A stretch of DNA of 61,673 bases from Ruminococcus sp. Its GTDB lineage: Bacteria > Bacillota > Clostridia > Lachnospirales > Lachnospiraceae. The translations under genes and the position numbers were made by a program. The stretch spans positions 1 through 61,673 of the forward strand of contig JACERV010000032.1 in NCBI GenBank assembly GCA_013911065.1, written 5' to 3'. The notes under the pieces were generated by a model. The model was not told the origin of the DNA, ran no database searches, and worked only from the letters and a program-made list of their open reading frames with translations. This document shows, piece after piece, positions 1-61,673 of this stretch. The first letter of the stretch is position 1. Each line of letters starts with the position of its first letter.

Positions 1-93
1 CTTACCACCGGAATCTCTTCCAGTGATGGGTGCATCATTTCTGATGCTGTTCTTAAAAATTTTCTCTATAAGAAATTTTCAAGGGTTTGTTGT

Positions 94-301
94 CTATTGT
101 TTAATTATCAAGGTTCTTTGTCGTTTTTGCTGTCGTTTCTTGTCGTCAGCGGCAACTTTTATAGGATATCATGTCCGCTTCTCATTGTCAAGAACTTTTT
201 TATTTTTATTTCACTTTTCTTTTGCTTCCTGAGAAGTTGTTTTTGCTTATCTCTCAAGCGACAGCTTTGATATAATATCATGCATTCTTCTCATTTGTCA
301 A
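94..301 (-). promoter_or_regulatory. Tandem strong promoters and leader, probably of an rRNA operon leaving the window to the left
   Basis: Read on the minus strand there are two near-duplicate promoters. P1 has TTGACA (296-301), an 18-nt spacer and TATTAT (272-277). P2 has TTGACA (186-191), a 17-nt spacer and TATCCT (163-168). Both share TTGACA-ATGAGAAG and CATGATAT around the core elements. Downstream, at 94-117, is AGAACCTTGATAATTAAAC, which resembles leader and spacer sequences of Firmicute rRNA operons. No ORF fits positions 1-403 and no 16S sequence is reached. The rRNA assignment is inference; the tandem promoter duplication is directly visible. Confidence 0.6.
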
Positions 302-403
302 GGATATTTTCTGTTTTTTTCCAATTAAGTGCAAACCCCCCATATTTCCCAGTTTTACATGCACTTTGTACCAAACACTCTTCCGAAAAATGACTGCTTT
401 CTT

Positions 404-1729
404 CTAATTTCTTTTTCCCTCAATGGTCTGTGCTATGATGCTTTTCATCATATCTTCAGTCAACTGTCCGCTGACATAACCAAACACCTTTCCCTCTTTT
501 GTAATCATAAAAGTGGTTGGATAGGAATATATACTATATTGTTCAAACAGACTTCCGCCCTCATCCATTAAAACTGGGTAGGTGTATCCGTTTTCTTCCA
601 TAAACTTTTTAATTCCTTCTTCATCCTGTTCACTGCCATACCCCGGTGCAGCAACTCCAAGAATAACAACTTCCGGATTTTCCTCACTTTGATAAGCTTC
701 ATGCAGCTTTTGAATTTCCGGCATTTCTGCACGACAAGGCGGGCACCATGTTGCCCAGAAATTCATGAAAATCGTTTTCCCTCTATAATCAGAGAGTTTA
801 TGCACGGTTCCAAATTGATCTTTCAATTCAAAATCAATTGCATCCGTGAGCGTGGTATTATCTTCCTGTTTGGTCTCTCCGTCCTGCACAGACTGTTCTT
901 CATCCTCATTCCCTTGTTCTTCTGCCTGCCCGTTCTCTTTCGGAGATGTCTGCTCCTTGGAGTTCTCTTCCTCAGGTTTATTTTGTTCCTGCGATGTCTG
1001 TACCTCTGATAAATATCCTGTGATGGCATTCATTTTTCCAGTAAACATCATGATCCCCATCAATATCATCAGCACACCTCCGGCCTTCACTGTATATTTC
1101 ACCACATTGCTATGCTTCTTAAATAAATCCAGCAGCGTGGTACTGAATACTCCGACAGCCAAAAATGGCAATATAAATCCTAATGTATAAACACCAATCA
1201 AAACAAACCCAAGTACTTTTGTATTTGCTGAGGCTGCCATCAAAAGAACACTTGACAATGCCGGTCCTACGCATGGAGTCCATGCAAAACTAAAAGTAAA
1301 TCCCATAATCAATGCTGTCCAAGGTGACATAGCCAGGCGGTCCAGCTTAAATGGAAGTCTGTGCTCACTGCTCAGTACTCTTGACTTTCCAAAGAACCCT
1401 AATTGATACAAACCAAACACAATAATCAGGATTCCTCCGATTCTGGCAAATAATGTCTGGCTCCCCTTAAAAGCTGCACCCAGGGCAGACACACCAAGTC
1501 CCAGAACAAAAAATGTAAAGCTAATGCCTATAACAAAAAACAAGGTGTTTACCATAACCTTTTTTCTGCTATAATAGACCTTCCCATCCTCTCCTACGGT
1601 CTTAGTACCTCCTGACAGGTATCCTATATAAAGTGGTATCAGCGGCAATACACAGGGAGAAAAAAAACTTAGCAGCCCCTGAAGAAATACTGTAAGAACC
1701 GGTACACTAACATCTAATGAAAATCCCAT
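404..1729 (-). CDS. CcdA-type membrane protein fused to a TlpA/ResA-like thioredoxin domain
   Basis: 441 aa. Residues 1-235 form a CcdA (DsbD transmembrane) domain with about six membrane helices and the two conserved half-sites FFSPCVLPLIP (about 22-32) and WTPCVGP (about 150-156), whose cysteines carry electrons across the membrane. A charged Glu/Gln/Lys-rich linker (about 240-290) leads to an extracytoplasmic thioredoxin domain with active site WCPPC (C329, C332). The fusion can pass reducing power from cytoplasmic thioredoxin to its own outer domain, for reduction of exported or haem-binding cysteines. The start follows GGGAGAG. It lies 33 bp after the histidine phosphatase gene and is probably in the same transcript. 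Confidence 0.93.
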   Translation of the reverse strand: MGFSLDVSVPVLTVFLQGLLSFFSPCVLPLIPLYIGYLSGGTKTVGEDGKVYYSRKKVMVNTLFFVIGISFTFFVLGLGVSALGAAFKGSQTLFARIGGILIIVFGLYQLGFFGKSRVLSSEHRLPFKLDRLAMSPWTALIMGFTFSFAWTPCVGPALSSVLLMAASANTKVLGFVLIGVYTLGFILPFLAVGVFSTTLLDLFKKHSNVVKYTVKAGGVLMILMGIMMFTGKMNAITGYLSEVQTSQEQNKPEEENSKEQTSPKENGQAEEQGNEDEEQSVQDGETKQEDNTTLTDAIDFELKDQFGTVHKLSDYRGKTIFMNFWATWCPPCRAEMPEIQKLHEAYQSEENPEVVILGVAAPGYGSEQDEEGIKKFMEENGYTYPVLMDEGGSLFEQYSIYSYPTTFMITKEGKVFGYVSGQLTEDMMKSIIAQTIEGKRN

Positions 1730-1762
1730 ATTATTCTCTCCCTTCCAAAATAAATGAATGTT

Positions 1763-2386
1763 CTATTTCCGCTCATAATAAACTTTGCCTTCACAGAGTA
1801 TCTCAGGCTTTCCATTCCTTACCTCAACCTCCGTTACAGCACAATTTACCGGCACTCCATTTTCCCAAAATTCCGCAATCTCTTTTTTCCCTTTTATCAG
1901 ATTCAACATTGCAGTGAGTGTTGCTCCATGACTAGTAATCAATATTGCTTTATCCTGTAATTTGGGATTTTCATACAATTTCTGCAAAAATCCCCGGATT
2001 CTATCCATCAACTGCAAAATAGACTCTCCGCCTTCCGGCACTTTATAATTTTCTGTGTCTGTAAAAAGCTTATTGAATTCGTCACTTCCCGGCTCCCGGT
2101 TTTCTCCGCGGCATCGCAATCCCTCTGCGGCTCCAAATCCCATTTCCTGTATCTTTGATTCCTCATATATAGGAACATCCCTGCCTGCTAATATAATTTC
2201 TGCAGTTTCCTTTGCCCTGCTCAAAGGACTTGTGTAAGCCAGCTCAAAGGGGATATCCTTTAATCCTTTTGCTGTTTCTTCTGCCAAATATCTGCCATAT
2301 TCATTCAGAGGGATATCAGAATGCCCCTGTACCCTTCCTTCTTTATTCCATACTGTCTCGCCGTGACGGACAAGATATAACTTCAT
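1763..2386 (-). CDS. Histidine phosphatase family protein (phosphoglycerate mutase-like)
   Basis: 207 aa from the start chosen at 2386, which follows AGGAGG directly; the ORF continues upstream into repeat sequence, which is not protein-coding. The N-terminus MKLYLVRHGET carries the RHG phosphohistidine motif. The C-terminal half has TSHGATLTA with the second catalytic His. Such proteins dephosphorylate small phosphometabolites; the substrate cannot be told (GpmB-like, CobC-like and PhoE-like members look alike). It is the first gene of a two-gene operon with the CcdA-thioredoxin gene and is expressed through a roughly 300-nt leader that holds 2.4 tandem copies of a hairpin repeat. Confidence 0.88.
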   Translation of the reverse strand: MKLYLVRHGETVWNKEGRVQGHSDIPLNEYGRYLAEETAKGLKDIPFELAYTSPLSRAKETAEIILAGRDVPIYEESKIQEMGFGAAEGLRCRGENREPGSDEFNKLFTDTENYKVPEGGESILQLMDRIRGFLQKLYENPKLQDKAILITSHGATLTAMLNLIKGKKEIAEFWENGVPVNCAVTEVEVRNGKPEILCEGKVYYERK

Positions 2387-2420
2387 AATCTGCCTCCTGC
2401 TTATGAATTTTAGATTTAGT

Positions 2421-2676
2421 TCTTTCACGCCTTAGTGACATGGATGTTTCCCTGCTTATGCAACTTAGGTTTGGTCTTTTTTCAAACCTTAGTTGCAAAG
2501 TACATCCTGTCGACTTAGGCGGGGTCCTTTCACGCCTTAGTGACATGGATGTTTCCCTGCTTATGCAACTTAGGTTTGGTCTTTTTTCAAGCCTTAGTTG
2601 CAAAGTACATCCTGTCGACTTAGGCGGGGTTCTTTCACGCCTTAGTGACATGGATGTTTCCCTGCTTATGTAACTT
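2421..2676. repeat. Tandem 105-bp hairpin repeat, about 2.4 copies, in a 5' leader
   Basis: The marker TGACATGGATGTTTC recurs at 2436, 2541 and 2646, an exact 105-bp period. Each unit, read on the transcribed minus strand, has two imperfect stem-loops: CATCC...GGATG enclosing ACTAAGGCG...CGCCTAAG, then GCAACTAAGG...CCTAAGTTGC. Both stems contain CTAAGG/CCTAAG with a single internal mismatch. The array lies between a promoter at 2687-2715 and the histidine phosphatase start at 2386. One diverged copy occupies the same position before purC (20063-20162). The open frame through the array encodes a repetitive peptide, which I regard as spurious. Confidence 0.9.
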
Positions 2677-2686
2677 ATATCTATCC

Positions 2687-2715
2687 AGTATAGTAGACTC
2701 TTCCTTATTCGTCAA
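2687..2715 (-). promoter_or_regulatory. Promoter for the histidine phosphatase / CcdA-thioredoxin operon
   Basis: Minus strand: -35 TTGACG (2710-2715), 17-nt spacer, -10 TATACT (2687-2692). It is upstream of the tandem hairpin array, so the array would be transcribed as a leader of about 295 nt. Confidence 0.7.
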
Positions 2716-2800
2716 CTTTTCCGGCTTGTCTTCTTCTATTACTGCCGTTATAATAAAAAATAAATAAAACAAATATTTTTTAGGAAAAGAGGACAATATT

Positions 2801-3280
2801 ATGGAGAAAATCACTAGTTTTACAATAGACCATATCAAGCTCATACCTGGACTTTACGTTTCCAGGAAAGATTTTGTAAATGGGTATCCTGTCACCACTT
2901 TTGATATAAGGATGACAAACCCCAATGAGGAACCTGTTATAAATACTGCAGAAATTCATACTTTAGAACATCTGGGGGCTACTTTCCTGAGAAACCATGC
3001 AGAGTTTAAAGATAAGATGCTCTATTTTGGACCTATGGGATGCCGTACAGGATTTTATCTTCTCCTCTCCGGCAGTTATGAGTCCAGTGATATTGTACCG
3101 CTTATGAAGGAAATGTTTCATTTTATAGCATCTTTTGAAGGGGAAATCCCAGGTGCTTCTGCAAAAGATTGTGGAAATTATCTGGATATGAATCTGCCAA
3201 TGGCAAAATACACAGCGAAAAGATATTTGGATGATGTGCTGCTTAATATTCAAGATCATCAGCTATATTATCCTGAATAA
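2801..3280 (+). CDS. luxS: S-ribosylhomocysteine lyase LuxS
   Basis: 159 aa, full length for the family. It cleaves S-ribosylhomocysteine to homocysteine and DPD, the AI-2 precursor, in the activated methyl cycle. The metal site HTLEH is at residues 53-57, the catalytic cysteine is in GPMGCRTGFY (C81), and the third metal ligand fits C123 in AKDCGNY. The start follows GAGGAC. The gene is divergent from the histidine phosphatase operon and is followed by a strong hairpin, so it is probably monocistronic. Confidence 0.97.
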   Translation: MEKITSFTIDHIKLIPGLYVSRKDFVNGYPVTTFDIRMTNPNEEPVINTAEIHTLEHLGATFLRNHAEFKDKMLYFGPMGCRTGFYLLLSGSYESSDIVPLMKEMFHFIASFEGEIPGASAKDCGNYLDMNLPMAKYTAKRYLDDVLLNIQDHQLYYPE

Positions 3281-3309
3281 TCCTGGAAAAACTTCCGGAA
3301 TATAACAAT

Positions 3310-3339
3310 CCTCCGGGAAGAAAGACCGCTTCCCGGAGG
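3310..3339. terminator. Strong hairpin between the convergent luxS and DUF5662 genes
   Basis: Perfect 11-bp stem CCTCCGGGAAG / CTTCCCGGAGG with an 8-nt loop. It starts 30 bp after the luxS stop and lies between convergent genes. There is no good T-run on either side, so it may act in both directions with modest strength. Confidence 0.6.
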
Positions 3340-3395
3340 ACAAATATTATACTTCTTAAACAACTACTGTTTAATAATGTACACTAAATGTGAAG

Positions 3396-3986
3396 TTATG
3401 CAGTTCCTGCAGGTTTCTCCTGTGATGAAACTGCTTTCTTTTTTTTATCTGACTTTTGGTTTTTCAATACCTTGCTTCGGATGTAAGCATAAGTTCTCTC
3501 TTCCCCCTCTTCAGCAAGCATTGTAAGAAGGCTTTCTAAAAGCGCTTCTGTCTCTTTATGCATCACGTAGTAACCTTTCCCATGCAAAAAATATTGCAGA
3601 GGATCTGAGTCCTTGTAATCTGTCCCTCTATATATTTTACTGGCTGCTATTCTATCCAGAAACATTTCTACCACATACCGGGTGGGCATTTTCATGCCAA
3701 CCATGTCTTTACCGCCATTTAAACCATAATCTATCCAATATTCATAATGGTGCTTATTACGCCCTTTATGATGAAGCCAGGCGTAGGAGCATCCCTTGTC
3801 TTCTCTTTCTGCGTTATTCGGACTTCGGTCGCCCTGATAATACTTACAGCCCACCTTAAATTCAGTCCAGCTATATTTAGACAGGTCATGAAGTAGCCCC
3901 TGTTTATACATTCCTACACGGAAACATTCCTTCATAACCAACATTTTATGTCTGGTTATTGTACAAAAATGTTTTACTGCTTTCAT
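3396..3986 (-). CDS. DUF5662 family protein
   Basis: 196 aa cytoplasmic protein of unknown function, matching my memory of the DUF5662 family common in Clostridia. It is rich in His, Tyr and Trp: LLHDLSKYS near residues 32-40 and HHKGRNKHH near 72-81 resemble a metal-binding His/Asp cluster like that of HD-type hydrolases, but this is only suggestive. The basic C-terminus (KNQKSDKKKK) looks disordered. It is last in a same-strand run with the orphan binding protein and the GH13-like gene, 41 bp after the latter. The start follows AAGGACGG. Confidence 0.75.
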   Translation of the reverse strand: MKAVKHFCTITRHKMLVMKECFRVGMYKQGLLHDLSKYSWTEFKVGCKYYQGDRSPNNAEREDKGCSYAWLHHKGRNKHHYEYWIDYGLNGGKDMVGMKMPTRYVVEMFLDRIAASKIYRGTDYKDSDPLQYFLHGKGYYVMHKETEALLESLLTMLAEEGEERTYAYIRSKVLKNQKSDKKKKAVSSQEKPAGTA

Positions 3987-4027
3987 ATTGTTTTACCGTC
4001 CTTCCTATATTTCTGCCTTTTGTGAGG

Positions 4028-5728
4028 TTATTTACCAACCAAAAATACGATGCTCCTTTCCTTTACGGTCATCCTCTTCTGATTTTCCAAAAGCCTGGGT
4101 TTATCATATTCTCCGGCTGATGTCTCCATAACCTGATACCACTTTTTCCCTCCGGACGGCGTGGGAAGTGCAAAAGAATGCTTTATCCAATGCATATTGT
4201 AAGCAATGAAACAGTCTGTGTCTCCCAGTTCCTTTCCACAGTACAATACGCCAAGCTGCCTGCTCGGAATTTCTGTGGGAATCTGCCAGGCATTTTCTCC
4301 GTGATAAGACACATCCGGCATCCCACAAGCTATCCGGTCCAGCCCCAGCAGCAGTCCTTCTCTGTGAAGCACAGGATGGGACTTGCGCAATGCAATCAGT
4401 GCTTTTACGTGCCGGAACAGAGCATCGTTATTCTTTAATTTATTCCAGTTTAACCATGATAGTTCATTGTCCTGACAGTATACGTTGTTATTTCCCTTCT
4501 GGGTATTCTCAAACTCATCCCCTGCCAAAAGGCATGGTACCCCCTGTGCCGTTAATAACAGAAAGAAGGCATTTTTGATTTGTTTTTTTCTTAATTCTAT
4601 TACAGTCTGCTTTCTGCTGGGCCCTTCCGCCCCACAGTTCCAACTGTAATTATATTCGGGACCGTCCTCATTATTTTCTCCGTTCGCCTCATTGTGTTTG
4701 GAATCATAAGATACAAGATCGTATAAAGTAAATCCGGTGTGGGTGGTAATATAGTTACAGCCCCCATCCGCCTTCGTGTTACGGCGCAGTGCCCGTGTAA
4801 CTTCGTCCACCATTCCTTCATCCCCTTTCAAAAACCGGCGCATAACGTTTTGAAACCAGTCTTCCTTCTTCCAGATTTTAACACCCCGGAGAATTGGGTC
4901 CTTTGTCAGCCCCTCCCACGGGACTACATAAGGATTGATTATAAAGCCGTCAATATGATATTCCAGCATATAATACCTGAGACACTCTACCGCTGTCTGA
5001 GGAAGTATTCCTTCCCCAAAAGGCATTTCCAGCACGACCTCAATGCCCGCCTTATGGCAGGACTTTACCATCTCTTTCAATTCCCTGCGCACATGATCTG
5101 AGGACCCATATGATGCCTTAGGAGCAAAGTAATAACCTTTCCCATATCCCCAGTAGTTCTGGCGCACACCTGTATACTCTTCAAATTCATAAATAGGCAT
5201 ACATTGGATTTGATTAATCCCCAAATCTTTCAGATATGGTAATTTCTCCACTATTCCGGCAAATGTGCCTTTGCGTTTTACCTTCGATGAGCTGTGCATA
5301 GAAAATCCCCGTACATGCAGACTGTAGGCAATTACTTCATGGCAGGGTATCTGGAGCAGCCTGTCCCCCTCCCAGTCAAAATCCTCTTCGAAGAATCTGC
5401 CTCTTACCTTATGGGAATCCAGATTTTCTTTTTGTCCAAATACTTTATGCCCTGTTATTTCCCTTACATATGGATCAATCCACACTTTCTGGTCTACTCT
5501 GTAATTATACTCATACTGCGCGGCATCTACTCCTTCTATAGAAAGAAAACGTACTTCTCCCACTGCTTCATGCTCCGGCATCAAATACTCACATTCAATC
5601 TCCTCTTGGCCGGCCCGGTACAACAGAAGCTCACATTTTTTCCCCTTCGGTACAGAAACTGCAAAATTCACCCTGTCATCTTTTATTGTTACGCCCAGCG
5701 GCTGCGGGCTTCCTTGCACTTTCTTCAT
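4028..5728 (-). CDS. GH13 isoamylase/GlgX-like protein lacking all three catalytic residues (predicted pseudoenzyme)
   Basis: 566 aa, shorter than GlgX/TreX debranching enzymes (about 650-720). The N-terminal CBM48-like region is about residues 10-100; the TIM-barrel follows with HVRGFSMH (138-145), NYWGYGKGYYFAPKASYGS and LLAGDEF. The catalytic positions are altered. The nucleophile motif GFRFD reads GFIIN (N265). The segment that should carry the acid/base Glu (AEPWD) is deleted between residue 265 and the WFQNVMRRFLKGD stretch. The transition-state Asp in AHDGFTL is Thr (THTGFTL, T331). Surrounding substrate-cleft motifs (KHNEANGE, WNCGAEGP, GNNNVYCQDNE) are well kept, which points to retained glucan binding rather than decay. 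It lies 23 bp after the binding-protein gene. Confidence 0.88.
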   Translation of the reverse strand: MKKVQGSPQPLGVTIKDDRVNFAVSVPKGKKCELLLYRAGQEEIECEYLMPEHEAVGEVRFLSIEGVDAAQYEYNYRVDQKVWIDPYVREITGHKVFGQKENLDSHKVRGRFFEEDFDWEGDRLLQIPCHEVIAYSLHVRGFSMHSSSKVKRKGTFAGIVEKLPYLKDLGINQIQCMPIYEFEEYTGVRQNYWGYGKGYYFAPKASYGSSDHVRRELKEMVKSCHKAGIEVVLEMPFGEGILPQTAVECLRYYMLEYHIDGFIINPYVVPWEGLTKDPILRGVKIWKKEDWFQNVMRRFLKGDEGMVDEVTRALRRNTKADGGCNYITTHTGFTLYDLVSYDSKHNEANGENNEDGPEYNYSWNCGAEGPSRKQTVIELRKKQIKNAFFLLLTAQGVPCLLAGDEFENTQKGNNNVYCQDNELSWLNWNKLKNNDALFRHVKALIALRKSHPVLHREGLLLGLDRIACGMPDVSYHGENAWQIPTEIPSRQLGVLYCGKELGDTDCFIAYNMHWIKHSFALPTPSGGKKWYQVMETSAGEYDKPRLLENQKRMTVKERSIVFLVGK

Positions 5729-5751
5729 AACTTCCTGTCCTCTCTTCTTTG

Positions 5752-6756
5752 TTACTGCCAGCCGTCGGTCCCGTACATTTCCACATTATTTTTATTGATA
5801 AAAAACGTATCCACATAAGTTTCTTTCTCGTAATCATTTCCCTCTAAAATAGCAATTCCTGTCTCAACCGCCTTTTTCCCGATATTAATTGGAGACTGAG
5901 CCCCTGTTCCTGCCATGCAGGTACCCGGCTTTAATAATTCACTTTTCACTCCCGGAGAGCCGTCCACGCCATAAACAAGAATACCACCCCTGCCTGCATC
6001 CTTCATTGCCTGTAAAACACCCAGAGCTGCCTGGTCATTCCCGCACATTACAGCATCAATCTGAGAATATTGTTCCAAAATATTCTCCATCTCACTTTGT
6101 GCCTTATCTTTCTGTGCTCCTACATCAGCTCTTGCCAGCACTTCAAACCCCGCATCAATAATGGCTTCTTCAAAGCCCGTAATCCTTTCATTAATGGAGT
6201 TCAGGGACGGGCACTCCAAAATCACAATTTTCCCGCCGTCCGGGCGCTGTTCAATCAAATCTTCCCCGCACAAATATCCTGCCTTTTTATTATCAGAGCC
6301 AATATACGCATCTGCCAGCTCCGTGTCCTTTACCTGAGTATCTATGTTAATCACAGGAATATCTGCCTTCCTGAGCGCCTCCAAAGCCGGGGTTATCTTC
6401 TCCCAGTCCACCGGGCAGAGGAAAACAGCATCCACTCCCTGTTCAATCATTTCCTCAATCTGCTCAATCTGAAGATTTACATCGGAGCCAGGATTCTTTG
6501 TAATCAACTGAAAGTCATTTTCATCCAGCGTAGTCTTTATTGACATCTGCAGAGTCTCAAAATACGGGTTATCCATATCAATACAGCTATAACCAAAGGT
6601 ATACGTATCCTCCTGTTTCTCCTCTTCTGTTCCGTCTGCTTCCTCTTTTTCTACTGCATTATCTTCAGGCGTACCCACATTCTTCTTGCACCCCACAAGA
6701 AGCATACATGCCGCCAAAACCATGACAAATACACTAAGTATCCACTTTTTCATCAA
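5752..6756 (-). CDS. Orphan sugar ABC transporter substrate-binding lipoprotein (RbsB-like)
   Basis: 334 aa. It has a lipoprotein signal peptide with lipobox LLVGC (Cys23), a short acidic linker (about 25-50), then a type I periplasmic-binding-protein fold as in RbsB/LacI: YTFGYSCIDMDNPYFETL, GVDAVFLCPVD, VINIDTQ, GNDQAALGVLQAMKDAG and VYGVDG. Such proteins bind a mono- or oligosaccharide at the outer membrane face. No ATPase or permease gene is nearby, so it either shares a distant transporter or acts as a sensor. It is first in an operon with the catalytically dead GH13 protein and DUF5662. The start follows AGGAGG. Confidence 0.9.
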   Translation of the reverse strand: MMKKWILSVFVMVLAACMLLVGCKKNVGTPEDNAVEKEEADGTEEEKQEDTYTFGYSCIDMDNPYFETLQMSIKTTLDENDFQLITKNPGSDVNLQIEQIEEMIEQGVDAVFLCPVDWEKITPALEALRKADIPVINIDTQVKDTELADAYIGSDNKKAGYLCGEDLIEQRPDGGKIVILECPSLNSINERITGFEEAIIDAGFEVLARADVGAQKDKAQSEMENILEQYSQIDAVMCGNDQAALGVLQAMKDAGRGGILVYGVDGSPGVKSELLKPGTCMAGTGAQSPINIGKKAVETGIAILEGNDYEKETYVDTFFINKNNVEMYGTDGWQ

Positions 6757-6782
6757 ACATCCTCCTGTTATGTAAAGTCAAG

Positions 6783-6800
6783 GCGGATACTTAAATCCGC
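6783..6800. promoter_or_regulatory. Inverted repeat in the leader of the binding-protein operon
   Basis: Perfect GCGGAT / ATCCGC with a 6-nt spacer, extendable by CAA/TTG with one mismatch. It lies about 40 bp downstream of the promoter -10 and 27 bp before the gene start, where a repressor operator or leader hairpin could act. No regulator gene is adjacent. Confidence 0.4.
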
Positions 6801-6839
6801 TTTGCTGCTTCCCCATAAGGTTAAAAACCTATCTCTTTT

Positions 6840-6867
6840 ATTCTATCGTGTTTCATAACAATGTCAA
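6840..6867 (-). promoter_or_regulatory. Promoter of the binding protein / GH13-like / DUF5662 operon
   Basis: Minus strand: -35 TTGACA (6862-6867), 16-nt spacer, -10 TAGAAT (6840-6845). Confidence 0.65.
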
Positions 6868-6890
6868 GAGTCACAAGCTTATGTTTTTTC

Positions 6891-6919
6891 TTGCTTTTTG
6901 TCATCCTTTTTGTTAGAGT
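6891..6919 (+). promoter_or_regulatory. Probable promoter of the DUF1292 gene
   Basis: Plus strand: -35 TTGCTT (6891-6896), 17-nt spacer, -10 TAGAGT (6914-6919), ending 31 bp before the start codon. Weak match to consensus. Confidence 0.45.
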
Positions 6920-6950
6920 TGAGATATCAATAATAAAAAGGAGAATATTT

Positions 6951-7262
6951 ATGAGCGAAAACGAAGCACTCACTGTAACATTAACACTAGATAACGACGA
7001 GGAACTGGAATGTGCCGTTCTTACTATTTTTGAAACTGAAGGACAAGAGTATATCGCTCTGCTTCCTCTAAATGAAGAAGGTAACAATGATGACGGACAA
7101 GTCTTCCTTTACCGTTACTCTGAGACAGAGGAAGAGGAGCCCCAGTTAGAGAATATTGAGGATGACGACGAGTATGAACGTGTTGCCGACAAATTTGATG
7201 AATGGCTGGATTCTCAAGAATTCGAAGATTTGGATCTGGATGAAGAACCAGAGGATAACTAA
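6951..7262 (+). CDS. DUF1292 domain protein (YrzB-like)
   Basis: 103 aa, very acidic. The start at 6951 follows AAAAGGAG; the longer open frame upstream is promoter sequence. The N-terminal half has the DUF1292 pattern: LDNDEELECAVLTIFETEG, then YIALLPLNE and VFLYRYSETEEE. The C-terminal half is almost all Asp/Glu (DEWLDSQEFEDLDLDEEPED). Function is unknown; in many Firmicutes such genes sit near yrrK and mreB-type housekeeping genes, but here it stands alone between its own promoter and terminator. Confidence 0.9.
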   Translation: MSENEALTVTLTLDNDEELECAVLTIFETEGQEYIALLPLNEEGNNDDGQVFLYRYSETEEEEPQLENIEDDDEYERVADKFDEWLDSQEFEDLDLDEEPEDN

Positions 7263-7296
7263 ACCTATTTTAAGCAAACTTTGATATTACTAGAAC

Positions 7297-7333
7297 AAAA
7301 ATGTCCCCTATTTCAAAACGGGGGACATTTTTT
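7297..7333 (+). terminator. Intrinsic terminator of the DUF1292 gene, bidirectional
   Basis: AAAATGTCCCC, an 11-nt loop, then GGGGACATTTTTT. The stem is flanked by an A-run on the left and a T-run on the right, so it can also end transcription of the convergent small gene at 7340-7582. Confidence 0.88.
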
Positions 7334-7339
7334 ATAAGG

Positions 7340-7582
7340 TTATAACAGTTTTTTTGCCAATTCAAGTTGCTCCGGGCTGACATAAATGCAGTAAAAATTC
7401 TGGCGCTCTTTCGGCATACCGAGACTGGGTCTTCCGAAAACCAGAAACTTGCCTGCCAAATCCATGATAGAATCATTTCCCTTGATTTTCTCACGGAAGG
7501 AGATATTCCGTGCTTTCAAACGCTCTTTAAGGATGCAGTGCTCTTCAAAATACTCCGTTTTTGATAACAATTCAGTTTCCAT
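7340..7582 (-). CDS. Small hypothetical protein (80 aa)
   Basis: A good AAAAGGAGGAATACC ribosome binding site sits just before the ATG at 7582, and a shared terminator follows, so this small gene is probably real. The 80-residue product has a helical N-terminus (METELLSKTEYFEEHCILKERLKARNISF), a central GRPSLGMP turn and a C-terminal YCIYVSPEQLELAKKLL. The end resembles the C-terminal strand-helix of DUF2007-type putative signalling proteins, but the match is too short to assign. No membrane segment is seen. Confidence 0.65.
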   Translation of the reverse strand: METELLSKTEYFEEHCILKERLKARNISFREKIKGNDSIMDLAGKFLVFGRPSLGMPKERQNFYCIYVSPEQLELAKKLL

Positions 7583-7688
7583 TGGTATTCCTCCTTTTGA
7601 AAAATGAACTTGTATGTGAATTATATTATGATAGTATCATATAAAAACGGATAATCCAAGGATTATTGTTCAGAGTCAGAGCCATATC

Positions 7689-9512
7689 CTAAAATAATTC
7701 ATCCACAAAACGGGAGGGGTCTGCATCCTTTCCGTTCTTTTTCTTTACATATACAATTTTAAGCAGCTCTTTCGCTCTCGTCATGGCCACGTAAAACAGC
7801 CGGCGCTCCTCCTCTTCCTTCTGCTCTTTGAGAGACTTCTTATAAGGAATTCGCCCTTCATTTGCCTCTATAATATATACTGTATCAAATTCCAGCCCTT
7901 TTGCAGAGTGCATGGTCATCAACCGCACCCCGTTCTGGGTCAGCTCTTTATTACTCTCCCGGATTTTCAGAGCATTCGTGTACTCTTCTACATGAACAAA
8001 CCAATCCTCCAGTGAGGAAAAAGGGCGTGCCGCTTCCTCCAGCTCAGCAAGAACCTCAAACAAATCACTGGCCTGTATTCTCCGGGAAGCTGCATATTCT
8101 CTTAGGAAATCATCATATCCTATTTTCTTGCGTAAGTATTGTATGGCAGCATAAGGGGCCATCTTTCCAAGCATCTTCAAATCCCATTCAAACTGGTCCA
8201 CCCGGTCCAGCATCCACTCCTTATCACAGTAGAACTTTCTTAAATCTTCAAAAGCAGCCTCCCGGCCTGAAAGGCTGTCCCGCCCGATATATCGCTTGGG
8301 CCGGTTCATAATCTGCAAAAAATCCTGACGCTCCCGGCCTCCTGCTGCCATCTTAAAGTAGGATTTGATATCCTTGGCGATAAAATGATTATATATATTA
8401 GGCAGGTGCTCCTTCATCTGAAAAGGAATCTTCTGCTCCCATAGCCTCTCCACCAAATGCCTTGCATCCGTATGAATCCGGAACAGCACTGCAATTTCTT
8501 CCGGCTCTATCCCCGCCTGTATACGGTTCTGTATTTCCTCCAGCACATACTGGCTCTCCTCCGCCGGGTCCCTCACTTCCTGTACATGCAGGCTCAGGCC
8601 CTTGGGTTTCTCTGCATGGATCTCTTTCTCAAAACGTATCTGGTTATTTCCGATTACCTTTAAAGCATTTTCCACAATATTAGAGGTAGAGCGGTAATTA
8701 ATATCCAAAAGAAGCTGCCTCATCTCAGGGTAATCTTCCTTGAACTGGAACATCAGCTTTGCATCTGCTCCCCGAAAACCATAGATGGATTGGTCATCAT
8801 CCCCTACTGCAAACAGGTTATGCTCCGGTTTAGCCAGCATTCTAATTACATCATACTGGACTTTATTGATATCCTGGAACTCGTCTATTAGAATATAATG
8901 AAATTTCTTCTGCCACATTTCCAAAATATCCGGTCTTGTTAAAAATAACTCATGACAGAGCACCAGCATATCGTCAAAATCAATTTTTCTGGCTCCTTTG
9001 CGTTGAGCCTCATACTCCTGGTAAATATTCTGGAAATCCTTTGGACTACATTTTGCCGAATGGTAAGACTCTACATCCAGCCTGTTATTTTTAACAACTC
9101 CAATTTCTGCTGCAATATCTGAAAGGAAGTCTTCCACATCAAAAATTTCAATGTCCTGACGGCTCACAGCATGTCTGATAATCTGGTACTTTTCCTCCTC
9201 AGATAAAATATTCTGGGGTCCAAGATGGTATGCCCACTTTAGAATGCCGTAATATATGCCGTGAAAAGTACCTACCGTAACAGGCAGACTTTTGTTCCCC
9301 ATCAAACGGTGAAAACGGCTTTTCATTTCAGACGCCGCATATTTGGTAAAAGTAATGACCAGAATTTCTTCTGGCCTTACCTTTAACCTCTCTATCAAAT
9401 ATTTCATTCTATTTACAATAACTGTGGTCTTCCCGGAACCGGGACCTGCAAGGACAAGACAGGGGCCTTCCCCATGAGTAATTGCATCTTTCTGAGCTTT
9501 ACTAAAACTCAT
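7689..9512 (-). CDS. UvrD/PcrA-like superfamily 1 DNA helicase, short form
   Basis: 607 aa, shorter than PcrA or UvrD (about 720-750): it stops soon after motif VI and lacks the C-terminal RNA-polymerase-binding tail. Visible SF1A motifs are Q motif LSKAQKDAIT-like at the N-terminus (FSKAQKDAI), Walker A GPGSGKTT (about 24-31), Ia TFTKYAASEM, II LIDEFQDIN, III GDDDQSIYGFRGA, IV INYRSTSNIV, V TMHSAKGLEFDTV and VI YVAMTRAKELL. It should be a 3'-5' translocase in repair or replication-conflict resolution. It follows gltX by 17 bp on the same strand. The start follows AGAGGT. Confidence 0.92.
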   Translation of the reverse strand: MSFSKAQKDAITHGEGPCLVLAGPGSGKTTVIVNRMKYLIERLKVRPEEILVITFTKYAASEMKSRFHRLMGNKSLPVTVGTFHGIYYGILKWAYHLGPQNILSEEEKYQIIRHAVSRQDIEIFDVEDFLSDIAAEIGVVKNNRLDVESYHSAKCSPKDFQNIYQEYEAQRKGARKIDFDDMLVLCHELFLTRPDILEMWQKKFHYILIDEFQDINKVQYDVIRMLAKPEHNLFAVGDDDQSIYGFRGADAKLMFQFKEDYPEMRQLLLDINYRSTSNIVENALKVIGNNQIRFEKEIHAEKPKGLSLHVQEVRDPAEESQYVLEEIQNRIQAGIEPEEIAVLFRIHTDARHLVERLWEQKIPFQMKEHLPNIYNHFIAKDIKSYFKMAAGGRERQDFLQIMNRPKRYIGRDSLSGREAAFEDLRKFYCDKEWMLDRVDQFEWDLKMLGKMAPYAAIQYLRKKIGYDDFLREYAASRRIQASDLFEVLAELEEAARPFSSLEDWFVHVEEYTNALKIRESNKELTQNGVRLMTMHSAKGLEFDTVYIIEANEGRIPYKKSLKEQKEEEERRLFYVAMTRAKELLKIVYVKKKNGKDADPSRFVDELF

Positions 9513-9529
9513 ATTTACCTCTTTCTAGC

Positions 9530-10999
9530 TTATGACTGAGCTGCAGCCAATTTATCAACTGCAATTTTTATGCGTTTCAAAGATTCCTCTTTTCCGATAA
9601 TATCCATAATCTCCGTAGCTCCTCCCGGCGTATTCTGCTTACCGGAAACAGCCGTTCTCACGGGCCACATAACATAACCGTTTTTGAAGCCCTTCTCCGT
9701 CACATAGTTCTTCAATGTTTCGAATAAGGCATCATTACTGTAATCCTCCTGGGCTTCAAAAAGCGGAAGCAAATCACGAAGTACTTCCAGTGAAGTCTGC
9801 GCATTTGTTTTCATCTTCTTATGTGTGTACATCTCAATATCGTATTCAGGCAGTTCTTCAAAAAAATCTATCTGCTCCTTTATATCAGGGAATACCTCAA
9901 TCCTTGTCTTTATAAGACCTGCAATCTTCTTTAAGTCATAATCTTTCGTAATAATTTCTTTCATATAAGGCTCTGCCATTTCATAGAATCTGTCAAAGTC
10001 CATCATCTTTAAATACTCGCCATTCATCCACTTGAGCTTCACCGTATCAAATACAGACGGAGACTTATTCATATGATGATAATCAAAAGCCTTTACCAAG
10101 TCCTCCAGTGAGAATATTTCTCTTGTATCTGCAGGACTCCATCCCAGCAGCGCTACAAAGTTTACAACCGCTTCTGAAACAAATCCCTGTTCAATCAAAT
10201 CTTCATAAGAAGAGTGTCCGCAGCGTTTGCTCAGTTTTTTATGGGTCTCATCTGTAATCAGCGGACAGTGCACATAAACCGGCACATCCCATCCAAAGGC
10301 CTGATACAGACGGTTATATTTCGGTGCGGAGGACAAATATTCATTCCCCCTGACTACATGTGTAATCTCCATCAGGTGGTCATCTATTACATTTGCAAAA
10401 TTGTAAGTCGGATAACCATCAGACTTAATTAGGATCATGTCATCCAGCTCTTCATTGGGTACTGTGATGTCTCCATATATTTCATCATGGAAAGCAGTGG
10501 TCCCATCATTAGGCACATTCAGACGGATTACCCATGGTTTTCCGGCTGCAAGATTGGACTCCACTTCTTCCTTTGAAAGTCCCAGGCAGTGCTTATCATA
10601 TACTATGATATCTGTGCCGCCACCCTCTGACACAGTTGTTTTCAAGGATGCCAGTCTCTCCTTATCACAAAAACAATAGTAAGCATCCCCCTGCTCTACC
10701 AATTGCTTTGCATATTCAAGGTACAGTCCTGTGGTATTACGCTCACTCTGCACATAAGGGCCATATCCGCCGTCTTTATCAGGGCCTTCATCATGAACCA
10801 GACCTGTTTTCTCCAAAGTCCGGTATATAATATCCAGAGCACCTTCTACAAAGCGCTCCTGGTCTGTATCTTCTACACGGAGGATGAAATCCCCGTCCTC
10901 ATGCTTTGCTATCAAATATGCGTACAGCGCAGTCCGCAAATTACCTACATGCATCCTCCCTGTCGGGCTTGGTGCAAATCTTGTTCTTATTTTACTCAT
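9530..10999 (-). CDS. gltX: Glutamyl-tRNA synthetase
   Basis: 489 aa from the start at 10999 ([14 protein letters not shown]), preceded by GGAGAAC; an in-frame upstream ATG at 11026 is less likely. It charges tRNA(Glu), and in bacteria lacking GlnRS also tRNA(Gln). The HIGH-type motif is MHVGN within the first 20 residues and the KMSKS-type motif is KLSKR near residue 250. The C-terminal anticodon-binding part ends with [16 protein letters not shown]. It heads an operon with the helicase gene. Confidence 0.97.
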
Positions 11000-11078
11000 A
11001 TTCTTTGTTCTCCACTTCTCGTTCATTGGCCTATTGCCAAATTCATTATAAAACAAGTTTTACCATTCTTCAACAAAC

Positions 11079-11099
11079 AAAAAAGACCTTACGGCTTTT
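11079..11099 (-). terminator. Weak intrinsic terminator after the ThrE-type exporter genes
   Basis: On the minus strand AAAAGCC-GTAA-GGTCTTTTTT forms a short stem with one bulge followed by a T-run, overlapping the stop codon of the upstream exporter gene. Confidence 0.45.
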
Positions 11100-11526
11100 C
11101 TATCTTTTTTATGCGCACTTTAAACAGTGTATCCATAATAAAAATAGCTAATGCAATCACACCTGCTATCTCCAGCGTCTGTATCAGATAATAACTACTT
11201 TTTGCACTGTCATTTGCAATAATGTAATAGACAATCTGGTACATCCCCGCTCCCGGCACAGTGGGCAGAATTCCCGCAATCAGGAAAATCGTCACCGGGG
11301 CTTTAAATATTCTCGCAAATGTATGGGAAGTCAGTGCAATTGCAAGGGCTGAGAGAAAGGATGCAAGAACCACATTTAATTCTCCTTCTATGCCAAGCAG
11401 ATACACAAAACCTCCGATTGCCCCAGCTATCCCGGCATGAGGCAGATATTTTCCCGGTGTCTCCAAAAGTATAGCAAATCCGGCTACAGCTACAAAGGAG
11501 CCGACTACGCCAAAGAATAATGTCAT
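11089..11526 (-). CDS. Threonine/serine exporter, small subunit (ThrE C-terminal domain, DUF3815)
   Basis: 145 aa with four or five membrane helices (for example FFGVVGSFVAVAGFAILL, IGGFVYLLGIEG, VTIFLIAGILPTVPGAGMYQ). The PTVPGAG motif mirrors the VPGVAITNA motif of the larger partner, as expected for split ThrE, where two inverted halves form one exporter. It overlaps the upstream gene by 4 bp (ATGA), so translation is coupled. Confidence 0.9.
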   Translation of the reverse strand: MTLFFGVVGSFVAVAGFAILLETPGKYLPHAGIAGAIGGFVYLLGIEGELNVVLASFLSALAIALTSHTFARIFKAPVTIFLIAGILPTVPGAGMYQIVYYIIANDSAKSSYYLIQTLEIAGVIALAIFIMDTLFKVRIKKIEKP

Positions 11527-12296
11527 AGCAGACCACCTCCTATATAAAAGGCTCCTGTCAGGGCCATGCCGGCACCTACCCCAAGTGCCACTGCCGCCGC
11601 TTTTAAAAACGCTTCCAGAATTCTTGCTCCTCCGGAAATGTAATCTCCATGCAAAGTATCGCGAACTGCATTTGTTATGGCAACCCCGGGTACCAGCGGC
11701 ATAATAGAACTTATAATCACAATATCGTTATCCAGAAACGGAAATAGCTGTTTTAAAAAAGTTGCCGTCACAGCCACTCCCAGAGATGACAGCGTATCCA
11801 GTATAAACCCATTAATTTGCAGCCTTTTTCCAACGGTTATAATCAATGCCAGGATTAACCCCACTACGGCGGCTGCCAAAACTTCCATGCCGCCCCCGCC
11901 AAACAGAGGGGCAAATCCGGCAGGAACCATCACAGTGGCCAGATTGTACACCCATACATGATACTGCTTCCCTCCGATGCCTTTTAATTCTTCATAGGCT
12001 TCTTCCGGTGATATTTCTCCGGCACAGTAATTTCTGGATATTTCATTCACCAGCATAATCCGGTTCAGGTTTGTCCCCCTTTCCTGAACCCTCTTGATTA
12101 CAGTAATCGGCTCCATATCCGGATTGCCGATTGTGGCAACGATTCCCGTCATCATTACACTGGCCTCAACCGTCTCCGCATTCGCTGTGCGCAGGATATG
12201 GTACATCGTATCCTCAACCCGGTGTGTCTCTGCTCCGCTGCGCAGCATCAGTTCTCCTGCCATAACGGCCATATTCATCACAAGCTTATAATCCAT
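11523..12296 (-). CDS. Threonine/serine exporter, large subunit (ThrE N-terminal domain, DUF1212)
   Basis: 257 aa. The soluble N-terminal half has GELMLRSGAETHRVEDTM near residues 13-30, the signature of the ThrE/YjjP family, followed by about five membrane helices with IISSIMPLVPGVAITNAVRDTLHGDYISG near 190-220. With the small subunit it should export threonine, serine or related small substrates such as dicarboxylates. The ribosome binding site is AGGATG. Confidence 0.9.
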   Translation of the reverse strand: MDYKLVMNMAVMAGELMLRSGAETHRVEDTMYHILRTANAETVEASVMMTGIVATIGNPDMEPITVIKRVQERGTNLNRIMLVNEISRNYCAGEISPEEAYEELKGIGGKQYHVWVYNLATVMVPAGFAPLFGGGGMEVLAAAVVGLILALIITVGKRLQINGFILDTLSSLGVAVTATFLKQLFPFLDNDIVIISSIMPLVPGVAITNAVRDTLHGDYISGGARILEAFLKAAAVALGVGAGMALTGAFYIGGGLL

Positions 12297-12444
12297 ATTT
12301 TCATCCTGCCCTTACCAGTTGTGCATATTACGCCATGTTCCCGCAGATACCATCACGTATAGTCTGTACAAATCCTTATCCCCTCATAAATATTAGTAGC
12401 TCAACAAGTATATATTTTAACACATTTTTTAAATAAGTCCACTA

Positions 12445-13569
12445 CTACTGTACCACAATGCCTGAACCTGAAAGCATTTCCTTGTATTGCTCTCTGTATT
12501 GGCTAGGAGCAATAATTCGCAATGCATTACCTTCAAATGCATTTTCCGCAAATTCAACAAGACCACATTCCCACATAACAAGTGTTGACAGACAGGAACC
12601 TGCAAACGAATACTCTGCCACCCTAGTCACAGAAGCGGGAACCACATGTAATCCAACTCTGTTCACTGGAAACGCAAGAATGGTTGTCATGGTGCTGTCG
12701 AACAATACCCCATCCTCGCTACTATAGGCAGGGTTATCTGGACTTACCTCAATACCTCCTAATTCTGTCAGTTGATTTAGCGCTCCTGTTTCAATATAAG
12801 TTATATTTGCCGGAATACGAAGTTCACAAATGCCTGCACCCACCCCAACGAAGGCGCTGGCCAGTATTCCAGTACATCCTTCTGACGGAAGTTCCAAAAC
12901 CTCCCCCTCCGCCAAGCCTGCCTCGGGATTATAGCTGTAAATCATGCCTCCCTCATTTATGAGAAATCCTTCCGGTTGGACTATTGGTTCTTCCCCGCCA
13001 GTATTCTCTCCCGGCTCCTCTTCCTCTTTTACTCCGCCTGATCCCCCGGTATTATCCGGTGTTTCCGTTTCATCCGGTGTTATGGAAGGGCTTGGTACGG
13101 CGGGAGTCTCCGGCTTTGTCGGTGTTTCCGGTATTACCGATATTGGTGGTATTACCGGCACCTCTACTTTTGAATCGTCCACTGGTATATCCATTATACT
13201 CTCATCCACAATATTATCCGCCCCAGCGTTTTCTGCAGCAAAGGAAGCCGGCAGAGAATCCGCCTCCCCTTTGGGCAGTTGTCCGATATTTTTCTCCAAG
13301 CTTTTTACAGAAGTTTTTACTTCGCTGATTTCTTTCATCAGTATATCTTTAATATCTTTCGTATGTATACCGGTACCAGGAAAAGTTCCTGCTTTTTGGG
13401 GACGGTTTTCAAATTCAGCACTATATTTAGAATCCATCTCCATAAAATTTAATGCCGGAAGTTCATATACAGTTCCAATGATAAGAACTAATGAAAGTGA
13501 CACACCTGCCGTACGCAAACCACGTTTTCTAATTGAATTATTCCCAACAATCTTTCCACAATATTCCAT
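12445..13569 (-). CDS. Membrane-anchored protein with BspA-like leucine-rich repeats
   Basis: 374 aa. An N-terminal signal-anchor (GVSLSLVLIIGTVYELPAL, about 23-41) is followed by a charged stretch, a Pro/Thr/Glu-rich disordered linker (about 125-200), and a C-terminal LRR_5 (BspA type) domain of about three degenerate repeats (LRIPANITYIETGALNQL, HVVPASVTRVAEYSFAG, VEFAENAFEG). Such domains bind proteins at the cell surface. There is no LPXTG motif, so the N-terminal helix is probably the anchor. It lies 117 bp after the DUF2207 gene, with a hairpin between them. Confidence 0.75.
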   Translation of the reverse strand: MEYCGKIVGNNSIRKRGLRTAGVSLSLVLIIGTVYELPALNFMEMDSKYSAEFENRPQKAGTFPGTGIHTKDIKDILMKEISEVKTSVKSLEKNIGQLPKGEADSLPASFAAENAGADNIVDESIMDIPVDDSKVEVPVIPPISVIPETPTKPETPAVPSPSITPDETETPDNTGGSGGVKEEEEPGENTGGEEPIVQPEGFLINEGGMIYSYNPEAGLAEGEVLELPSEGCTGILASAFVGVGAGICELRIPANITYIETGALNQLTELGGIEVSPDNPAYSSEDGVLFDSTMTTILAFPVNRVGLHVVPASVTRVAEYSFAGSCLSTLVMWECGLVEFAENAFEGNALRIIAPSQYREQYKEMLSGSGIVVQ

Positions 13570-13641
13570 AACCCTTCACCTGTATCTTTCCGCTTTCTTC
13601 CATAATACAACACCACATTCATAAATTCTACATAAGAAAAA

Positions 13642-13669
13642 GGAATGCTGCTATACTTTGCAACATTCC
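13642..13669 (-). terminator. Intrinsic terminator after the LemA/DUF2207 operon
   Basis: Minus strand: GGAATGTTGC, an 8-nt loop, GCAGCATTCC and then TTTTTCTT. The other strand also ends in a T-rich run, so it may work both ways. Confidence 0.7.
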
Positions 13670-13686
13670 TTTGCATTTTTTTTACT

Positions 13687-15633
13687 TTACCAGCTTCCGC
13701 CGCCTCCGCCGCCGAAGCCTCCTCCGGAAAAACCGCCCCCTCCGGACATTCCTCCAAAGCCTCCGCTTCCTCCCGAACCAACCGTTTTCTCCGGTTTTGG
13801 CATACTCAGTGTGGATGCAGTCTTATCAAGTCCACTTATCATTAAATGGTTAAACATATAGTAGTCAAAAAATGTATAATTATGGTAAGGTGCATACCAT
13901 TCGGGTGCAGGCAGCGAAAGACCTTTTAGTTTCTCAGCAAATACATCAGAAAGGCCAAACACATAAGCATAAGGTATAATGTGATAAAACATCTTTGGAT
14001 TTGTTTTAGCCAGTTCATTCATACGGTCCAGCTCCGCAGTCTGAATAAATTCCCTTAGTCCTGCAAGATGCCCCATCCACTCCACACACTGAGGAGTCCG
14101 GCTTTTCATAAATCCTGCCATGAAAACCAGTATCCCGGTTATGATAAGTATCGGTACCAATACCCAGATATAGTTAAATATTTCTCCTTTAAGCGCACGC
14201 ATAGCATAGCTTCCTGCATATACGGAAGTGGAGAAAATGCACATGCCTAATGCAATTCCTGTTGTCAGCTTTCTGGCTGCGCCTGATTTAGAATACCATG
14301 TATCAATCCCTGCACAAAATACCAAAACTCCAGCTAACAAAATAATCCATAATACCACCTGTATTCCCGCTCTGAGAGCACTTGTGGCAGAGTATAGCCC
14401 TGTTACGAGCATAAACCAGGCCAAAGGCAGTGTACAGCATAAGATTGCGGCCACCCTGGAAATCTTTGATTTCCTTGTATATATTACATCGTGTCCTTGA
14501 TTTTTGAAAGAATTGCGGAGCTGCTTTTTTGCCATCTCCATTGTACCTGCAAACTTATACTGCAAATCACTGATTTTACGTTCACTGGCTTCCTGGAACA
14601 GCTTATTAAATATATTAGACTGGTAGCTTGGCACATCGTCCGGCAGATCCTTCAATTTATATAGGCAAAGCTCATGGTCTTTCCGTTCTTCAATCCGCAG
14701 ATACCCTTTATCTGCCCAATATATAATCAGTGAAAGTAAATCTTTATCTTCCACGCTGCCGTCAATGATATACCCAACCGCAGCACTGTCCAGATTATCC
14801 GGCGGCTGATACTGAATAGAAGGAATAATCTGTTCGTCCCTGCCAAATTTCAGGAATAAAAAGAGAATCAGTAAACATATCAGAACCCCCGGCAGAAGCA
14901 GCATCCATGGAAGATATCCAAGATAGCCAGTACCTGTAAAATATCCATTCTCCATCGGAGCCCAAAATGTAATCCCTTCCCCCAGTTCCAAATCCTGCCG
15001 CAAAATCCCTGTCACGGTATTTCCATTCCAGGACAGATCCAAAATATCTGATGTATCCTTAGTTTCTCCATATGTTCCATAATAAAGTTTCAGCCTGCTG
15101 TGCTCAAAGTCCTTAGGAAATGTAACCGTAAAACGGCTGCCCGCCGGAACCCGGTTCTGCCATTGAGGCGGAGTTACATTATAAAAAGCAATATTGTATT
15201 CTTTTGACTGAAACTGCGGAGTAATCGTGTAAGAAAACTGATACTCCTGCCTGCCCGACTTATACACACCCTCTGTACCCAGACGGCCAACCCAAGATCC
15301 ATTTTCAGCACTGACATGTAAAGGCTCCGTTGCCTTTTCTTCCGTGATTTTTGCATAATAGGGTACATCCGCGGTTCCTTTATACGGGATATAACGGTAA
15401 ATCCCCTGCCTTGGCTCCAGAAAATCCACTCCTATATTCTCTGTAATTTCGTAGGACTGATTCTCATTTATTACGATATCCGTATTAAAATATTCTGTGC
15501 GCATTGCCCAGTCTTCTGTAAGACTGTTCCCTGAGACAGTGATCCCTTCCAGCGCGCCGAAACCAAACACCAAAAACAGCCATATACTGGCCCATAAAAT
15601 CATTGATGCAGATCTGACGCCGAATTTCTTCAT
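13687..15633 (-). CDS. DUF2207 predicted membrane protein with glycine-rich tail
   Basis: 648 aa. An N-terminal membrane helix (about 10-32) is followed by an extracytoplasmic beta-rich DUF2207 domain (about 45-230, with IVINENQSYEITENIGVDF and RQGIYRYIP), a membrane helix (about 240-262), a cytoplasmic region, further paired helices (about 395-445 and 460-505) and a C-terminal Gly/Ser tail ending GGSW. The Gly-rich end resembles the YgcG/TPM type. Function is unknown; the family is constantly found with LemA, as here (21 bp apart). The start follows GGGAGGAG. Confidence 0.88.
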   Translation of the reverse strand: MKKFGVRSASMILWASIWLFLVFGFGALEGITVSGNSLTEDWAMRTEYFNTDIVINENQSYEITENIGVDFLEPRQGIYRYIPYKGTADVPYYAKITEEKATEPLHVSAENGSWVGRLGTEGVYKSGRQEYQFSYTITPQFQSKEYNIAFYNVTPPQWQNRVPAGSRFTVTFPKDFEHSRLKLYYGTYGETKDTSDILDLSWNGNTVTGILRQDLELGEGITFWAPMENGYFTGTGYLGYLPWMLLLPGVLICLLILFLFLKFGRDEQIIPSIQYQPPDNLDSAAVGYIIDGSVEDKDLLSLIIYWADKGYLRIEERKDHELCLYKLKDLPDDVPSYQSNIFNKLFQEASERKISDLQYKFAGTMEMAKKQLRNSFKNQGHDVIYTRKSKISRVAAILCCTLPLAWFMLVTGLYSATSALRAGIQVVLWIILLAGVLVFCAGIDTWYSKSGAARKLTTGIALGMCIFSTSVYAGSYAMRALKGEIFNYIWVLVPILIITGILVFMAGFMKSRTPQCVEWMGHLAGLREFIQTAELDRMNELAKTNPKMFYHIIPYAYVFGLSDVFAEKLKGLSLPAPEWYAPYHNYTFFDYYMFNHLMISGLDKTASTLSMPKPEKTVGSGGSGGFGGMSGGGGFSGGGFGGGGGGSW

Positions 15634-15654
15634 ACTGATATCTCCTCCCTTGCT

Positions 15655-16206
15655 TTAGAAAGCTACGTTCACATTTTCCCTCTGTTCCGTCTCTGTCACT
15701 TCATACAGCGGCTTTCTCTTAAATCCGAAAATGCCTGCAAGGATATTGCCCGGAAACATTTCTACTTTTGTGTTGAAGCGGTTCACCACTCCATTATAAT
15801 ATCTTCGGGATCCGGCAATTTCTTCTTCAATCCGCTGTAACTGGTCCTGAAGCTGCAGAAAATTCTGATTCGCTTTTAAATCCGGATATGCCTCAGAGAG
15901 TGCAAATAAAGACTTCAAAGTACCGCTTAAAATATTATCATTAGCAATTCTTGCTTCTGCTGTGGATGCATTCATAGCTGCATTTCTTGCAGAAATAACT
16001 TTCTCCAAAGTCCCAGATTCATGCTTTACATAGCCCTTAACTGTCTCTACATAGTTAGGAATCAGATCATATCTCTTTTTCAGAGATACGTCCATTGCCG
16101 AAAATGCCTCTTCCGTCTTGTTTCTAAGCTTAATAAATCCATTGTAAGAGCCGGCAAACCAAATTACGATAATAACTACAATTGCAAGTATAATCCAAAT
16201 CACCAT
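15655..16206 (-). CDS. LemA family protein
   Basis: 183 aa. One N-terminal membrane helix (IWIILAIVVIIVIWFAGSY) precedes a long four-helix bundle with the family hallmarks FSAMDVSLKKRYDLIPNYVETVKGY, LKANQNFLQLQDQLQRIEEEI and NGVVNRFNTKVEMFPGN. The role is poorly known; in other bacteria LemA has been linked to envelope homeostasis. It is first in an operon with DUF2207. The start follows AAGGAGG. Confidence 0.95.
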   Translation of the reverse strand: MVIWIILAIVVIIVIWFAGSYNGFIKLRNKTEEAFSAMDVSLKKRYDLIPNYVETVKGYVKHESGTLEKVISARNAAMNASTAEARIANDNILSGTLKSLFALSEAYPDLKANQNFLQLQDQLQRIEEEIAGSRRYYNGVVNRFNTKVEMFPGNILAGIFGFKRKPLYEVTETEQRENVNVAF

Positions 16207-16239
16207 AATACATCCTCCTTATCATAATTAATTGTCATT

Positions 16240-16259
16240 TTATAATACATGTATTACAA
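16240..16259. promoter_or_regulatory. Near-perfect 20-bp palindrome upstream of lemA
   Basis: Half-site TTATAATACA faces TGTATTACAA (18 of 20 positions symmetrical), centred about 43 bp before the lemA start, overlapping the presumed promoter region. Candidate operator for a dimeric repressor; no regulator gene is adjacent. Confidence 0.4.
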
Positions 16260-16295
16260 TTCAGCTGCAGTTAGAATCTGCAGCTGAACTGTAAT
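16253..16295 (-). terminator. Hairpin immediately after purB
   Basis: Perfect TTCAGCTGCAG / CTGCAGCTGAA with a 7-nt loop, extended by ATTACA / TGTAAT, beginning 5 bp after the purB stop. There is no long T-run. Confidence 0.55.
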
Positions 16296-16299
16296 ATTA

Positions 16300-17733
16300 T
16301 TATACATGAATTTCCGCTTTCATACCAAGCAATTGTTTATTTTTTTCTAATAGGGGTTGAATTACGTTTTTCAGATAAGCTTCTACCTGTTCTTTTGAGC
16401 GTCCTACATATTTTGCCGGATCCATTGTTTTCTCTAAATCCTCCAGGCTCATGTTGAAGGCTTCGTCCGCTGCAATCAATTCTAAAAGATTATTGTCCAG
16501 ACCTTTTTCTTTTACATTCTTCCCGGCTTCCATAGACAGCTCACGGATTTTCTCATGCAGCTCCTGCCTGTCTCCGCCTGCTTTTACAGCATCCATCATA
16601 ATGTTCTCTGTAGCCATGAACGGCAATTCGGACATCAGGCGCTTTTCAATCACTTTAGGATATACTACAAGTCCATCTACCACGTTCAGGCACAGATCCA
16701 GGATACCGTCGATTGCCAGAAATCCTTCCGGAATACTCAGACGTTTATTCGCAGAATCATCCAGGGTTCTCTCAAACCACTGAGCAGCGGATGTAATAGC
16801 CGGATTCATAGCATCTGCCATCACGTAACGGGACAATGAAGCAATTCTCTCGCTTCTCATAGGGTTTCTCTTGTATGCCATGGCAGAAGAACCAATCTGT
16901 GACTTCTCAAAAGGCTCCTCTACTTCTTTCAAATGCTGGAGAAGGCGGATGTCATTGGAAAATTTGTGGGCACTGGCTGCAATCCCTGCGAGTATATTCA
17001 GAACCCGGGTATCTACTTTTCTAGAGTAGGTCTGACCGGACACAGGATAGCAAGCCTCAAATCCCATCTTTTTAGCTATCATTGGGTCAATTTTATCAAT
17101 AGTCTCCTGATTTCCGTCAAACAATTCCAGAAAACTTGCCTGGGTTCCCGTAGTTCCCTTGGAACCCAAAAGCTTTAGACTGCCCAGAACATATTCCAAG
17201 TCTTCCAGATCTATTTCAAATTCCTGCATCCAAAGAGTGGCTCTTTTACCTACTGTGGTAGGCTGTGCCGGCTGAAAGTGGGTAAATCCCAATGTAGGCT
17301 GTGCCTTATACTCATCCGCAAACTTCGCCAGCTCCGCAAGCACATTCACAAGCTTTATTTTTACCAGCTTCAGGGCTTCCGCCATTACGATGATATCCGT
17401 ATTGTCTCCTACATAACAAGAGGTCGCGCCCAAGTGGATGATTCCTTTTGCCTTGGGGCACTGTACACCATAAGCATATACATGAGACATTACGTCATGG
17501 CGCACGACCTTCTCTCTCTCCTTTGCCACATCATAATTAATATCTTCCGCGTGAGCCTTCAGCTCTTCAATCTGCTCCTCTGTAATATTCAGGCCAAGTT
17601 CCTTCTCTGTTTCTGCAAGAGCGATCCAAAGCCTTCTCCATGTCCTGAATTTTTTATCCGGTGAAAAAATATATTGCATCTCTTTGCTCGCGTAACGCTC
17701 GGAAAGAGGGCTGACATAACAATCCTTACTCAT
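16300..17733 (-). CDS. purB: Adenylosuccinate lyase
   Basis: 477 aa. It acts twice in purine synthesis: SAICAR to AICAR and adenylosuccinate to AMP, each releasing fumarate. Fumarase/lyase-family signature SSAMAYKRNPMRSER (about 281-295) is intact; the upstream substrate loops HDVMSHVYAYG and GATSCYVGDNTD are conserved. It lies 128 bp after purF with two inverted repeats between. The start follows AGGAGA. Confidence 0.97.
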   Translation of the reverse strand: MSKDCYVSPLSERYASKEMQYIFSPDKKFRTWRRLWIALAETEKELGLNITEEQIEELKAHAEDINYDVAKEREKVVRHDVMSHVYAYGVQCPKAKGIIHLGATSCYVGDNTDIIVMAEALKLVKIKLVNVLAELAKFADEYKAQPTLGFTHFQPAQPTTVGKRATLWMQEFEIDLEDLEYVLGSLKLLGSKGTTGTQASFLELFDGNQETIDKIDPMIAKKMGFEACYPVSGQTYSRKVDTRVLNILAGIAASAHKFSNDIRLLQHLKEVEEPFEKSQIGSSAMAYKRNPMRSERIASLSRYVMADAMNPAITSAAQWFERTLDDSANKRLSIPEGFLAIDGILDLCLNVVDGLVVYPKVIEKRLMSELPFMATENIMMDAVKAGGDRQELHEKIRELSMEAGKNVKEKGLDNNLLELIAADEAFNMSLEDLEKTMDPAKYVGRSKEQVEAYLKNVIQPLLEKNKQLLGMKAEIHV

Positions 17734-17778
17734 AACTAACTATCTCCTATTCTTCTAAAAATGCTTACTTAGCGGTAT

Positions 17779-17860
17779 CATCCCGACACTAGATTCGAAA
17801 ATACCTCATCAAGTGTCGGGATGTGGTTCGCACTAAGCTCGAAAACACCTCGCTAAGTGC
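17779..17860. repeat. Pair of stem-loops with a GAGGTRTTTTCG core (repeat family B)
   Basis: Two adjacent inverted repeats in the purF-purB gap. One is CATCCCGACACT (17779-17790) with AGTGTCGGGATG (17812-17823), a perfect 12-bp stem. The other is GCACTAAGC (17830-17838) with GCTAAGTGC (17852-17860), one mismatch. On the minus strand the loops read GATGAGGTATTTTCGAAT and GAGGTGTTTTCGA, so loop and stem sequences differ in conservation: the loop core is kept while the stem varies. Related copies lie at 24730-24762 and 32670-32720. Confidence 0.8.
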
Positions 17861-17861
17861 T

Positions 17862-19289
17862 CTACTCAAATGCATGGCTGATATCTTCGCCGGGTACGGG
17901 CATGGGATATTTTCCTGTAAAGCATGCATCACAGAAGCTCAAATCCCCAACCATATCTTTTAGTTTTTCCACTTCCATATACCCAAGTGTATCCGCACCT
18001 ATCATTTGCCGTATCTGCTCTGTCGTATGGGAATGTGCTATTAATTGTTCATTGGATGGCACATCTGTTCCAAAATAACAGGGGTACAAAAACGGCGGGG
18101 AACTGATTCTGACATGTACTTCGGTAGCACCTGCCTTTTTCAGCATTTTAATAATATTTTCGCAGGTTGTCCCACGCACAATGGAATCGTCCACCATAAC
18201 AATGCGCTTCCCTCTTACAACCTCCGAAATCACATTCAGCTTAATCTTAACACTGGATTCCCTGTCACTTTGCTTTGGCTTTATAAATGTTCTGCCTACA
18301 TAGCTGTTTTTATGGAAAGCCATCCCATAGGGAATGCCTGATTGTTCAGAGTATCCTTTGGCGGCTACAAGCCCGGAGTCCGGCACTCCAACCACAAGGT
18401 CCGCCTCCACCGGATAGGATTCAGCCAGTGCCTTACCTGCTGTAATTCTGGAATGATACACATTTACGCCGTCAATGCTACTGTCTGTGCGGGCAAAGTA
18501 AATATATTCAAAAATGCACCTTGCCTGCTGCTCTCCCGGAATCGCCATGCTCATATCCGAATCTATCCCATGTTTTGTAAAGCTTACAACCTCTCCCGGA
18601 AGCACATCCCGCACAAACTCGGCTCCCACTGCCGCTATGGCACAACTCTCAGAGGCAAGAAAGTATGCTTGACCCCGTTTCCCGATACAGAGAGGCTTTA
18701 GTCCTAAAGGATCTCTTGCTCCAATCAGCTTCCGGGGACTGCTCACAACAAGAGCATATGCCCCTTTGATTTTCTTCATCGCATTTTTTACTGCATCTTC
18801 TGCTTTTGAAACATTCAGCCTCTCCCTAGCAATATGGTATGCAATTACTTCTGAATCAATCGTCGTCTGAAAGATAGCGCCTGTATACTCCAGTTCCCGT
18901 CTCAGCGGGATGGCGTTGACAAGATTACCATTGTGGGCAATCGCAAGTGTTCCTTTTACATAATTTATGACAAGGGGCTGAGCATTCTCTACCCGGGTTC
19001 CCCCCGCTGTAGAGTAGCGCACATGTCCGACTCCCAGATTTCCCTTTAATTCTTCCAGTGACTCCTCATCAAACACATCGTCCACATGACCCAGACCTTT
19101 TTTCGATGAAACCTTTCGCTGTCCATATGTGTCCGTCACTGCAATTCCGCAGCTTTCCTGTCCTCTGTGCTGCAGGGCAAAAAGACCATAATATATGGAT
19201 GGCGCCACATCGCCGCCATCCATATCATATGCGCCAAAAACCCCGCATTCTTCTCCCATGCCTGTAGTAACCTTTTCCAATCTGCTCAT
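17862..19289 (-). CDS. purF: Amidophosphoribosyltransferase, iron-sulfur type
   Basis: 475 aa from the start at 19289; the upstream open frame overlaps purC and is not used. It makes phosphoribosylamine from PRPP and glutamine, the first committed step of purine synthesis. A 14-residue propeptide precedes the catalytic Cys15 (EECGVFG). The PRPP loop is IVMVDDSIVRGTT. Cysteines in QQARCIFEY, YPCYFG and CDACFTG match the four ligands of the 4Fe-4S cluster in the Bacillus-type enzyme, so it is oxygen-sensitive. It starts 13 bp after purC. Confidence 0.96.
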   Translation of the reverse strand: MSRLEKVTTGMGEECGVFGAYDMDGGDVAPSIYYGLFALQHRGQESCGIAVTDTYGQRKVSSKKGLGHVDDVFDEESLEELKGNLGVGHVRYSTAGGTRVENAQPLVINYVKGTLAIAHNGNLVNAIPLRRELEYTGAIFQTTIDSEVIAYHIARERLNVSKAEDAVKNAMKKIKGAYALVVSSPRKLIGARDPLGLKPLCIGKRGQAYFLASESCAIAAVGAEFVRDVLPGEVVSFTKHGIDSDMSMAIPGEQQARCIFEYIYFARTDSSIDGVNVYHSRITAGKALAESYPVEADLVVGVPDSGLVAAKGYSEQSGIPYGMAFHKNSYVGRTFIKPKQSDRESSVKIKLNVISEVVRGKRIVMVDDSIVRGTTCENIIKMLKKAGATEVHVRISSPPFLYPCYFGTDVPSNEQLIAHSHTTEQIRQMIGADTLGYMEVEKLKDMVGDLSFCDACFTGKYPMPVPGEDISHAFE

Positions 19290-19302
19290 GAATATACCCC
19301 TA

Positions 19303-20010
19303 CTATTGAATGCCGATACGTTTAAATACTTCCTGGTATGCATCCTCTACATTACCCATGTCTCTTCGGAAACGGTCTTTGTCCAATTTTTCATGTGTTT
19401 CCTTATCCCATAACCTGCATGTATCTGGTGAAATCTCATCAGCCAGGATAATATCGCCGTGGAATCTTCCATATTCGATTTTAAAATCAATTAATTCGAT
19501 TCCTGCTTCATCAAAAAACTTTCTCAGAACATCATTTACTTTAAATGTATATTCTGTAATTTTTTCAATCTCTTCCCTTGTAGCAGCTCCGATTGCGATA
19601 GCAAAATAATCGTTAATCATCGGATCGCCCAAATCATCATCTTTATAACTGAACTCTAAAGTCGGTGCTAACAGCTTTCTTCCTTCTTCAATCCCAAGCT
19701 TTTTTGAAAAACTTCCTGCAGCCACATTACGCACAATAACTTCCAGCGGAACAATTTCTACTTTTTTTACTGCTGTTTCCCTATCGCTGAGTTCCTCTAC
19801 ATAATGTGTCGGTACACCTTCTTTTTCCAGTATCTGAAAAATATAGTTGGTCATACGGTTATTAACTACACCTTTTCCAACAATTGTTCCCTTTTTTTCA
19901 CCATTAAATGCAGTGGCATCATCTTTATAGTCTACAATTACAATATCCGAATCCTCTGTAGCAAATACCTTTTTGGCTTTTCCTTCGTAAAGTTGCTCCA
20001 ATTTTTTCAT
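19303..20010 (-). CDS. purC: Phosphoribosylaminoimidazole-succinocarboxamide synthase (SAICAR synthetase)
   Basis: 235 aa from the start at 20010 ([16 protein letters not shown]), the usual family N-terminus. It joins CAIR and aspartate using ATP. Conserved segments are [36 protein letters not shown] and [13 protein letters not shown]. It is first in a purC-purF-purB run, an unusual subset because purE, purM, purN, purH and purD are absent here. The leader between promoter and start carries a copy of the hairpin repeat found before the histidine phosphatase gene. Confidence 0.96.
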
Positions 20011-20062
20011 ACGTTCACACCTGTCCTTTTCGTATACTTCCTTGTAATTCCACATCAACTAT

Positions 20063-20162
20063 GCTTATGCATCTTAGGCTTGGTCTTTTCAAGCCTTAGC
20101 TGCAAAGCACATCCTGTCGACTTAGGTGTGGTTTTTTCACACCTTAGTAACATGGATGTTTC
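20063..20162. repeat. Single diverged copy of the 105-bp hairpin repeat in the purC leader (repeat family A)
   Basis: It shares GCTTATGC, CTTAGG..TTGGTCTTTTC, CATCCTGTCGACTTAGG and ACATGGATGTTTCC with the array at 2421-2676. Stem changes are compensatory in places: GGTGTG...CACACC here replaces GGCGGG...CACGCC there, and GGCTTG...CAAGCC replaces GGTTTG...CAAACC. As in the other locus, it lies between a promoter and the first gene of a minus-strand operon. Confidence 0.88.
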
Positions 20163-20169
20163 CATAAAG

Positions 20170-20216
20170 ATTATAATACAAGGCAGGGGGAAAATCAATA
20201 TACCCACTGCCTTGTA
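20170..20216 (-). promoter_or_regulatory. purC operon promoter overlapped by an inverted repeat
   Basis: Minus strand: -35 TTGATT (20193-20198), 17-nt spacer, -10 TATAAT (20170-20175). A perfect 10-bp inverted repeat TACAAGGCAG (20177-20186) and CTGCCTTGTA (20207-20216) brackets the -35 element, which would suit an operator, or a terminator hairpin for the ABC transporter operon upstream. Confidence 0.55.
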
Positions 20217-20284
20217 AGGATTTACGCTCATTATTTATTTACGCTGCAACATATAAGTTCTTCTTATATATCATACTTGATTTA

Positions 20285-20974
20285 TCATTGTTCCTTGGAT
20301 AACTTTCCGAGAAACTCCTTCATCCGGGTATTATCGGAACTAAATACTTCTTCCGGTGTTCCTTGTTCTGCAATTACACCCTTGTCCATAAATATGATGT
20401 GGTCAGCCACATGCTTTGCAAAATTCATCTCGTGAGTCACAATCACCATAGTCATGTTCTCTGATGCTAAATCTTTGATAACCTTCAAAATTTCTCCTGT
20501 CAATTCCGGGTCCAAAGCCGATGTAGGTTCATCAAAAAAGAGAATCTGAGGATTCATCGCTAGTGCCCTTGCAATAGACACCCTCTGCTGCTGCCCTCCT
20601 GAAAGCTGATAGGGATAGGCATTCTCCTTATCCTCCAGTCCCATCTTCTTCAAAAGTGCCCGAGCCTCTTTTAATACTTCCTCTTTTCCCCGTTTCTGCA
20701 CTTTGAGAGGTGCATCTGTAATATTCTTCATCACAGAAAAATGAGGGAAGAGATTAAAATTCTGGAACACCAGGCCGAACCTTCCTTTATAATGAATCTC
20801 CCCGCCATCCGGTATCTCCAGATCTGTAGCACAGCGGAGCAGTGTCGACTTTCCTGAACCAGACGGTCCGATAATCGCCAGAACCTCTCCTTCATTCACT
20901 TTCAGAGAAATGTCCTTCAAAACTTCCACACCATCAAAGCTTTTTTTGATATGATTTATTTCCAGTAAACTCAT
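20285..20974 (-). CDS. Polar amino acid ABC transporter, ATP-binding protein (GlnQ-like)
   Basis: 229 aa ATPase of the amino-acid uptake class. Walker [10 protein letters not shown] is near residue 36, Q-loop [15 protein letters not shown], signature [15 protein letters not shown], Walker [14 protein letters not shown] and the switch His in VTHEMNFA. It is third in a binding protein-permease-ATPase operon, 11 bp after the permease gene. Confidence 0.95.
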
Positions 20975-20985
20975 GACATTTCCTC

Positions 20986-21642
20986 CTACTTGTAATAGTT
21001 CAATTTCTTTTCCAGCGATTCCATAACTACAGCTACAACTAGATTGAATATGTAGTAGAATATTCCGGCTGCCATTAAAGGAATAATTGAAGTCTGTGCA
21101 GACGCAATCTGTTTCGCTGTGGTAAACATCTCCGCATAAGCGATGGCAAATGCCAGAGACGTATCTTTGACAAGGGTAATTACTTCATTTGTCACAGAGG
21201 GCAGAATTCTTTTTATAACCTGGGGGAAAATAATGCGAAAGAACGTCTGGCCTTTGCTGTATCCCAGAAGCCCGGCTGCCTCATACTGCCCCACCGGCAT
21301 AGATTCAATACCGCCCCGATAAATTTCTGCAAAATATGCTGCATAATTAATTGCAAATGCAATCAGTACCGCACCGAGTCTATAGGAAGCAGAAATCTGA
21401 ATTTTAAATATGTAATACGGCCCGAAATAAACTACCATCAATTGCAGCATCAGAGGGGTCCCCCGCATAATAGAGATATATACTTTCGCTATCCACTGAA
21501 TAATCTTTATTTTTGACATTCTTCCGAATGCAACAAGCAATCCTAGTGGCAGTGAAAACAAAAGCGTGGCAAAAAATATCCCTATTGTTCCTATCATGCC
21601 TCCTGATAATTGGCTTATCATTGCCATAATACTTATCTTCAT
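20986..21642 (-). CDS. Polar amino acid ABC transporter, permease (HisM/GlnP-like)
   Basis: 218 aa with about five membrane helices. The ATPase-coupling (EAA) loop is [21 protein letters not shown] near residues 120-140, and the N-terminal [10 protein letters not shown] motif is typical of this class. A single permease gene implies a homodimer. It lies 71 bp after the binding-protein gene. Confidence 0.94.
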
Positions 21643-21713
21643 CCTTCTAATCCTCCGGGTTTATAAAAGGCCAGATAAGAATTCTGACCTTTTACGTACT
21701 TACTTTTTAGCTT

Positions 21714-22562
21714 TTATTTGCCTAAGACTACGGCATCCTCAACGCCCCACTTTTCAGCGATCGTCATAAATGTACCGTCTTTTGCCATCTCATCCAGTGT
21801 CTTCTGTACCTGATCTCTCAGCTTCTCATTGCCTTTTTTGAAACCAACACCATACTGCTCTGATGAAATCGTCTCATCTAAGATAATGTATCCGCCGCCT
21901 CTGGATTCTATCTGATACTTCGCAACACCTACATCCATTGCAACTGCTTCCGCCGCACCTGCTTCTAAATCCATAAATGCAGTATTATATTCAGGTACCT
22001 GAGTCAGGGAAGCAAATGTTCCTGCCAGTTCCTTTTGTTCCTCCTCCAGGGCCTTCAGTGCTGAGGAATCTGCTTGTACTTCCACAATCTTACCTGAAAG
22101 GTCTTCTAAAGTTTTAATCCCGGAGTTTTCAGCAACGACTACTACCTGACTGTTGTCTACATAAGGTTCTGACCATGTATAGTCCTCTTCTCGTCCATTT
22201 ATGGTAAAACCGTTCCAGATACAGTCAATGGTTCCCGAATTCAGTTCCATATCCTTTGCATCCCAGTCAATTGGCTGCTTTTCCAGTTTCCATCCATTTC
22301 TGTCACAAACTTCCTGTGCCAGGTCTAAATCAAAACCTACATATTCCCCGTCTTCATCTTTGTATCCATATGGAGGAAAGCCTGCATCAAACCCTACTGT
22401 AAAGGTATCTCCGTCACTCTTTTCCTCATTGGTTACGTCCGTCTTTGTATCAGCCTTTGCGGAACTGTCCGCAGACGCATCTTTACTCTTATTTCCACAT
22501 CCTGCCATCCCTGCCGTCAGCACAAGTACAACTGCCAATGCCGCTGCTAATTTTCTCTTCAT
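21714..22562 (-). CDS. Amino acid ABC transporter substrate-binding lipoprotein
   Basis: 282 aa. Signal peptide with lipobox GMAGC (Cys22), a low-complexity Ser/Ala/Asp/Lys linker, then an SBP_bac_3 fold: FTVGFDAGFPPYGYKDEDGEYVGFDLDLAQEVC, IDCIWNGFTI and YTWSEPYVDNSQVVVV. The FDAGFPPY..GFD pattern and Arg/Asp positions fit binding of a polar L-amino acid (glutamine, cystine or a basic amino acid); the exact ligand cannot be read. First gene of its operon. Confidence 0.94.
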   Translation of the reverse strand: MKRKLAAALAVVLVLTAGMAGCGNKSKDASADSSAKADTKTDVTNEEKSDGDTFTVGFDAGFPPYGYKDEDGEYVGFDLDLAQEVCDRNGWKLEKQPIDWDAKDMELNSGTIDCIWNGFTINGREEDYTWSEPYVDNSQVVVVAENSGIKTLEDLSGKIVEVQADSSALKALEEEQKELAGTFASLTQVPEYNTAFMDLEAGAAEAVAMDVGVAKYQIESRGGGYIILDETISSEQYGVGFKKGNEKLRDQVQKTLDEMAKDGTFMTIAEKWGVEDAVVLGK

Positions 22563-22663
22563 AAATACTATGTCCTCCTCGCCGTAATGCTTTCCTCTTT
22601 TACTAATTGATTACTTTACTACGTTAAAACACTTAGACATAGTATCACTTTTCCGCTTGAATG

Positions 22664-23431
22664 TCAAATATGGCTTCTTCTATACTGCTGTTTCCATTTC
22701 TCCAGTAATAGGGGACTTGGTTCCATCTGTAAATGTTTCTTAATTTCTTCCATTTCCTGCCGCATCTGGGTATTGACCTCTGCATAATCGTCATACTTCG
22801 TCAATAAAATATGGTACTCCTCCAAAGACATATATTTATAAGAAGCGTACAGATACGGCTTCAGAAGTTCTTTATCCTCACAAATCTGATAAGCCCTGTC
22901 GTACATCCGTGCCGACTCCTGATATAGAAAGAGTCTTCCATAGGCTGCACCCAATCCTGCATAAATTTTGCCATAAAACCTGGGATCCACACTGTCATCT
23001 GCCTCCTCATTGAGGATTGCCTGGTATACAAGAATTGCTTCCTCAATCTCACCGCTCTCCAGCAGGTTGTCTCCCTTGAACTTCTGACGTTCAATATCCT
23101 TCTGGTTCTTCAGGCGTTCCAGCACATTTTGAATCCGAATCATCTCCGGCTCTCTGAATATCCTGGAGCTTTTCAGAATTGTTAAAACAAATTTCTCCAC
23201 CGAGCCCCGCATCCGGATGACGTCCCTCAAATCCTTGGCCAGCTCCGGCATCCCAATCTCCTCTTCCAGCCAGGTACAGAGCTGTTCGTTCATAATTGTG
23301 TAATCAACCAGGTAGAGATTATTGCACAGATAGTAACATAATTCTTCAATTGTAAATATCTTGCAGTGAATCCTCGTAATTTCATAAGGATGCGTCGCAT
23401 GTCTGTCATGACAGAGAATTAAACTTCCCAT
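22664..23431 (-). CDS. TPR-like helical protein, third gene of the DUF5717/DUF5716 locus
   Basis: 255 aa, soluble. An N-terminal region of unknown fold (1-110) is followed by tetratricopeptide-like helices (about 115-200: KGDNLLESGEIEEAILVYQAILNE, YAGLGAAYGRLFLYQESARMYDRAYQI) and a charged C-terminal helix. The start at 23431 follows AGGAGGCAACG and lies 26 bp inside the end of the DUF5716 gene, so the two are translationally coupled. TPR domains are common Hsp70 co-factors, which fits the Hsp70-like partner, but no J-domain HPD motif is present. Confidence 0.75.
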   Translation of the reverse strand: MGSLILCHDRHATHPYEITRIHCKIFTIEELCYYLCNNLYLVDYTIMNEQLCTWLEEEIGMPELAKDLRDVIRMRGSVEKFVLTILKSSRIFREPEMIRIQNVLERLKNQKDIERQKFKGDNLLESGEIEEAILVYQAILNEEADDSVDPRFYGKIYAGLGAAYGRLFLYQESARMYDRAYQICEDKELLKPYLYASYKYMSLEEYHILLTKYDDYAEVNTQMRQEMEEIKKHLQMEPSPLLLEKWKQQYRRSHI

Positions 23432-24689
23432 CGTTGCCTCCTAAATGTATAATCTTCTCCTCCTGGAAATCCGTAGGCAGGAAAAACTCCCCAAACCCTA
23501 CATCTCTCACGGTAATCTTACACGTCTTCTCATCCAGAAATAAGGTCTCAATCTGAAGCCGCATGGAGTATTCCCCTCTTTTCGGAAAGTTCTTCAAAGA
23601 AATCACCTCAGTCTTCAAAGTTCCCTGAACCAGTGATTCCACATGCAGTTCGATATCCTCCACATCCTCCAGCAGTACCTCCCACTGATTATTTGACTCA
23701 TACCAGTGCGCGCCCCAGGAGACAATTGGATACCACATTTCCTGTCCGTCCACCCGCATATTAACCGTAATCTGGTCTGTCAGCTTCATTTCCGACAGGT
23801 ACACCGGATCTTCAATATGCATGAACATCTTCCTGTACGCCGTATAACAGGCACCCTTACTATAAAGATTATTTCCAATAAATGCTCTTCTGCCGTTACA
23901 TAATACTCTGAGGGATGTAGGATACCAGTTATTCTCAAATCCTTCTCCCGTCAAAAAAACAGAGGAAACAATCCGCTTATCGAATACACCCTCAATGAAT
24001 TTGCAGAACCTGGTGTCTGCCTCTCTGGCCTTATCCTCATTTAAAACCGGATACACAGCAGCCAGCTCCTTCATATGGGCACTTGCCACCTCATCCACTG
24101 TAACAAAGGTCGTCTTGCCACCTCCCAGTCCAGGCTTCAACCGGCGCAGCATAAATGCTTTGATTTCATTTCTGTCGCAGCAAAACAGAGCTGCTTCATA
24201 CTGCCAGAGCTCTTTAGGCTGGTAAAACAGATAATTGCAGAAGCTTTCCTTGTAATCCTGGATAAAAATATGCCTCTTATCAATATTCATCCGTACCGCA
24301 ATGCCCCGCAGAAGCTGAGCCAGCTCCTCGGTCAGCTCCGGAACACTGAATACAATCCCTTCTATCTGCGGAAAAGACTGAAGTGACATCTGAATAAACT
24401 TAGAAAGCAGCCATACAGCTTCATAAGTCTCTTCCCCGAATTCAATCTTCTCCCCTGACAGACTTTTATCCAGCAGCCGGGTCACCGTAAAGCCTTCCTT
24501 AACAGTGACCAGACGCTTTGCCTCTTTTCCGTAAGCCCAGGTATCTCTCAGCTTGCCAATGATCAGCGGAATCTGATAATTGTCTGAGTCCACCTCAAGG
24601 GTTTCCGGCTCAAGCTGCTGTTCATTATAAAAGCTGATCTGGCAGGTCTTATCATTTATTTCATATCCAATTATATTGCCTTGTCCCAT
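23406..24689 (-). CDS. DUF5716 family protein, predicted degenerate Hsp70/actin-fold protein
   Basis: 427 aa. The order of elements follows DnaK. The first strand-turn-strand is IIGYEINDKTCQISFYN where Hsp70 has IGIDLGTTNS. GIVFSVPELTEELAQLLRG and IFIQDYKESFCNYLFY match VITVPAYFNDAQRQA and IINEPTAAALAYG. AALFCCDRNEIKAFML replaces DLGGGTFDVS. SVFLTGEGFENNWY and FIGNNLYSKGACYTAY match the adenosine motif. The last 110 residues resemble the beta substrate-binding domain (LEKTCKITVRDVGFGE-like region at about 395-410). The glycine and aspartate residues of the phosphate loops are missing, so ATP hydrolysis is doubtful. The start follows AAGGAG. Confidence 0.72.
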   Translation of the reverse strand: MGQGNIIGYEINDKTCQISFYNEQQLEPETLEVDSDNYQIPLIIGKLRDTWAYGKEAKRLVTVKEGFTVTRLLDKSLSGEKIEFGEETYEAVWLLSKFIQMSLQSFPQIEGIVFSVPELTEELAQLLRGIAVRMNIDKRHIFIQDYKESFCNYLFYQPKELWQYEAALFCCDRNEIKAFMLRRLKPGLGGGKTTFVTVDEVASAHMKELAAVYPVLNEDKAREADTRFCKFIEGVFDKRIVSSVFLTGEGFENNWYPTSLRVLCNGRRAFIGNNLYSKGACYTAYRKMFMHIEDPVYLSEMKLTDQITVNMRVDGQEMWYPIVSWGAHWYESNNQWEVLLEDVEDIELHVESLVQGTLKTEVISLKNFPKRGEYSMRLQIETLFLDEKTCKITVRDVGFGEFFLPTDFQEEKIIHLGGNDGKFNSLS

Positions 24690-24729
24690 TACAGGTCTCC
24701 TTCTCTATTTCTGTAATAAGGAAGTTCTT

Positions 24730-24762
24730 TTCGCTAGGTTCGTGAAATACTTCGCTAATCAC
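24730..24762. repeat. Repeat family B element between DUF5717 and DUF5716 genes
   Basis: On the minus strand GATTAGCGAAGTATTTCACG followed by AACCTAGCGAA aligns with TTAGCGAGGTGTTTTCGAGCTTAGTGCGAA in the purF-purB gap. The stem is poorer here. It lies within an 85-bp gap inside the three-gene locus. Confidence 0.5.
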
Positions 24763-24774
24763 TATCGGTCTTAG

Positions 24775-27700
24775 TCAATATTGTTCAAACATGTGTGCTG
24801 CGATTGCGTCTTCTGCTGCATAGGTCTTCATTTTCGCCTCTTTTTCTTTGCCATCACTCAAGAGAATATCATTCAGACACCCATACCTGCCGGATTCTCC
24901 AGCTTTTACTTCTTTTACACAAGTTTCTTTATTACTCCGGTATGTATTTCCGTCAATGATCTCCTTAAAATAATATTTTAACTTTTCATTGGCGAAAAGG
25001 ACAAACTTTTTCACATACAGGTTTTCATACATTGGAGTCAGAACTTCCATTGAGTAGTCTACTTCCTCAGAATCACCTTTTTGAAGCTGATAATAAAGCA
25101 TAACACGGCTGCCCTTCTGACCTTTATACTCTATCAGGGTCTTATCCCAGAGCTGGAGTTCTATCAGCCATTCCTTCTCATAAGCAAGGAAAAACGGAAA
25201 ATAAATCTGTTTTCCACTCAGTTCCTGCAAAAACTTCTTCAGCGTCTTGCGTATCATAGAATTATATTCACGATTAGAATAATACTTCAATACTGCAATC
25301 TTGCAGATATCAATCGTATCTTCTCCCTTTTCATATTCCCTGCATATGATATCAATAATGCTCTTGCCAATCTTCCGGTCTTCCACCACATAACCTCTGG
25401 ACATATAGGCCAGATATGCCTGCTGAAGCCTGAAGTATGCACCTTCCGCGTAATACTCTTCAAATATCTGTACCTCTGCAAACAATTCCTCCGAGAACAG
25501 CATTTGTGTTAGAATCCGCTCTGCCAGCTTATGGGTATGTACCTCATATTCTTTTGCCTCTCTCCAGAGCCTCTTCATATCCACAGTCGCACCGCAGTAG
25601 TAGTTGGCGAGATAGGTCAAAATCACCTTGTCATAATGTCCTTTTTTAAACAACTCAAAGCAGATATAGGTCAGGAAGTCATCATTCTCATAATTATTCT
25701 CCCGGATAGTTCTGCTGCAAAGACTGAATAATTCCTCCTCCGCGTAGCCTTCAACGCCCTTTTCCCTGACAACCTCCAGATTCAGAGTCTCCTCCTCTTC
25801 TTTCTGCCAGTTCATGCGCATACTGTTCAGATACTTTTTACACATATCCATATAGCGGAGTTCATAAAACAGACGCCGGCTCTCATAAGGTATGGAATCT
25901 GTGTAGTGTCTTCCGTCCTTTGACTCCCATACAAGCCTGTCGGTCTTTGCATACAGGAAAACCTGGGCTCCCTTCTCTGTATAAGGTACCCTCTGTGCAA
26001 TGTTTCCGTCATCTGCTATAACATAAATAAACTTCATATTTGGTATTTTAGTTGTAATTTCATAAGCATGACAGATGTCAAACAGGGCTTTGATACGCTC
26101 CGTATTCATGGCACCTTCCACGATAAACCGCTTATAAATAATGCGGAGCCGCTCATCAACATGGCGTCTTTCCAATTGATTCCATGCAAACGCCTCCATC
26201 TCGTCCCTGTAATGGGCATAGATTTCACTGGATTCATCTTCATGGGTAATCAAATTTGAATACAGCAGCGCACACTTCCGGTAGTCAAGCATATTTCCAT
26301 GCATAAAGTACAGGTATACCGACCTTGGCAGCGCCTTATGGAAATGGTTTTCCTGAATAGACGCCATATAATATTCATATAACTGTGCAATCTTCTGCTC
26401 TGATTCCACAGCTTTCTCATACCATTTGAAATAACCGTGTCCTATACAATTCCCCTTAATCAGCAATGTGCAGATAGCAGTGAGAATCATATATTCCTCA
26501 TACATCTTATAAGACAGCACCAGCGCCTCATAAAGGTGTTTGTCAAATTTTTTCAGCTGGCTTGCCAGGTTTGCCGTATACAGTGCCAGCTCTTTTGTCA
26601 TAAGCTTATATTTTGCCGCAAAATGCAGCACCTGTACCTCAAATGCACCCAGTTTTTTTAAGGAAGAACTCTTATCGCGGAAACACTTGAAGGCTTCCAT
26701 ATAAAACCAGATACTGTGTGTTTTCTCCTCATAAAACTGCCGCTCTAATGCACGCAGGCGCTCACTGTAAATTTTATATTCTGAATCCACATTTACCAGC
26801 ATACAAAGAATCATCCAGTTTTCCGGATGTTTCATGTAAGACTTGGACAGCTCCTCCGCCACCCGTCTTTGTCCGATGGAATCATTACTCAATAATGTGG
26901 TAAGATATAAATAGTAGGAACTCATTTCCACATTTTTGCCAATGGCAAACCGGTTATAATTGTAGGATTCCAGAACTAGTTTGGCTTCCTCAAAGCGTTT
27001 GCCAATCAAATAAATATGGGCATGGACAAGCAAATACAATTCGTTTTTGTTGTCTCCCTCCCTCAGATGTTCAATCTTCTTTAGCGATTCCTCCGTCCAT
27101 GTATTCAGGTCAATCCGTCCTGCTTCATAGGTCAGATACCGCTTTATGATACTGGCAAACTCCAGATCTGAGGCACGGTATTCTTCGTCCCGCCTCACAT
27201 CCTTCTCTACTACAATCTCATAAATAAGAGTTTCATAAGGCGTCTCAATTACAATCTGTCCAAAATTGCTTCCTTTGTGAAGCTGTTCTGTTGTAATGAT
27301 GTATTCTAGCCGGTATGAATTTCCAATAAACTCCTCCGTAGAAATCTTAGGGTGCTCTACAGTCAGAAAATCCCCCACTGTACGCACATCAATAGAAAGA
27401 TATCCCCACGTGTTCTTCTTCACCGTAAGAGTCTCTTTCCGTGCCTCCGGCACTTCCATAAAAGCACGGCTCTCCTCCTCCAGCGTCAGGAATATCTTTT
27501 CTTTCTGCTTGCAGCCCACCAGGAACTCCTCAAGTGCCTGCTGGTCCAGCTCCCATTTCCGCATATTATCATAAAGTGCCTGGATACGCTTGTCCTCGTA
27601 TTTTAATATTTCATAGAAATCTCTGGAACGAAACAGCTTCTCAGCCTCCGCTGAATCACGGAAAGAAAGCTTCTTAAAATCTTCCAAGCTCTGCACTTTC

Positions 27701-28074
27701 CCATAACTTGTCATAACAAAGGGCTTTTCAATAATTGCCGTAAATGCAACGTCATACTCACCACCGTTGCAGACAATCGTAAACTTGCCATGCTCAACAT
27801 GCCCGGGAACAAGCCCCGAGCCATCATATGTATAATAGATATTAACCGGGTTTCCATCGAAGCCCTGTTCCTCACAATGGACACGATAAGAAGAGGGATA
27901 TACAAGCCCTCTGATGGTCCCCTCACCCTGATTCTGTAAGGAAAAACTTCCTTTATACATTTCCCCTTCTCCGACACGCATAATAACCCGCGTCTCCGGG
28001 AAAATAATCTCTGGCTGTGGAATGTGGAAATCTCCTTTGGAAAGACGTTTAATCTTATTCTTCAAGTTCGTCAC
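24775..28074 (-). CDS. DUF5717 family giant protein, Ig-like N-terminus plus long helical repeat region
   Basis: 1099 aa, cytoplasmic by sequence (no signal peptide, no membrane segment). Residues about 15-115 form an Ig-like beta sandwich of the ASPM-SPD2-Hydin flavour (PEIIFPETRVIMRVGEG, GSFSLQNQGEGTIRGLVYP, FTIVCNGGEYDVAFTAII). A second beta domain is near 225-300. From about 310 to 900 it is alpha-helical, TPR/HEAT-like, rich in Tyr, Glu and Arg. A mixed region near 680-760 (IYVIADDGNIAQRVPYTE) precedes more helices. The start is uncertain: GTG at 28074 or TTG at 28065, the latter better spaced from AGGTG. First gene of the locus. Confidence 0.75.
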   Translation of the reverse strand: MTNLKNKIKRLSKGDFHIPQPEIIFPETRVIMRVGEGEMYKGSFSLQNQGEGTIRGLVYPSSYRVHCEEQGFDGNPVNIYYTYDGSGLVPGHVEHGKFTIVCNGGEYDVAFTAIIEKPFVMTSYGKVQSLEDFKKLSFRDSAEAEKLFRSRDFYEILKYEDKRIQALYDNMRKWELDQQALEEFLVGCKQKEKIFLTLEEESRAFMEVPEARKETLTVKKNTWGYLSIDVRTVGDFLTVEHPKISTEEFIGNSYRLEYIITTEQLHKGSNFGQIVIETPYETLIYEIVVEKDVRRDEEYRASDLEFASIIKRYLTYEAGRIDLNTWTEESLKKIEHLREGDNKNELYLLVHAHIYLIGKRFEEAKLVLESYNYNRFAIGKNVEMSSYYLYLTTLLSNDSIGQRRVAEELSKSYMKHPENWMILCMLVNVDSEYKIYSERLRALERQFYEEKTHSIWFYMEAFKCFRDKSSSLKKLGAFEVQVLHFAAKYKLMTKELALYTANLASQLKKFDKHLYEALVLSYKMYEEYMILTAICTLLIKGNCIGHGYFKWYEKAVESEQKIAQLYEYYMASIQENHFHKALPRSVYLYFMHGNMLDYRKCALLYSNLITHEDESSEIYAHYRDEMEAFAWNQLERRHVDERLRIIYKRFIVEGAMNTERIKALFDICHAYEITTKIPNMKFIYVIADDGNIAQRVPYTEKGAQVFLYAKTDRLVWESKDGRHYTDSIPYESRRLFYELRYMDMCKKYLNSMRMNWQKEEEETLNLEVVREKGVEGYAEEELFSLCSRTIRENNYENDDFLTYICFELFKKGHYDKVILTYLANYYCGATVDMKRLWREAKEYEVHTHKLAERILTQMLFSEELFAEVQIFEEYYAEGAYFRLQQAYLAYMSRGYVVEDRKIGKSIIDIICREYEKGEDTIDICKIAVLKYYSNREYNSMIRKTLKKFLQELSGKQIYFPFFLAYEKEWLIELQLWDKTLIEYKGQKGSRVMLYYQLQKGDSEEVDYSMEVLTPMYENLYVKKFVLFANEKLKYYFKEIIDGNTYRSNKETCVKEVKAGESGRYGCLNDILLSDGKEKEAKMKTYAAEDAIAAHMFEQY

Positions 28075-28261
28075 CTACTCATGTTTCTTTCGTTGCATTT
28101 TTTTATAAGCACGCTATAATAGAAAATGAAAAATAAATTTTTCACTCTGACGTTTGTGATTCCCCCTTTGCGGGCAAGTAAAATCACTACACTCAATTAT
28201 AGCATCTTTATAGCATTTCTTGCAACGGGTGAATAAAAGAATTTGAAAGGAGATTGTATAC

Positions 28262-29356
28262 ATGAATACAAGACCAGAATTTCACGGGAGCGACCTGGAA
28301 AAAATCGCAGAGCACTACGGGATTCCGAAAGATTCCATTATCAATTTCGGCGCAAATGTAAATCCCCTCGGGCTCTCTGAAAACGTAAAAGCAGAGGTGG
28401 CCCGTCGTCTTGACATCATCTCCTCCTATCCAGACAGAGAATACACTTCTCTGCGTCATGTTATTGGAGATTACTGTCAGGTTTCCCCCTCCCATGTACT
28501 GGTAGGAAATGGTTCTACTGAGCTCATCTCTCTTCTTATAGAACAGATGCATCCAAAAAAGACCTTGATTCTGGGCCCTACCTATTCGGAGTATGCCAGA
28601 GAGCTTTCTTTAGGGGGTAATACTCAGGAATATTATCATCTGGACTCTAGTACTGCTTTCCGCCTGGATATCCCTAATTTTCTAAAAAGACTGCAGGCCC
28701 GTTATGACCTGCTCATCATATGCAACCCTAATAACCCCACCTCCTCTGTTATTTCCACAGAAGAGATGAGGCAGATTCTTGACGTGTGTAAGGAAATCGG
28801 AACCTTTGTCATGATTGATGAAACCTATGTAGAATTTGCTCCGGTTCTTTCCCAGGCCACTTCCATGCCGCTGGTAAAAGATTTTGATAATTTCATCATC
28901 CTGCGCGGAGTCTCCAAGTTCTTTGCGGCTCCCGGCCTGCGCCTTGGCTACGGAGTAACCAGCAGCTACCCCCTCCTTGAAGGAATCAAGGAACACCAGA
29001 TTCCCTGGTCCCTGAACAGTATCGGATCTCTTGCAGGTGAGCTTATGCTTCAGGACACCGGATACATCCAAAAAACCAGAGAGCTTATTCTCTCTGAGAG
29101 AACCCGGATGCTGGAAGAACTGCGCCGCCTTCCTCATATCACCGTCTACGATGCAGCAGCCAATTTTATCCTGATTCAAATACACAAAGACAATACCACA
29201 GCCTATGACATCTTTGAGTCCTGTATAAAAAAAGGGCTCATGATACGCGACTGTTCTTCCTTCCAATGCCTGGAAGGTGAATACGTACGCTTTTGTATCA
29301 TGAACCCTGAGGATAATACACATCTCTTAAATATTTTGCGGGAAGCTCTCGCTTAA
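28262..29356 (+). CDS. Class I/II PLP aminotransferase, CobD/HisC-like
   Basis: 364 aa. The PLP fold is clear: INFGANVNPLG near the N-terminus, GNGSTELISLL, ICNPNNPTSSV, VMIDETYVEFAP and the Schiff-base lysine in LRGVSKFFAAPGLRLGYG (about K219). The N-terminal FHGSDLEKIAEHYGI and INFGANVNPLG resemble L-threonine-O-3-phosphate decarboxylase (CobD) as much as histidinol-phosphate aminotransferase. No cobalamin or histidine genes are near, so the reaction is left open. Divergent from the DUF5717 locus. The start follows AAAGGAG. Confidence 0.88.
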   Translation: MNTRPEFHGSDLEKIAEHYGIPKDSIINFGANVNPLGLSENVKAEVARRLDIISSYPDREYTSLRHVIGDYCQVSPSHVLVGNGSTELISLLIEQMHPKKTLILGPTYSEYARELSLGGNTQEYYHLDSSTAFRLDIPNFLKRLQARYDLLIICNPNNPTSSVISTEEMRQILDVCKEIGTFVMIDETYVEFAPVLSQATSMPLVKDFDNFIILRGVSKFFAAPGLRLGYGVTSSYPLLEGIKEHQIPWSLNSIGSLAGELMLQDTGYIQKTRELILSERTRMLEELRRLPHITVYDAAANFILIQIHKDNTTAYDIFESCIKKGLMIRDCSSFQCLEGEYVRFCIMNPEDNTHLLNILREALA

Positions 29357-29428
29357 AAGAAAAGATTGGGGGTTATTAATCATTTGCGAAACCCTATCCT
29401 TTCGAGACTTTAAGGCTGAAACCTCACA

Positions 29429-29770
29429 TTATTTTAATATCAGAGCCACAAATACCAAATCTTCATCCCCTGTATTTTTAACTCCATGCCCGTTTCCATC
29501 TTCGCAGAATGTAACATCTCCTGCCTCTACTGGGACTGCATTGCCGTTATCATCATACATCCCTTTTCCGGACAGGATATAATATGCTTCCGTCTCTCCA
29601 TGATGCTCGTGATGCCCCAGTTCGCAGTTAGGCTTGAGAGTTACTTTGGAAAACATTTTACAATGGCTTCCCAACTGCTCGGGAGTAAGCAGTGCCTCCT
29701 TCATGAGAAATCCTGCTCCTCCATTTGCCCGTTCTATTGTCTCTACTTTTCTTTCTCCTGCTTTTGTCAT
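29429..29770 (-). CDS. Small cupin domain protein
   Basis: 113 aa, single cupin. Motif 1 is LGHHEHHGETEAYYILSGKG (about 52-71) with the His/His/Glu metal ligands, and motif 2 is AGDVTFCEDGNGHGVKNTG (about 82-100) with the fourth His. Probably a metal-binding enzyme or small-molecule sensor; function unknown. Likely alone in its transcript. Confidence 0.88.
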   Translation of the reverse strand: MTKAGERKVETIERANGGAGFLMKEALLTPEQLGSHCKMFSKVTLKPNCELGHHEHHGETEAYYILSGKGMYDDNGNAVPVEAGDVTFCEDGNGHGVKNTGDEDLVFVALILK

Positions 29771-29846
29771 ACTAATATTCCTCCTTTATTCATTAGCGTA
29801 TTGTGTTATAGCTCAGCCATAAGCCGGATTCCGCGCTGAACTCTAA

Positions 29847-30287
29847 CTAAAATTCTTTTACCATCTGATGATATGCCATGCTTTTATATCCCAGTCTTTC
29901 ATAAAGTGCCTTTGCCCTGGTGTTGTCTTCCTCTACTTCCAGACGAAATCTTTTTACGTCCTCTTCCCTGTTCTGCTCCAGGTAGGCAAAAAATTCACTG
30001 CCCAGCCCTTTGCTGCGGTATTGTTCCATAATATAAAGTTCCTCCAGCCAGCAGACGCAGCCGCCGGCTTCCTGGGAAAATGTTTTAGAAACCAATCCGT
30101 AGCCTGCCGGCTCACCCTCGCATTCCAGGATATAAAGCTTTGCATAGATTCCACCCTTCATGCACTCTTCAAAAGTCCGCTCCATATAGGAATCGGGTAT
30201 TGGATGCAGCACTGCCGGTGAATGATAAAAATCATGTGCCATCTTCAAATATAAGTCCCTGTCTTTTAATTCTAATTCCCGTATCAT
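29847..30287 (-). CDS. GNAT family N-acetyltransferase
   Basis: 146 aa from the start at 30287 (MIRELELKDRDL) after GGGAGGAG; an upstream ATG at 30305 with AAGGAGAAG is an alternative. The acetyl-CoA loop is EQYRSKGLGSEFFAYLEQ (about 82-99), followed by RLEVEEDNTRAKALYERLGYKSM, the typical C-terminal GNAT pattern. Substrate unknown. It stands alone, between the cupin gene and the phasin-like operon. Confidence 0.88.
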   Translation of the reverse strand: MIRELELKDRDLYLKMAHDFYHSPAVLHPIPDSYMERTFEECMKGGIYAKLYILECEGEPAGYGLVSKTFSQEAGGCVCWLEELYIMEQYRSKGLGSEFFAYLEQNREEDVKRFRLEVEEDNTRAKALYERLGYKSMAYHQMVKEF

Positions 30288-30361
30288 AGCTCCTCCCATT
30301 ACCATTCTTCTCCTTTCCATCATAAAGGGTCATGGACATTTAAGCAAGAGGAGATTTCAGT

Positions 30362-30433
30362 ATGGAACACCATCAAAATCAATATCTCAGACTTACTTCT
30401 TTCAGATGTGTGATATATCCTGCAAGATTATAA
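30362..30433 (+). CDS. Possible 23-residue small ORF
   Basis: AGAGGAG, 8 nt, then ATG opens a 23-codon frame (begins MEHHQNQYLR). It lies upstream of a likely promoter (TGTGGTATAAT near 30458-30468) of the phasin-like gene, so it would need its own promoter, which I cannot see. Composition gives no support. Low confidence. Confidence 0.2.
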   Translation: MEHHQNQYLRLTSFRCVIYPARL

Positions 30434-30550
30434 AATTTTAAGAAGTCATCTGTCCGTTTTGTGGTATAATAAATATAATATTCTTGAATATTAACAGTTT
30501 AAGAAATACGCACGAATGATTTGCTGCGCAGTAGAAAGGATGGTAGGATT

Positions 30551-30940
30551 ATGGAATTTAATGAAGGCTTGAAAAAAATATTTCTCGCTGGTGTAGGCGC
30601 TGTTGCCACAACAGCCGAGACAGCAAAAGATGTAGTGGATAATTTGGTTAAAAAAGGAGAGATTACAGTCGAGCAGGGAAAGGTTCTTAACGAAGAACTC
30701 AAGCAGAATGTAAGAGAAAAAGTAAAAGAGCATGTATCCGTTACTGTGGTAAGGGAATATAAGGATGCCCTGGCTGCAGTGGATCATATGCAGCCCGAAG
30801 AACTGGAAGCCCTGAAGGAAAAAATTGCCCAGGTAGAAAAGGCTGCTGCCAAAGAGTCTGAAGGGGAAGTTTCTGCTCCCGACTCCACCGATACCCCGGC
30901 CGAAAATCCGGAAGGCATCTCTGACTCTGAAGAACATTAA
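30551..30940 (+). CDS. Phasin-like coiled-coil protein
   Basis: 129 aa from the start at 30551 (MEFNEGLKK). Amphipathic helices with GVGAVATTAETAKDVVDNLVKKGEITVEQGKVLNEELKQN-like region (about 14-55) resemble PhaF/PhaI phasins and the short coiled-coil proteins often encoded beside AarF in Clostridia. The acidic, Pro/Ser/Glu-rich tail looks disordered. It precedes aarF by 14 bp, so the two are co-transcribed. Phasins coat hydrophobic granules; whether this one does is unknown. Confidence 0.72.
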   Translation: MEFNEGLKKIFLAGVGAVATTAETAKDVVDNLVKKGEITVEQGKVLNEELKQNVREKVKEHVSVTVVREYKDALAAVDHMQPEELEALKEKIAQVEKAAAKESEGEVSAPDSTDTPAENPEGISDSEEH

Positions 30941-30954
30941 TTACAGGATTATTT

Positions 30955-32571
30955 ATGAATGAAACAAATCTAACACAGGCACCAAATGATACCAAATCCC
31001 CAGCTTCCCGAAAGAGGTTGCAGGATATTCTTGGGGTTCTGAGAAGGCACCGGCTTACACGTGGTATAACCCCTGCCAAACTCCGGGAAATACTGGAAGA
31101 CTTAGGCCCTACTTATGTAAAGCTTGGACAGATTATGTCTATGCGCTCCGACATGCTCCCGGAAGTTTACTGCCGGGAGCTTACAAAACTGCGCACTGAA
31201 GTAAAGCCTCTCTCCTATTCTGTCGTATCCTCGCTTATTGAGGAGGAGCTAAAAGATGCTGCTGAAAATATCTTTTCATGGATTGATGAGACACCTCTTG
31301 GATCGGCATCCATTGCACAGGTTCATCCTGCTATTCTCAGGGATGGCACAAAAGTTGTGATTAAAATCCAGCGTCCCTCCATCAAGAAAATAATGCAGAA
31401 TGATATTGTTCTCTTGAAAAGAGCTGTGGGTATTTTAAAGCTGGCAATGGGCACAGAGGATTTAATCGATTTCAGAACTATTTTGGATGAACTTTGGAGA
31501 ACAACGCAGGAAGAGGTGGATTTCCTTCAGGAAGCCGCGAACCTGGATTTATTCTACACAAATCAAAAAGATATTACCTATGTAACCTGTCCAAAGGTAT
31601 TTCATAACCTGACCACTCCACGGCTTCTCGTAATGGATTATGTAGATGGAATCCAGATTGATGAGGTAAAACGCCTGGAAGAACTGGGATATGATATGAC
31701 TGAAATCGGCCAGAAGGCGGCCGAAAACTACTGTAAACAAATACTGGAAGATGGATTTTTCCATGCGGACCCCCATCCCGGTAATCTTTGGATTACAGGA
31801 GGACAGATTGCATGGCTGGACCTTGGCATGACGGGGCGGCTGACAGAACACAGTAAAAAGCTGTTAAAAAATGCCATTACAGCTATATTGGAGCACGATA
31901 TCTATTCCCTAAAGAATGTACTGCTTGCATTTGGGGAGCCTCAGGACAGAATAAACCACGCACGGCTGTATACTGATATAGATGATATTTTAGGCAGGTA
32001 CATGTCCGTAGATTTCGGCACTATGAGATTGGGGGATTTACTGGAAAGAATGCTCGCCCTTGTAAAAGAACACAGGCTCGCTATCACCCCCGATGTTACT
32101 TTGCTCAGCCGCAGTATGATTACTATGGAAGGGACACTGGCCATCTGTTCTCCTGAGGTAAATATCCTGCAAATTCTTTCTGTTCATATGTCTTCCCTTC
32201 TGTTAAAAGACCTGGATGCAAAGAAGCTGCTGACCCGCAAAGGACGGCAACTATATGCTTCTCTGGACAAGTCTCTGGATATTCCCGTACAGCTTTCAGA
32301 TTTGCTTAACATCACAAAAAACGGACAGGCACAGCTCAACCTGCAGGTATCTGATTCTGAGGAAATCCGCTTGGGTATCACAAAGATAGCCAACCGGTTT
32401 ATTCTGAGTATCCTCTCTGGTGCACTGTTTATCGGTTCCGGCCTTATTGCAGATATCCCAACGATTCCGCTTTGGTTCGGTATACCCTGGATAAGCTTTC
32501 TCGGATATTCCATATCCGGTGTATTGATGATTATCTTGATTACCCGCATTCTATTTATCCCTAAAAAATGA
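30955..32571 (+). CDS. AarF/UbiB family ABC1 atypical protein kinase
   Basis: 538 aa. Conserved ABC1 elements are LGPTYVKLGQIMSMRSDMLP with the KxGQ motif (about 44-63), TPLGSASIAQVHPA (Ala-rich loop replacing the P-loop), VVIKIQRP, DGFFHADPHPGN (catalytic loop) and WLDLGMTGRL (metal-binding DxG). Two C-terminal membrane helices (about 475-535) anchor it. UbiB/Coq8 members are ATPases that help extract or handle isoprenoid lipids. With no quinone pathway visible here, a role in membrane lipid handling with the phasin-like partner is inference. Confidence 0.93.
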   Translation: MNETNLTQAPNDTKSPASRKRLQDILGVLRRHRLTRGITPAKLREILEDLGPTYVKLGQIMSMRSDMLPEVYCRELTKLRTEVKPLSYSVVSSLIEEELKDAAENIFSWIDETPLGSASIAQVHPAILRDGTKVVIKIQRPSIKKIMQNDIVLLKRAVGILKLAMGTEDLIDFRTILDELWRTTQEEVDFLQEAANLDLFYTNQKDITYVTCPKVFHNLTTPRLLVMDYVDGIQIDEVKRLEELGYDMTEIGQKAAENYCKQILEDGFFHADPHPGNLWITGGQIAWLDLGMTGRLTEHSKKLLKNAITAILEHDIYSLKNVLLAFGEPQDRINHARLYTDIDDILGRYMSVDFGTMRLGDLLERMLALVKEHRLAITPDVTLLSRSMITMEGTLAICSPEVNILQILSVHMSSLLLKDLDAKKLLTRKGRQLYASLDKSLDIPVQLSDLLNITKNGQAQLNLQVSDSEEIRLGITKIANRFILSILSGALFIGSGLIADIPTIPLWFGIPWISFLGYSISGVLMIILITRILFIPKK

Positions 32572-32577
32572 GGCATA

Positions 32578-32742
32578 CCCAGAGTTATCCTCTGGGATAA
32601 AGATGTTGCCCCGCCTTTAGTTATATATTCGGTGATTAAACGTCACCGAATATATAACTGCCTCCGGCGGATGCACTCGCACGAAGAGGTATTTTGTCGC
32701 AAAGCGACCGCGCTCGGTGCAGACGGCGATTTAATCGCCGTC
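32578..32742. repeat. Composite of four inverted repeats between aarF and bceB, including a family B core
   Basis: Hairpin 1: CCCAGAG/CTCTGGG (32578-32596), just after aarF. Hairpin 2: AGTTATATATTCGGTG with its exact complement (32619-32634 and 32644-32659), a perfect 16-bp stem, flanked by CCGCC and GGCGG that can extend it. Hairpin 3 region: GCAC...GTGC (32673-32720) enclosing GAGGTATTTTGTCG, the core of repeat family B, and GTCGCAAAGCGAC. Hairpin 4: GACGGCGATT/AATCGCCGTC around one base (32722-32742), which abuts the bceB stop codon. Confidence 0.82.
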
Positions 32743-34733
32743 TATATAGAAGCGGAGCCATCTTTTATAATGTTATAATATTCTCTGGAGGTTACTAAGA
32801 ATATCACCACATAGAATATAGCAAATATGCCCACTGTTCCTATGGTACATATCAAAAATAAATGTACATTTACCAGGTTTAATACTGCCAAAAGTTTTGT
32901 CACAACTTTGAATGCTACAGCTACATGAATAACTGCAGCCGCCAGCGGAAGGAAAAAGACGGTAAGCACCTGACTCCTGATGGAGCTCTTTACCTCCTTG
33001 AGGTTCATCCCAACTTTCTGCATAATCTGATACCGGCCCCGGTCATCATACCCTTCAGATATCTGCTTATAATAAATAATCAGAACGGTTGCCATTAAAA
33101 AGAGGGCGCCGACAAAAATTCCCAGAAACAAAAAGCCTCCGTACAAAGCATAAAATTCCTGGCTGAAAGCCGCCCTGTACTCTACCACACATTCCTGTAC
33201 TTCTCCTGCCAAACGGTCCTTTATATGCTGCATGGCTGACTCAACCGCTTTTTCATCCCCTTTTAGGTTAAACATATCCGAATATGTGATATTGTCACCC
33301 TCGTATCCATATTGACTGAGCATCTGTGTGATTAGTTCGGTATCATCTACAATCAGGTAAACCGTCTTTAACACATAGGACATATTGTTTCTTTCTGTTT
33401 TCATCTCTTCCAGTACCTGCTTAACCTGGTATTCTTTATCCTGAAGTGTTATTTTATTAGAATCAAATTTCTCCCCCGGCATATAGGCCAAAAGCTGGCC
33501 TTCCTCCAGTGTGATATTTTCATCTTCCATTTTATTAAAATCAGAGAGAGGAATCATCATCACAGAACGGAAATCTTCTGTTACATAAGATACATCCGTA
33601 TTACTTTGATCCAGTAACAGTCTGCCGTCCTGTTTATCCCAGACAGCGGCAAGCCTGCCTGACCTGTATGAAATCCTGTCAGTGGATTCTATCCCGGCTT
33701 TTTGTATTTCTTCTTTTATAATCTGTTCCGCCTTTGACAGGTTTTCTTCCTCCGCATTATAAATATCTGCCCTGAAATCAGTGGGGAAACGGGTATCCAT
33801 AATATCTTCCATCCCTGCATAAAGAGATACGGAAACTGAGATGAGCACCAGCACAATCGTACTCATAATGCAGATATTTGCAAGCCCCACCGCATTTTGT
33901 TTCATCCGGTAAATCATGCCCGACACGGAGGTAAAATGCTTGGTCTGGTAGTAAAACTTTTTGTTCTTTTTCAAGTTTTTCAAAAATGCAACGCTTCCTG
34001 CTATAAATAAGGCGTAGGTGCCGATAATAACCAAAATCACAGCAATAAAAAATTTAGTAAGTGCTGTCAAAGGAGATTCTGTTGTCTGGGCAATATAATA
34101 TCCAATTCCCAGAGTAACCACCCCTATCAGGGTCAGCAGCCACTTGGTCCTGGGTTCCTTCTCCCCCTGATTCCCCCCATGAAGCAGATCTATGGGATTC
34201 GCCGTCTGTACCTGCAGCAAATTAAAGAGCAGCGTTACAAAAAAGATTGCCAAAAATAAAATCACTGTATGAACCAGGGCCTTGGGCTCCACTGCAAATT
34301 TCAGTGGAACCGGAAAATGTATCATTTTCAGCAGAATCAAAAACATCAGCCTGCCAAGCAGGGTTCCTCCCAGCAATCCGCCCGTAAGACTGAGAATGAC
34401 AGTCAGGATTGTCTCCCACTTCATCATTTTTGCCAGGTTCCTTTTGTCCATACCAAGGACCTGGTATAAGCCAAACTCTTTCTTTCTCTGTTTTACCAAA
34501 AAGCTGTTTGTGTAAAACAGAAAAATCGCGGAAAAGATTCCAGTAATTATTGCTGCCCATGCAAGAATTGTTTTCATAGAACCCGCCCCCGGCATCTGAT
34601 TCAGGCCTTCATTTCTGGAAATTGCACTCATGACATAAAACATCATAACTGTCAGTACACAGGTCAGTAAATAAGGAACATATGTCTTCCCATTTTTTTT
34701 CAGGTTTGTAAGTGCAAGTTTTAAATAAAACAT
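32742..34733 (-). CDS. Bce-type ABC transporter permease (FtsX-like)
   Basis: 663 aa from the ATG at 34733, which is well spaced from AGGAGG; a GTG at 34745 is too close to it. About ten membrane helices in the Bce pattern, FtsX domains at about 60-200 and 520-655 and a large extracytoplasmic domain (about 310-510) between helices 7 and 8 that senses or binds the peptide antibiotic. It works with the BceA-like ATPase 1 bp upstream to free lipid II cycle intermediates from bacitracin-like or lantibiotic peptides, and relays flux to the BceS-like kinase. The last codons overlap a perfect hairpin. Confidence 0.93.
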   Translation of the reverse strand: MFYLKLALTNLKKNGKTYVPYLLTCVLTVMMFYVMSAISRNEGLNQMPGAGSMKTILAWAAIITGIFSAIFLFYTNSFLVKQRKKEFGLYQVLGMDKRNLAKMMKWETILTVILSLTGGLLGGTLLGRLMFLILLKMIHFPVPLKFAVEPKALVHTVILFLAIFFVTLLFNLLQVQTANPIDLLHGGNQGEKEPRTKWLLTLIGVVTLGIGYYIAQTTESPLTALTKFFIAVILVIIGTYALFIAGSVAFLKNLKKNKKFYYQTKHFTSVSGMIYRMKQNAVGLANICIMSTIVLVLISVSVSLYAGMEDIMDTRFPTDFRADIYNAEEENLSKAEQIIKEEIQKAGIESTDRISYRSGRLAAVWDKQDGRLLLDQSNTDVSYVTEDFRSVMMIPLSDFNKMEDENITLEEGQLLAYMPGEKFDSNKITLQDKEYQVKQVLEEMKTERNNMSYVLKTVYLIVDDTELITQMLSQYGYEGDNITYSDMFNLKGDEKAVESAMQHIKDRLAGEVQECVVEYRAAFSQEFYALYGGFLFLGIFVGALFLMATVLIIYYKQISEGYDDRGRYQIMQKVGMNLKEVKSSIRSQVLTVFFLPLAAAVIHVAVAFKVVTKLLAVLNLVNVHLFLICTIGTVGIFAIFYVVIFLVTSREYYNIIKDGSASI

Positions 34734-34734
34734 C

Positions 34735-35496
34735 TTATTTCTCACCTCCTGTTGTCAGGACAGTCAGTGCTGAGGAAATTTTCTGATACATTTCTTCATT
34801 TGACAAATTCCCCCGGTATATCTGGTGAAAAACCTGACCGTCTTTGATAAACAGGACCCGGCTGGCGCTGCTGGCAGCTTTGACGCTGTGGGTGACCATA
34901 AGAATCGTCTGTCCGTCCCGATTCATTTTCGTAAACAGATTCATCAGCTCTTCCGATGCCCTGGAATCAAGGGCCCCTGTAGGTTCATCCGCAAGGATTA
35001 ACTGGGGTCTGGTAATCAGTGCACGTGCAACTGCTGCTCTTTGTTTTTGCCCGCCGGACACCTCATATGGAAATTTTTTAAGTAATTCAGTAATTTCAAG
35101 CTGTTTGGCAATGGGCTGAAGCCTCTGATTCATTTCTTCATATTTTTTCCCTGCAAGTACAAGAGGCAGGTAGATATTATCCTCCAAGGAAAAGGTGTCC
35201 AGAAGATTGAAATCCTGAAATACAAATCCCAGGTTCTGCCTTCTAAAAGCTGCCATTTCCCTATCTTTTATCGTACTTAAATCTCTCCCTTTCAGAAGGA
35301 CCTTCCCTCCGGTAGGCTTATCCAGTGACGCCAGTATGTTCAGCAAGGTGGTTTTTCCCGATCCGGATTCCCCCATGATTGCCACATATTCCTGTGGTTC
35401 CACAGAAAAGGTAACATCTGCAAGAGCCTGTACCTGATTTGCGCCAAACCTGGTGGTATAAATCTTTTTTACATTTTTTACATCTAATAACGACAT
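34735..35496 (-). CDS. Bce-type ABC transporter ATP-binding protein
   Basis: 253 aa ATPase of the MacB/LolD class. Walker A GESGSGKTT (about 39-47), Q-loop GFVFQDFNLLDTFS, signature VSGGQKQRAAVARAL, Walker B LILADEPTGALD and the switch His in VTHSVKAAS. The short C-terminal extension after the H-loop is typical of BceA. It is first in the bceAB operon, behind a BceR-type operator at 35603-35618. Confidence 0.95.
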   Translation of the reverse strand: MSLLDVKNVKKIYTTRFGANQVQALADVTFSVEPQEYVAIMGESGSGKTTLLNILASLDKPTGGKVLLKGRDLSTIKDREMAAFRRQNLGFVFQDFNLLDTFSLEDNIYLPLVLAGKKYEEMNQRLQPIAKQLEITELLKKFPYEVSGGQKQRAAVARALITRPQLILADEPTGALDSRASEELMNLFTKMNRDGQTILMVTHSVKAASSASRVLFIKDGQVFHQIYRGNLSNEEMYQKISSALTVLTTGGEK

Positions 35497-35542
35497 CCGT
35501 TTTTCCGCCTTTCTTCTTTACCTATTTTCTGTCTGCACACTT

Positions 35543-35618
35543 ATTATAATGCACTCATACTGGATCAATCCATAACCTTAGCTTTCAAAATTAAAAGAAA
35601 TTCTTACAATTTTGTAAG
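35543..35618 (-). promoter_or_regulatory. bceAB promoter with a BceR-type operator
   Basis: The inverted repeat CTTACAATTTTGTAAG (35603-35618) contains TTACA-N4-TGTAA, an exact match to the TnACA-N4-TGTAA consensus known for BceR-like regulators. Some 55 bp downstream on the minus strand is a -10 TATAAT (35543-35548) with no good -35, as expected of an activator-dependent promoter. Confidence 0.75.
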
Positions 35619-35625
35619 CTAAAAA

Positions 35626-35655
35626 GGAGCGGTCCTTATTCAAAAGGTCCGCTCC
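35626..35655 (-). terminator. Intrinsic terminator of hcp
   Basis: Minus strand: GGAGCGGACCTT, 6-nt loop, AAGGACCGCTCC (one mismatch) followed by TTTTTAG. It starts 10 bp after the hcp stop and insulates hcp from the bceA promoter. Confidence 0.88.
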
Positions 35656-35665
35656 CTGAATTTAT

Positions 35666-37297
35666 TTATGCGAAGAATAATTTCATGTCATCTTCTACCG
35701 TTGTAATACCTGCGATTCCAAAGGTATCTACCAGTACATTTGCTACATTCGGTGATAAGAATGCCGGCAATGTTGGTCCTAAATGGATGTTCTTTACGCC
35801 AAGGTACAGCAGAGCTAACAGAACAATTACTGCTTTTTGCTCATACCATGCAATGTTGTAAATAATTGGCAGGTCATTGATATCATCTAATCCAAATACT
35901 TCTTTTAATTTCAGCGCGATTACTGCCAGTGAGTAAGAATCATTACACTGTCCTGCATCCAATACACGCGGAATTCCTCCTATATCTCCAAGGTTCAGCT
36001 TGTTGTATCTGTATTTTGCGCATCCTGCTGTAAGGATTACTGCATCCTGAGGCAATGCTTTTGCGAAATCAGCATAGTAATCACGTGATTTTGCTCTTCC
36101 GTCACATCCTGCCATAACAACGAACTTTTTAATAGCTCCTGCTTTTACAGCATCTACAACTTTATCTGCCAGTGCGATTACCTGATTGTGTGCAAATCCA
36201 CCAATGATTTCTCCGCTCTCAATTTCTACTGGCGGCTGACATTTCTTTGCGTGCTCAATGATTGCGCTAAAGTCTTTGTGTCCGTTCTCATCTGCTACAA
36301 TGTGTGTACATCCAGCAAATCCTGACGCACCTGTTGTGTAAATTCTGTCTTTGTAGCTGTCTTTCGGTGGCACGATACAGTTGGTTGTAAACAGAACCGG
36401 TCCATTAAAAGTTTCGAACTCTTCTTTTTGCTTCCACCATGCATTTCCATAGTTTCCAGCAAAATGAGAATATTTCTTAAATGCCGGATAGTAATGTGCA
36501 GGCAGCATTTCTGAATGTGTATATACATCTACGCCTGTTCCCTCTGTCTGATCCAGAAGCATTTCCAGGTCACGAAGATCATGTCCTGAAATCAAAATAC
36601 CAGGATTGTTACGAACACCGATAGGTACAGATGTAATCTCAGGATTTCCATAAGCACTTGTGTTAGTGCCGTCCAGAGCAGCCATAGCGTCTACACCGAA
36701 TTTTCCTGTTTCCAGAGTCAAAGCAATCAATTCATCTACACTCAGACTGTCATCTCTTGTTTTTGCCAGTGCTTCTTGTAAAAATGCTTCAATCTCAGGG
36801 AATACCTGCCCCTGATCTTCTGCATGATACAAATAAGCTGCCATGCCTTTCAATCCGTATGTAACCAACTCTCTCAAACTGCGGATATCTTCATTCTCAG
36901 TAACCATAACACCTACCTGAGATGCTTTCTCTTCCCAGTCGCCGCTTCCATCCCACAATGCGGAATCTGTAAGAACAGACTGATCTTTCACTTCACCTCT
37001 CAGGCTCTTGATCACATCAACAGTTTTCTCAATTCTTTTGAGAATTGCTTCATCATCAAAGTTTGCATTGGTGATTGTAGTAAATAAGTTCTCTGTCACA
37101 AGTGTATTTACATCTTTTGCAACATCAGCCCCTTCTTTTCTAAGCTGTGTAGTAATCTCGCTTAATCCACGTGATACATACACCAATAGATCTTGCAGGT
37201 TTGCAGTCTTTGATGTCTTTCCACAGACTCCGACTTTTGTACATCCTGTACATCCAACGGTTTCCTGACACTGAAAACAAAACATTTTATTCTCCAT
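35666..37297 (-). CDS. hcp: Hybrid-cluster protein (hydroxylamine reductase / NO and nitroxyl stress)
   Basis: 543 aa from the ATG at 37297, nine bases after AAAGGAG. The N-terminal cysteine set [23 protein letters not shown]-like motif (residues 5-27) binds the cubane cluster. Hybrid-cluster ligands lie in the C-terminal half: [35 protein letters not shown] and [10 protein letters not shown]. Hcp reduces NO to N2O and takes part in S-nitrosation in enterobacteria; hydroxylamine reduction is the older name. It sits between the BceRS-like genes and bceAB but has its own terminator and a palindrome upstream. Confidence 0.95.
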
Positions 37298-37370
37298 GTT
37301 CAATAACTCCTTTCATTTCTACAATTTATTTCTTTTGCATAAACAGAGTCTACGTGATTTGGAGTTGTTT

Positions 37371-37392
37371 TTATGTTGTTAAAACAACATAA
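37371..37392. promoter_or_regulatory. Perfect 22-bp palindrome upstream of hcp
   Basis: Half-site TTATGTTGTT, AA, then the exact complement AACAACATAA, in the 111-bp gap between the kinase stop and the hcp start, 74 bp before the hcp ATG. The 2-nt centre rules out a good RNA hairpin, so a DNA operator is more likely. It does not fit the Rex consensus. A Crp/Fnr-family regulator of hcp is a guess. Confidence 0.55.
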
Positions 37393-37408
37393 TTAAAAAT
37401 TTTTGTTA

Positions 37409-38431
37409 CTATTCTATTCTCAGGGGTTTACGGTATAAATCTAAGTATACCTTTGTTCCTTTTCCTACCTCTGACTTTAAACTGATACCATGATTTAGTT
37501 TTGCGCATACAGATTTACACAGGTAAAGTCCTATTCCCGTAGATTTTTTATCCCTTCTGCCATTGTAGCCGGTAAATCCCTTTTCAAATATCCTCGGTAA
37601 GTCTTCATTTTGAATTCCAATCCCGGTATCTTCTATCACAAGCGAACGTTCCCGGCCTGGTTCCATGTAAATGGAAATTGTGCCCCTGTGGGTGTATTTT
37701 AAGGCATTTGACAAAAGCTGTTCTATAACAAGAAGAAGCCATTTTTCATCGGTAAGCACCATTCCCTCACATTTTCTATAGTCAAGCTGGATTTTCTTTA
37801 ATATAAATAATTGGGAGTATTTACGTACGGCCTGACGTACAATATCATCAATTTCATACCACTGCAGTGTCAAATCCGAAGACATATCTTCCATTCTCAG
37901 GTAGGAGAGCACCATTTCAACATACTGCTCCGTCTTGAACAATTCCATTTTCATCGGGCGGATAAATCCGACATCCTTTTCTTCTATCCCACCCTCATCA
38001 AATGACTGGAGCAAAAGCTGCATAGCTGCAATGGGGGTCTTAATCTGATGCGCCCACAAACTATAGTAATCCAGCATTTCCTGCCTGCTGATTCTAGTAT
38101 CTGTTTCCAATTCTTCTTTGTAATGAAACAACTGCTGCAGCTTCTCCTGATAAAACAGTTCTGCCAATTCTCCTGTAGGGGGCATCACTCTAAGTTCGTA
38201 GGGGCATGCTTTAAGCGCTTCCTCTATCCGCTCAAGATGACGGCAGTAAATAGTAAAATCTATCCCTCCGGCTCCCACTAACAGAGCAGCTGCCAAAAGA
38301 ACAGCATAATCCAGTGCATCCTGTCTGATGGTATACAGATACAGGACACACCGGAAGATTCCCATAAAAAGAAGATACAAAATCAAGTATCTGCCTCTCG
38401 ATTTTAAATAAGAGCCTAGTTTTCTCTTCAT
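37409..38431 (-). CDS. BceS-like intramembrane-sensing histidine kinase
   Basis: 340 aa. Two N-terminal membrane helices (about 14-33 and 39-60) are joined by only a few residues, so there is no outer sensor domain. The H-box is YYSLWAHQIKTPIAAMQ (H128 region), the N-box EQLLSNALKYTHRG, G1 VIEDTGIGIQNEDLPRIFEKGFTG and G2 KKSTGIGLYLC. Such kinases sense through a BceAB-type transporter. It overlaps the response regulator by 4 bp. Confidence 0.92.
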   Translation of the reverse strand: MKRKLGSYLKSRGRYLILYLLFMGIFRCVLYLYTIRQDALDYAVLLAAALLVGAGGIDFTIYCRHLERIEEALKACPYELRVMPPTGELAELFYQEKLQQLFHYKEELETDTRISRQEMLDYYSLWAHQIKTPIAAMQLLLQSFDEGGIEEKDVGFIRPMKMELFKTEQYVEMVLSYLRMEDMSSDLTLQWYEIDDIVRQAVRKYSQLFILKKIQLDYRKCEGMVLTDEKWLLLVIEQLLSNALKYTHRGTISIYMEPGRERSLVIEDTGIGIQNEDLPRIFEKGFTGYNGRRDKKSTGIGLYLCKSVCAKLNHGISLKSEVGKGTKVYLDLYRKPLRIE

Positions 38432-39099
38432 TCTACCAGATATCCGATTCCTTTCTTTGTTGCTATAAAACCATCAATCCCAATTCCCTCCAGCTTTCTG
38501 CGGAGTCTGGTAATATTAACAGTCAAAGTATTATCGTCTATAAATTCGTCACTCTCCCACAGACGCTCCATAATCCTCTCACGTTTGACAATCTTTCCTG
38601 CATTTTCCATGAGAAGCTGAAGAATTTTAAAGTCATTCTTCGTCAATTCCAATTTCTTATCCTGGAACATAAGTGACGCGTCATTCATATTCAGGATAAC
38701 CCCTTTATACTCCAGTACATGAAGCTGGCCCTGAAAAGAATAGGTCCTTCTCAGCAATGCCTGAATCTTCGCCGTCAGCACATTTAAATCAAAAGGCTTC
38801 TCAATGAAATCGTCTCCGCCCATATTCATGGCCATTACGATGTTCATATTGTCACTGGCAGAAGAAAGGAATATAATCGGTACTTTTGATACGGACCGGA
38901 TCTGGGTACACCAGTAAAACCCATTATAAAAAGGAAGTAGAATATCCAAGAGTACAAGCTGGGGCTCAAAAGAGATAAACGTTTCCTGAACACTTTTAAA
39001 ATCCTCAATACAACGTGCTTCTATATCCCACTTTCTCAAATGGGACTCTATCGTTTTTGCAATCGTCTGGTCATCTTCAATAATTAAAATTTTATACAT
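38428..39099 (-). CDS. BceR-like response regulator (OmpR family)
   Basis: 223 aa. The receiver domain has acidic pocket EDD (8-10), phospho-Asp in LVLLDILLPFYNGF (D53 region), Thr/Ser in LSSASD and Lys in FIEKPFDL. The C-terminal winged helix (about 125-223) has ELTKNDFKILQLLMENAGKIVKRERIMERLW. The likely target is the TTACA-N4-TGTAA box before bceAB. It starts 9 bp after the P-II-like gene, so it appears co-transcribed with the DUF1413/DUF1538/P-II genes. Confidence 0.92.
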   Translation of the reverse strand: MYKILIIEDDQTIAKTIESHLRKWDIEARCIEDFKSVQETFISFEPQLVLLDILLPFYNGFYWCTQIRSVSKVPIIFLSSASDNMNIVMAMNMGGDDFIEKPFDLNVLTAKIQALLRRTYSFQGQLHVLEYKGVILNMNDASLMFQDKKLELTKNDFKILQLLMENAGKIVKRERIMERLWESDEFIDDNTLTVNITRLRRKLEGIGIDGFIATKKGIGYLVE

Positions 39100-39108
39100 A
39101 GGACATCA

Positions 39109-39777
39109 CTACTTGTAAATACCGTAGGTTCTATTTGCATTCTGAACATATATAATACCATTACCCGGTTCTTCTATTTTCAAGTTCTTTCCTACCAAAG
39201 AGACAATTTCATTTGTTCTATCTGCCTCTGACAGAATAATAACAATTTCTTTCTCCGGCTCAATATCCATAGAAAACAATTTGCTTGTTTCATGAACCCC
39301 CGACCCTCTGGCATTAATGATAGTGCCTCCTTTGGACCCTGCTTCTGTAGCTGCAGTAATAACGTCTTCGGCCTTTCCTTTATCTACAATGACTGTAATA
39401 ATATGATACATAATATTGTCTGCACCTCTTTCATCTTTTTTATGCTTACATACAATACGCTTTGTCCCCAAAACACCGCAAATAGATGTGGTAAAAGCAA
39501 TCCCGTGATTTGGTTTATTAAATTGATATTCTTTATTAAGCGCTTCTAAAGCCTCATAAGCGGTTTCCTTCTCAGCAGCCATATACACAATCTCTTTTCT
39601 TATATCGGAAAGCCCAATAAAATCTAAAATGCGGCTGTGCACAGATCCTATCCCCAATGTGATTGTCCCTCCGGAAACCCCATGATGTTTGGCCGATTTT
39701 ATTACTCTACTGCCCAAACCACAATTTACAATCACACATATTAACTCAATGTCAAATGCTCCGGACTTATCATCCAT
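39109..39777 (-). CDS. Tandem P-II-like protein partnered with DUF1538
   Basis: 222 aa made of two P-II-like (GlnB fold) halves. Half 1 (about 8-105) has IELICVIVNCGLGSRVIKSAKHHGVSGGTI; half 2 (about 118-222) has IMYHIITVIVDKGKAEDVITAATEAGSKGGTIINARGSG. The second half keeps the GGTIINARG-type ATP-binding turn; the T-loop Tyr of classic GlnB is not evident. A canonical P-II is a trimer of 112-residue units, so this fused form may assemble differently. It overlaps the DUF1538 gene by 8 bp and is a probable ligand-responsive regulator of that transporter. Confidence 0.82.
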   Translation of the reverse strand: MDDKSGAFDIELICVIVNCGLGSRVIKSAKHHGVSGGTITLGIGSVHSRILDFIGLSDIRKEIVYMAAEKETAYEALEALNKEYQFNKPNHGIAFTTSICGVLGTKRIVCKHKKDERGADNIMYHIITVIVDKGKAEDVITAATEAGSKGGTIINARGSGVHETSKLFSMDIEPEKEIVIILSEADRTNEIVSLVGKNLKIEEPGNGIIYVQNANRTYGIYK

Positions 39778-41260
39778 TATAATCCATTCCTCCTTTTTTA
39801 GACTTTATTTTAAAGATAAAACCTAAGATTTGCAATGCAATTAACGGAGTCATTGCAACCATTGCAATAATTCCAAATCCGTCTACTAAAACATTTGCAC
39901 CTTCTATAGATTCAGCCACTCCCTGTGCAAAAGCCAAAATAAATGTAGCAGTCATTGGTCCTGACGCAACTCCGCCCGAATCGAATGCAATACCAACAAA
40001 CAGCTCGGGAACAAAGTAGGTCATTGCTATTGAAATAATATATCCCGGCAATAAATAATGCCACAATTGTATTCCTGGAATTAAAATTCTTATAATAGAT
40101 AAGGCAACCGCCAAAGCCACTCCCAGGGCCAGTGAAACCATGACTACCTTTCTTTTCACATATCCGCTTGTGACATCCTCAATCTGGTGCGTTAATACGT
40201 AAACTGCAGGCTCAGCAAGGATAGTCACCATACCCAATATGAATCCTACTAAAATAACATATGCATGATTATCCATAGATGCCAGTTCATATCCTACAAT
40301 ACTTCCAACCTCCATAAAACCTGCATTTACACCTACCAGGAAAAAAATCAGGCCAATAAAAGTAAACAACATTCCAAATAACATCTTTCGCACTGCTGCC
40401 TTTGATAATTTAAAGGAAATCTTTTGAAATACAAGAAAAAGAATTAGTATAGGAGCTAATGCAACTGCTACTTCTCCCGCTACAACAGGAAATTTATGGA
40501 TAAATGGTGAAATGACTGATGATGATGCTGTCCCGGCATTTTCAAGGCTGCCGGTAATTTTATCTGTTTTAGACAGGATGCTCATAATCATAACACCCAG
40601 AATTGCGCCTGTAGAAGATATTGCAACAAGACCAAAGCTGTCTTCCTCAGAAGATTTACTATCTTTTTTTAACTTTGAGACACCTGTTGCAAGAGCCAGA
40701 ATAAATGGAACAGTCAATGCTCCGGTTGTCGCTCCGGAAGCATCAAAAGATATTGCCATAAATTCCGGGGAAATAAATATGGCCAAAACAAGAATAATGC
40801 CGTATAAAATAGTCAATAACTTGTGCAGCCGGAAATTATAAACGATTCTGGTCAAACCTACAGATAACATAAGCGCAATACCTAAGGATACTACGACAAG
40901 AATCGTACTTTTTGAAATCAATCCTGATGTAACCGCGTCCACCTGACCTGCCAATATATGAAGGTCCGGCTCCGCAATGGAAATAAAAAAACCAAGCAGT
41001 AACCCGGCAATTGCCACAATTATAACTTTGTTTGGTTTTACCATTGCTTTTCCCATCGTATTTCCAATTGGGGTGATACCTATATCAACCCCAAATAAAA
41101 ATATCGTCAATCCAATAATAATCAGGATTGCACCAATCAAGAATCTTATCATGACCAGGTTATCAATAGGTGTCAGCGTAAAATTTAATATGACTACAAT
41201 AGCCGTAATCGGTAATACAGAAAACAAAACCTCTCTCAATTTAGATATAATTACACTCAA
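39770..41260 (-). CDS. DUF1538 family membrane protein (putative transporter)
   Basis: 496 aa with about twelve membrane helices in two homologous halves. Each half carries similar motifs: ISIAEPDLHILAGQVDAVTSG and LAEPAVYVLTHQIEDVTSGYV, and SFDASGATTGALTVPFILALATG and AFDSGGVASGPMTATFILAFAQG, which look like re-entrant substrate loops. The substrate is unknown. DUF1538 genes are typically next to P-II-like genes, as here. The start is a TTG at 41260 preceded by AAAGGAAG; no in-frame ATG fits. Confidence 0.85.
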   Translation of the reverse strand: MSVIISKLREVLFSVLPITAIVVILNFTLTPIDNLVMIRFLIGAILIIIGLTIFLFGVDIGITPIGNTMGKAMVKPNKVIIVAIAGLLLGFFISIAEPDLHILAGQVDAVTSGLISKSTILVVVSLGIALMLSVGLTRIVYNFRLHKLLTILYGIILVLAIFISPEFMAISFDASGATTGALTVPFILALATGVSKLKKDSKSSEEDSFGLVAISSTGAILGVMIMSILSKTDKITGSLENAGTASSSVISPFIHKFPVVAGEVAVALAPILILFLVFQKISFKLSKAAVRKMLFGMLFTFIGLIFFLVGVNAGFMEVGSIVGYELASMDNHAYVILVGFILGMVTILAEPAVYVLTHQIEDVTSGYVKRKVVMVSLALGVALAVALSIIRILIPGIQLWHYLLPGYIISIAMTYFVPELFVGIAFDSGGVASGPMTATFILAFAQGVAESIEGANVLVDGFGIIAMVAMTPLIALQILGFIFKIKSKKGGMDYNG

Positions 41261-41297
41261 ATGGGCATCTTCCTTTCTTATGTGTTTTTAAATACAC

Positions 41298-41561
41298 TTA
41301 TTGTTGCAGACATTCGCCAGTTTTTAACTGAACTTTCTTATACCTTTGCTGATGGGACGATGTTTTTTCTACCACTAACAGCCCCCCATTCATCCTGTGA
41401 ACATAATTTAAAAATAAGGTTCCCAACAGCAGCCTGTCTTTGACGGCAATTCTATTCCAGATATAGCCTTTAAACAAGTCTTTCACAAGAAAGACTTCTC
41501 CATCATTTAAGTTATCCGTCTCTTTAATTGCCTCCTCCAACAGGTCGTTCACATCTATCAT
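41298..41561 (-). CDS. DUF1413 domain protein
   Basis: 87 aa from the ATG at 41561, which follows GGGGGTGG; the longer open frame runs through promoter and operator. The DUF1413 core is LNDGEVFLVKDLFKGYIWNRI followed by DRLLLGTLFLNYVHRMNGGLL (about 20-65), probably a small winged-helix-like fold; the basic tail follows. Family members are small proteins of unknown role. It is first in the run DUF1413, DUF1538, P-II, response regulator, kinase. Autoregulation at the palindrome in its own promoter is possible. Confidence 0.78.
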   Translation of the reverse strand: MIDVNDLLEEAIKETDNLNDGEVFLVKDLFKGYIWNRIAVKDRLLLGTLFLNYVHRMNGGLLVVEKTSSHQQRYKKVQLKTGECLQQ

Positions 41562-41587
41562 TAAAACCACCCCCTGCACCTCACTCT

Positions 41588-41635
41588 TAACAACGTTGTT
41601 ATGAACATTGTACACAAACTGCTTGAAAAAGTCAA
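41588..41635 (-). promoter_or_regulatory. Promoter with start-site palindrome for the DUF1413/DUF1538/P-II operon
   Basis: Minus strand: -35 TTGACT (41630-41635), 17-nt spacer, -10 TACAAT (41607-41612). The perfect palindrome TAACAACGTTGTTA (41588-41601) sits where transcription should start, a classic repressor position. It is 27 bp before the gene start. Confidence 0.75.
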
Positions 41636-41642
41636 TGTACAG

Positions 41643-42857
41643 CTATTTTTCATCTAATGATTTAACTGCCGGAACAAGCGGACAAGCTACGCCAATGCCA
41701 ACAATTAAAATCCCGGAAATTAAAAACCAGTTATTTACCCCTATCTTATCAGCAAACAAACCCGACAGAATCAAACCTACAGGCATAGCCAGGGATATAA
41801 TGCTTCCCGTTAGGGAAAATACACGCCCTAAAAATTCAGGTTTAATTTTTTCCTGAAAAAGAGATGTCTGTACACCTGCATAAAAAGGAACGGATAGTCC
41901 CATAGCCAGACAGCATACCGCAAATAAAACAAAACCATTCCGGGGAAGCAATCCTGAGACGGCTAAACTAATACCCATCATAAAAATAGAGATCGTTATT
42001 AGTATAACCCGTTTTTTATATCCGCCCAACAAACCTAGCAGCACTCCCCCCACCAACATACCTGATGCATACGCAACTTCTGTAATTGATACATAGATAG
42101 GTGTTCCCCTAAAATATTCCATAGTAATAAGGGGATAAAGTGCATTAATCGGCATATAAACAAACATATACAAAGTGCCTATCAGCAGCAGGGCAAATAA
42201 TCCTTTGTCTGCTTTTAAAATCAAAAAGCCGTCTTTCATCTCTTTTATAAAATTATGCCCCAAATCTTTTTGTTCTATATTAAGCTCAGGAATCTTGATA
42301 AATACCAGCGTAATGCTGGCAACCACGGCACCAACCACGTCTAGCGCTATAATTGCGTTTAATTCCCAAGCCGAATATAAAATTGCGGCTGCCATTGGGC
42401 TTAGGATGTAGCTTATGGATTGCAATGCCTGACTGTAACCGGCACATTTCGTTAACTGTTCTTCCGGCACTAAAAGTGGGGTAATGGCACTCAATGCGGG
42501 GGAATGAAACGCGGAACTGATACTTCGAATAAAAAGTACCACCATAATCATCCAAACCGGCAGCTCCATATAGGATGCAACAATTGCTAATATTGCGCCG
42601 GCTGCTGCAATGATTAAATCAGCACCAATCATAATCAGCTTCCTGTTATAACGATCAACCAGCACTCCTATGAATGGCCCCAAAAGAGCATAGGGCAGAA
42701 ACCCAACTAGGGAAGCTATAGATAAAACCATAGCTGAGCCTGTCCTTTCAGTAATATAAAGAATAATTGCCATTTGTAAGACAGCGCTGGTAATTAAAGA
42801 TACCGCCTGCCCTGTCCATATTGTAAAGAATTTACGTTTCCAATGATATTTTTCCAT
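41643..42857 (-). CDS. Mef(A)-like macrolide efflux MFS transporter
   Basis: 404 aa, twelve membrane helices. Many stretches match Mef(A)/Mef(E) as I remember them: KFFTIWTGQAVSLITSAVLQM, GSAMVLSIASLVGFLPYALLG, LLVPEEQLTKCAGYSQ, LFQEKIKPEFLGRVFSL and LILSGLFADKIGVNNWF. It should pump out 14- and 15-membered macrolides by proton antiport. It is diverged from the streptococcal protein, and no msr(D)/mel ABC-F gene follows. The 360-nt leader encodes MTASMRLR and contains a terminator, so expression is probably macrolide-inducible. Start follows ACAGGAGAT. Confidence 0.9.
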   Translation of the reverse strand: MEKYHWKRKFFTIWTGQAVSLITSAVLQMAIILYITERTGSAMVLSIASLVGFLPYALLGPFIGVLVDRYNRKLIMIGADLIIAAAGAILAIVASYMELPVWMIMVVLFIRSISSAFHSPALSAITPLLVPEEQLTKCAGYSQALQSISYILSPMAAAILYSAWELNAIIALDVVGAVVASITLVFIKIPELNIEQKDLGHNFIKEMKDGFLILKADKGLFALLLIGTLYMFVYMPINALYPLITMEYFRGTPIYVSITEVAYASGMLVGGVLLGLLGGYKKRVILITISIFMMGISLAVSGLLPRNGFVLFAVCCLAMGLSVPFYAGVQTSLFQEKIKPEFLGRVFSLTGSIISLAMPVGLILSGLFADKIGVNNWFLISGILIVGIGVACPLVPAVKSLDEK

Positions 42858-42911
42858 TTTTCTATCTCCTGTTTTCTATTATTCTCTCTAACTTTCCGTT
42901 TAACCGAAAAG

Positions 42912-42952
42912 TTTTTATGTAATAGGAAAAGCACTTTCCTATTACATAAAAA
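42912..42952. promoter_or_regulatory. Perfect 18-bp hairpin in the mef leader, after the attenuator
   Basis: Arms TTTTTATGTAATAGGAAA and its exact complement around a 5-nt loop. On the minus-strand transcript it follows the leader terminator and shares part of its T-run, about 55 nt before the mef start. It could act as a second attenuation structure or protect the mRNA 5' region. Confidence 0.75.
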
Positions 42953-42991
42953 AATGCAGACCCGAATCCACAATGTGACTTTGGTCTGCAT
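42948..42991 (-). terminator. Leader terminator (attenuator) upstream of the mef gene
   Basis: Minus strand: ATGCAGACC, a 20-nt loop, GGTCTGCAT and then seven T residues (42948-42954). It lies between the MTASMRLR leader peptide and mef, the place needed for transcription attenuation. Confidence 0.82.
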
Positions 42992-43123
42992 ACAATACGA
43001 GAGCTCTAAGAAAGATATAGCCAAAAAGGCTATGTCCTATCACAGGGATTGCTCAATACTGTAAAAATAAGCACAACAAAAAAGTCTACCACCGTAGATT
43101 CATTCTGTCTTTTTATTACCAGC

Positions 43124-43150
43124 TTATCTTAAACGCATTGAAGCAGTCAT
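43124..43150 (-). CDS. Macrolide-sensing leader peptide MTASMRLR
   Basis: ATG at 43150 and TAA at 43124-43126, preceded by GGGGGAAG. The 8-residue product ends in Arg-Leu-Arg, a +x+ motif at which macrolide-bound ribosomes stall, as in ErmDL (MTHSMRLR...). I recall the same octapeptide as the mefL leader of mef/mel elements in streptococci. Stalling here would let RNA polymerase read through the downstream terminator and express mef. Confidence 0.85.
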   Translation of the reverse strand: MTASMRLR

Positions 43151-43190
43151 AATTTTACTTCCCCCAAGCTTTCTAATTTATAATGAAATT

Positions 43191-43219
43191 ACACTACCAT
43201 AAAAAATGTCCCAAGTCAA
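43191..43219 (-). promoter_or_regulatory. Promoter of the mef leader transcript
   Basis: Minus strand: -35 TTGACT (43214-43219), 17-nt spacer, -10 TAGTGT (43191-43196), about 40 bp before the leader-peptide start. The gap 42858-43190 holds the leader peptide, smaller hairpins (TCTAC-GGTG-GTAGA then T6 near 43083-43101; ATAGCC-TTTTT-GGCTAT near 43018-43034), the terminator and the 18-bp hairpin. Confidence 0.7.
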
Positions 43220-43256
43220 CTTGCAAGTTCCATTTTAAATTTCCTCGTAATATATA

Positions 43257-43287
43257 TTGACATTTTATATTATACCAAATATAATAT
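43257..43287 (+). promoter_or_regulatory. Consensus promoter with PadR-like operator
   Basis: -35 TTGACA (43257-43262), 17-nt spacer, -10 TATAAT (43280-43285), a perfect consensus. An exact inverted repeat ATATTATA-CCAAA-TATAATAT (43267-43287) covers the spacer and -10, as expected of autorepression by the PadR protein encoded next. Confidence 0.85.
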
Positions 43288-43340
43288 GCTTAATTAGTAT
43301 ATATGTAAAATTAAAGTATATAAGAGAAAGGAATTGTATT

Positions 43341-43658
43341 ATGACTTTTACGTTAAACGCTCCGATGTTTGATCTTCTTGTCCTATCAATCATTGCAAAG
43401 CGTGATGCTTACGGCTATGAAATTAGCCAGATTATTAAAAAAGCTGCCAACACAAAGGATTCTACACTTTATCCAGTCCTGAAGAAACTGCAGGACAGCA
43501 GGTTTGTGGAAACATACGACCAGCAGTATCAGGGACGGAACCGAAAGTATTACACGATTACTGACTCCGGCCGGATACATCAGCAGAACTTATTAAAGGA
43601 ATGGGATGCTTATAAGATAACAATTGATGAAATTGTGAAGGGAGAAGATATACAATGA
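43341..43658 (+). CDS. PadR family transcriptional regulator
   Basis: 105 aa from the ATG at 43341 after AGAAAGG. The winged-helix shows the PadR pattern: LLVLSIIAKRDAYGYEISQII, STLYPVLKKLQDSRFVETY and RKYYTITDSGR. The short C-terminal helix for dimerisation is the form found with DUF1700/DUF4097 genes. It overlaps the DUF1700 start by 4 bp and probably represses this operon in response to an envelope or drug signal. Confidence 0.93.
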   Translation: MTFTLNAPMFDLLVLSIIAKRDAYGYEISQIIKKAANTKDSTLYPVLKKLQDSRFVETYDQQYQGRNRKYYTITDSGRIHQQNLLKEWDAYKITIDEIVKGEDIQ

Positions 43659-44251
43659 CAAAAAATGAATATCTGGGAACGCTGTCCCAAAAACTGCGCC
43701 GCCTTCCTAAAGAGGATTACAACAGAGCAATTGAATACTTTGAGGAGTATTTTGAAGATGCCGGTCCGGAAAATGAACAGCAGGCTATCGAGAATTTAGG
43801 TTCTCCTGAGGAAGCCGCCAATGAACTTATTATAGAACTGGCCGCCCGGAACGTAGAAGAGCCTCCCAAAACAGTCAAGCGGGGACTCTCTGCCGTCTGG
43901 ATTGGCGTCCTGGGCATTTGTGCCGCTCCTATCGCGCTGCCTCTGGGATTTGCAGTATTGGCAGTCACACTCTGCGTTATAGCTGCAATTTTACTTTGTA
44001 TTTTTTCCTTTTTCTTCGCTGCAGCCGTTGTGGCAAGCAGCGGGTTTGTCTGCGTTGTAGGAGGAATTGTCCTAATTTTTTCATCCTTTGCAAACGGGCT
44101 TGCCACAATCGGTCTCGGCCTGTGTGTGCTGGGAGTAGGATGCCTGCTTGTCTATAGTTCCTTTTTGTTCTGCCGCTGGTTCTTAAGAAAAACATCCAAA
44201 GCTCTGGGAAGCATCACCAAAGGAGGTAAAAAGAATGAGCAAAACAAGTAA
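43655..44251 (+). CDS. DUF1700 family membrane protein
   Basis: 198 aa. The N-terminal DUF1700 segment (about 1-60) reads MTKNEYLGTLSQKLRRLPKEDYNRAIEYFEEYFEDAG with ENLGSPEEAANELI, a small helical domain. Three or four membrane helices follow (about 78-175), and a basic C-terminal tail. Constant partner of PadR and DUF4097 genes in Firmicutes; molecular role unknown. Confidence 0.9.
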   Translation: MTKNEYLGTLSQKLRRLPKEDYNRAIEYFEEYFEDAGPENEQQAIENLGSPEEAANELIIELAARNVEEPPKTVKRGLSAVWIGVLGICAAPIALPLGFAVLAVTLCVIAAILLCIFSFFFAAAVVASSGFVCVVGGIVLIFSSFANGLATIGLGLCVLGVGCLLVYSSFLFCRWFLRKTSKALGSITKGGKKNEQNK

Positions 44252-45080
44252 AAAAATCATAATTATATCACTCTGTCTCATCATTTTGGGCGCCATCCTC
44301 ACTGGTCTCGGTTTTCTGCTGGGCGGCTATCCGGGTCTGACAATTTCCCGCAGCGGAATCCGCGCCTCTGCTGATAGGGCGCAAGCTTACAAATTGCAGA
44401 AAACAAAACTTGATCCTTTCGCAGATGTAGACTTAAAAATTGGCTATTATATGGATCTCAGTATTCTGCCATCTGATGATCAAAACTATTATATCGAATA
44501 TTTGCTTGACGGAAACTGCGGCCAGCCATCCTACCGTGTAGAGAAACAAACATTTTCCTTTTACCAGGATAGCAGAGGCATAGCTTTCCTGGATATAGGC
44601 ACTTATGATTTGCCAAATTCCATCCAGGACTTCTACGTCCGTTTGTATGTTCCAAAAGATAAAATGCTGGGAATTTTACAAATATATAATGATTCCGGTA
44701 ATATTTCTATAAGTAATCTTATGGCCGATTCGGTTGATATTACTTGTGAATATGGAGATATTACTTTGGAAGATTTCGCCTGCAACTCGGCTGTTTTAAA
44801 ATTAGACAGCAGTAATGCCTACATCGACACAAACAAAATCAGAAATCTAAAATGTGACAGTGAATATGGGGATATTACCCTGCTGGTCCCGAAAAATCAG
44901 GATACTTATACTTTCGATATATCCGTTGAGTATGGCAACATCCAGCTCCCGGCAGATACCCAGACAGGATATACTGTCAATTCTGAGGATGACATCGAAC
45001 ATTACAAGACAAAGGGGACCGGAGATAACACTATACAAGTCACATTAGATTCCGGAAATGTGGAAATACAGAAGCGATAA
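44235..45080 (+). CDS. DUF4097 family beta-repeat protein
   Basis: 281 aa. One N-terminal membrane helix (IIIISLCLIILGAILTGLGFLL) and then an extracytoplasmic repeat region with LQIYNDSGNISISNLMADSVDITCEYGDITLEDF and SEYGDITLLVPKN, the recurrent S-x-Y-G-D/N-I pattern of DUF4097 parallel-beta proteins. The start follows AAGGAGG and overlaps the DUF1700 end by 17 bp. Probable surface-exposed component of an envelope response. Confidence 0.9.
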   Translation: MSKTSKKIIIISLCLIILGAILTGLGFLLGGYPGLTISRSGIRASADRAQAYKLQKTKLDPFADVDLKIGYYMDLSILPSDDQNYYIEYLLDGNCGQPSYRVEKQTFSFYQDSRGIAFLDIGTYDLPNSIQDFYVRLYVPKDKMLGILQIYNDSGNISISNLMADSVDITCEYGDITLEDFACNSAVLKLDSSNAYIDTNKIRNLKCDSEYGDITLLVPKNQDTYTFDISVEYGNIQLPADTQTGYTVNSEDDIEHYKTKGTGDNTIQVTLDSGNVEIQKR

Positions 45081-45101
45081 ATAGAACTTAAAACTTAAGC
45101 A

Positions 45102-45128
45102 GGAGGGAACATGATAAAAGTTCCCTCC
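45102..45128. terminator. Hairpin between the convergent DUF4097 and Spx-like genes
   Basis: GGAGGGAAC, 9-nt loop, GTTCCCTCC, 21 bp after the DUF4097 stop. Flanks are AT-rich but lack a strong T-run. Confidence 0.6.
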
Positions 45129-45145
45129 CGCAAAACTTTTGTTTC

Positions 45146-45496
45146 TTACAATTTTTCTTCCCACTCTTTTTCCTTAAATCCGGTGAGTATGGCTTCATCC
45201 GTTATTACCAGTGGCCGCTTTACCAGCATACCGTCTGTAGAAAGCAGCTCGAGCTGCTCTTCCTCACTCATTTCAGAAAGCTTGTCCTTTAGCTGCATCT
45301 CTTTATATAACATTCCACTAGTGTTGAAAAAACGCTTCAGCGGCAGCCCGCTTTTCTGATACCATTCCTTTAATTCCTCTTTATTCGGATTTTGTGTCTT
45401 AATATCTCTCTCCTCATAAGGAATACTCTTTGCATTTAGCCATTTCCTTGCCTTCTGGCAGGTAGTACATTTTGGATAGCATATAAATAACATCAC
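45146..45496 (-). CDS. Spx/ArsC family protein (arsenate reductase-like)
   Basis: 116 aa thioredoxin-like fold. The N-terminus has CYPKCTTCQKARKWL with a Cys-x-x-Cys pair (CTTC, C14/C11 region) as in Spx, and ISYEERDIKTQNPNKEELKEWYQKSGLPLKRFFNTSG and VKRPLVITDEAILTGF are family hallmarks. Most clostridial members of this type are called arsenate reductase family or YffB-like; no ars genes are near, so a redox or Spx-like role is open. It starts 14 bp after the kinase gene and may be the tail of that operon. Confidence 0.88.
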   Translation of the reverse strand: MMLFICYPKCTTCQKARKWLNAKSIPYEERDIKTQNPNKEELKEWYQKSGLPLKRFFNTSGMLYKEMQLKDKLSEMSEEEQLELLSTDGMLVKRPLVITDEAILTGFKEKEWEEKL

Positions 45497-45510
45497 TTTT
45501 CCTCTCTTTC

Positions 45511-46875
45511 TTATATGTTGATTTCCAGCCGGACGAGGGCACCTTTTGTCCTTGGAGAATTCCCCAATATCATTTCCCCGCCCTGCTGCTTTATAAACGA
45601 AGATACCATAAACAGTCCCATACCGTAATGGCTCCGGGAATTCCTGCTTTTATCTCCCTGATAGAACTGCTCCGTTCCTCTGCACATATCTTCCTCTGTA
45701 AATCCAGGTCCACTGTCTTCTATCATAAACACAAGCTTCTTGCCTTCCATTTTTATGGAAATTAAAATATCGCCTCCTGCCGGCGTATATTCCAGTGCAT
45801 TGGAAAGCAGGTTCTCCCAGGCTCTCAGGAGAAGCTGCCTGTCACTATTAATATAATCTGCTGCGGTAGAAATTACAACCTCCAGATTCTGCTGATTCCC
45901 TGCTGCCAGCATTTTTGCCCGGACAGCAAAGGTTTCTGCCGCCTGTCTTACATCTACTTTTGTCCTCTGAAACTGCACAGTCTCTTCTGACTGCAGCATC
46001 TTTTGAAGAGTGTTGATGTATTCTTCTATCCTGTCGGTTTCCCGCAAAATATATTCTTCATATTCCCGGCTTTCCTCTGCCGATTCAGACTCCTGCATAA
46101 GCTGGGTATTTCCCCGTATGACAGTCAGCGGGGTCTTGATATCATGTACCAGTGCCCTTACCTGCTGTTTACGTATGTCTTCCATTTTCCACTGGCTCTT
46201 TAAAGAAGATTCCAAGGCTTCTCTCATCCCGGCCAGAGACTCCATAACCTCATCAACTTCCCGTATTCTTGTGTCCGGCCTCTCAAATTCCAGATCCCGA
46301 AGTCTTACTTTTTCAGTTACCAGTTTCACCGCCTCCAGTTCTTTTCCAATGATACGGCCAAACCTCCTGGTCAGCAAAACCACCTCTATCAAAAACGTTG
46401 CCAAAATCAGAATCAAAAGAGTCTCAGGGGCCCCCGGCAGCCATTTCCTAAGCACCGGGTTTGTAAACTCCGCCTTTAAACGGTATGCCGCAATACAAAC
46501 TTCACCTTCCCGCGGGAAATATTTCAAATACCCTATAGAATTGTTTCCCCGACTGTTCTGTTCATACTCTTCCCAAACCTCTTTTTGCATTTCTAATCCT
46601 ATATTTCCATAAAGGAAAACTCCATCTGTGCTGAAGACTCCGTAACGGCATACCTCCGGTATCAGCTCTTCACTCACAATCCGGACATTTTCAATCTTCT
46701 CCCTGTTCTCCTCCAGCTTATTCTCTCCGTAATTTGCCGGAAATACTGCACCCATTGAGGGAAGGAGCAAAAATACCACCAGAAAGATAAGAATATTTCC
46801 TCCAGCCAGGGTACAAAACCAAAAAAGGAAACGCCAAAAAACAGATTGTAATGTTATTTTTTGTTTTACTTCCAC
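45511..46875 (-). CDS. LanK-type sensor histidine kinase
   Basis: 454 aa. Two membrane helices (about 15-38 and 150-170) flank a 110-residue outer sensor domain; a HAMP-like segment and H-box LVHDIKTPLTVIRGNTQLMQ (about 243-262) follow, then N-box WENLLSNALEYTPAGG, G1 MIEDSGPGFTEEDM and G2 HYGMGLFMVSSFI. The GTG start overlaps the response regulator by 10 bp. This architecture is like NisK/SpaK/CprK-type kinases encoded with LanFEG transporters. Confidence 0.9.
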   Translation of the reverse strand: MEVKQKITLQSVFWRFLFWFCTLAGGNILIFLVVFLLLPSMGAVFPANYGENKLEENREKIENVRIVSEELIPEVCRYGVFSTDGVFLYGNIGLEMQKEVWEEYEQNSRGNNSIGYLKYFPREGEVCIAAYRLKAEFTNPVLRKWLPGAPETLLILILATFLIEVVLLTRRFGRIIGKELEAVKLVTEKVRLRDLEFERPDTRIREVDEVMESLAGMREALESSLKSQWKMEDIRKQQVRALVHDIKTPLTVIRGNTQLMQESESAEESREYEEYILRETDRIEEYINTLQKMLQSEETVQFQRTKVDVRQAAETFAVRAKMLAAGNQQNLEVVISTAADYINSDRQLLLRAWENLLSNALEYTPAGGDILISIKMEGKKLVFMIEDSGPGFTEEDMCRGTEQFYQGDKSRNSRSHYGMGLFMVSSFIKQQGGEMILGNSPRTKGALVRLEINI

Positions 46876-47525
46876 TTATATCCTATCCCCCACACTGTTT
46901 CTATTGGATTCAGCCCACATCCTGCAAACTTTGCACGTATATTTTTCACGTGTTCTGTAATTGCTGATACATCCCCTTCCCTATCATATCCAAATATTTT
47001 CTCATAAAGCTGCTCCTTAGAAAATACCTGTCCGCGGTTGACAGCAAGATACTCACTGATTTCATACTCACTTTTTGTCAATGATATCAAAGAGCCTTCC
47101 ACTTCTGCCTGTTTTCCCGCTAAATCAAACCTAACCCCTGATACCTGCACCGCGTGGGTTTTCTCTCGTTTTTCCCGGCGCAGATGAGCCTGCACTCTCG
47201 CTCTGAGTTCCCCAATTCCAAAAGGCTTGGTGATATAATCATCGGCACCGGAACCAAGACCATACATAATACTGCTCTCCTCTGTTTTTGCTGTCAGAAA
47301 TAAAATCGGACAATCAACCTGGCCCCGTATATTACGGCAAAATTCAATTCCATCTGTTCCCGGCATCATAATATCCAGCAAAATCAAGTCATAGTAGCCT
47401 AAATATGACTTTTTCACTTCATCAGCACTTTGGCAGACCGTTACCATATGCCCGTCCTTTTCTAGTGTACGGCAAATTAATGTTAAAATTGCATTGTCAT
47501 CATCCACTGCCAAAATTTTCGCCAT
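46866..47525 (-). CDS. LanR-type response regulator (OmpR family)
   Basis: 219 aa. Receiver pocket DDD (8-10), phospho-Asp in LILLDIMMPGTDG, Thr in FLTAKTEES and Lys in YITKPFGI; DNA-binding winged helix (about 120-219) with SLTKSEYEISEYLAVNRGQVFSKEQLYEKIFG. Probable binding sites are the TTCCTTA direct repeats before the operon (49824-49841). It starts 12 bp after the LanG-like gene. Confidence 0.92.
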   Translation of the reverse strand: MAKILAVDDDNAILTLICRTLEKDGHMVTVCQSADEVKKSYLGYYDLILLDIMMPGTDGIEFCRNIRGQVDCPILFLTAKTEESSIMYGLGSGADDYITKPFGIGELRARVQAHLRREKREKTHAVQVSGVRFDLAGKQAEVEGSLISLTKSEYEISEYLAVNRGQVFSKEQLYEKIFGYDREGDVSAITEHVKNIRAKFAGCGLNPIETVWGIGYKWK

Positions 47526-47537
47526 GATTCTTTCCCC

Positions 47538-48299
47538 TCAGTCCTCTGCCTGGCTGCCTTCATAAACATGCACCCAAGAAAATATCATTACTGCTCCTGC
47601 CAGAGTGAACACTCCCATAAGTATTATTCCCATTTTTACCGGTTCCGTCAAGAGAAAACCATTTATATTTTGATTAATATACAATACATAGTACCTGGTA
47701 AAACGCCCTGCCCAGGCACAGGGAAAATACTGCCAGATTCCTTCCCCAAGACCTGTCATTAAAAGTGATGCCAGAAGACTTTCCACAATTCCCACACCAA
47801 TTGTAACTCCTTTTGAAAACCGCAGTCCCAGAAAAAAATGAAAACAGTAAGAAAGAATCTGAGGCAGCCACAAAAGTGCCGTTAAACTAAAGTAAAAGCT
47901 TCCCGGCAGGCTTAATTTAGAAACCCAGAGCCAAAAACCCGCCCCAAATCCAGCCACAGCCAGGAACATAGCAGCAAGATTCCACAGCAGCAACATTCCC
48001 AGCTTTGCTCCCAAATTAAGGCTTCTGCTCTCTGTCCCCCCAAGAAGATTCTGCAAATGTCCTGCCTGCTTTTCCTGGTCTGACGCCAGAGCACAGATGA
48101 TTCCTGCAAGGGTCGGAGAGACCGCCGATAAAACTTCCACATAGCCTGAGATTTTTCCCCAGTCACTCCAGGCAGAAATGCGGTAATAAAGAAGAAACAC
48201 AACAATTCCTGTCAAAGGCATTACAAAGTGAATCCACAGGAGCCAGGTTCTGCGCATTTTCAGAAATTCGGCCGCCAGCCGCCCTCCTAATTTTCCCAT
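47538..48299 (-). CDS. Lantibiotic immunity ABC transporter permease (MutG/SpaG-like)
   Basis: 253 aa from the ATG at 48299 after GGGGGATGCAGG. Six membrane helices in the ABC-2 pattern. LAAEFLKMRRTWLLWIHFVMPL at the start and ALASDQEKQAGHLQNLLG (about 65-82) are typical of LanG-type permeases. It partners with the LanE-like permease, whose gene it overlaps by 13 bp. Confidence 0.85.
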   Translation of the reverse strand: MGKLGGRLAAEFLKMRRTWLLWIHFVMPLTGIVVFLLYYRISAWSDWGKISGYVEVLSAVSPTLAGIICALASDQEKQAGHLQNLLGGTESRSLNLGAKLGMLLLWNLAAMFLAVAGFGAGFWLWVSKLSLPGSFYFSLTALLWLPQILSYCFHFFLGLRFSKGVTIGVGIVESLLASLLMTGLGEGIWQYFPCAWAGRFTRYYVLYINQNINGFLLTEPVKMGIILMGVFTLAGAVMIFSWVHVYEGSQAED

Positions 48300-49063
48300 C
48301 CTGCATCCCCCTTTCTCTGATACCATCCTGCAGTCAGTACATAAGAAATGATAAACAACAGCACGGACATTCCAACCCCCACCGGTATCACAGAGCGGTC
48401 CAGGACACCTTCAAAAAAAGTCTGGCTCCCTGGTACTGCCGGGAGTCCGTTTGGTAATATCCCAAGAACCGGGCACATCACCCGGCTGATGTAGGAAAAG
48501 GGATTCAGCAGCCACCAGCCCTCCAGGGCTCCTATAACCCCCAAGCCGACATTGCCTGCCAGTCCCAGAATAATCCCCACCCCAAATCCAAAAATTTGAT
48601 TGATGAACAGCCAAAGGGGAATCTGCCACAGGCTTAGAATTACCCATAATATGGCGGCCCCAAAACCGGCACCGCTGGAAATTTCCCGGGCACCGCCTGA
48701 TGCAAATAGCCTGCTGAATATTTCCCAGGCACAATAAACGATAGCCGATGCTATCAACAACACCTTCACAATATATGCAACTTTTGCCGCCCATAATTTC
48801 TTTAAGTCTACCGGCAAGGCACTTATTACCCGGTTCTTCATCCTCCGCTCCCTTTGCACCGCAAAAGCTGTGCTCAAAAGAAGCAGCATGGGATAAAATA
48901 AAACATACCACCAATTGTACTGATTCATCTGATAATATCTGGAATCCCATCCCGAAAACAAAACAGCTACTGCAATACTGACCAGGGGCACCAGCCAGAA
49001 TAATTTTGCTGAAACTGTATGTGCATTCTTTAAAGTCTCTGATTTCATGTATGCTTTTAACAT
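48287..49063 (-). CDS. Lantibiotic immunity ABC transporter permease (MutE/SpaE-like)
   Basis: 258 aa, six membrane helices. The N-terminal MLKAYMKSETLKNAHTVSAKLFWLVPLVSI and NQYNWWYVLFYPMLLLLSTAFAVQRERRMKNR resemble LanE proteins (WW and QRE motifs). It overlaps the ATPase gene by 7 bp. With the LanG-like permease it should form the membrane channel that removes lantibiotic from the membrane. Confidence 0.87.
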   Translation of the reverse strand: MLKAYMKSETLKNAHTVSAKLFWLVPLVSIAVAVLFSGWDSRYYQMNQYNWWYVLFYPMLLLLSTAFAVQRERRMKNRVISALPVDLKKLWAAKVAYIVKVLLIASAIVYCAWEIFSRLFASGGAREISSGAGFGAAILWVILSLWQIPLWLFINQIFGFGVGIILGLAGNVGLGVIGALEGWWLLNPFSYISRVMCPVLGILPNGLPAVPGSQTFFEGVLDRSVIPVGVGMSVLLFIISYVLTAGWYQRKGDAGWEN

Positions 49064-49767
49064 GCCGAATTCCTCCTGTTCCTCTTCACTACCTCCGTAA
49101 AAAGTTCTTCCAAAGCTTTGCCTTGCTTCATTCCTCCCTGATATCCCAGTACTCCTTCCGAAATAATGCCAATATAGTCTGCTATTTGCTCCACCTCACT
49201 TAAAATATGACTGGAAACAATCACTGTCATTCCCTCCTCGGCAAGTCCCCTGATTAACTCTCTAAGCTCCTGAATTCCAAAAGGGTCCAGGCCATTTGTA
49301 GGCTCATCCAAAATCAAAAGCTGAGGGTGATTTAAAAGCGCCGCCGCAATCCCAAGCCTCTGCTTCATCCCCATGGAAAATTGTCCTGCACGTTTCTTTC
49401 CGGTATTCTTTAAGTCTACAATCTCCAAGACTTCATCAATGCGTTTGGGCGGAATCCCTAAAAGCAGCCTTCTTACTTCAAGGTTCTCCCTTGCTGTCAG
49501 ATTTTCATACAAAGGTGGCTGCTCAATCAACACCCCTGTTTCCTTCAGGTTCTGTCTGGACCATTTCTCCCCCTGGAAAAAAATCTCTCCCTCATCCGGC
49601 CGGAGCATACCCGAAAACATCTTCATCAAAGTAGATTTTCCCGCACCATTAGGACCTAACAGACCGTAAACACAACCTCTGGGAACCATTAGAGAAATAT
49701 GGTCCAGCACTGCCTGCCTGTGAAAAGATTTACATAGTCCTCTCGTTTCTAGTATCAAATCCTGCAT
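49057..49767 (-). CDS. Lantibiotic immunity ABC transporter ATPase (LanF-like, with E-loop)
   Basis: 236 aa. Walker A GPNGAGKST (about 38-46), signature FSMGMKQRLGIAAALL, Walker B LLILDEPTNGLDP and H-loop SSHILSEV. Where most ABC ATPases have a Q-loop glutamine, it reads VLIEQPPLYENLTA; alignment of LPQ with LIE puts Glu in the Q position, the E-loop known for LanF proteins. First gene of the operon. No lanA, lanB, lanC or lanM gene is nearby, so this is defence, not self-immunity of a visible producer. Confidence 0.92.
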   Translation of the reverse strand: MQDLILETRGLCKSFHRQAVLDHISLMVPRGCVYGLLGPNGAGKSTLMKMFSGMLRPDEGEIFFQGEKWSRQNLKETGVLIEQPPLYENLTARENLEVRRLLLGIPPKRIDEVLEIVDLKNTGKKRAGQFSMGMKQRLGIAAALLNHPQLLILDEPTNGLDPFGIQELRELIRGLAEEGMTVIVSSHILSEVEQIADYIGIISEGVLGYQGGMKQGKALEELFTEVVKRNRRNSAC

Positions 49768-49806
49768 ATCTCATCCTCCTGCTTACATACTTTTATTTAC
49801 TTTTTT

Positions 49807-49841
49807 ATGATAGGGAGTAATTCTAAGGAATTTATAAGGAA
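49807..49841 (-). promoter_or_regulatory. Promoter with direct repeats for the LanFEG-RK operon
   Basis: Minus strand: direct repeats TTCCTTA at 49835-49841 and 49824-49830, exactly 11 bp apart, end 11 bp before a possible -10 TATCAT (49807-49812). Tandem 11-bp-period repeats covering the -35 region are the usual sites of OmpR-family activators. Confidence 0.6.
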
Positions 49842-50005
49842 AGAAAAAAATAGAGAGAAAATAGATACTTTACTTGCGTATTTTCCCTTTTATGATAAAA
49901 TATTCACGACAGGAAGATGTAAGCGGATATTCATAATCTGCTATTCTGTGCTCACATTTCACAATTTTACAGACATATATAAATAACAACAAGGAGGAAG
50001 CACAC

Positions 50006-51220
50006 ATGTATTGTTTTAGAAAAATAACAGATGACTTGTATTGGGTCGGAGGAAACGACCGCCGCCTGGAACGGTTCGAAAATATCTTCCCAATCCCAAA
50101 CGGGGTTACTTATAACTCCTATTTACTGCTGGATGAAAAAACTGTACTTTTTGACACAGTAGACACTGCTATCGGGAGGCAATTCCTGGAAAATATAGAG
50201 ACTGTACTGGATGGAAGACCTCTAAATTATCTGGTGATTAACCATATGGAGCCTGACCACTGCTCTCTCATCGAAGATCTGCTGCTCCGGCACCCGGACA
50301 TGCAAATTATCGGAAATGTAAAAACATTTCCTATGATTGACCAATTTTATGGGATGGATTTAGAAGGGAAAAAAATAATCGTAAAAGAGGGAGAGACCTT
50401 CTCCTGCGGAAAGCATACGCTTCACTTTATCATGGCTCCCATGGTACACTGGCCGGAAGTTATGATGACTTACGATGATACAGATAAGGTACTTTTCTCT
50501 GCTGACGCATTTGGAACCTTCGGCGCCCTTGGAGGAACTATTTTCAATGATGAGGTAGATTTTGACAGAGACTGGCTGGATGAGATGCGCCGGTACTATA
50601 CGAATATTGTGGGAAAATACGGTGTACAAGTACAAAATGTACTAAAAAAGGTGGCACCACTGGATGTAAAATATATCTGTGCCCTGCACGGACCAATTTG
50701 GCGAAGCAACCTGGAATATATTCTGGAAAAACATGATATTTGGAGTAGATATGAGCCGGAGGTCCAGGGTGTCATGATTGCCTATGCTTCCATGTATGGC
50801 AATACAGAGAATGCTGTTGATGTCCTCGCAGTCAAACTGGCTGATGCAGGTGTAAAAAATATTGTGATGCATGATATCTCAGGAACCCATGTATCCCACT
50901 TGATAGCCGACACCTTCAAATACAGCCATCTGGTGCTTGCTTCCCCAACCTATAATGCAGGGATTTATCCTGTTATGGCAAATTACCTGGAGGATATGAA
51001 GGCGCTGAATGTACAGAACCGCACGGTAGCCGTACTCGGAAACGGAAGCTGGGCGCCTATGTCCGCGAAACTGATAGAAGCTAAAATCAGTGAGATGAAG
51101 AATATGACATTGCTGACAGAGAACTGTACAATAAAATCCGCACTGAAGGCAGAACAAATGGACGTCTTGGACGAGCTGGCTGGAAAACTTGCTGAAGAGG
51201 TTCTTGGAAAGTCAGAATAA
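50006..51220 (+). CDS. Flavodiiron protein, FprA type
   Basis: 404 aa. The N-terminal metallo-beta-lactamase-like domain carries the diiron ligands: HMEPDHCS (HxExDH, about 81-88), H-W at MVHWPEV, SADAFG and ALHGPIW (about H227). The C-terminal flavodoxin domain (about 255-400) has FMN loop YASMYGNTE and SPTYNAGIYP. It reduces O2 to water or NO to N2O with electrons from rubredoxin, and with Hcp provides oxygen/NO defence in anaerobes. It has its own terminator; a weak promoter (TTGCGT-16-TAAAAT, 49874-49901) precedes it. Confidence 0.96.
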   Translation: MYCFRKITDDLYWVGGNDRRLERFENIFPIPNGVTYNSYLLLDEKTVLFDTVDTAIGRQFLENIETVLDGRPLNYLVINHMEPDHCSLIEDLLLRHPDMQIIGNVKTFPMIDQFYGMDLEGKKIIVKEGETFSCGKHTLHFIMAPMVHWPEVMMTYDDTDKVLFSADAFGTFGALGGTIFNDEVDFDRDWLDEMRRYYTNIVGKYGVQVQNVLKKVAPLDVKYICALHGPIWRSNLEYILEKHDIWSRYEPEVQGVMIAYASMYGNTENAVDVLAVKLADAGVKNIVMHDISGTHVSHLIADTFKYSHLVLASPTYNAGIYPVMANYLEDMKALNVQNRTVAVLGNGSWAPMSAKLIEAKISEMKNMTLLTENCTIKSALKAEQMDVLDELAGKLAEEVLGKSE

Positions 51221-51246
51221 ACTCTTATAATGAAATTTATCTTCCC

Positions 51247-51281
51247 AAAAATCCGGGGTTTTGTATAGGCCCCGGATTTTT
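51247..51281 (+). terminator. Intrinsic terminator of the flavodiiron gene
   Basis: AAAATCCGGGG, 12-nt loop, CCCCGGATTTTT, 26 bp after the stop. Stem plus T-run is textbook-like. Confidence 0.92.
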
Positions 51282-51350
51282 GTTGCATTCTCGACAACTC
51301 CTTCCCTTTTTGTTATACTATCAGCAGTAGTTAAGAGAGGAGTATCTGCC

Positions 51351-53105
51351 ATGGACTTACCCACCCCATTTCTCAGTGAGGCCACCTACCTGTGCCTTCT
51401 GCCAATCATCCTTTATTTCATTCACCTGATTTATATGCAAATATACAAGAAAGTTCCGAAGGATACAAAAGCGGCAGCACTACACGAAAATGCTGCCCTT
51501 ACCCGCAAATGGAAAATCGCAGCACTTTTGCTTTCCGCACTGTATATCATAATGAGTTCGGCTACAGAAGTTCTGAAGGGATATGGTTTTGAATCTCTAT
51601 ATCACACTACTGCCGGATATTTGTTAAAATTACTCCTGATCGCTGCAGGCTTTCTTTCCTGTTACTTTTTGATTTGCAGACTTTTAAAGGGTTTTTCCTT
51701 TCAGCCTGTCTCTCAATTCAGAAAAATCGGCAGTACCCCTATCTATCTTGTAATGATTCCAATTGCCCTGCTGTCTTTTTTCTGTATCGCAGGCTGCTAC
51801 CCAGGGATTGTGTCCAGTGACTCAGCCAATTCCTGGTCAGGTGTAATGGGCGGTTATTACGACGACTGGCATCCAATTACTTATCTGTATATCTTAAAAG
51901 TGATACAGAAGCTTTTCGGCTTACCATACCCTATCATTATCTTTCAGGCAGTCTTGTGGATTGTCATCAATCAGTATGCCCTTTCACTGTTGGAAAAACA
52001 CGCACCTTACCGCCACGTAGATACCAGTTACCTGATAATAAATCTGTTGATGATATGCAGCTACCGAGCCTTGGGCAACCTGGAAAAGGATACACTCTGG
52101 AATCTATCTGTTTTCCTGTTCAGCCTCTGTATATTTGACTTCATAAAAAGGAAAAAGGCCTTCCCCTGGTATAAGTCCGGCCTTATGCTGCTTTCTGCCT
52201 GGATGACTGCCACCATACGCCATGCCGGAGACGCAATTGTATTGATTACACTATTTTTTCTTTTCTTATATACCAGAAACCAAAAGAAAAAGAAGCAGGA
52301 TAAGAGCCAGATTTTTATTCTGGTTATTATGTTGTCCGTTCTTATTGTGAAATTTCTGCTGGTAAACCTGCTGGGCTTTATAATATTAAAGGCTGAGCCC
52401 AACGAGCCTTATGTAAAATACAGCATTCCTATGTCTATGATTGGCGCAATTGCAGTGAAAGAGCAGCCGGCTGACAAAGAACTGGCGGTTATGGAAACTA
52501 TTATGCCACTGGAAAAATGGCAGGAATATTATGATAAATATTATGCGGATGGAATTTCAAGGAGTTACGGCGGAATTGGAGAAACTATATACAAGCTGAA
52601 TGATCCTGATGTGGGAAAAGATATTTTAAAGCTGAATCTAATATTTTTGTTTCAATACCCGAAGACTTATCTGACTGCTTATTTTGACATGACCAGCATC
52701 GTCTGGGAAATGGGAACTCCGGCAGATGGTTATGAGTGGATGCCCATCAGCATCTATGCATCTGCTTTGGAGCTACACCCGGAACTGTCTGACTTTTACA
52801 TCCGGCGCAACATATCTACCACTTTTCAAGAAACAATTGTAGGTCTGTCAGATAAGATACCTATTTGGAGTTCCATTTGCTGGAGAGGCGGATTTGCATT
52901 ATTTACTTTTCTTTTATCCACGTTCCTGCTAATCCGGAAAAAACGGGGAGAAGAGGTATTGTCACTCCTCCCGGCATTTTTGCTGGCAGTTGTACTGTTT
53001 CTGGCAAATCCTTCTCAGGATCCCAGGTATATCAATTCTTATCAGATGCTCCTGTGCTTCTTTTTGTTATATGCTGTCTATATACAAAGAGCACCCGCTG
53101 AATAG
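51351..53105 (+). CDS. DUF6020 family polytopic membrane protein (GT-C-like)
   Basis: 584 aa from the ATG at 51351 after AGAGAGGAG; the upstream open frame runs through the terminator. About twelve membrane helices. The first outer loop has YPGIVSSDSANSW followed by DDWHPITYLYILK (about 165-200), the DxD-like and HP pattern of GT-C glycosyltransferases. It is a paralogue of the protein at 55420-57078, which has FPGIYDIDGAF and HHPILHTYLLG in the same place. Probable lipid-linked sugar transferase or envelope glycan flippase/polymerase; substrate unknown. Confidence 0.8.
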   Translation: MDLPTPFLSEATYLCLLPIILYFIHLIYMQIYKKVPKDTKAAALHENAALTRKWKIAALLLSALYIIMSSATEVLKGYGFESLYHTTAGYLLKLLLIAAGFLSCYFLICRLLKGFSFQPVSQFRKIGSTPIYLVMIPIALLSFFCIAGCYPGIVSSDSANSWSGVMGGYYDDWHPITYLYILKVIQKLFGLPYPIIIFQAVLWIVINQYALSLLEKHAPYRHVDTSYLIINLLMICSYRALGNLEKDTLWNLSVFLFSLCIFDFIKRKKAFPWYKSGLMLLSAWMTATIRHAGDAIVLITLFFLFLYTRNQKKKKQDKSQIFILVIMLSVLIVKFLLVNLLGFIILKAEPNEPYVKYSIPMSMIGAIAVKEQPADKELAVMETIMPLEKWQEYYDKYYADGISRSYGGIGETIYKLNDPDVGKDILKLNLIFLFQYPKTYLTAYFDMTSIVWEMGTPADGYEWMPISIYASALELHPELSDFYIRRNISTTFQETIVGLSDKIPIWSSICWRGGFALFTFLLSTFLLIRKKRGEEVLSLLPAFLLAVVLFLANPSQDPRYINSYQMLLCFFLLYAVYIQRAPAE

Positions 53106-53116
53106 TTTCATATGTG

Positions 53117-54016
53117 TTATGACTGCATAGACTGGCCTCCGTCTACATGAAGAACCTGACCGGTAACATAGGATGAATCATCACTGGCAAGGTACACATA
53201 AGTCGGTGCAAGCTCAACAGGCTGGCCTGCTCTCTTCATAGGAGTATTTGAACCAAAGGTTTGAATGTGTTCGGCCGGCCAGCTGGCAGGCTGAAGAGGG
53301 GTCCAAATGGGCCCGGGAGCAACGGCGTTAACCCGGATGCCTTCTGATACAAGTGAATGAGCCATAGAACGTGTAAAACTGACAATGGCACCCTTGGTAC
53401 TGGAATAATCAATGAGCTGTTCATTTCCGTTATAAGCAGTAACTGAAGTAGTATTAATAATCGTACTGCCGCATTTTAAATAGGGCCTGGCCATTTTGGT
53501 CATTAGAAAAGTCCCAAAAAAGTTAACTTGAAAAGTGCTTTCCATATCTTTCATGGAAATATTCTCAATATCCTTCTTGGGAAATTGTACACCTGCATTA
53601 TTTACCAGAACATCAAGACTGCCCAAATCTGAAACACAGTCAGTTACTGCATTTCTGCAAAAAACTTCGTCCCGAACATCTCCTGCAAATAAAAGACATC
53701 TCCGCCCCTGTGCCTCTATACATGATTTGGTTATCTTTGCATCCTCATGCTCATTATAATAAAGGATGCATATGTCTGCCCCTTCTTTTGCAAACACCAG
53801 AGAAACTGCTCTTCCTATGCCGCTGTCACCACCGGTCACTAAAGCTACTTTGTTTTTTAGTTTTCCTGTTCCAATATAATTAGGATTATCAAAAACCGGG
53901 GCTGGATTCATAAGAGTTTCCAAACCAGGTTGTACAGACTGATGCTGGGAAGGAAATTGAATTGGAACCTGCTGACATTCTTCTTTATAGCCTAAATACT
54001 GGTAAAATGGATTCAT
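53117..54016 (-). CDS. Short-chain dehydrogenase/reductase with long N-terminal extension
   Basis: 299 aa from the ATG at 54016 (MNPFYQYLGY) after AAGGAG. About 55 residues of Pro/Gln-rich extension precede the Rossmann fold: cofactor loop VTGGDSGIGRAVS (about 63-75), NNAGVQ, catalytic Ser and YSSTKGA (Tyr-x3-Lys-like with Lys at position +4), and PGPIWTPLQPASWP. The extension and GGDSGIG motif are typical of the YdaD/YhxC general-stress SDR group in Bacilli, substrate unknown. NADP or NAD preference cannot be read safely. Confidence 0.92.
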   Translation of the reverse strand: MNPFYQYLGYKEECQQVPIQFPSQHQSVQPGLETLMNPAPVFDNPNYIGTGKLKNKVALVTGGDSGIGRAVSLVFAKEGADICILYYNEHEDAKITKSCIEAQGRRCLLFAGDVRDEVFCRNAVTDCVSDLGSLDVLVNNAGVQFPKKDIENISMKDMESTFQVNFFGTFLMTKMARPYLKCGSTIINTTSVTAYNGNEQLIDYSSTKGAIVSFTRSMAHSLVSEGIRVNAVAPGPIWTPLQPASWPAEHIQTFGSNTPMKRAGQPVELAPTYVYLASDDSSYVTGQVLHVDGGQSMQS

Positions 54017-54093
54017 TTTTAATCTCCTTAACATTTTTATATTATTATATAAAGTTACTGCACTTCTATACCAGTATTGGGGTATTGGATAAA

Positions 54094-54125
54094 AAACCCT
54101 GCTGTCATTCTATACAGCAGGGTTT
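54094..54125 (-). terminator. Intrinsic terminator of the DUF3048 lipoprotein gene
   Basis: Minus strand: AAACCCTGCTGT, 8-nt loop, ACAGCAGGGTTT continuing into TTTTTT-rich sequence, 12 bp after the stop. Confidence 0.9.
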
Positions 54126-54136
54126 CAAAATTCTTT

Positions 54137-55240
54137 CTATTTAAACTCACTTTGTCCGGGATAGTTCACTGCAATATAGCTTTTTCCTCGGTTTACTTTA
54201 ATTTCATTTCCGCTCTCATCATAAAAACGCAGATAGGAGCTTTCATGATTTGGTTCTTTGCTCCAGTGTATCTTCTCGACACCGCCGTTTGAAACATAAT
54301 ATCCTACAGAAGACTCGCCTCCATCCCAGTCCACATTTTTGTGGCCAATCTCGTCTCTGACAGAAATCTCTGTCTCAAGTACAAATACATTGGTGAAAGC
54401 AAGCTGTGTGTTTGTGCTGCTGTCCATTTGAGGGTTTCCATTTATCTGCTTTAAGTATGTCTTTGTCCCTTCATCATAGGTTAATGTTGCTGTAGCTGCA
54501 CCAAAGTTGATATTTACTGTATTACAATCTGATCCTGGAGCCTTTATCTGCTCTTTCATACCATTGAACCTAAATGCAGTTTCCTTCTGCCCCTCTGCCA
54601 GATCTGTTCTTCTGCCTTCAGCCTGTACAACAGAGGCAAATCTGGTACCATCAAAATATCCGGTATGCTCTAGAGAATATCCTGCATTCAGCCTGTTCTG
54701 GTCTCTTCCGAAAAGTCCGCCTGCATTACCCATGCCATCATATTGATCCAGGTTCAACGCCTCCAGGTAGTCCGAAATACTGTCATCAATACCCCAGTTC
54801 ACATAAAATGCGTCATATCCCTGGGAAAATGCCGGGAAATAATAACGGCAGCTGCGGATTGCACAAATTTGAGGTACAGTCGTGTAGTCTGCATAAATCG
54901 CCATCAAACGAGTTGCATCTCCCTCCACTGGGATTTCATAGATGATATCCGCTTTGGCAACTCCATATTGAGGCAATGCATCTTGTACGTTATTTACCAT
55001 AACAGCTACCGGCCTTTTTCCTATAGCACCGTCAGTTAAGTCTCCAAGGCCGGTCAGAAGATTTTGGTTGGCCGGAACCTCCTCTGCAGGCTCTTCTTTT
55101 TCTGGCTCCTTTACCGACTGCTCTTTCTTCTCCGTCTTTGCAGTTTCTACAGTCTCCTCTGCTTTTTTCTTACAACCTGCCATGCTGAACAGCATGAGGA
55201 GAGCCAAAAAAATAACAGATATTTTCTTTAATTTTTTCAT
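54137..55240 (-). CDS. DUF3048 domain lipoprotein (YerB-like)
   Basis: 367 aa. Signal peptide with lipobox FSMAGC (Cys23), then a Lys/Glu-rich linker (about 24-58). The DUF3048 domain follows: RPVAVMVNNVQDALPQYGVAKADIIYEIPVEGDATRLMAIY, IRSCRYYFPAFSQGYDAFYVNWG and a C-terminal part with VGYYVSNGGVEKIHWSKEP. Function is unknown, though YerB-type proteins are often found near DNA repair or envelope genes. Monocistronic by its terminator. Confidence 0.92.
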   Translation of the reverse strand: MKKLKKISVIFLALLMLFSMAGCKKKAEETVETAKTEKKEQSVKEPEKEEPAEEVPANQNLLTGLGDLTDGAIGKRPVAVMVNNVQDALPQYGVAKADIIYEIPVEGDATRLMAIYADYTTVPQICAIRSCRYYFPAFSQGYDAFYVNWGIDDSISDYLEALNLDQYDGMGNAGGLFGRDQNRLNAGYSLEHTGYFDGTRFASVVQAEGRRTDLAEGQKETAFRFNGMKEQIKAPGSDCNTVNINFGAATATLTYDEGTKTYLKQINGNPQMDSSTNTQLAFTNVFVLETEISVRDEIGHKNVDWDGGESSVGYYVSNGGVEKIHWSKEPNHESSYLRFYDESGNEIKVNRGKSYIAVNYPGQSEFK

Positions 55241-55419
55241 ACAAATATAGCCTCCACTTTACTTTGTATAATTGAACCCTATCATTTTATTCTAGCAGAT
55301 ATCTCTCAAAATACAAGTTGTATCTATCTGGCTCTGTAACAATACGGTATACTATTCTCTCTATTACTATTCCTTTATTTCTGTATACTCATATAAGAGA
55401 TAGAGCACTAAATAACTTT

Positions 55420-57078
55420 TTACGATTTTTTATTTATTCTGTAAGCTTCACTCCTGCCTTCAATACATATGCTTAATATCACCGGCACACACACAATCAA
55501 TGGATACACATAGCGGAAAACAACTACAGGAGACAACATCAGCGTACCCCATAGACCAACAAGAATACTGAACGGCACAAGCATCTCATATCTGCGCTTA
55601 TAAATGCACATGCATACGCCCAGAATTAGCATCCAGAACATCATGCCACCGCTATACCACACAAATGCTCCCGGAATTTGATGATACATTCCTTGCTGGG
55701 TAAATTTTTCATAAAACTCTGAAAGAGCGGGGAAGTAACTTGTCCTTCTGATATCAGGCCAATCTCCTTTATACTCTGTATTATCATACACAATATAGGA
55801 GAGAAAAGTGCCTTCATCCGGGTATTCCATATTAGGGTACCAGAATCCTATATTATTAGACAGAAATGCTTCAAGATAGATAACCGGATGTGCGACCCCC
55901 ACTCTCAGCCACAGCTTCACAAACTCTATTTTATTATCCTCATATGCACTCCCATTAAATGTGTCTTTTACGCTGTCTGAAACTCTTGGGGTGTACCTTA
56001 TATAATCTGGAATATATTTTCCAATTAATTCTTTATCCTCTTCCTCCAGAGTATCCCCACTATATACTGCTACCCTTGATAACTGCTGCATTGGCACACT
56101 TAAAGCTTCTGCCGCATTCCCTTTTTGTATTCCTAATAGATCATATACCGGACCCGTATATAAATTCCACAAAAACACACTTGCCAGTCCCATACACAAG
56201 ATATTCTTCCAATACTTCCTGCATAATACAAGGAAAAAAGGCATCATGAACAGCAAAATATAGTAGCCTGTATTTCTCAACGCACACACCGCCAATATAA
56301 TTGCTATATACTGTAACTGCCCTTTTTTATCTGTAAAGAAACGTTCTTTGTCCGCTACACATTCAAAAGTCTTTAATACCCAGATTGCAAACATCCCCGC
56401 AAAAAGCACATCCTTTGTCGTAGTAAAGGACAAGACGACATGATAGGGTAGAATCATATATGATAGTATCACCAAAAATTGAATGATACCAGGCAGCCAT
56501 TTACAAGTTTTCTTACTAATATAGGCAAATATTCCTGACATACAAAACATCTGAAATATAGAATAACATAAAATGCCCGCTTCATAGGAACCAAATAAAT
56601 ACTTGCCGGCTCTTACCAGCCCTCCTAAAAGATAGGTATGCAAAATGGGATGATGAGCATTGATTATCCCGTTTTCGAACCACATAATCTGAAAGGCTCC
56701 GTCAATATCATATATGCCAGGAAATGTAGCCAGCAAACCAGGCAGCCACGCAAGAAATATGATTATCCAAACAATAAAAAAGAACTTTTTCGTTCCCCTC
56801 ATATATTTTCGGAATATGCTTTCTAAACTACAATTTCTCAACACCCAAATTGCATTGTCATACCCAGTGATTACAATCGCTGCAAAACAAGTCATAATTG
56901 GGGTAAGGGCTATTATCTGAAATATAGTAGACAGCACTCCTTTCCCCACTATGCTGTCATAGCGAGACATCTTATTCCCTATTACTAACGTTCCGGTAAA
57001 AATTAAGCCTGCAATCAAAGAACAGTAAATCAACCTTTTATCCGATAATATCTTATAAATTCTGCTGCTTGGTTTCAT
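55420..57078 (-). CDS. DUF6020 family polytopic membrane protein (GT-C-like), second paralogue
   Basis: 552 aa from the ATG at 57078, well spaced from AGGAGG; a TTG at 57087 is too close. About twelve membrane helices. FPGIYDIDGAFQIMWFENG and NAHHPILHTYLLGGL (about 128-165) match the DxD and HP loop of GT-C glycosyltransferases, and a C-terminal outer segment has NNIGFWYPNMEYPDEG. It is last in the minus-strand envelope cluster with acyltransferase, AlgJ-like and MBOAT genes, separated by a 124-bp gap, so it may belong to the same glycan pathway. Confidence 0.8.
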   Translation of the reverse strand: MKPSSRIYKILSDKRLIYCSLIAGLIFTGTLVIGNKMSRYDSIVGKGVLSTIFQIIALTPIMTCFAAIVITGYDNAIWVLRNCSLESIFRKYMRGTKKFFFIVWIIIFLAWLPGLLATFPGIYDIDGAFQIMWFENGIINAHHPILHTYLLGGLVRAGKYLFGSYEAGILCYSIFQMFCMSGIFAYISKKTCKWLPGIIQFLVILSYMILPYHVVLSFTTTKDVLFAGMFAIWVLKTFECVADKERFFTDKKGQLQYIAIILAVCALRNTGYYILLFMMPFFLVLCRKYWKNILCMGLASVFLWNLYTGPVYDLLGIQKGNAAEALSVPMQQLSRVAVYSGDTLEEEDKELIGKYIPDYIRYTPRVSDSVKDTFNGSAYEDNKIEFVKLWLRVGVAHPVIYLEAFLSNNIGFWYPNMEYPDEGTFLSYIVYDNTEYKGDWPDIRRTSYFPALSEFYEKFTQQGMYHQIPGAFVWYSGGMMFWMLILGVCMCIYKRRYEMLVPFSILVGLWGTLMLSPVVVFRYVYPLIVCVPVILSICIEGRSEAYRINKKS

Positions 57079-57202
57079 CCTGTTCAATACCTCCTCATTC
57101 TGGATCCCATCAATAAATTTAATTTTCGTTATAATTCATTCAGCTAAATAAAGATGTCCCAATGCTACATCGTGCTTATATCTAAACTATAACTGATGTT
57201 AT

Positions 57203-58228
57203 CTATGGAAACAGATACCTGATTCCAGGAATTTTCTTACATAACAAAACAATCGTAACACTTATTATGTATACACCAGCAGGTCCAAACATCATCCACC
57301 ACCTGGAATCTCCATTTACATATCCGTTCATCAAAAGAAGATTTATAATCATAATGTGTATCAAATAAATACCAAAACTTGCCGCTGACAACTTTTGTGC
57401 CACCAACTGAACCTTTTTATTCTCAAATATTCTCCATCGACAGTTTTTAACTAGCAAAAATACTGCACATGCCATAAAAAGTGTTGGAAAAGTCATATAT
57501 CCCCAGAAAACATCATTTAACACACCACTCTTTAGTGAAAGTACAATAGTTCCTGCGAACATACATATAGCTCCTACAATACCTGCACCATAAATTAAGC
57601 AGCGTATCCTCTTGCTAAAATTCTCGTTTTTAAAAATCCACCCAAGAAGCACATATATCATATAACCACCAATAACCGGCGGATTCAGTTCTCCAGTATA
57701 TGAAACTCCAAAAAGCCCCGGTAAAAGAGGCATAAAAGAATAAGCCACAATTCCCAGTATTGTTAGATAATGCAAAGTCCTTTTATATTTATCATCTGAA
57801 AAAATAGCCAGTATTGGCATACTCAAATAAATAGCAAGCAATGGATAAAAGAACCAAAAGATCCCCTCAATCCCATTATTCAGGTATAGACTCAACAACT
57901 GTTTCCAATTTGAAAACTCAACCCATCCTAATTTATATTTCCAAATGAGATAGATTGTACTCCATGCCAGAAATGGAACAAAAATACGCAGCAGCCTTCG
58001 TTTAAAGTAAATTCTGGTTGAATACTTTTCCCGGTAATTCATCAAGTTAGCGCCCGTCAGCATAAAGAAAATCGGAACAGCCCAATGGGCAATCACCTGT
58101 ATAGTCAGACTCATAAGCCAATATTTATCGAGCCGAAATGTAAACGCATCACCACTGCAATGAAGCCATATAACACCATAGCATGCTATAATATTTAACA
58201 AATCAAAATAAACTATTCTATTTTTCAC
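57203..58228 (-). CDS. Acyltransferase 3 family membrane protein (OafA-like)
   Basis: 341 aa with about ten membrane helices. YFDLLNIIACYGVIWLHCSG at the N-terminus carries the conserved Asp and His of the family (H23 region), followed by WAVPIFFMLTGANL and YFKRRLLRIFVPFLAWS (R/K-RR-x-R-I-x-P-x-x-W motif). Such proteins O-acetylate surface polysaccharides or sugars using cytoplasmic acyl-CoA. The start is a GTG at 58228, with the ribosome binding site GAAGGTG rather far away. It lies 33 bp after the AlgJ-like gene. Confidence 0.9.
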   Translation of the reverse strand: MKNRIVYFDLLNIIACYGVIWLHCSGDAFTFRLDKYWLMSLTIQVIAHWAVPIFFMLTGANLMNYREKYSTRIYFKRRLLRIFVPFLAWSTIYLIWKYKLGWVEFSNWKQLLSLYLNNGIEGIFWFFYPLLAIYLSMPILAIFSDDKYKRTLHYLTILGIVAYSFMPLLPGLFGVSYTGELNPPVIGGYMIYVLLGWIFKNENFSKRIRCLIYGAGIVGAICMFAGTIVLSLKSGVLNDVFWGYMTFPTLFMACAVFLLVKNCRWRIFENKKVQLVAQKLSAASFGIYLIHIMIINLLLMNGYVNGDSRWWMMFGPAGVYIISVTIVLLCKKIPGIRYLFP

Positions 58229-58261
58229 TAGAAATTACCACACCTTCCATAACCGCCTACT

Positions 58262-59680
58262 TTATTCATATCTCATAATCCCTGTCATGTCCTTATCAAC
58301 GCACATCACTGTAAGGGAATTGGGGTGATACTTGTCTTTCTCCACAGTCACTTCATACTCCACTTCCTCTGAATTTTCTCCTCCTTTTTTCTTTTGAAAA
58401 TCAAAGACTTCCCCCTTAATTTCCAACCATGCATAATCTGCCTCTTGAGGCAATCCTTTGACATTGACCGTAGCAAGTGCTTTACCTTCCACCACTTCCA
58501 CAGAGATCTCAGTTAATTCTCTTTCTTCCACAGGCAAATCCCGGAAGGAATCCAACGCGGGATTTAAATCCATCTCTGTCATTCGCCCGTAATCAAAGTA
58601 AGAATGTGAAATCACATATTGTGCCACTTCAAACACCACATAATCTGGCTTAAATATATTATAATAGTAATCAAAGTCAATGACATTTTGATAATCATGC
58701 ACTGCAATATATTCTCCCAGGCTGTTTTCCATAAATTTGTATCCCATCTCATTCATGTAGCTTCCCTGAAAAACCAGTGTCTTTGGGGAGCCCTCTTTCA
58801 GCCGCTCTTCATTTACTATATATTCAAAATGACTAAAGTTCTCATCCCGTTTTACTTCAGCATCATATGTCTCTGCTTTATCAATTAATTTGGTACGATT
58901 ATAAAAAATGGACTCATACTCATGAATCGGAAATTCAGACACCTGAAGTGTGGTATGCAATATCTGCTCAATGTCAAATTCATCTTTTGCATTTACATGT
59001 ATCCCGGGGTAATCCTTTTTCATGGTTTCCAGCATATAATTTACGCCATAAAACGCTCCCAAGTCATTCCAATGATTCGCATTATACTGCTTGTTAAACA
59101 CTTGCTCTCCTGCATCCAGTTTCTCCTGCAGAATATCAGAATTATCAATATAATGAATTCCACGTTCATCCAGAGCTTGTTTGAACTGCGCTACCCAGTC
59201 ATCATTATAATTAATACCCGCTCCTAATTTACTGGTGAGAAGTGCCGCTTTTTCGGGCTCAAACACAAACAGAAAAGGAACATTTCTCTCTGTACAATAA
59301 TCTTGTATTTGCTTTACCATATCTATGAAAACAAAATGGTACTCTTCAAGAGAAATGTTCATGCCCACTTTCGCAAAGATATACCCGTCTTTTCCATACA
59401 TGTAGGTCGGATGTACCATTTCATGAAAGAGTCTGTCATTCAAAACCGTGTACCCATATATCATAGCATCCCTGAATCCAATTCTGTCTTCCAAATAGCT
59501 CTCAATTCCATCCGTCAAATCCATCTCATTTTCCGGTTCATAATTAGAAACAAAAGGGTTATTGGTTAAAATCCGGTTATCAATTTTAGACACCACATTT
59601 TCCTTCCAATTTAATGTGATTACCGGAATCAACAGGAAAAGGAAAAAGCAGATACTCATAAATAGTCTCAGTCTTTTCAT
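58262..59680 (-). CDS. AlgJ/AlgX-like SGNH (DHHW) family protein
   Basis: 472 aa. One N-terminal signal-anchor helix (RLRLFMSICFFLFLLIPVITL) and an outer SGNH-like domain. LEDRIGFRDAMIYGYTVLNDRLF (about 65-88), YGKDGYIFAK, VPFLFVFEPEKA and YNANHWNDLGAFYGVNYM (about 198-215) are the AlgJ/AlgX-type elements; the NHWND sequence stands for the DHHW/THWND catalytic block. The C-terminal 60 residues form a beta domain. It should transfer acyl groups passed by the MBOAT partner to an outer polysaccharide. It starts 15 bp after the MBOAT gene. Confidence 0.85.
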   Translation of the reverse strand: MKRLRLFMSICFFLFLLIPVITLNWKENVVSKIDNRILTNNPFVSNYEPENEMDLTDGIESYLEDRIGFRDAMIYGYTVLNDRLFHEMVHPTYMYGKDGYIFAKVGMNISLEEYHFVFIDMVKQIQDYCTERNVPFLFVFEPEKAALLTSKLGAGINYNDDWVAQFKQALDERGIHYIDNSDILQEKLDAGEQVFNKQYNANHWNDLGAFYGVNYMLETMKKDYPGIHVNAKDEFDIEQILHTTLQVSEFPIHEYESIFYNRTKLIDKAETYDAEVKRDENFSHFEYIVNEERLKEGSPKTLVFQGSYMNEMGYKFMENSLGEYIAVHDYQNVIDFDYYYNIFKPDYVVFEVAQYVISHSYFDYGRMTEMDLNPALDSFRDLPVEERELTEISVEVVEGKALATVNVKGLPQEADYAWLEIKGEVFDFQKKKGGENSEEVEYEVTVEKDKYHPNSLTVMCVDKDMTGIMRYE

Positions 59681-59695
59681 ACGTCACTTTCTCCT

Positions 59696-61141
59696 TTAAT
59701 ATTGAAAATAAATAAATGGACTGTAAGTTGAATTTATTATGAACATCACTGCCAGAATCATTATCCCAAATAAAGCCACTTCCTGTATTACAAACAATAT
59801 CCTAGATTCATTTACTTTACTGTAAATATTATAAAAACACTTCTTATGAAAAGCAGTGGCCCCTAAAATCCCAAACACCGCCAGCGTAATCATTTTCGGT
59901 GTAAAATAATATGCAAAGGTAAAATTGACTGAAGAAAACCCAGTAATACCAAACATAATTTTCAAAGAGTCTGCCCCATCCGACAGAGATGCAATCCTGA
60001 ATATTTGCCAGCTTATCAGGACAATAAACATCGTAACTCCCCATTTCACAACATAAGGTATACGAACATAAAACTTCTTGTCCCGAATGCAGCGCTCTAT
60101 AAGCATACACATCCCATTTAGAGCACCCCACAGAATATAATTCCAGCCTGCCCCATGCCAAATTCCAGTCACAAGAAATACAATGAACAGATTCACCAGT
60201 GTCCTGATTTTCCCCTTTCTGTTGCCACCCAGTGGAATATAAATATATTCCCGAAACCAGGTTCCCAGAGAAATATGCCATCTCCGCCAGAATTCAGTGA
60301 TGGATGCAGATATATAGGGGAAGTGAAAATTTTCCTTAAACCGGAAACCAAACAACTCCCCAAGTCCCAATGCAATATCTGAATACCCGGCAAAATCATA
60401 ATAAATCTGAAGCATATACAAAAGCGCACACCACCATGCCGTAGGCACGTCCATACCACCTACAAGGCTTTGCTGTATGTCCGAAACCATCGCACCAAAG
60501 CTGTCCGCAAGGAGTACCTTTTTCGCATATCCGATCATAATCCGATTCAGCCCGTACGTAAATCGCACATCATTCACAGTCCGATGCTGTATCTGTGGCT
60601 GAAAATCCTTCCACAGGACAATCGGCCCAGATACCACCTTTGGAAAAAAGGAAATATAAAGTGCCACATCCAGCAAACTTCCTGCAGTACTGTTTCCACG
60701 GTAAATATCTACCACATAAGAAATTGCAGAAAATGTGATAAAAGAAATCCCCAGTGGCACAAGCACATAAAACAAAGTGAAGTCCGTTTGCAGAATATCA
60801 TTCAGCGACTGCAGAGTGAAATCAATATATTTGTAAAAATACAAGATACCCGCCAAAACCAGGACCGAAACCCCGACTGCAATCTTTGACTTATCCACAC
60901 TGCTGTCTTTTTTCTCAATCATTTTCCCCATTGCGTATGCCAGAAGTATATAAATACACAGATACAGGATCCCTTCTAGTCTGGCCCATCCATAGAAACC
61001 CAGGCTGGCAAAAATCAGAAAAATATCACCAATTCGTAAATTCACCTTACCTGTTTTCTTCTGTATGCCCCAAAGCACCAGATAGCCGCCCACACAAAGC
61101 GGGAAAAATACAAATAAAAAAATGAAATTAGTAAACAACAT
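59696..61141 (-). CDS. MBOAT family O-acyltransferase (AlgI/DltB-like)
   Basis: 481 aa, about eleven membrane helices. MBOAT hallmarks: QIYYDFAGYSDIALGLGELFGF, WRRWHISLGTWFREYIYIPLGGNRKG (about 280-305) and GIWHGAGWNYILWGALNG with the catalytic His (about H324). It moves acyl groups from a cytoplasmic donor across the membrane to the AlgJ-like partner. It is first of the envelope-acylation cluster. AlgI-type rather than DltB, since no dltA, dltC or dltD is present. Confidence 0.95.
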   Translation of the reverse strand: MLFTNFIFLFVFFPLCVGGYLVLWGIQKKTGKVNLRIGDIFLIFASLGFYGWARLEGILYLCIYILLAYAMGKMIEKKDSSVDKSKIAVGVSVLVLAGILYFYKYIDFTLQSLNDILQTDFTLFYVLVPLGISFITFSAISYVVDIYRGNSTAGSLLDVALYISFFPKVVSGPIVLWKDFQPQIQHRTVNDVRFTYGLNRIMIGYAKKVLLADSFGAMVSDIQQSLVGGMDVPTAWWCALLYMLQIYYDFAGYSDIALGLGELFGFRFKENFHFPYISASITEFWRRWHISLGTWFREYIYIPLGGNRKGKIRTLVNLFIVFLVTGIWHGAGWNYILWGALNGMCMLIERCIRDKKFYVRIPYVVKWGVTMFIVLISWQIFRIASLSDGADSLKIMFGITGFSSVNFTFAYYFTPKMITLAVFGILGATAFHKKCFYNIYSKVNESRILFVIQEVALFGIMILAVMFIINSTYSPFIYFQY

Positions 61142-61567
61142 GTCCTATCCTACGCTTTCTTCATTGGTAATCTTATATTACATTGCAAATCTTTCAGATA
61201 TAACTTGCACAAAAAATTATAGCAAAACACCTGTGACCATATAATAATAGTTTTTTAATCCTGATATTTGTATTCAGGACTACAGTAACCATAAACTTAT
61301 AACCACCACAAAAAGAATCCATACAAAACATGCTGGCATCCATCCAATAATAGGTTCCAGTGCAATGTCAATTCCAACTATAGCCTTTATAATACGTTCC
61401 TCTATAAAGTATATACGGAAAACCATCCTACTTAAAAGTATAATCTTAGTGAAGGATTATTTGTTGTAAATTTATCTCAAAAGCATTTTATTATATAATA
61501 TATTGTTAAAAACAAAGCTCCAACTAAAGTTGATATTAAACTTATAAAATGGTGTTAGTATTATTTA
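61142..61567. other. AT-rich intergenic segment before the insertion sequence
   Basis: About 425 bp, visibly richer in A+T than the neighbours, with no RNA gene or clear terminator that I can see. It contains one short possible minus-strand ORF (61280-61426). It may hold the promoter of the MBOAT cluster, but no convincing -35/-10 pair was found, and it may be a remnant left by past insertions. Confidence 0.5.
61280..61426 (-). CDS. Possible 48-residue membrane peptide or gene remnant
   Basis: An ATG at 61426 opens a 48-codon frame ending in a hydrophobic stretch (MPACFVWILFVVVISLWLL). The only purine-rich sequence, AGTAGG, abuts the ATG, too close for a ribosome binding site. It may be the end of a lost gene. 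Low confidence. Confidence 0.25.
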   Translation of the reverse strand: MVFRIYFIEERIIKAIVGIDIALEPIIGWMPACFVWILFVVVISLWLL

Positions 61568-61673
61568 GTGGACACGAGAATCGCGACACATTACAATAAT
61601 TTATAAGAAAGGATGTGTCCACTATGGCTCACAAACGTACTAAATATACTGAAGAATTCAAAAAACAGATTAT
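61568..61673 (+). mobile_element. Left end of an IS3-type insertion sequence (runs off the window)
   Basis: GTGGACAC (61568-61575) starts a likely terminal inverted repeat (TGGACACGAGAATC), with the exact inverse GTGTCCAC at 61615-61622 just before the transposase start, so a hairpin can form over the start region, which is known to limit transposase expression from outside reading. The transposase OrfA start follows. The right end lies beyond the window. Confidence 0.7.
61624..61673 (+). CDS. IS3-family transposase OrfA, N-terminal fragment cut by the window edge
   Basis: The 16 readable residues MAHKRTKYTEEFKKQI match the N-terminus of helix-turn-helix OrfA proteins (HTH_Tnp_1, typical KYTEEFKxxxV). 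The start follows AAGGATG. The gene continues beyond the window, so completeness cannot be judged. Confidence 0.75.
   Translation, partial: MAHKRTKYTEEFKKQI

Follow-up and report, generated by a model that had tools for sequence, protein, structure and literature searches.

Three adjacent genes of Ruminococcus sp., encoding DUF5717, DUF5716 and a TPR protein, may specify the subunits of a single stable complex in the cytosol, derived from a chaperone machine with several Hsp70s (probability about 0.6). In the complex that we propose, DUF5716 would be a pseudo-Hsp70 subunit in which the body of Hsp70 is retained together with the beta substrate-binding domain (SBD-beta); since it should neither bind ATP nor be opened by GrpE, it would bind peptides or segments of its partners passively, much as a lidless Hsp70 locked in a single state would do. 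DUF5717 would be the large scaffold, an Ig-like pair plus a solenoid, and the TPR protein would be clamped to DUF5716. A two-helix membrane coiled coil may tether the complex in about two fifths of the genomes of the family, Lachnospiraceae. In sister families the same scaffold would carry three Hsp70s with an intact ATP signature and a GrpE-domain protein, both of which the present family would have shed while keeping the passive part.

The three-gene locus

The locus lies in a stretch of 61,673 nucleotides, the whole of which is called the window here. A preliminary description, made from the letters and a list of open reading frames, had placed three minus-strand genes in it, with an overlap of 26 bp between the DUF5716 and TPR genes. 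Both the positions and the overlap agree with the list of open reading frames:

24775..28074, minus strand: DUF5717 gene, open reading frame of 1099 aa with a GTG start (Pfam PF18984/PF18983, AlphaFold2, Foldseek)
23406..24689, minus strand: DUF5716 gene, open reading frame of 427 aa (Pfam, profile search against the PDB, AlphaFold2, Foldseek, hhalign, tree)
22664..23431, minus strand: TPR protein gene, open reading frame of 255 aa (alignment, profile search against the PDB)
23406..23431, minus strand: overlap of the DUF5716 and TPR genes, 26 bases (list of open reading frames)
28196..28225, minus strand: promoter-like site ahead of DUF5717, with an extended -10 (by consensus match alone, 10/12)

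Pfam recognizes DUF5717_N (E 3.5e-209) and DUF5717 (3e-99) in the first protein and DUF5716_C (1.4e-97) in the second; for the third, of 255 residues, it gives TPR matches only, all under the curated cut-offs. The start of the TPR gene inside the overlap is credible because the N-terminus can be aligned in relatives, the closest of which read MGSLILC. Promoter-like sites of the kind seen upstream of DUF5717 number 19 in the stretch, with 13.1 expected by chance. Literature searches under the names DUF5716 and DUF5717 found no role for the trio, as the preliminary description had stated; the single paper that contains either name looks unrelated from its title.

A predicted lidless Hsp70 fold

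Profile comparison and structure prediction identify DUF5716 as a degenerate Hsp70 fold without a lid. The layout is that of Hsp70, an actin-like nucleotide-binding domain (NBD) and then SBD-beta, in the profile search, the AlphaFold2 model, the Foldseek matches and the alignment with DnaK:

23823..24689, minus strand: remnant NBD, DUF5716 residues 1-289 (alignment occupancy and residue counts; the exact edge depends on the alignment)
23442..23771, minus strand: SBD-beta, DUF5716 residues 307-416 (second stretch of the profile search against the PDB, AlphaFold2 model, DnaK alignment)

The six best PDB matches of the DUF5716 profile are DnaKs, with whole-sequence E of 0.0025-0.0096 (the next match has E = 1), single stretches being weak (best i-Evalue 0.27 and 0.5 in two alignments). 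Profile-profile alignment with DnaK covers 389 columns (E 8.4e-7, probability 91.5), and with the profile search and the model it upholds the DnaK order of elements that had been read from the letters. The predicted fold is Hsp70-like, as had been supposed: of the 50 PDB matches listed for the AlphaFold2 model, 48 bear Hsp70-family titles, and two are ciliary complexes whose titles leave the chain unnamed. With modest global TM-scores to Hsp70s (0.41-0.51 in the listed rows, normalized by query length) and a pLDDT of 74.8, the model leaves the orientation of the domains unsure. PF00012 (Hsp70) gave no listed match on the window's DUF5716 at E up to 1; it does match (1.4e-17) the orthologous Hsp70-B of L203, described below.

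The GxPxR and DxGFGE motifs of DUF5716 align with the SBD-beta of DnaK. Conservation within the family bears on a purely structural reading, in which SBD-beta has lost its peptide binding and the Hsp70 fold serves as a brick joining DUF5717 to the TPR protein. Conservation peaks at the end of lobe IIA (residues 242-289), where the mean top-residue share is 0.62; it is 0.46 in the linker and SBD-beta and 0.44 in residues 1-157, which gives the peptide domain no special conservation. The lid and the ATP signature are also gone, and the fusion of DUF5716 to the TPR protein described below fits a fixed assembly. On the other hand, SBD-beta is aligned in 30/30 rows and accounts for four of the eight residues that are invariant (R371, D396, G398, G400), and Ssz1, also lidless and non-hydrolysing, binds substrate (PMC7083937). 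We regard the structural reading as rather unlikely and favor passive binding by SBD-beta.

Loss of the ATP signature and of most of subdomain IIB

Residues were counted over 30 aligned rows of DUF5716 and numbered by the DnaK of the window's own genome. The phosphate-binding set of Hsp70 (T11, T12, K70, E147, G171-G173, T174) survives in 0/30 to 4/30 rows: T11, T12, K70, E147 and T174 are each kept in 0/30, G171 in 2/30, G172 in 4/30 and G173 in 1/30. The earlier claim that the glycines and aspartates which bind phosphate are gone is thus correct for the glycines (1/30-4/30), whereas the aspartates are lost in only part of the family: D8 is kept in 26/30 rows and D169 in 19/30, both being lost in the window protein, and G312 is kept in 30/30.

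Because D8, D169 and G312 survive in many rows, a weak or altered ligand site is possible, and folds of the actin type can bind ligands besides ATP. DUF5716 might then have a modified mode of binding, for a nucleotide or some other small ligand, which would make the complex a sensor or switch instead of a chaperone. The loss of T11, T12, K70 and E147 in every row, of the GGGT loop in nearly all and of most of subdomain IIB makes this quite improbable.

The missing part of IIB, a point absent from the preliminary description, amounts to about 75 residues of the NBD. The equivalent of DnaK ~186-260 is absent between DUF5716 residues ~185 and ~217; DnaK residues 191-260 are occupied in 0-3% of rows, leaving no complete IIB, and between GGGT and the adenosine motif DUF5716 has 60-78 residues, versus 140-143 in DnaK and 132-161 in Hsp70-B. 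Gaps replace the GrpE-contact helix block RLKEAAEKAKKELS in 97% of the 30 rows; in E. coli DnaK, GrpE contacts the IIB helix 255-272 (PMC10825016). The alpha-helical lid is likewise missing: DnaK 481-530 has no aligned counterpart and 471-480 is occupied at 10%, the aligner placing the short C-terminal tails of DUF5716 further on, and the AlphaFold2 model has no helix after SBD-beta.

DUF5717 and the TPR protein

In its AlphaFold2 model (pLDDT 83.2, pTM 0.44) DUF5717 looks like an Ig-like pair on a helical solenoid, a scaffold-like fold. Two Ig-like (ASH/MSP/HYDIN-like) beta domains precede helical repeats that are broken by two further beta regions:

27694..27990, minus strand: first Ig-like beta domain, DUF5717 residues 29-127 (model secondary structure, fold matches)
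27202..27489, minus strand: second Ig-like beta domain, residues 196-291 (model secondary structure)
26071..27186, minus strand: first helical-repeat block, residues 297-668 (model secondary structure)

The model and Foldseek confirm the Ig-like N-terminus and helical repeats that had been expected. The preliminary description had gone on to infer a non-hydrolysing Hsp70-fold scaffold with a giant client-binding partner; a scaffold that should not hydrolyse ATP, judging from its residues, stands, but DUF5717 as the giant client binder finds no support, its fold looking like that of a scaffold. The third protein, described as TPR-like, is so by profile search: PDB chains hit by its family profile include both designed and natural TPRs (best 9.9e-43). 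The N-terminal region is conserved, and the TPR repeats occupy profile positions ~121-193.

A constant three-gene unit under constraint

Presence of the two DUFs in the family is near-universal and mostly single-copy, with DUF5716 in 145/150 genomes and DUF5717 in 147/150; two of the 150, 93% and 98% complete, lack both. In all 39 DUF5716-holding loci (40 fetched), DUF5717 lies upstream and the TPR protein downstream or fused. These counts support a constant DUF5717-DUF5716-TPR unit and run against the possibility, raised earlier, that the three are rarely together. The fusion of DUF5716 to the TPR protein occurs in 5/39 diverse loci (two changes on the tree), and the 34 unfused loci show an overlap of the two genes in 19 and a gap of at most 30 bases in 33. 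One genome (L155) has DUF5717 with neither DUF5716 nor the TPR gene nearby; a termite-gut genome (L088) has both DUFs and no TPR gene within 3 kb downstream, which implies that the TPR protein is not strictly needed. At wider scale, DUF5716_C was found in 5/398 genomes of the phylum, all from this family, and DUF5717_N in 11/291 of the class, ten of them from this family and one match below the curated cut-off.

Pseudogene decay was rejected on the dN/dS values: of 21 gene comparisons, 15 had a computable dS and gave 0.008-0.040 (in the other six dS was saturated and dN/dS not computable); the only comparisons far from saturation, those with L036, gave 0.008-0.023. Candidates for a constant fourth neighbor were genes that we take to be valS-like (15 of 40 loci), purB-like (11) and an aminotransferase (9), and they look like shared synteny, not system parts.

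The membrane coiled-coil protein accompanies 17/40 loci, with 64 convincing matches in the 150 family genomes (65 minus one short weak one). Over half of the family lacks it, the window's genome included. All 17 examined carry two or three hydrophobic windows mid-protein; the three window proteins have none.

A fuller operon in sister families

Other families of the order carry a colinear operon, DUF5717 - Hsp70-A - GrpE-domain protein - Hsp70-B - Hsp70-C - Hsp70-D with VWA - TPR, to which a membrane coiled coil is sometimes added; no description of it was found in literature searches. All seven genes are present, in the same order in our table, in 14/20 regions fetched at the level of the order. 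Hsp70-A, Hsp70-C and Hsp70-D keep the ATP signature, and Hsp70-B had largely lost it. Hsp70-A, B and C end 140-215 residues past the adenosine motif, versus 305-321 in DnaK.

By sequence comparison DUF5716 is the orthologue of Hsp70-B. The hhalign comparison of the two spans 429 columns (E 2.9e-59), a quick tree groups them apart from A, C, D and DnaK (SH-aLRT 100), with support of 99 for the DUF5716 clade and 99 for Hsp70-B of L196 as its sister, and DUF5716 holds the place of Hsp70-B in the colinear gene order. The search for paralogues across the family was made with Hsp70-C: the best match in 150 family genomes scored 201 bits, the level of DnaK, and positive controls scored 945-1081 bits in 6/6 sister genomes not used in the model. 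The single match among 196 class genomes at E up to 1e-65 scores as DnaK (994 bits versus 226 for the Hsp70-C model). The window locus looks like what is left of a larger operon that had four Hsp70s and a GrpE-domain protein. This family appears to have kept the dead Hsp70, the scaffold and the TPR protein of it; sister families keep what seems to be the fuller machine.

Comparison with known systems

A close parallel in the literature is Ssz1 of the fungal ribosome-associated complex (RAC), which, as proposed for DUF5716, has an Hsp70 fold and no lid, does not hydrolyse ATP, has a complete SBD-beta, sits in a stable complex and needs no classical exchange factor (PMC7083937). Two RAC entries, 5mb9 and 6sr6, rank in the top 20 of the fold matches of the DUF5716 model. 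However, Ssz1 still binds ATP and its partner, Zuo1, is a J protein, whereas DUF5716 lacks the ATP signature and most of IIB, its neighbors are DUF5717 and the TPR protein, and no J-domain partner was found. The sister-family operon recalls DnaK-GrpE-DnaJ in that it combines a GrpE-domain protein with Hsp70s whose ATP signature is complete, but it holds four Hsp70 paralogues, one degenerate and one with a VWA domain. The J co-factor that the preliminary description had brought in was not seen: Pfam listed no J domain among the trio and ten operon proteins, the list for the TPR protein of L203 stopping short of its two weakest families. The viral Hsp70 homologue of closteroviruses, HSP70h, which has a structural role in virions, also matches the DUF5716 model, from an unrelated viral context.

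A similar parts list is found in the GTPase-centred conflict systems with GAP1-N2 (Kaur et al. 2020, PMC7159879), whose class includes HSP70, GrpE, FNIII fused to TPR or DnaJ and, in other themes, vWA. That our locus is part of or derived from such systems is highly improbable. They are centred on GTPases and GAP1, neither of which appears in the trio and ten operon proteins by Pfam, in which GAP1 may have no model; their authors tie them to organisms of multicellular habit, not to one family's near-universal set, and the near-universal, mostly single-copy presence seen here is unlike that of a defence island. PADLOC found no family for any of the trio; of the operon proteins, three matched in part (Hsp70-C 8.7e-11, Hsp70-D 4.4e-7, TPR protein 4e-6), which we take as a sign of shared domains. 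A defence system was rejected on these grounds as the main reading.

Conclusions

On somewhat better than even odds, the order holds an undescribed Hsp70 machine that may comprise as many as eight proteins (DUF5717, three live Hsp70s including the one with VWA, the dead Hsp70, the GrpE-domain protein, the TPR adaptor and the membrane coiled coil), from which the window's family has discarded the ATP-using parts and the exchange factor while keeping the dead Hsp70 and the scaffold in nearly all species as a passive, ATP-free core device. Pseudo-Hsp70s are known from eukaryotes, as in Ssz1; we know of no bacterial pseudo-Hsp70 that has outlived its live partners. One locus in two states, with and without its engine, would let nature itself show what the body of an Hsp70 can do when ATP is not used. 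The proposal offers an origin for the DUF5716 and DUF5717 families at once, and gives a near-universal gene set of a dominant gut family its first testable mechanism.

The locus and its surroundings

All three genes are encoded on the minus strand, with the overlap already noted in the preliminary description, in a 4.3 Mb genome of which the window is contig C38:

24775-28074, minus, DUF5717 gene (open reading frame and Pfam)
23406-24689, minus, DUF5716 gene (open reading frame and Pfam)
22664-23431, minus, gene of the 255-aa TPR protein (open reading frame; 26 bases in common with the DUF5716 gene)

Promoter-like sites, which are consensus matches only (19 found versus 13.1 expected), stand 5′ of DUF5717 and where the third gene ends, ahead of the downstream ABC-transporter gene. 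The nearest named record for DUF5716 is Faecalicatena contorta NLAE-zl-C134 at 99.5% identity (full BLAST, best 80 of 584 loci); many of the names among the 80 named records are those of Lachnospiraceae genera, and "the family" denotes throughout the one to which the window's genome is assigned. A divergent aminotransferase-like gene lies 5′ of the locus in the window (28262-29356) and in sister-family operons L197, L199, L202, L203, L212 and L213, and because of this shared neighbor the genomic site looks ancestral. Elsewhere in the window, 42947-43147 (minus) matches Rfam family sRNA_1300 (96 bits, E 1.3e-20), which was described from Enterococcus.

DUF5716 has an Hsp70-like fold by profile and model

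That DUF5716 follows the order of elements of DnaK was proposed from sequence inspection and is borne out by profile, profile-profile and predicted-fold comparisons, all of which lead to Hsp70/DnaK. A profile built from 30 family sequences matched six DnaK sequences in the PDB (whole-sequence E 0.0025-0.0096), the next match coming only at E = 1; the two alignments displayed place the start of the nucleotide-binding domain (NBD) and the end of the beta substrate-binding domain in the correct order, each single stretch being weak. Compared with eight DnaKs of the order, DUF5716 aligned over 389 columns (E 8.4e-7, probability 91.5). An AlphaFold2 model (44 sequences of at least 55% identity; pLDDT 74.8, pTM 0.74) gave PDB fold matches of E 5.6e-16 to 1.1e-11 among 50 listed, 48 of them titled Hsp70-type (DnaK, BiP, Hsc70, Hsp110, RAC and others) and two ciliary complexes. 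The best viral fold matches are likewise Hsp70s; HSP70h has a role in the virion. TM-scores against Hsp70s are modest (0.41-0.51) and the whole-chain rmsd is large, as expected if the two domains of DUF5716 are placed differently.

Loss of residues and subdomains

Fourteen positions were counted in 30 DUF5716 sequences, with numbering taken from the genome's own DnaK (L121). T11, T12, K70, E147, T174 and G313 are kept in none, G10 in 10, G171 in 2, G172 in 4 and G173 in 1, and D8 (26/30), D169 (19/30) and G312 (30/30) persist. The earlier claim that the phosphate-binding glycines and aspartates are gone thus holds largely for the glycines (G171-G173 in 1-4/30) and, for the two aspartates, in only part of the family; the window protein lacks both aspartates, keeping G312 alone of the 14 positions. 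DnaK residues 191-260 have almost no counterpart (0-3% of sequences), so that most of NBD subdomain IIB is gone, the GrpE-contact helix included. In E. coli DnaK, helix 255-272 contacts GrpE (PMC10825016); equating it with part of the missing stretch is our own transfer of numbering. The lid is also absent.

A larger Hsp70 operon in sister families

Across the order, the DUF5716 profile matches in 123/246 genomes, mostly far more weakly outside the family. Of twenty order-level regions fetched, 18 come from 17 genomes of 8 sister families, and the other two, L206 and L207, carry the family-type trio, L206 belonging to the window's own family. Fourteen of the 20 contain, in this order, DUF5717, Hsp70-A, a GrpE-domain protein, Hsp70-B, Hsp70-C, Hsp70-D and the TPR protein, with additional genes interspersed in L215. 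The other four sister regions comprise L200 and L201, from one genome with the operon broken up, L208, where neither DUF5717 nor the TPR gene is close by, and L210, which is cut off by the contig edge. In operon L203, Pfam finds Hsp70 in A (5e-76), B (1.4e-17), C (7e-63) and D (4.5e-96), DUF5716_C in B (1.5e-26) and C (7.5e-10), VWA in D (1.9e-10), and GrpE in the fifth protein (3e-13).

DUF5717_N occurs in 122/246 order genomes, 120 above cut-off, and by label count in 16/25 families, one of which, f147, rests on the doubtful L207 genome and a sub-threshold match. L207 (G706:C40) has the trio typical of the window's family and comes from a genome (completeness 86%, contamination 5%) that is assigned to a different family of the order; its DUF5716 is placed inside the window family's clade, and the trio represents either transfer or contamination. 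DUF5717 appears as two genes in 10/18 sister regions and is a single gene in L203 and L214. Both parts are in-frame with a stop codon between them (TAG three times, TGA, TAA) in five of the ten split cases (L199, L202, L205, L210 and L213).

On sequence evidence, DUF5716 is the Hsp70-B of this operon. The two align over 429 columns (E 2.9e-59), and in a quick tree of 109 sequences, with SH-aLRT support only, DUF5716 forms a single clade (99) whose sister is the Hsp70-B of L196 (99), while a branch of support 100 separates A, C, D and DnaK from DUF5716/Hsp70-B. Hsp70-B as a whole takes two label changes on the tree, and the branching order of its members is unsure because several have long branches. 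In L196 (G551:C25), Hsp70-D and the TPR protein are each spread over two frames and the GrpE-domain protein, at 279 aa, is short, through either early decay or assembly error.

The full signature D8, G10, T11, T12, K70, E147, D169, G171-G173 and T174 is kept by A (16/16), C (17/17) and D (16/17, the exception being the partial frame of L196). Hsp70-B keeps D8 in 17/17 and T11 in 5/17, and T12, K70, G173 and T174 in 0/17; it retains an IIB stretch of 132-161 residues. Loss of the ATP signature therefore seems to have preceded loss of IIB, since Hsp70-B is without most of the signature yet has the IIB stretch. Loss of IIB coincides with loss of the GrpE-domain gene. Hsp70-C was not found in 150 family genomes, where the top score (201 bits) is at DnaK level; the positive control scored 945-1081 bits in 6/6 sister genomes outside the model. 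Of the extra Hsp70s in ten family genomes, the three examined as loci (L131-L133) are DnaK-type.

The trio is conserved and constrained

The neighborhood survey bore out the expected constant co-occurrence of the three genes. DUF5716_C is present in 145/150 family genomes, DUF5717_N in 147 and both in 144; two have neither (G029, G091) and four only one, of which G020, G128 and G146 are 67-69% complete and G098 is 99% complete with its DUF5717 at a contig edge. Among the best 80 of 584 related loci, which are close relatives, DUF5717 lies upstream, complete or partial, in all 80 and the TPR gene downstream in 78, the others being L041 (contig edge) and L088 (none over 3 kb). L088 (11250-14358), from a termite-gut genome, has DUF5717 and DUF5716. 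In L070 (JCM 15917 draft), DUF5716 is intact and both of its neighbors, DUF5717 and the TPR gene, are fragmented.

Forty regions were picked for divergence, contig size and long frames, 39 around DUF5716 and one around DUF5717. DUF5716 is present in 39/40, with DUF5717 upstream in 39/39 (at most 100 bases away in 38) and the TPR protein in 39/39. The latter is at most 30 bases away in 33/34 unfused cases and fused to DUF5716 in five, long-frame regions having been chosen deliberately (DUF5716 frames of at least 690 aa occur in 5/145 genomes). The fusions take two changes on the tree; one change suffices in 0/200 bootstrap trees.

Compared with locus L036, the trio shows synonymous differences of 0.13-0.21 and amino-acid-changing differences of 0.002-0.003. 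All 15 computable comparisons gave dN/dS of 0.008-0.040, with dS above 1 except in those with L036. As amino-acid change is far below synonymous change, the protein is under strict constraint; a decaying gene is ruled out by these ratios.

Proposed partner proteins

The Ig-like N-terminus and long helical repeats attributed to DUF5717 reappear in its predicted structure (37 sequences, pLDDT 83.2, pTM 0.44), which has four beta regions (residues 29-127, 196-291, 670-734, 978-1053) and two helical blocks (297-668, 739-972). The best PDB fold matches, starting at E 5.6e-8 and extending over some 290 columns, are ciliary central-pair protein domains and the SPD-2 domain of CEP192, followed at lower rank by helical solenoids (Ski, PAF, IFT, PPR10); we take these entries to be Ig-like and TPR-like. 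In the window clade DUF5717 is about 1100 aa and its PF18984 match ends near position 773/875; in much of the family it is about 1190 aa with a full match. The third protein is TPR-like, as supposed: a profile of 35 small proteins matches TPR chains (best 9.9e-43, positions about 121-193). No membrane-type hydrophobic window is present in any protein of the trio.

In 17/40 regions the TPR gene is followed by a gene for a protein of some 390 aa, in which neighboring hydrophobic stretches are flanked by polar arms. This membrane coiled-coil protein has matches in 65/150 family genomes (in G059 short and weak only) and none in the window's genome, follows the locus in 4/20 order-level regions, and in the one example scanned matched no Pfam family above cut-off.

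Discussion

No description of this operon was found in the literature searched, which included PMC7159879 and had most subscription papers and all bioRxiv preprints outside its scope; searching DUF5716 and DUF5717 by name gave nothing relevant by title. The nearest experimental precedent is Ssz1, which like DUF5716 is lidless. Ssz1 binds ATP without hydrolyzing it, is completed by a partner, binds substrate with low affinity and does not need a classical exchange factor (PMC7083937). DUF5716 goes further in loss: Ssz1 still binds ATP, whereas DUF5716 is without the ATP signature.

We propose that DUF5716 would not bind ATP and would act as a passive binding or bracing subunit, possibly for clients, mounted on a DUF5717 scaffold. 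The TPR protein may form a complex with both, serving as a clamp, and the coiled-coil membrane protein, where present, would tether this complex.
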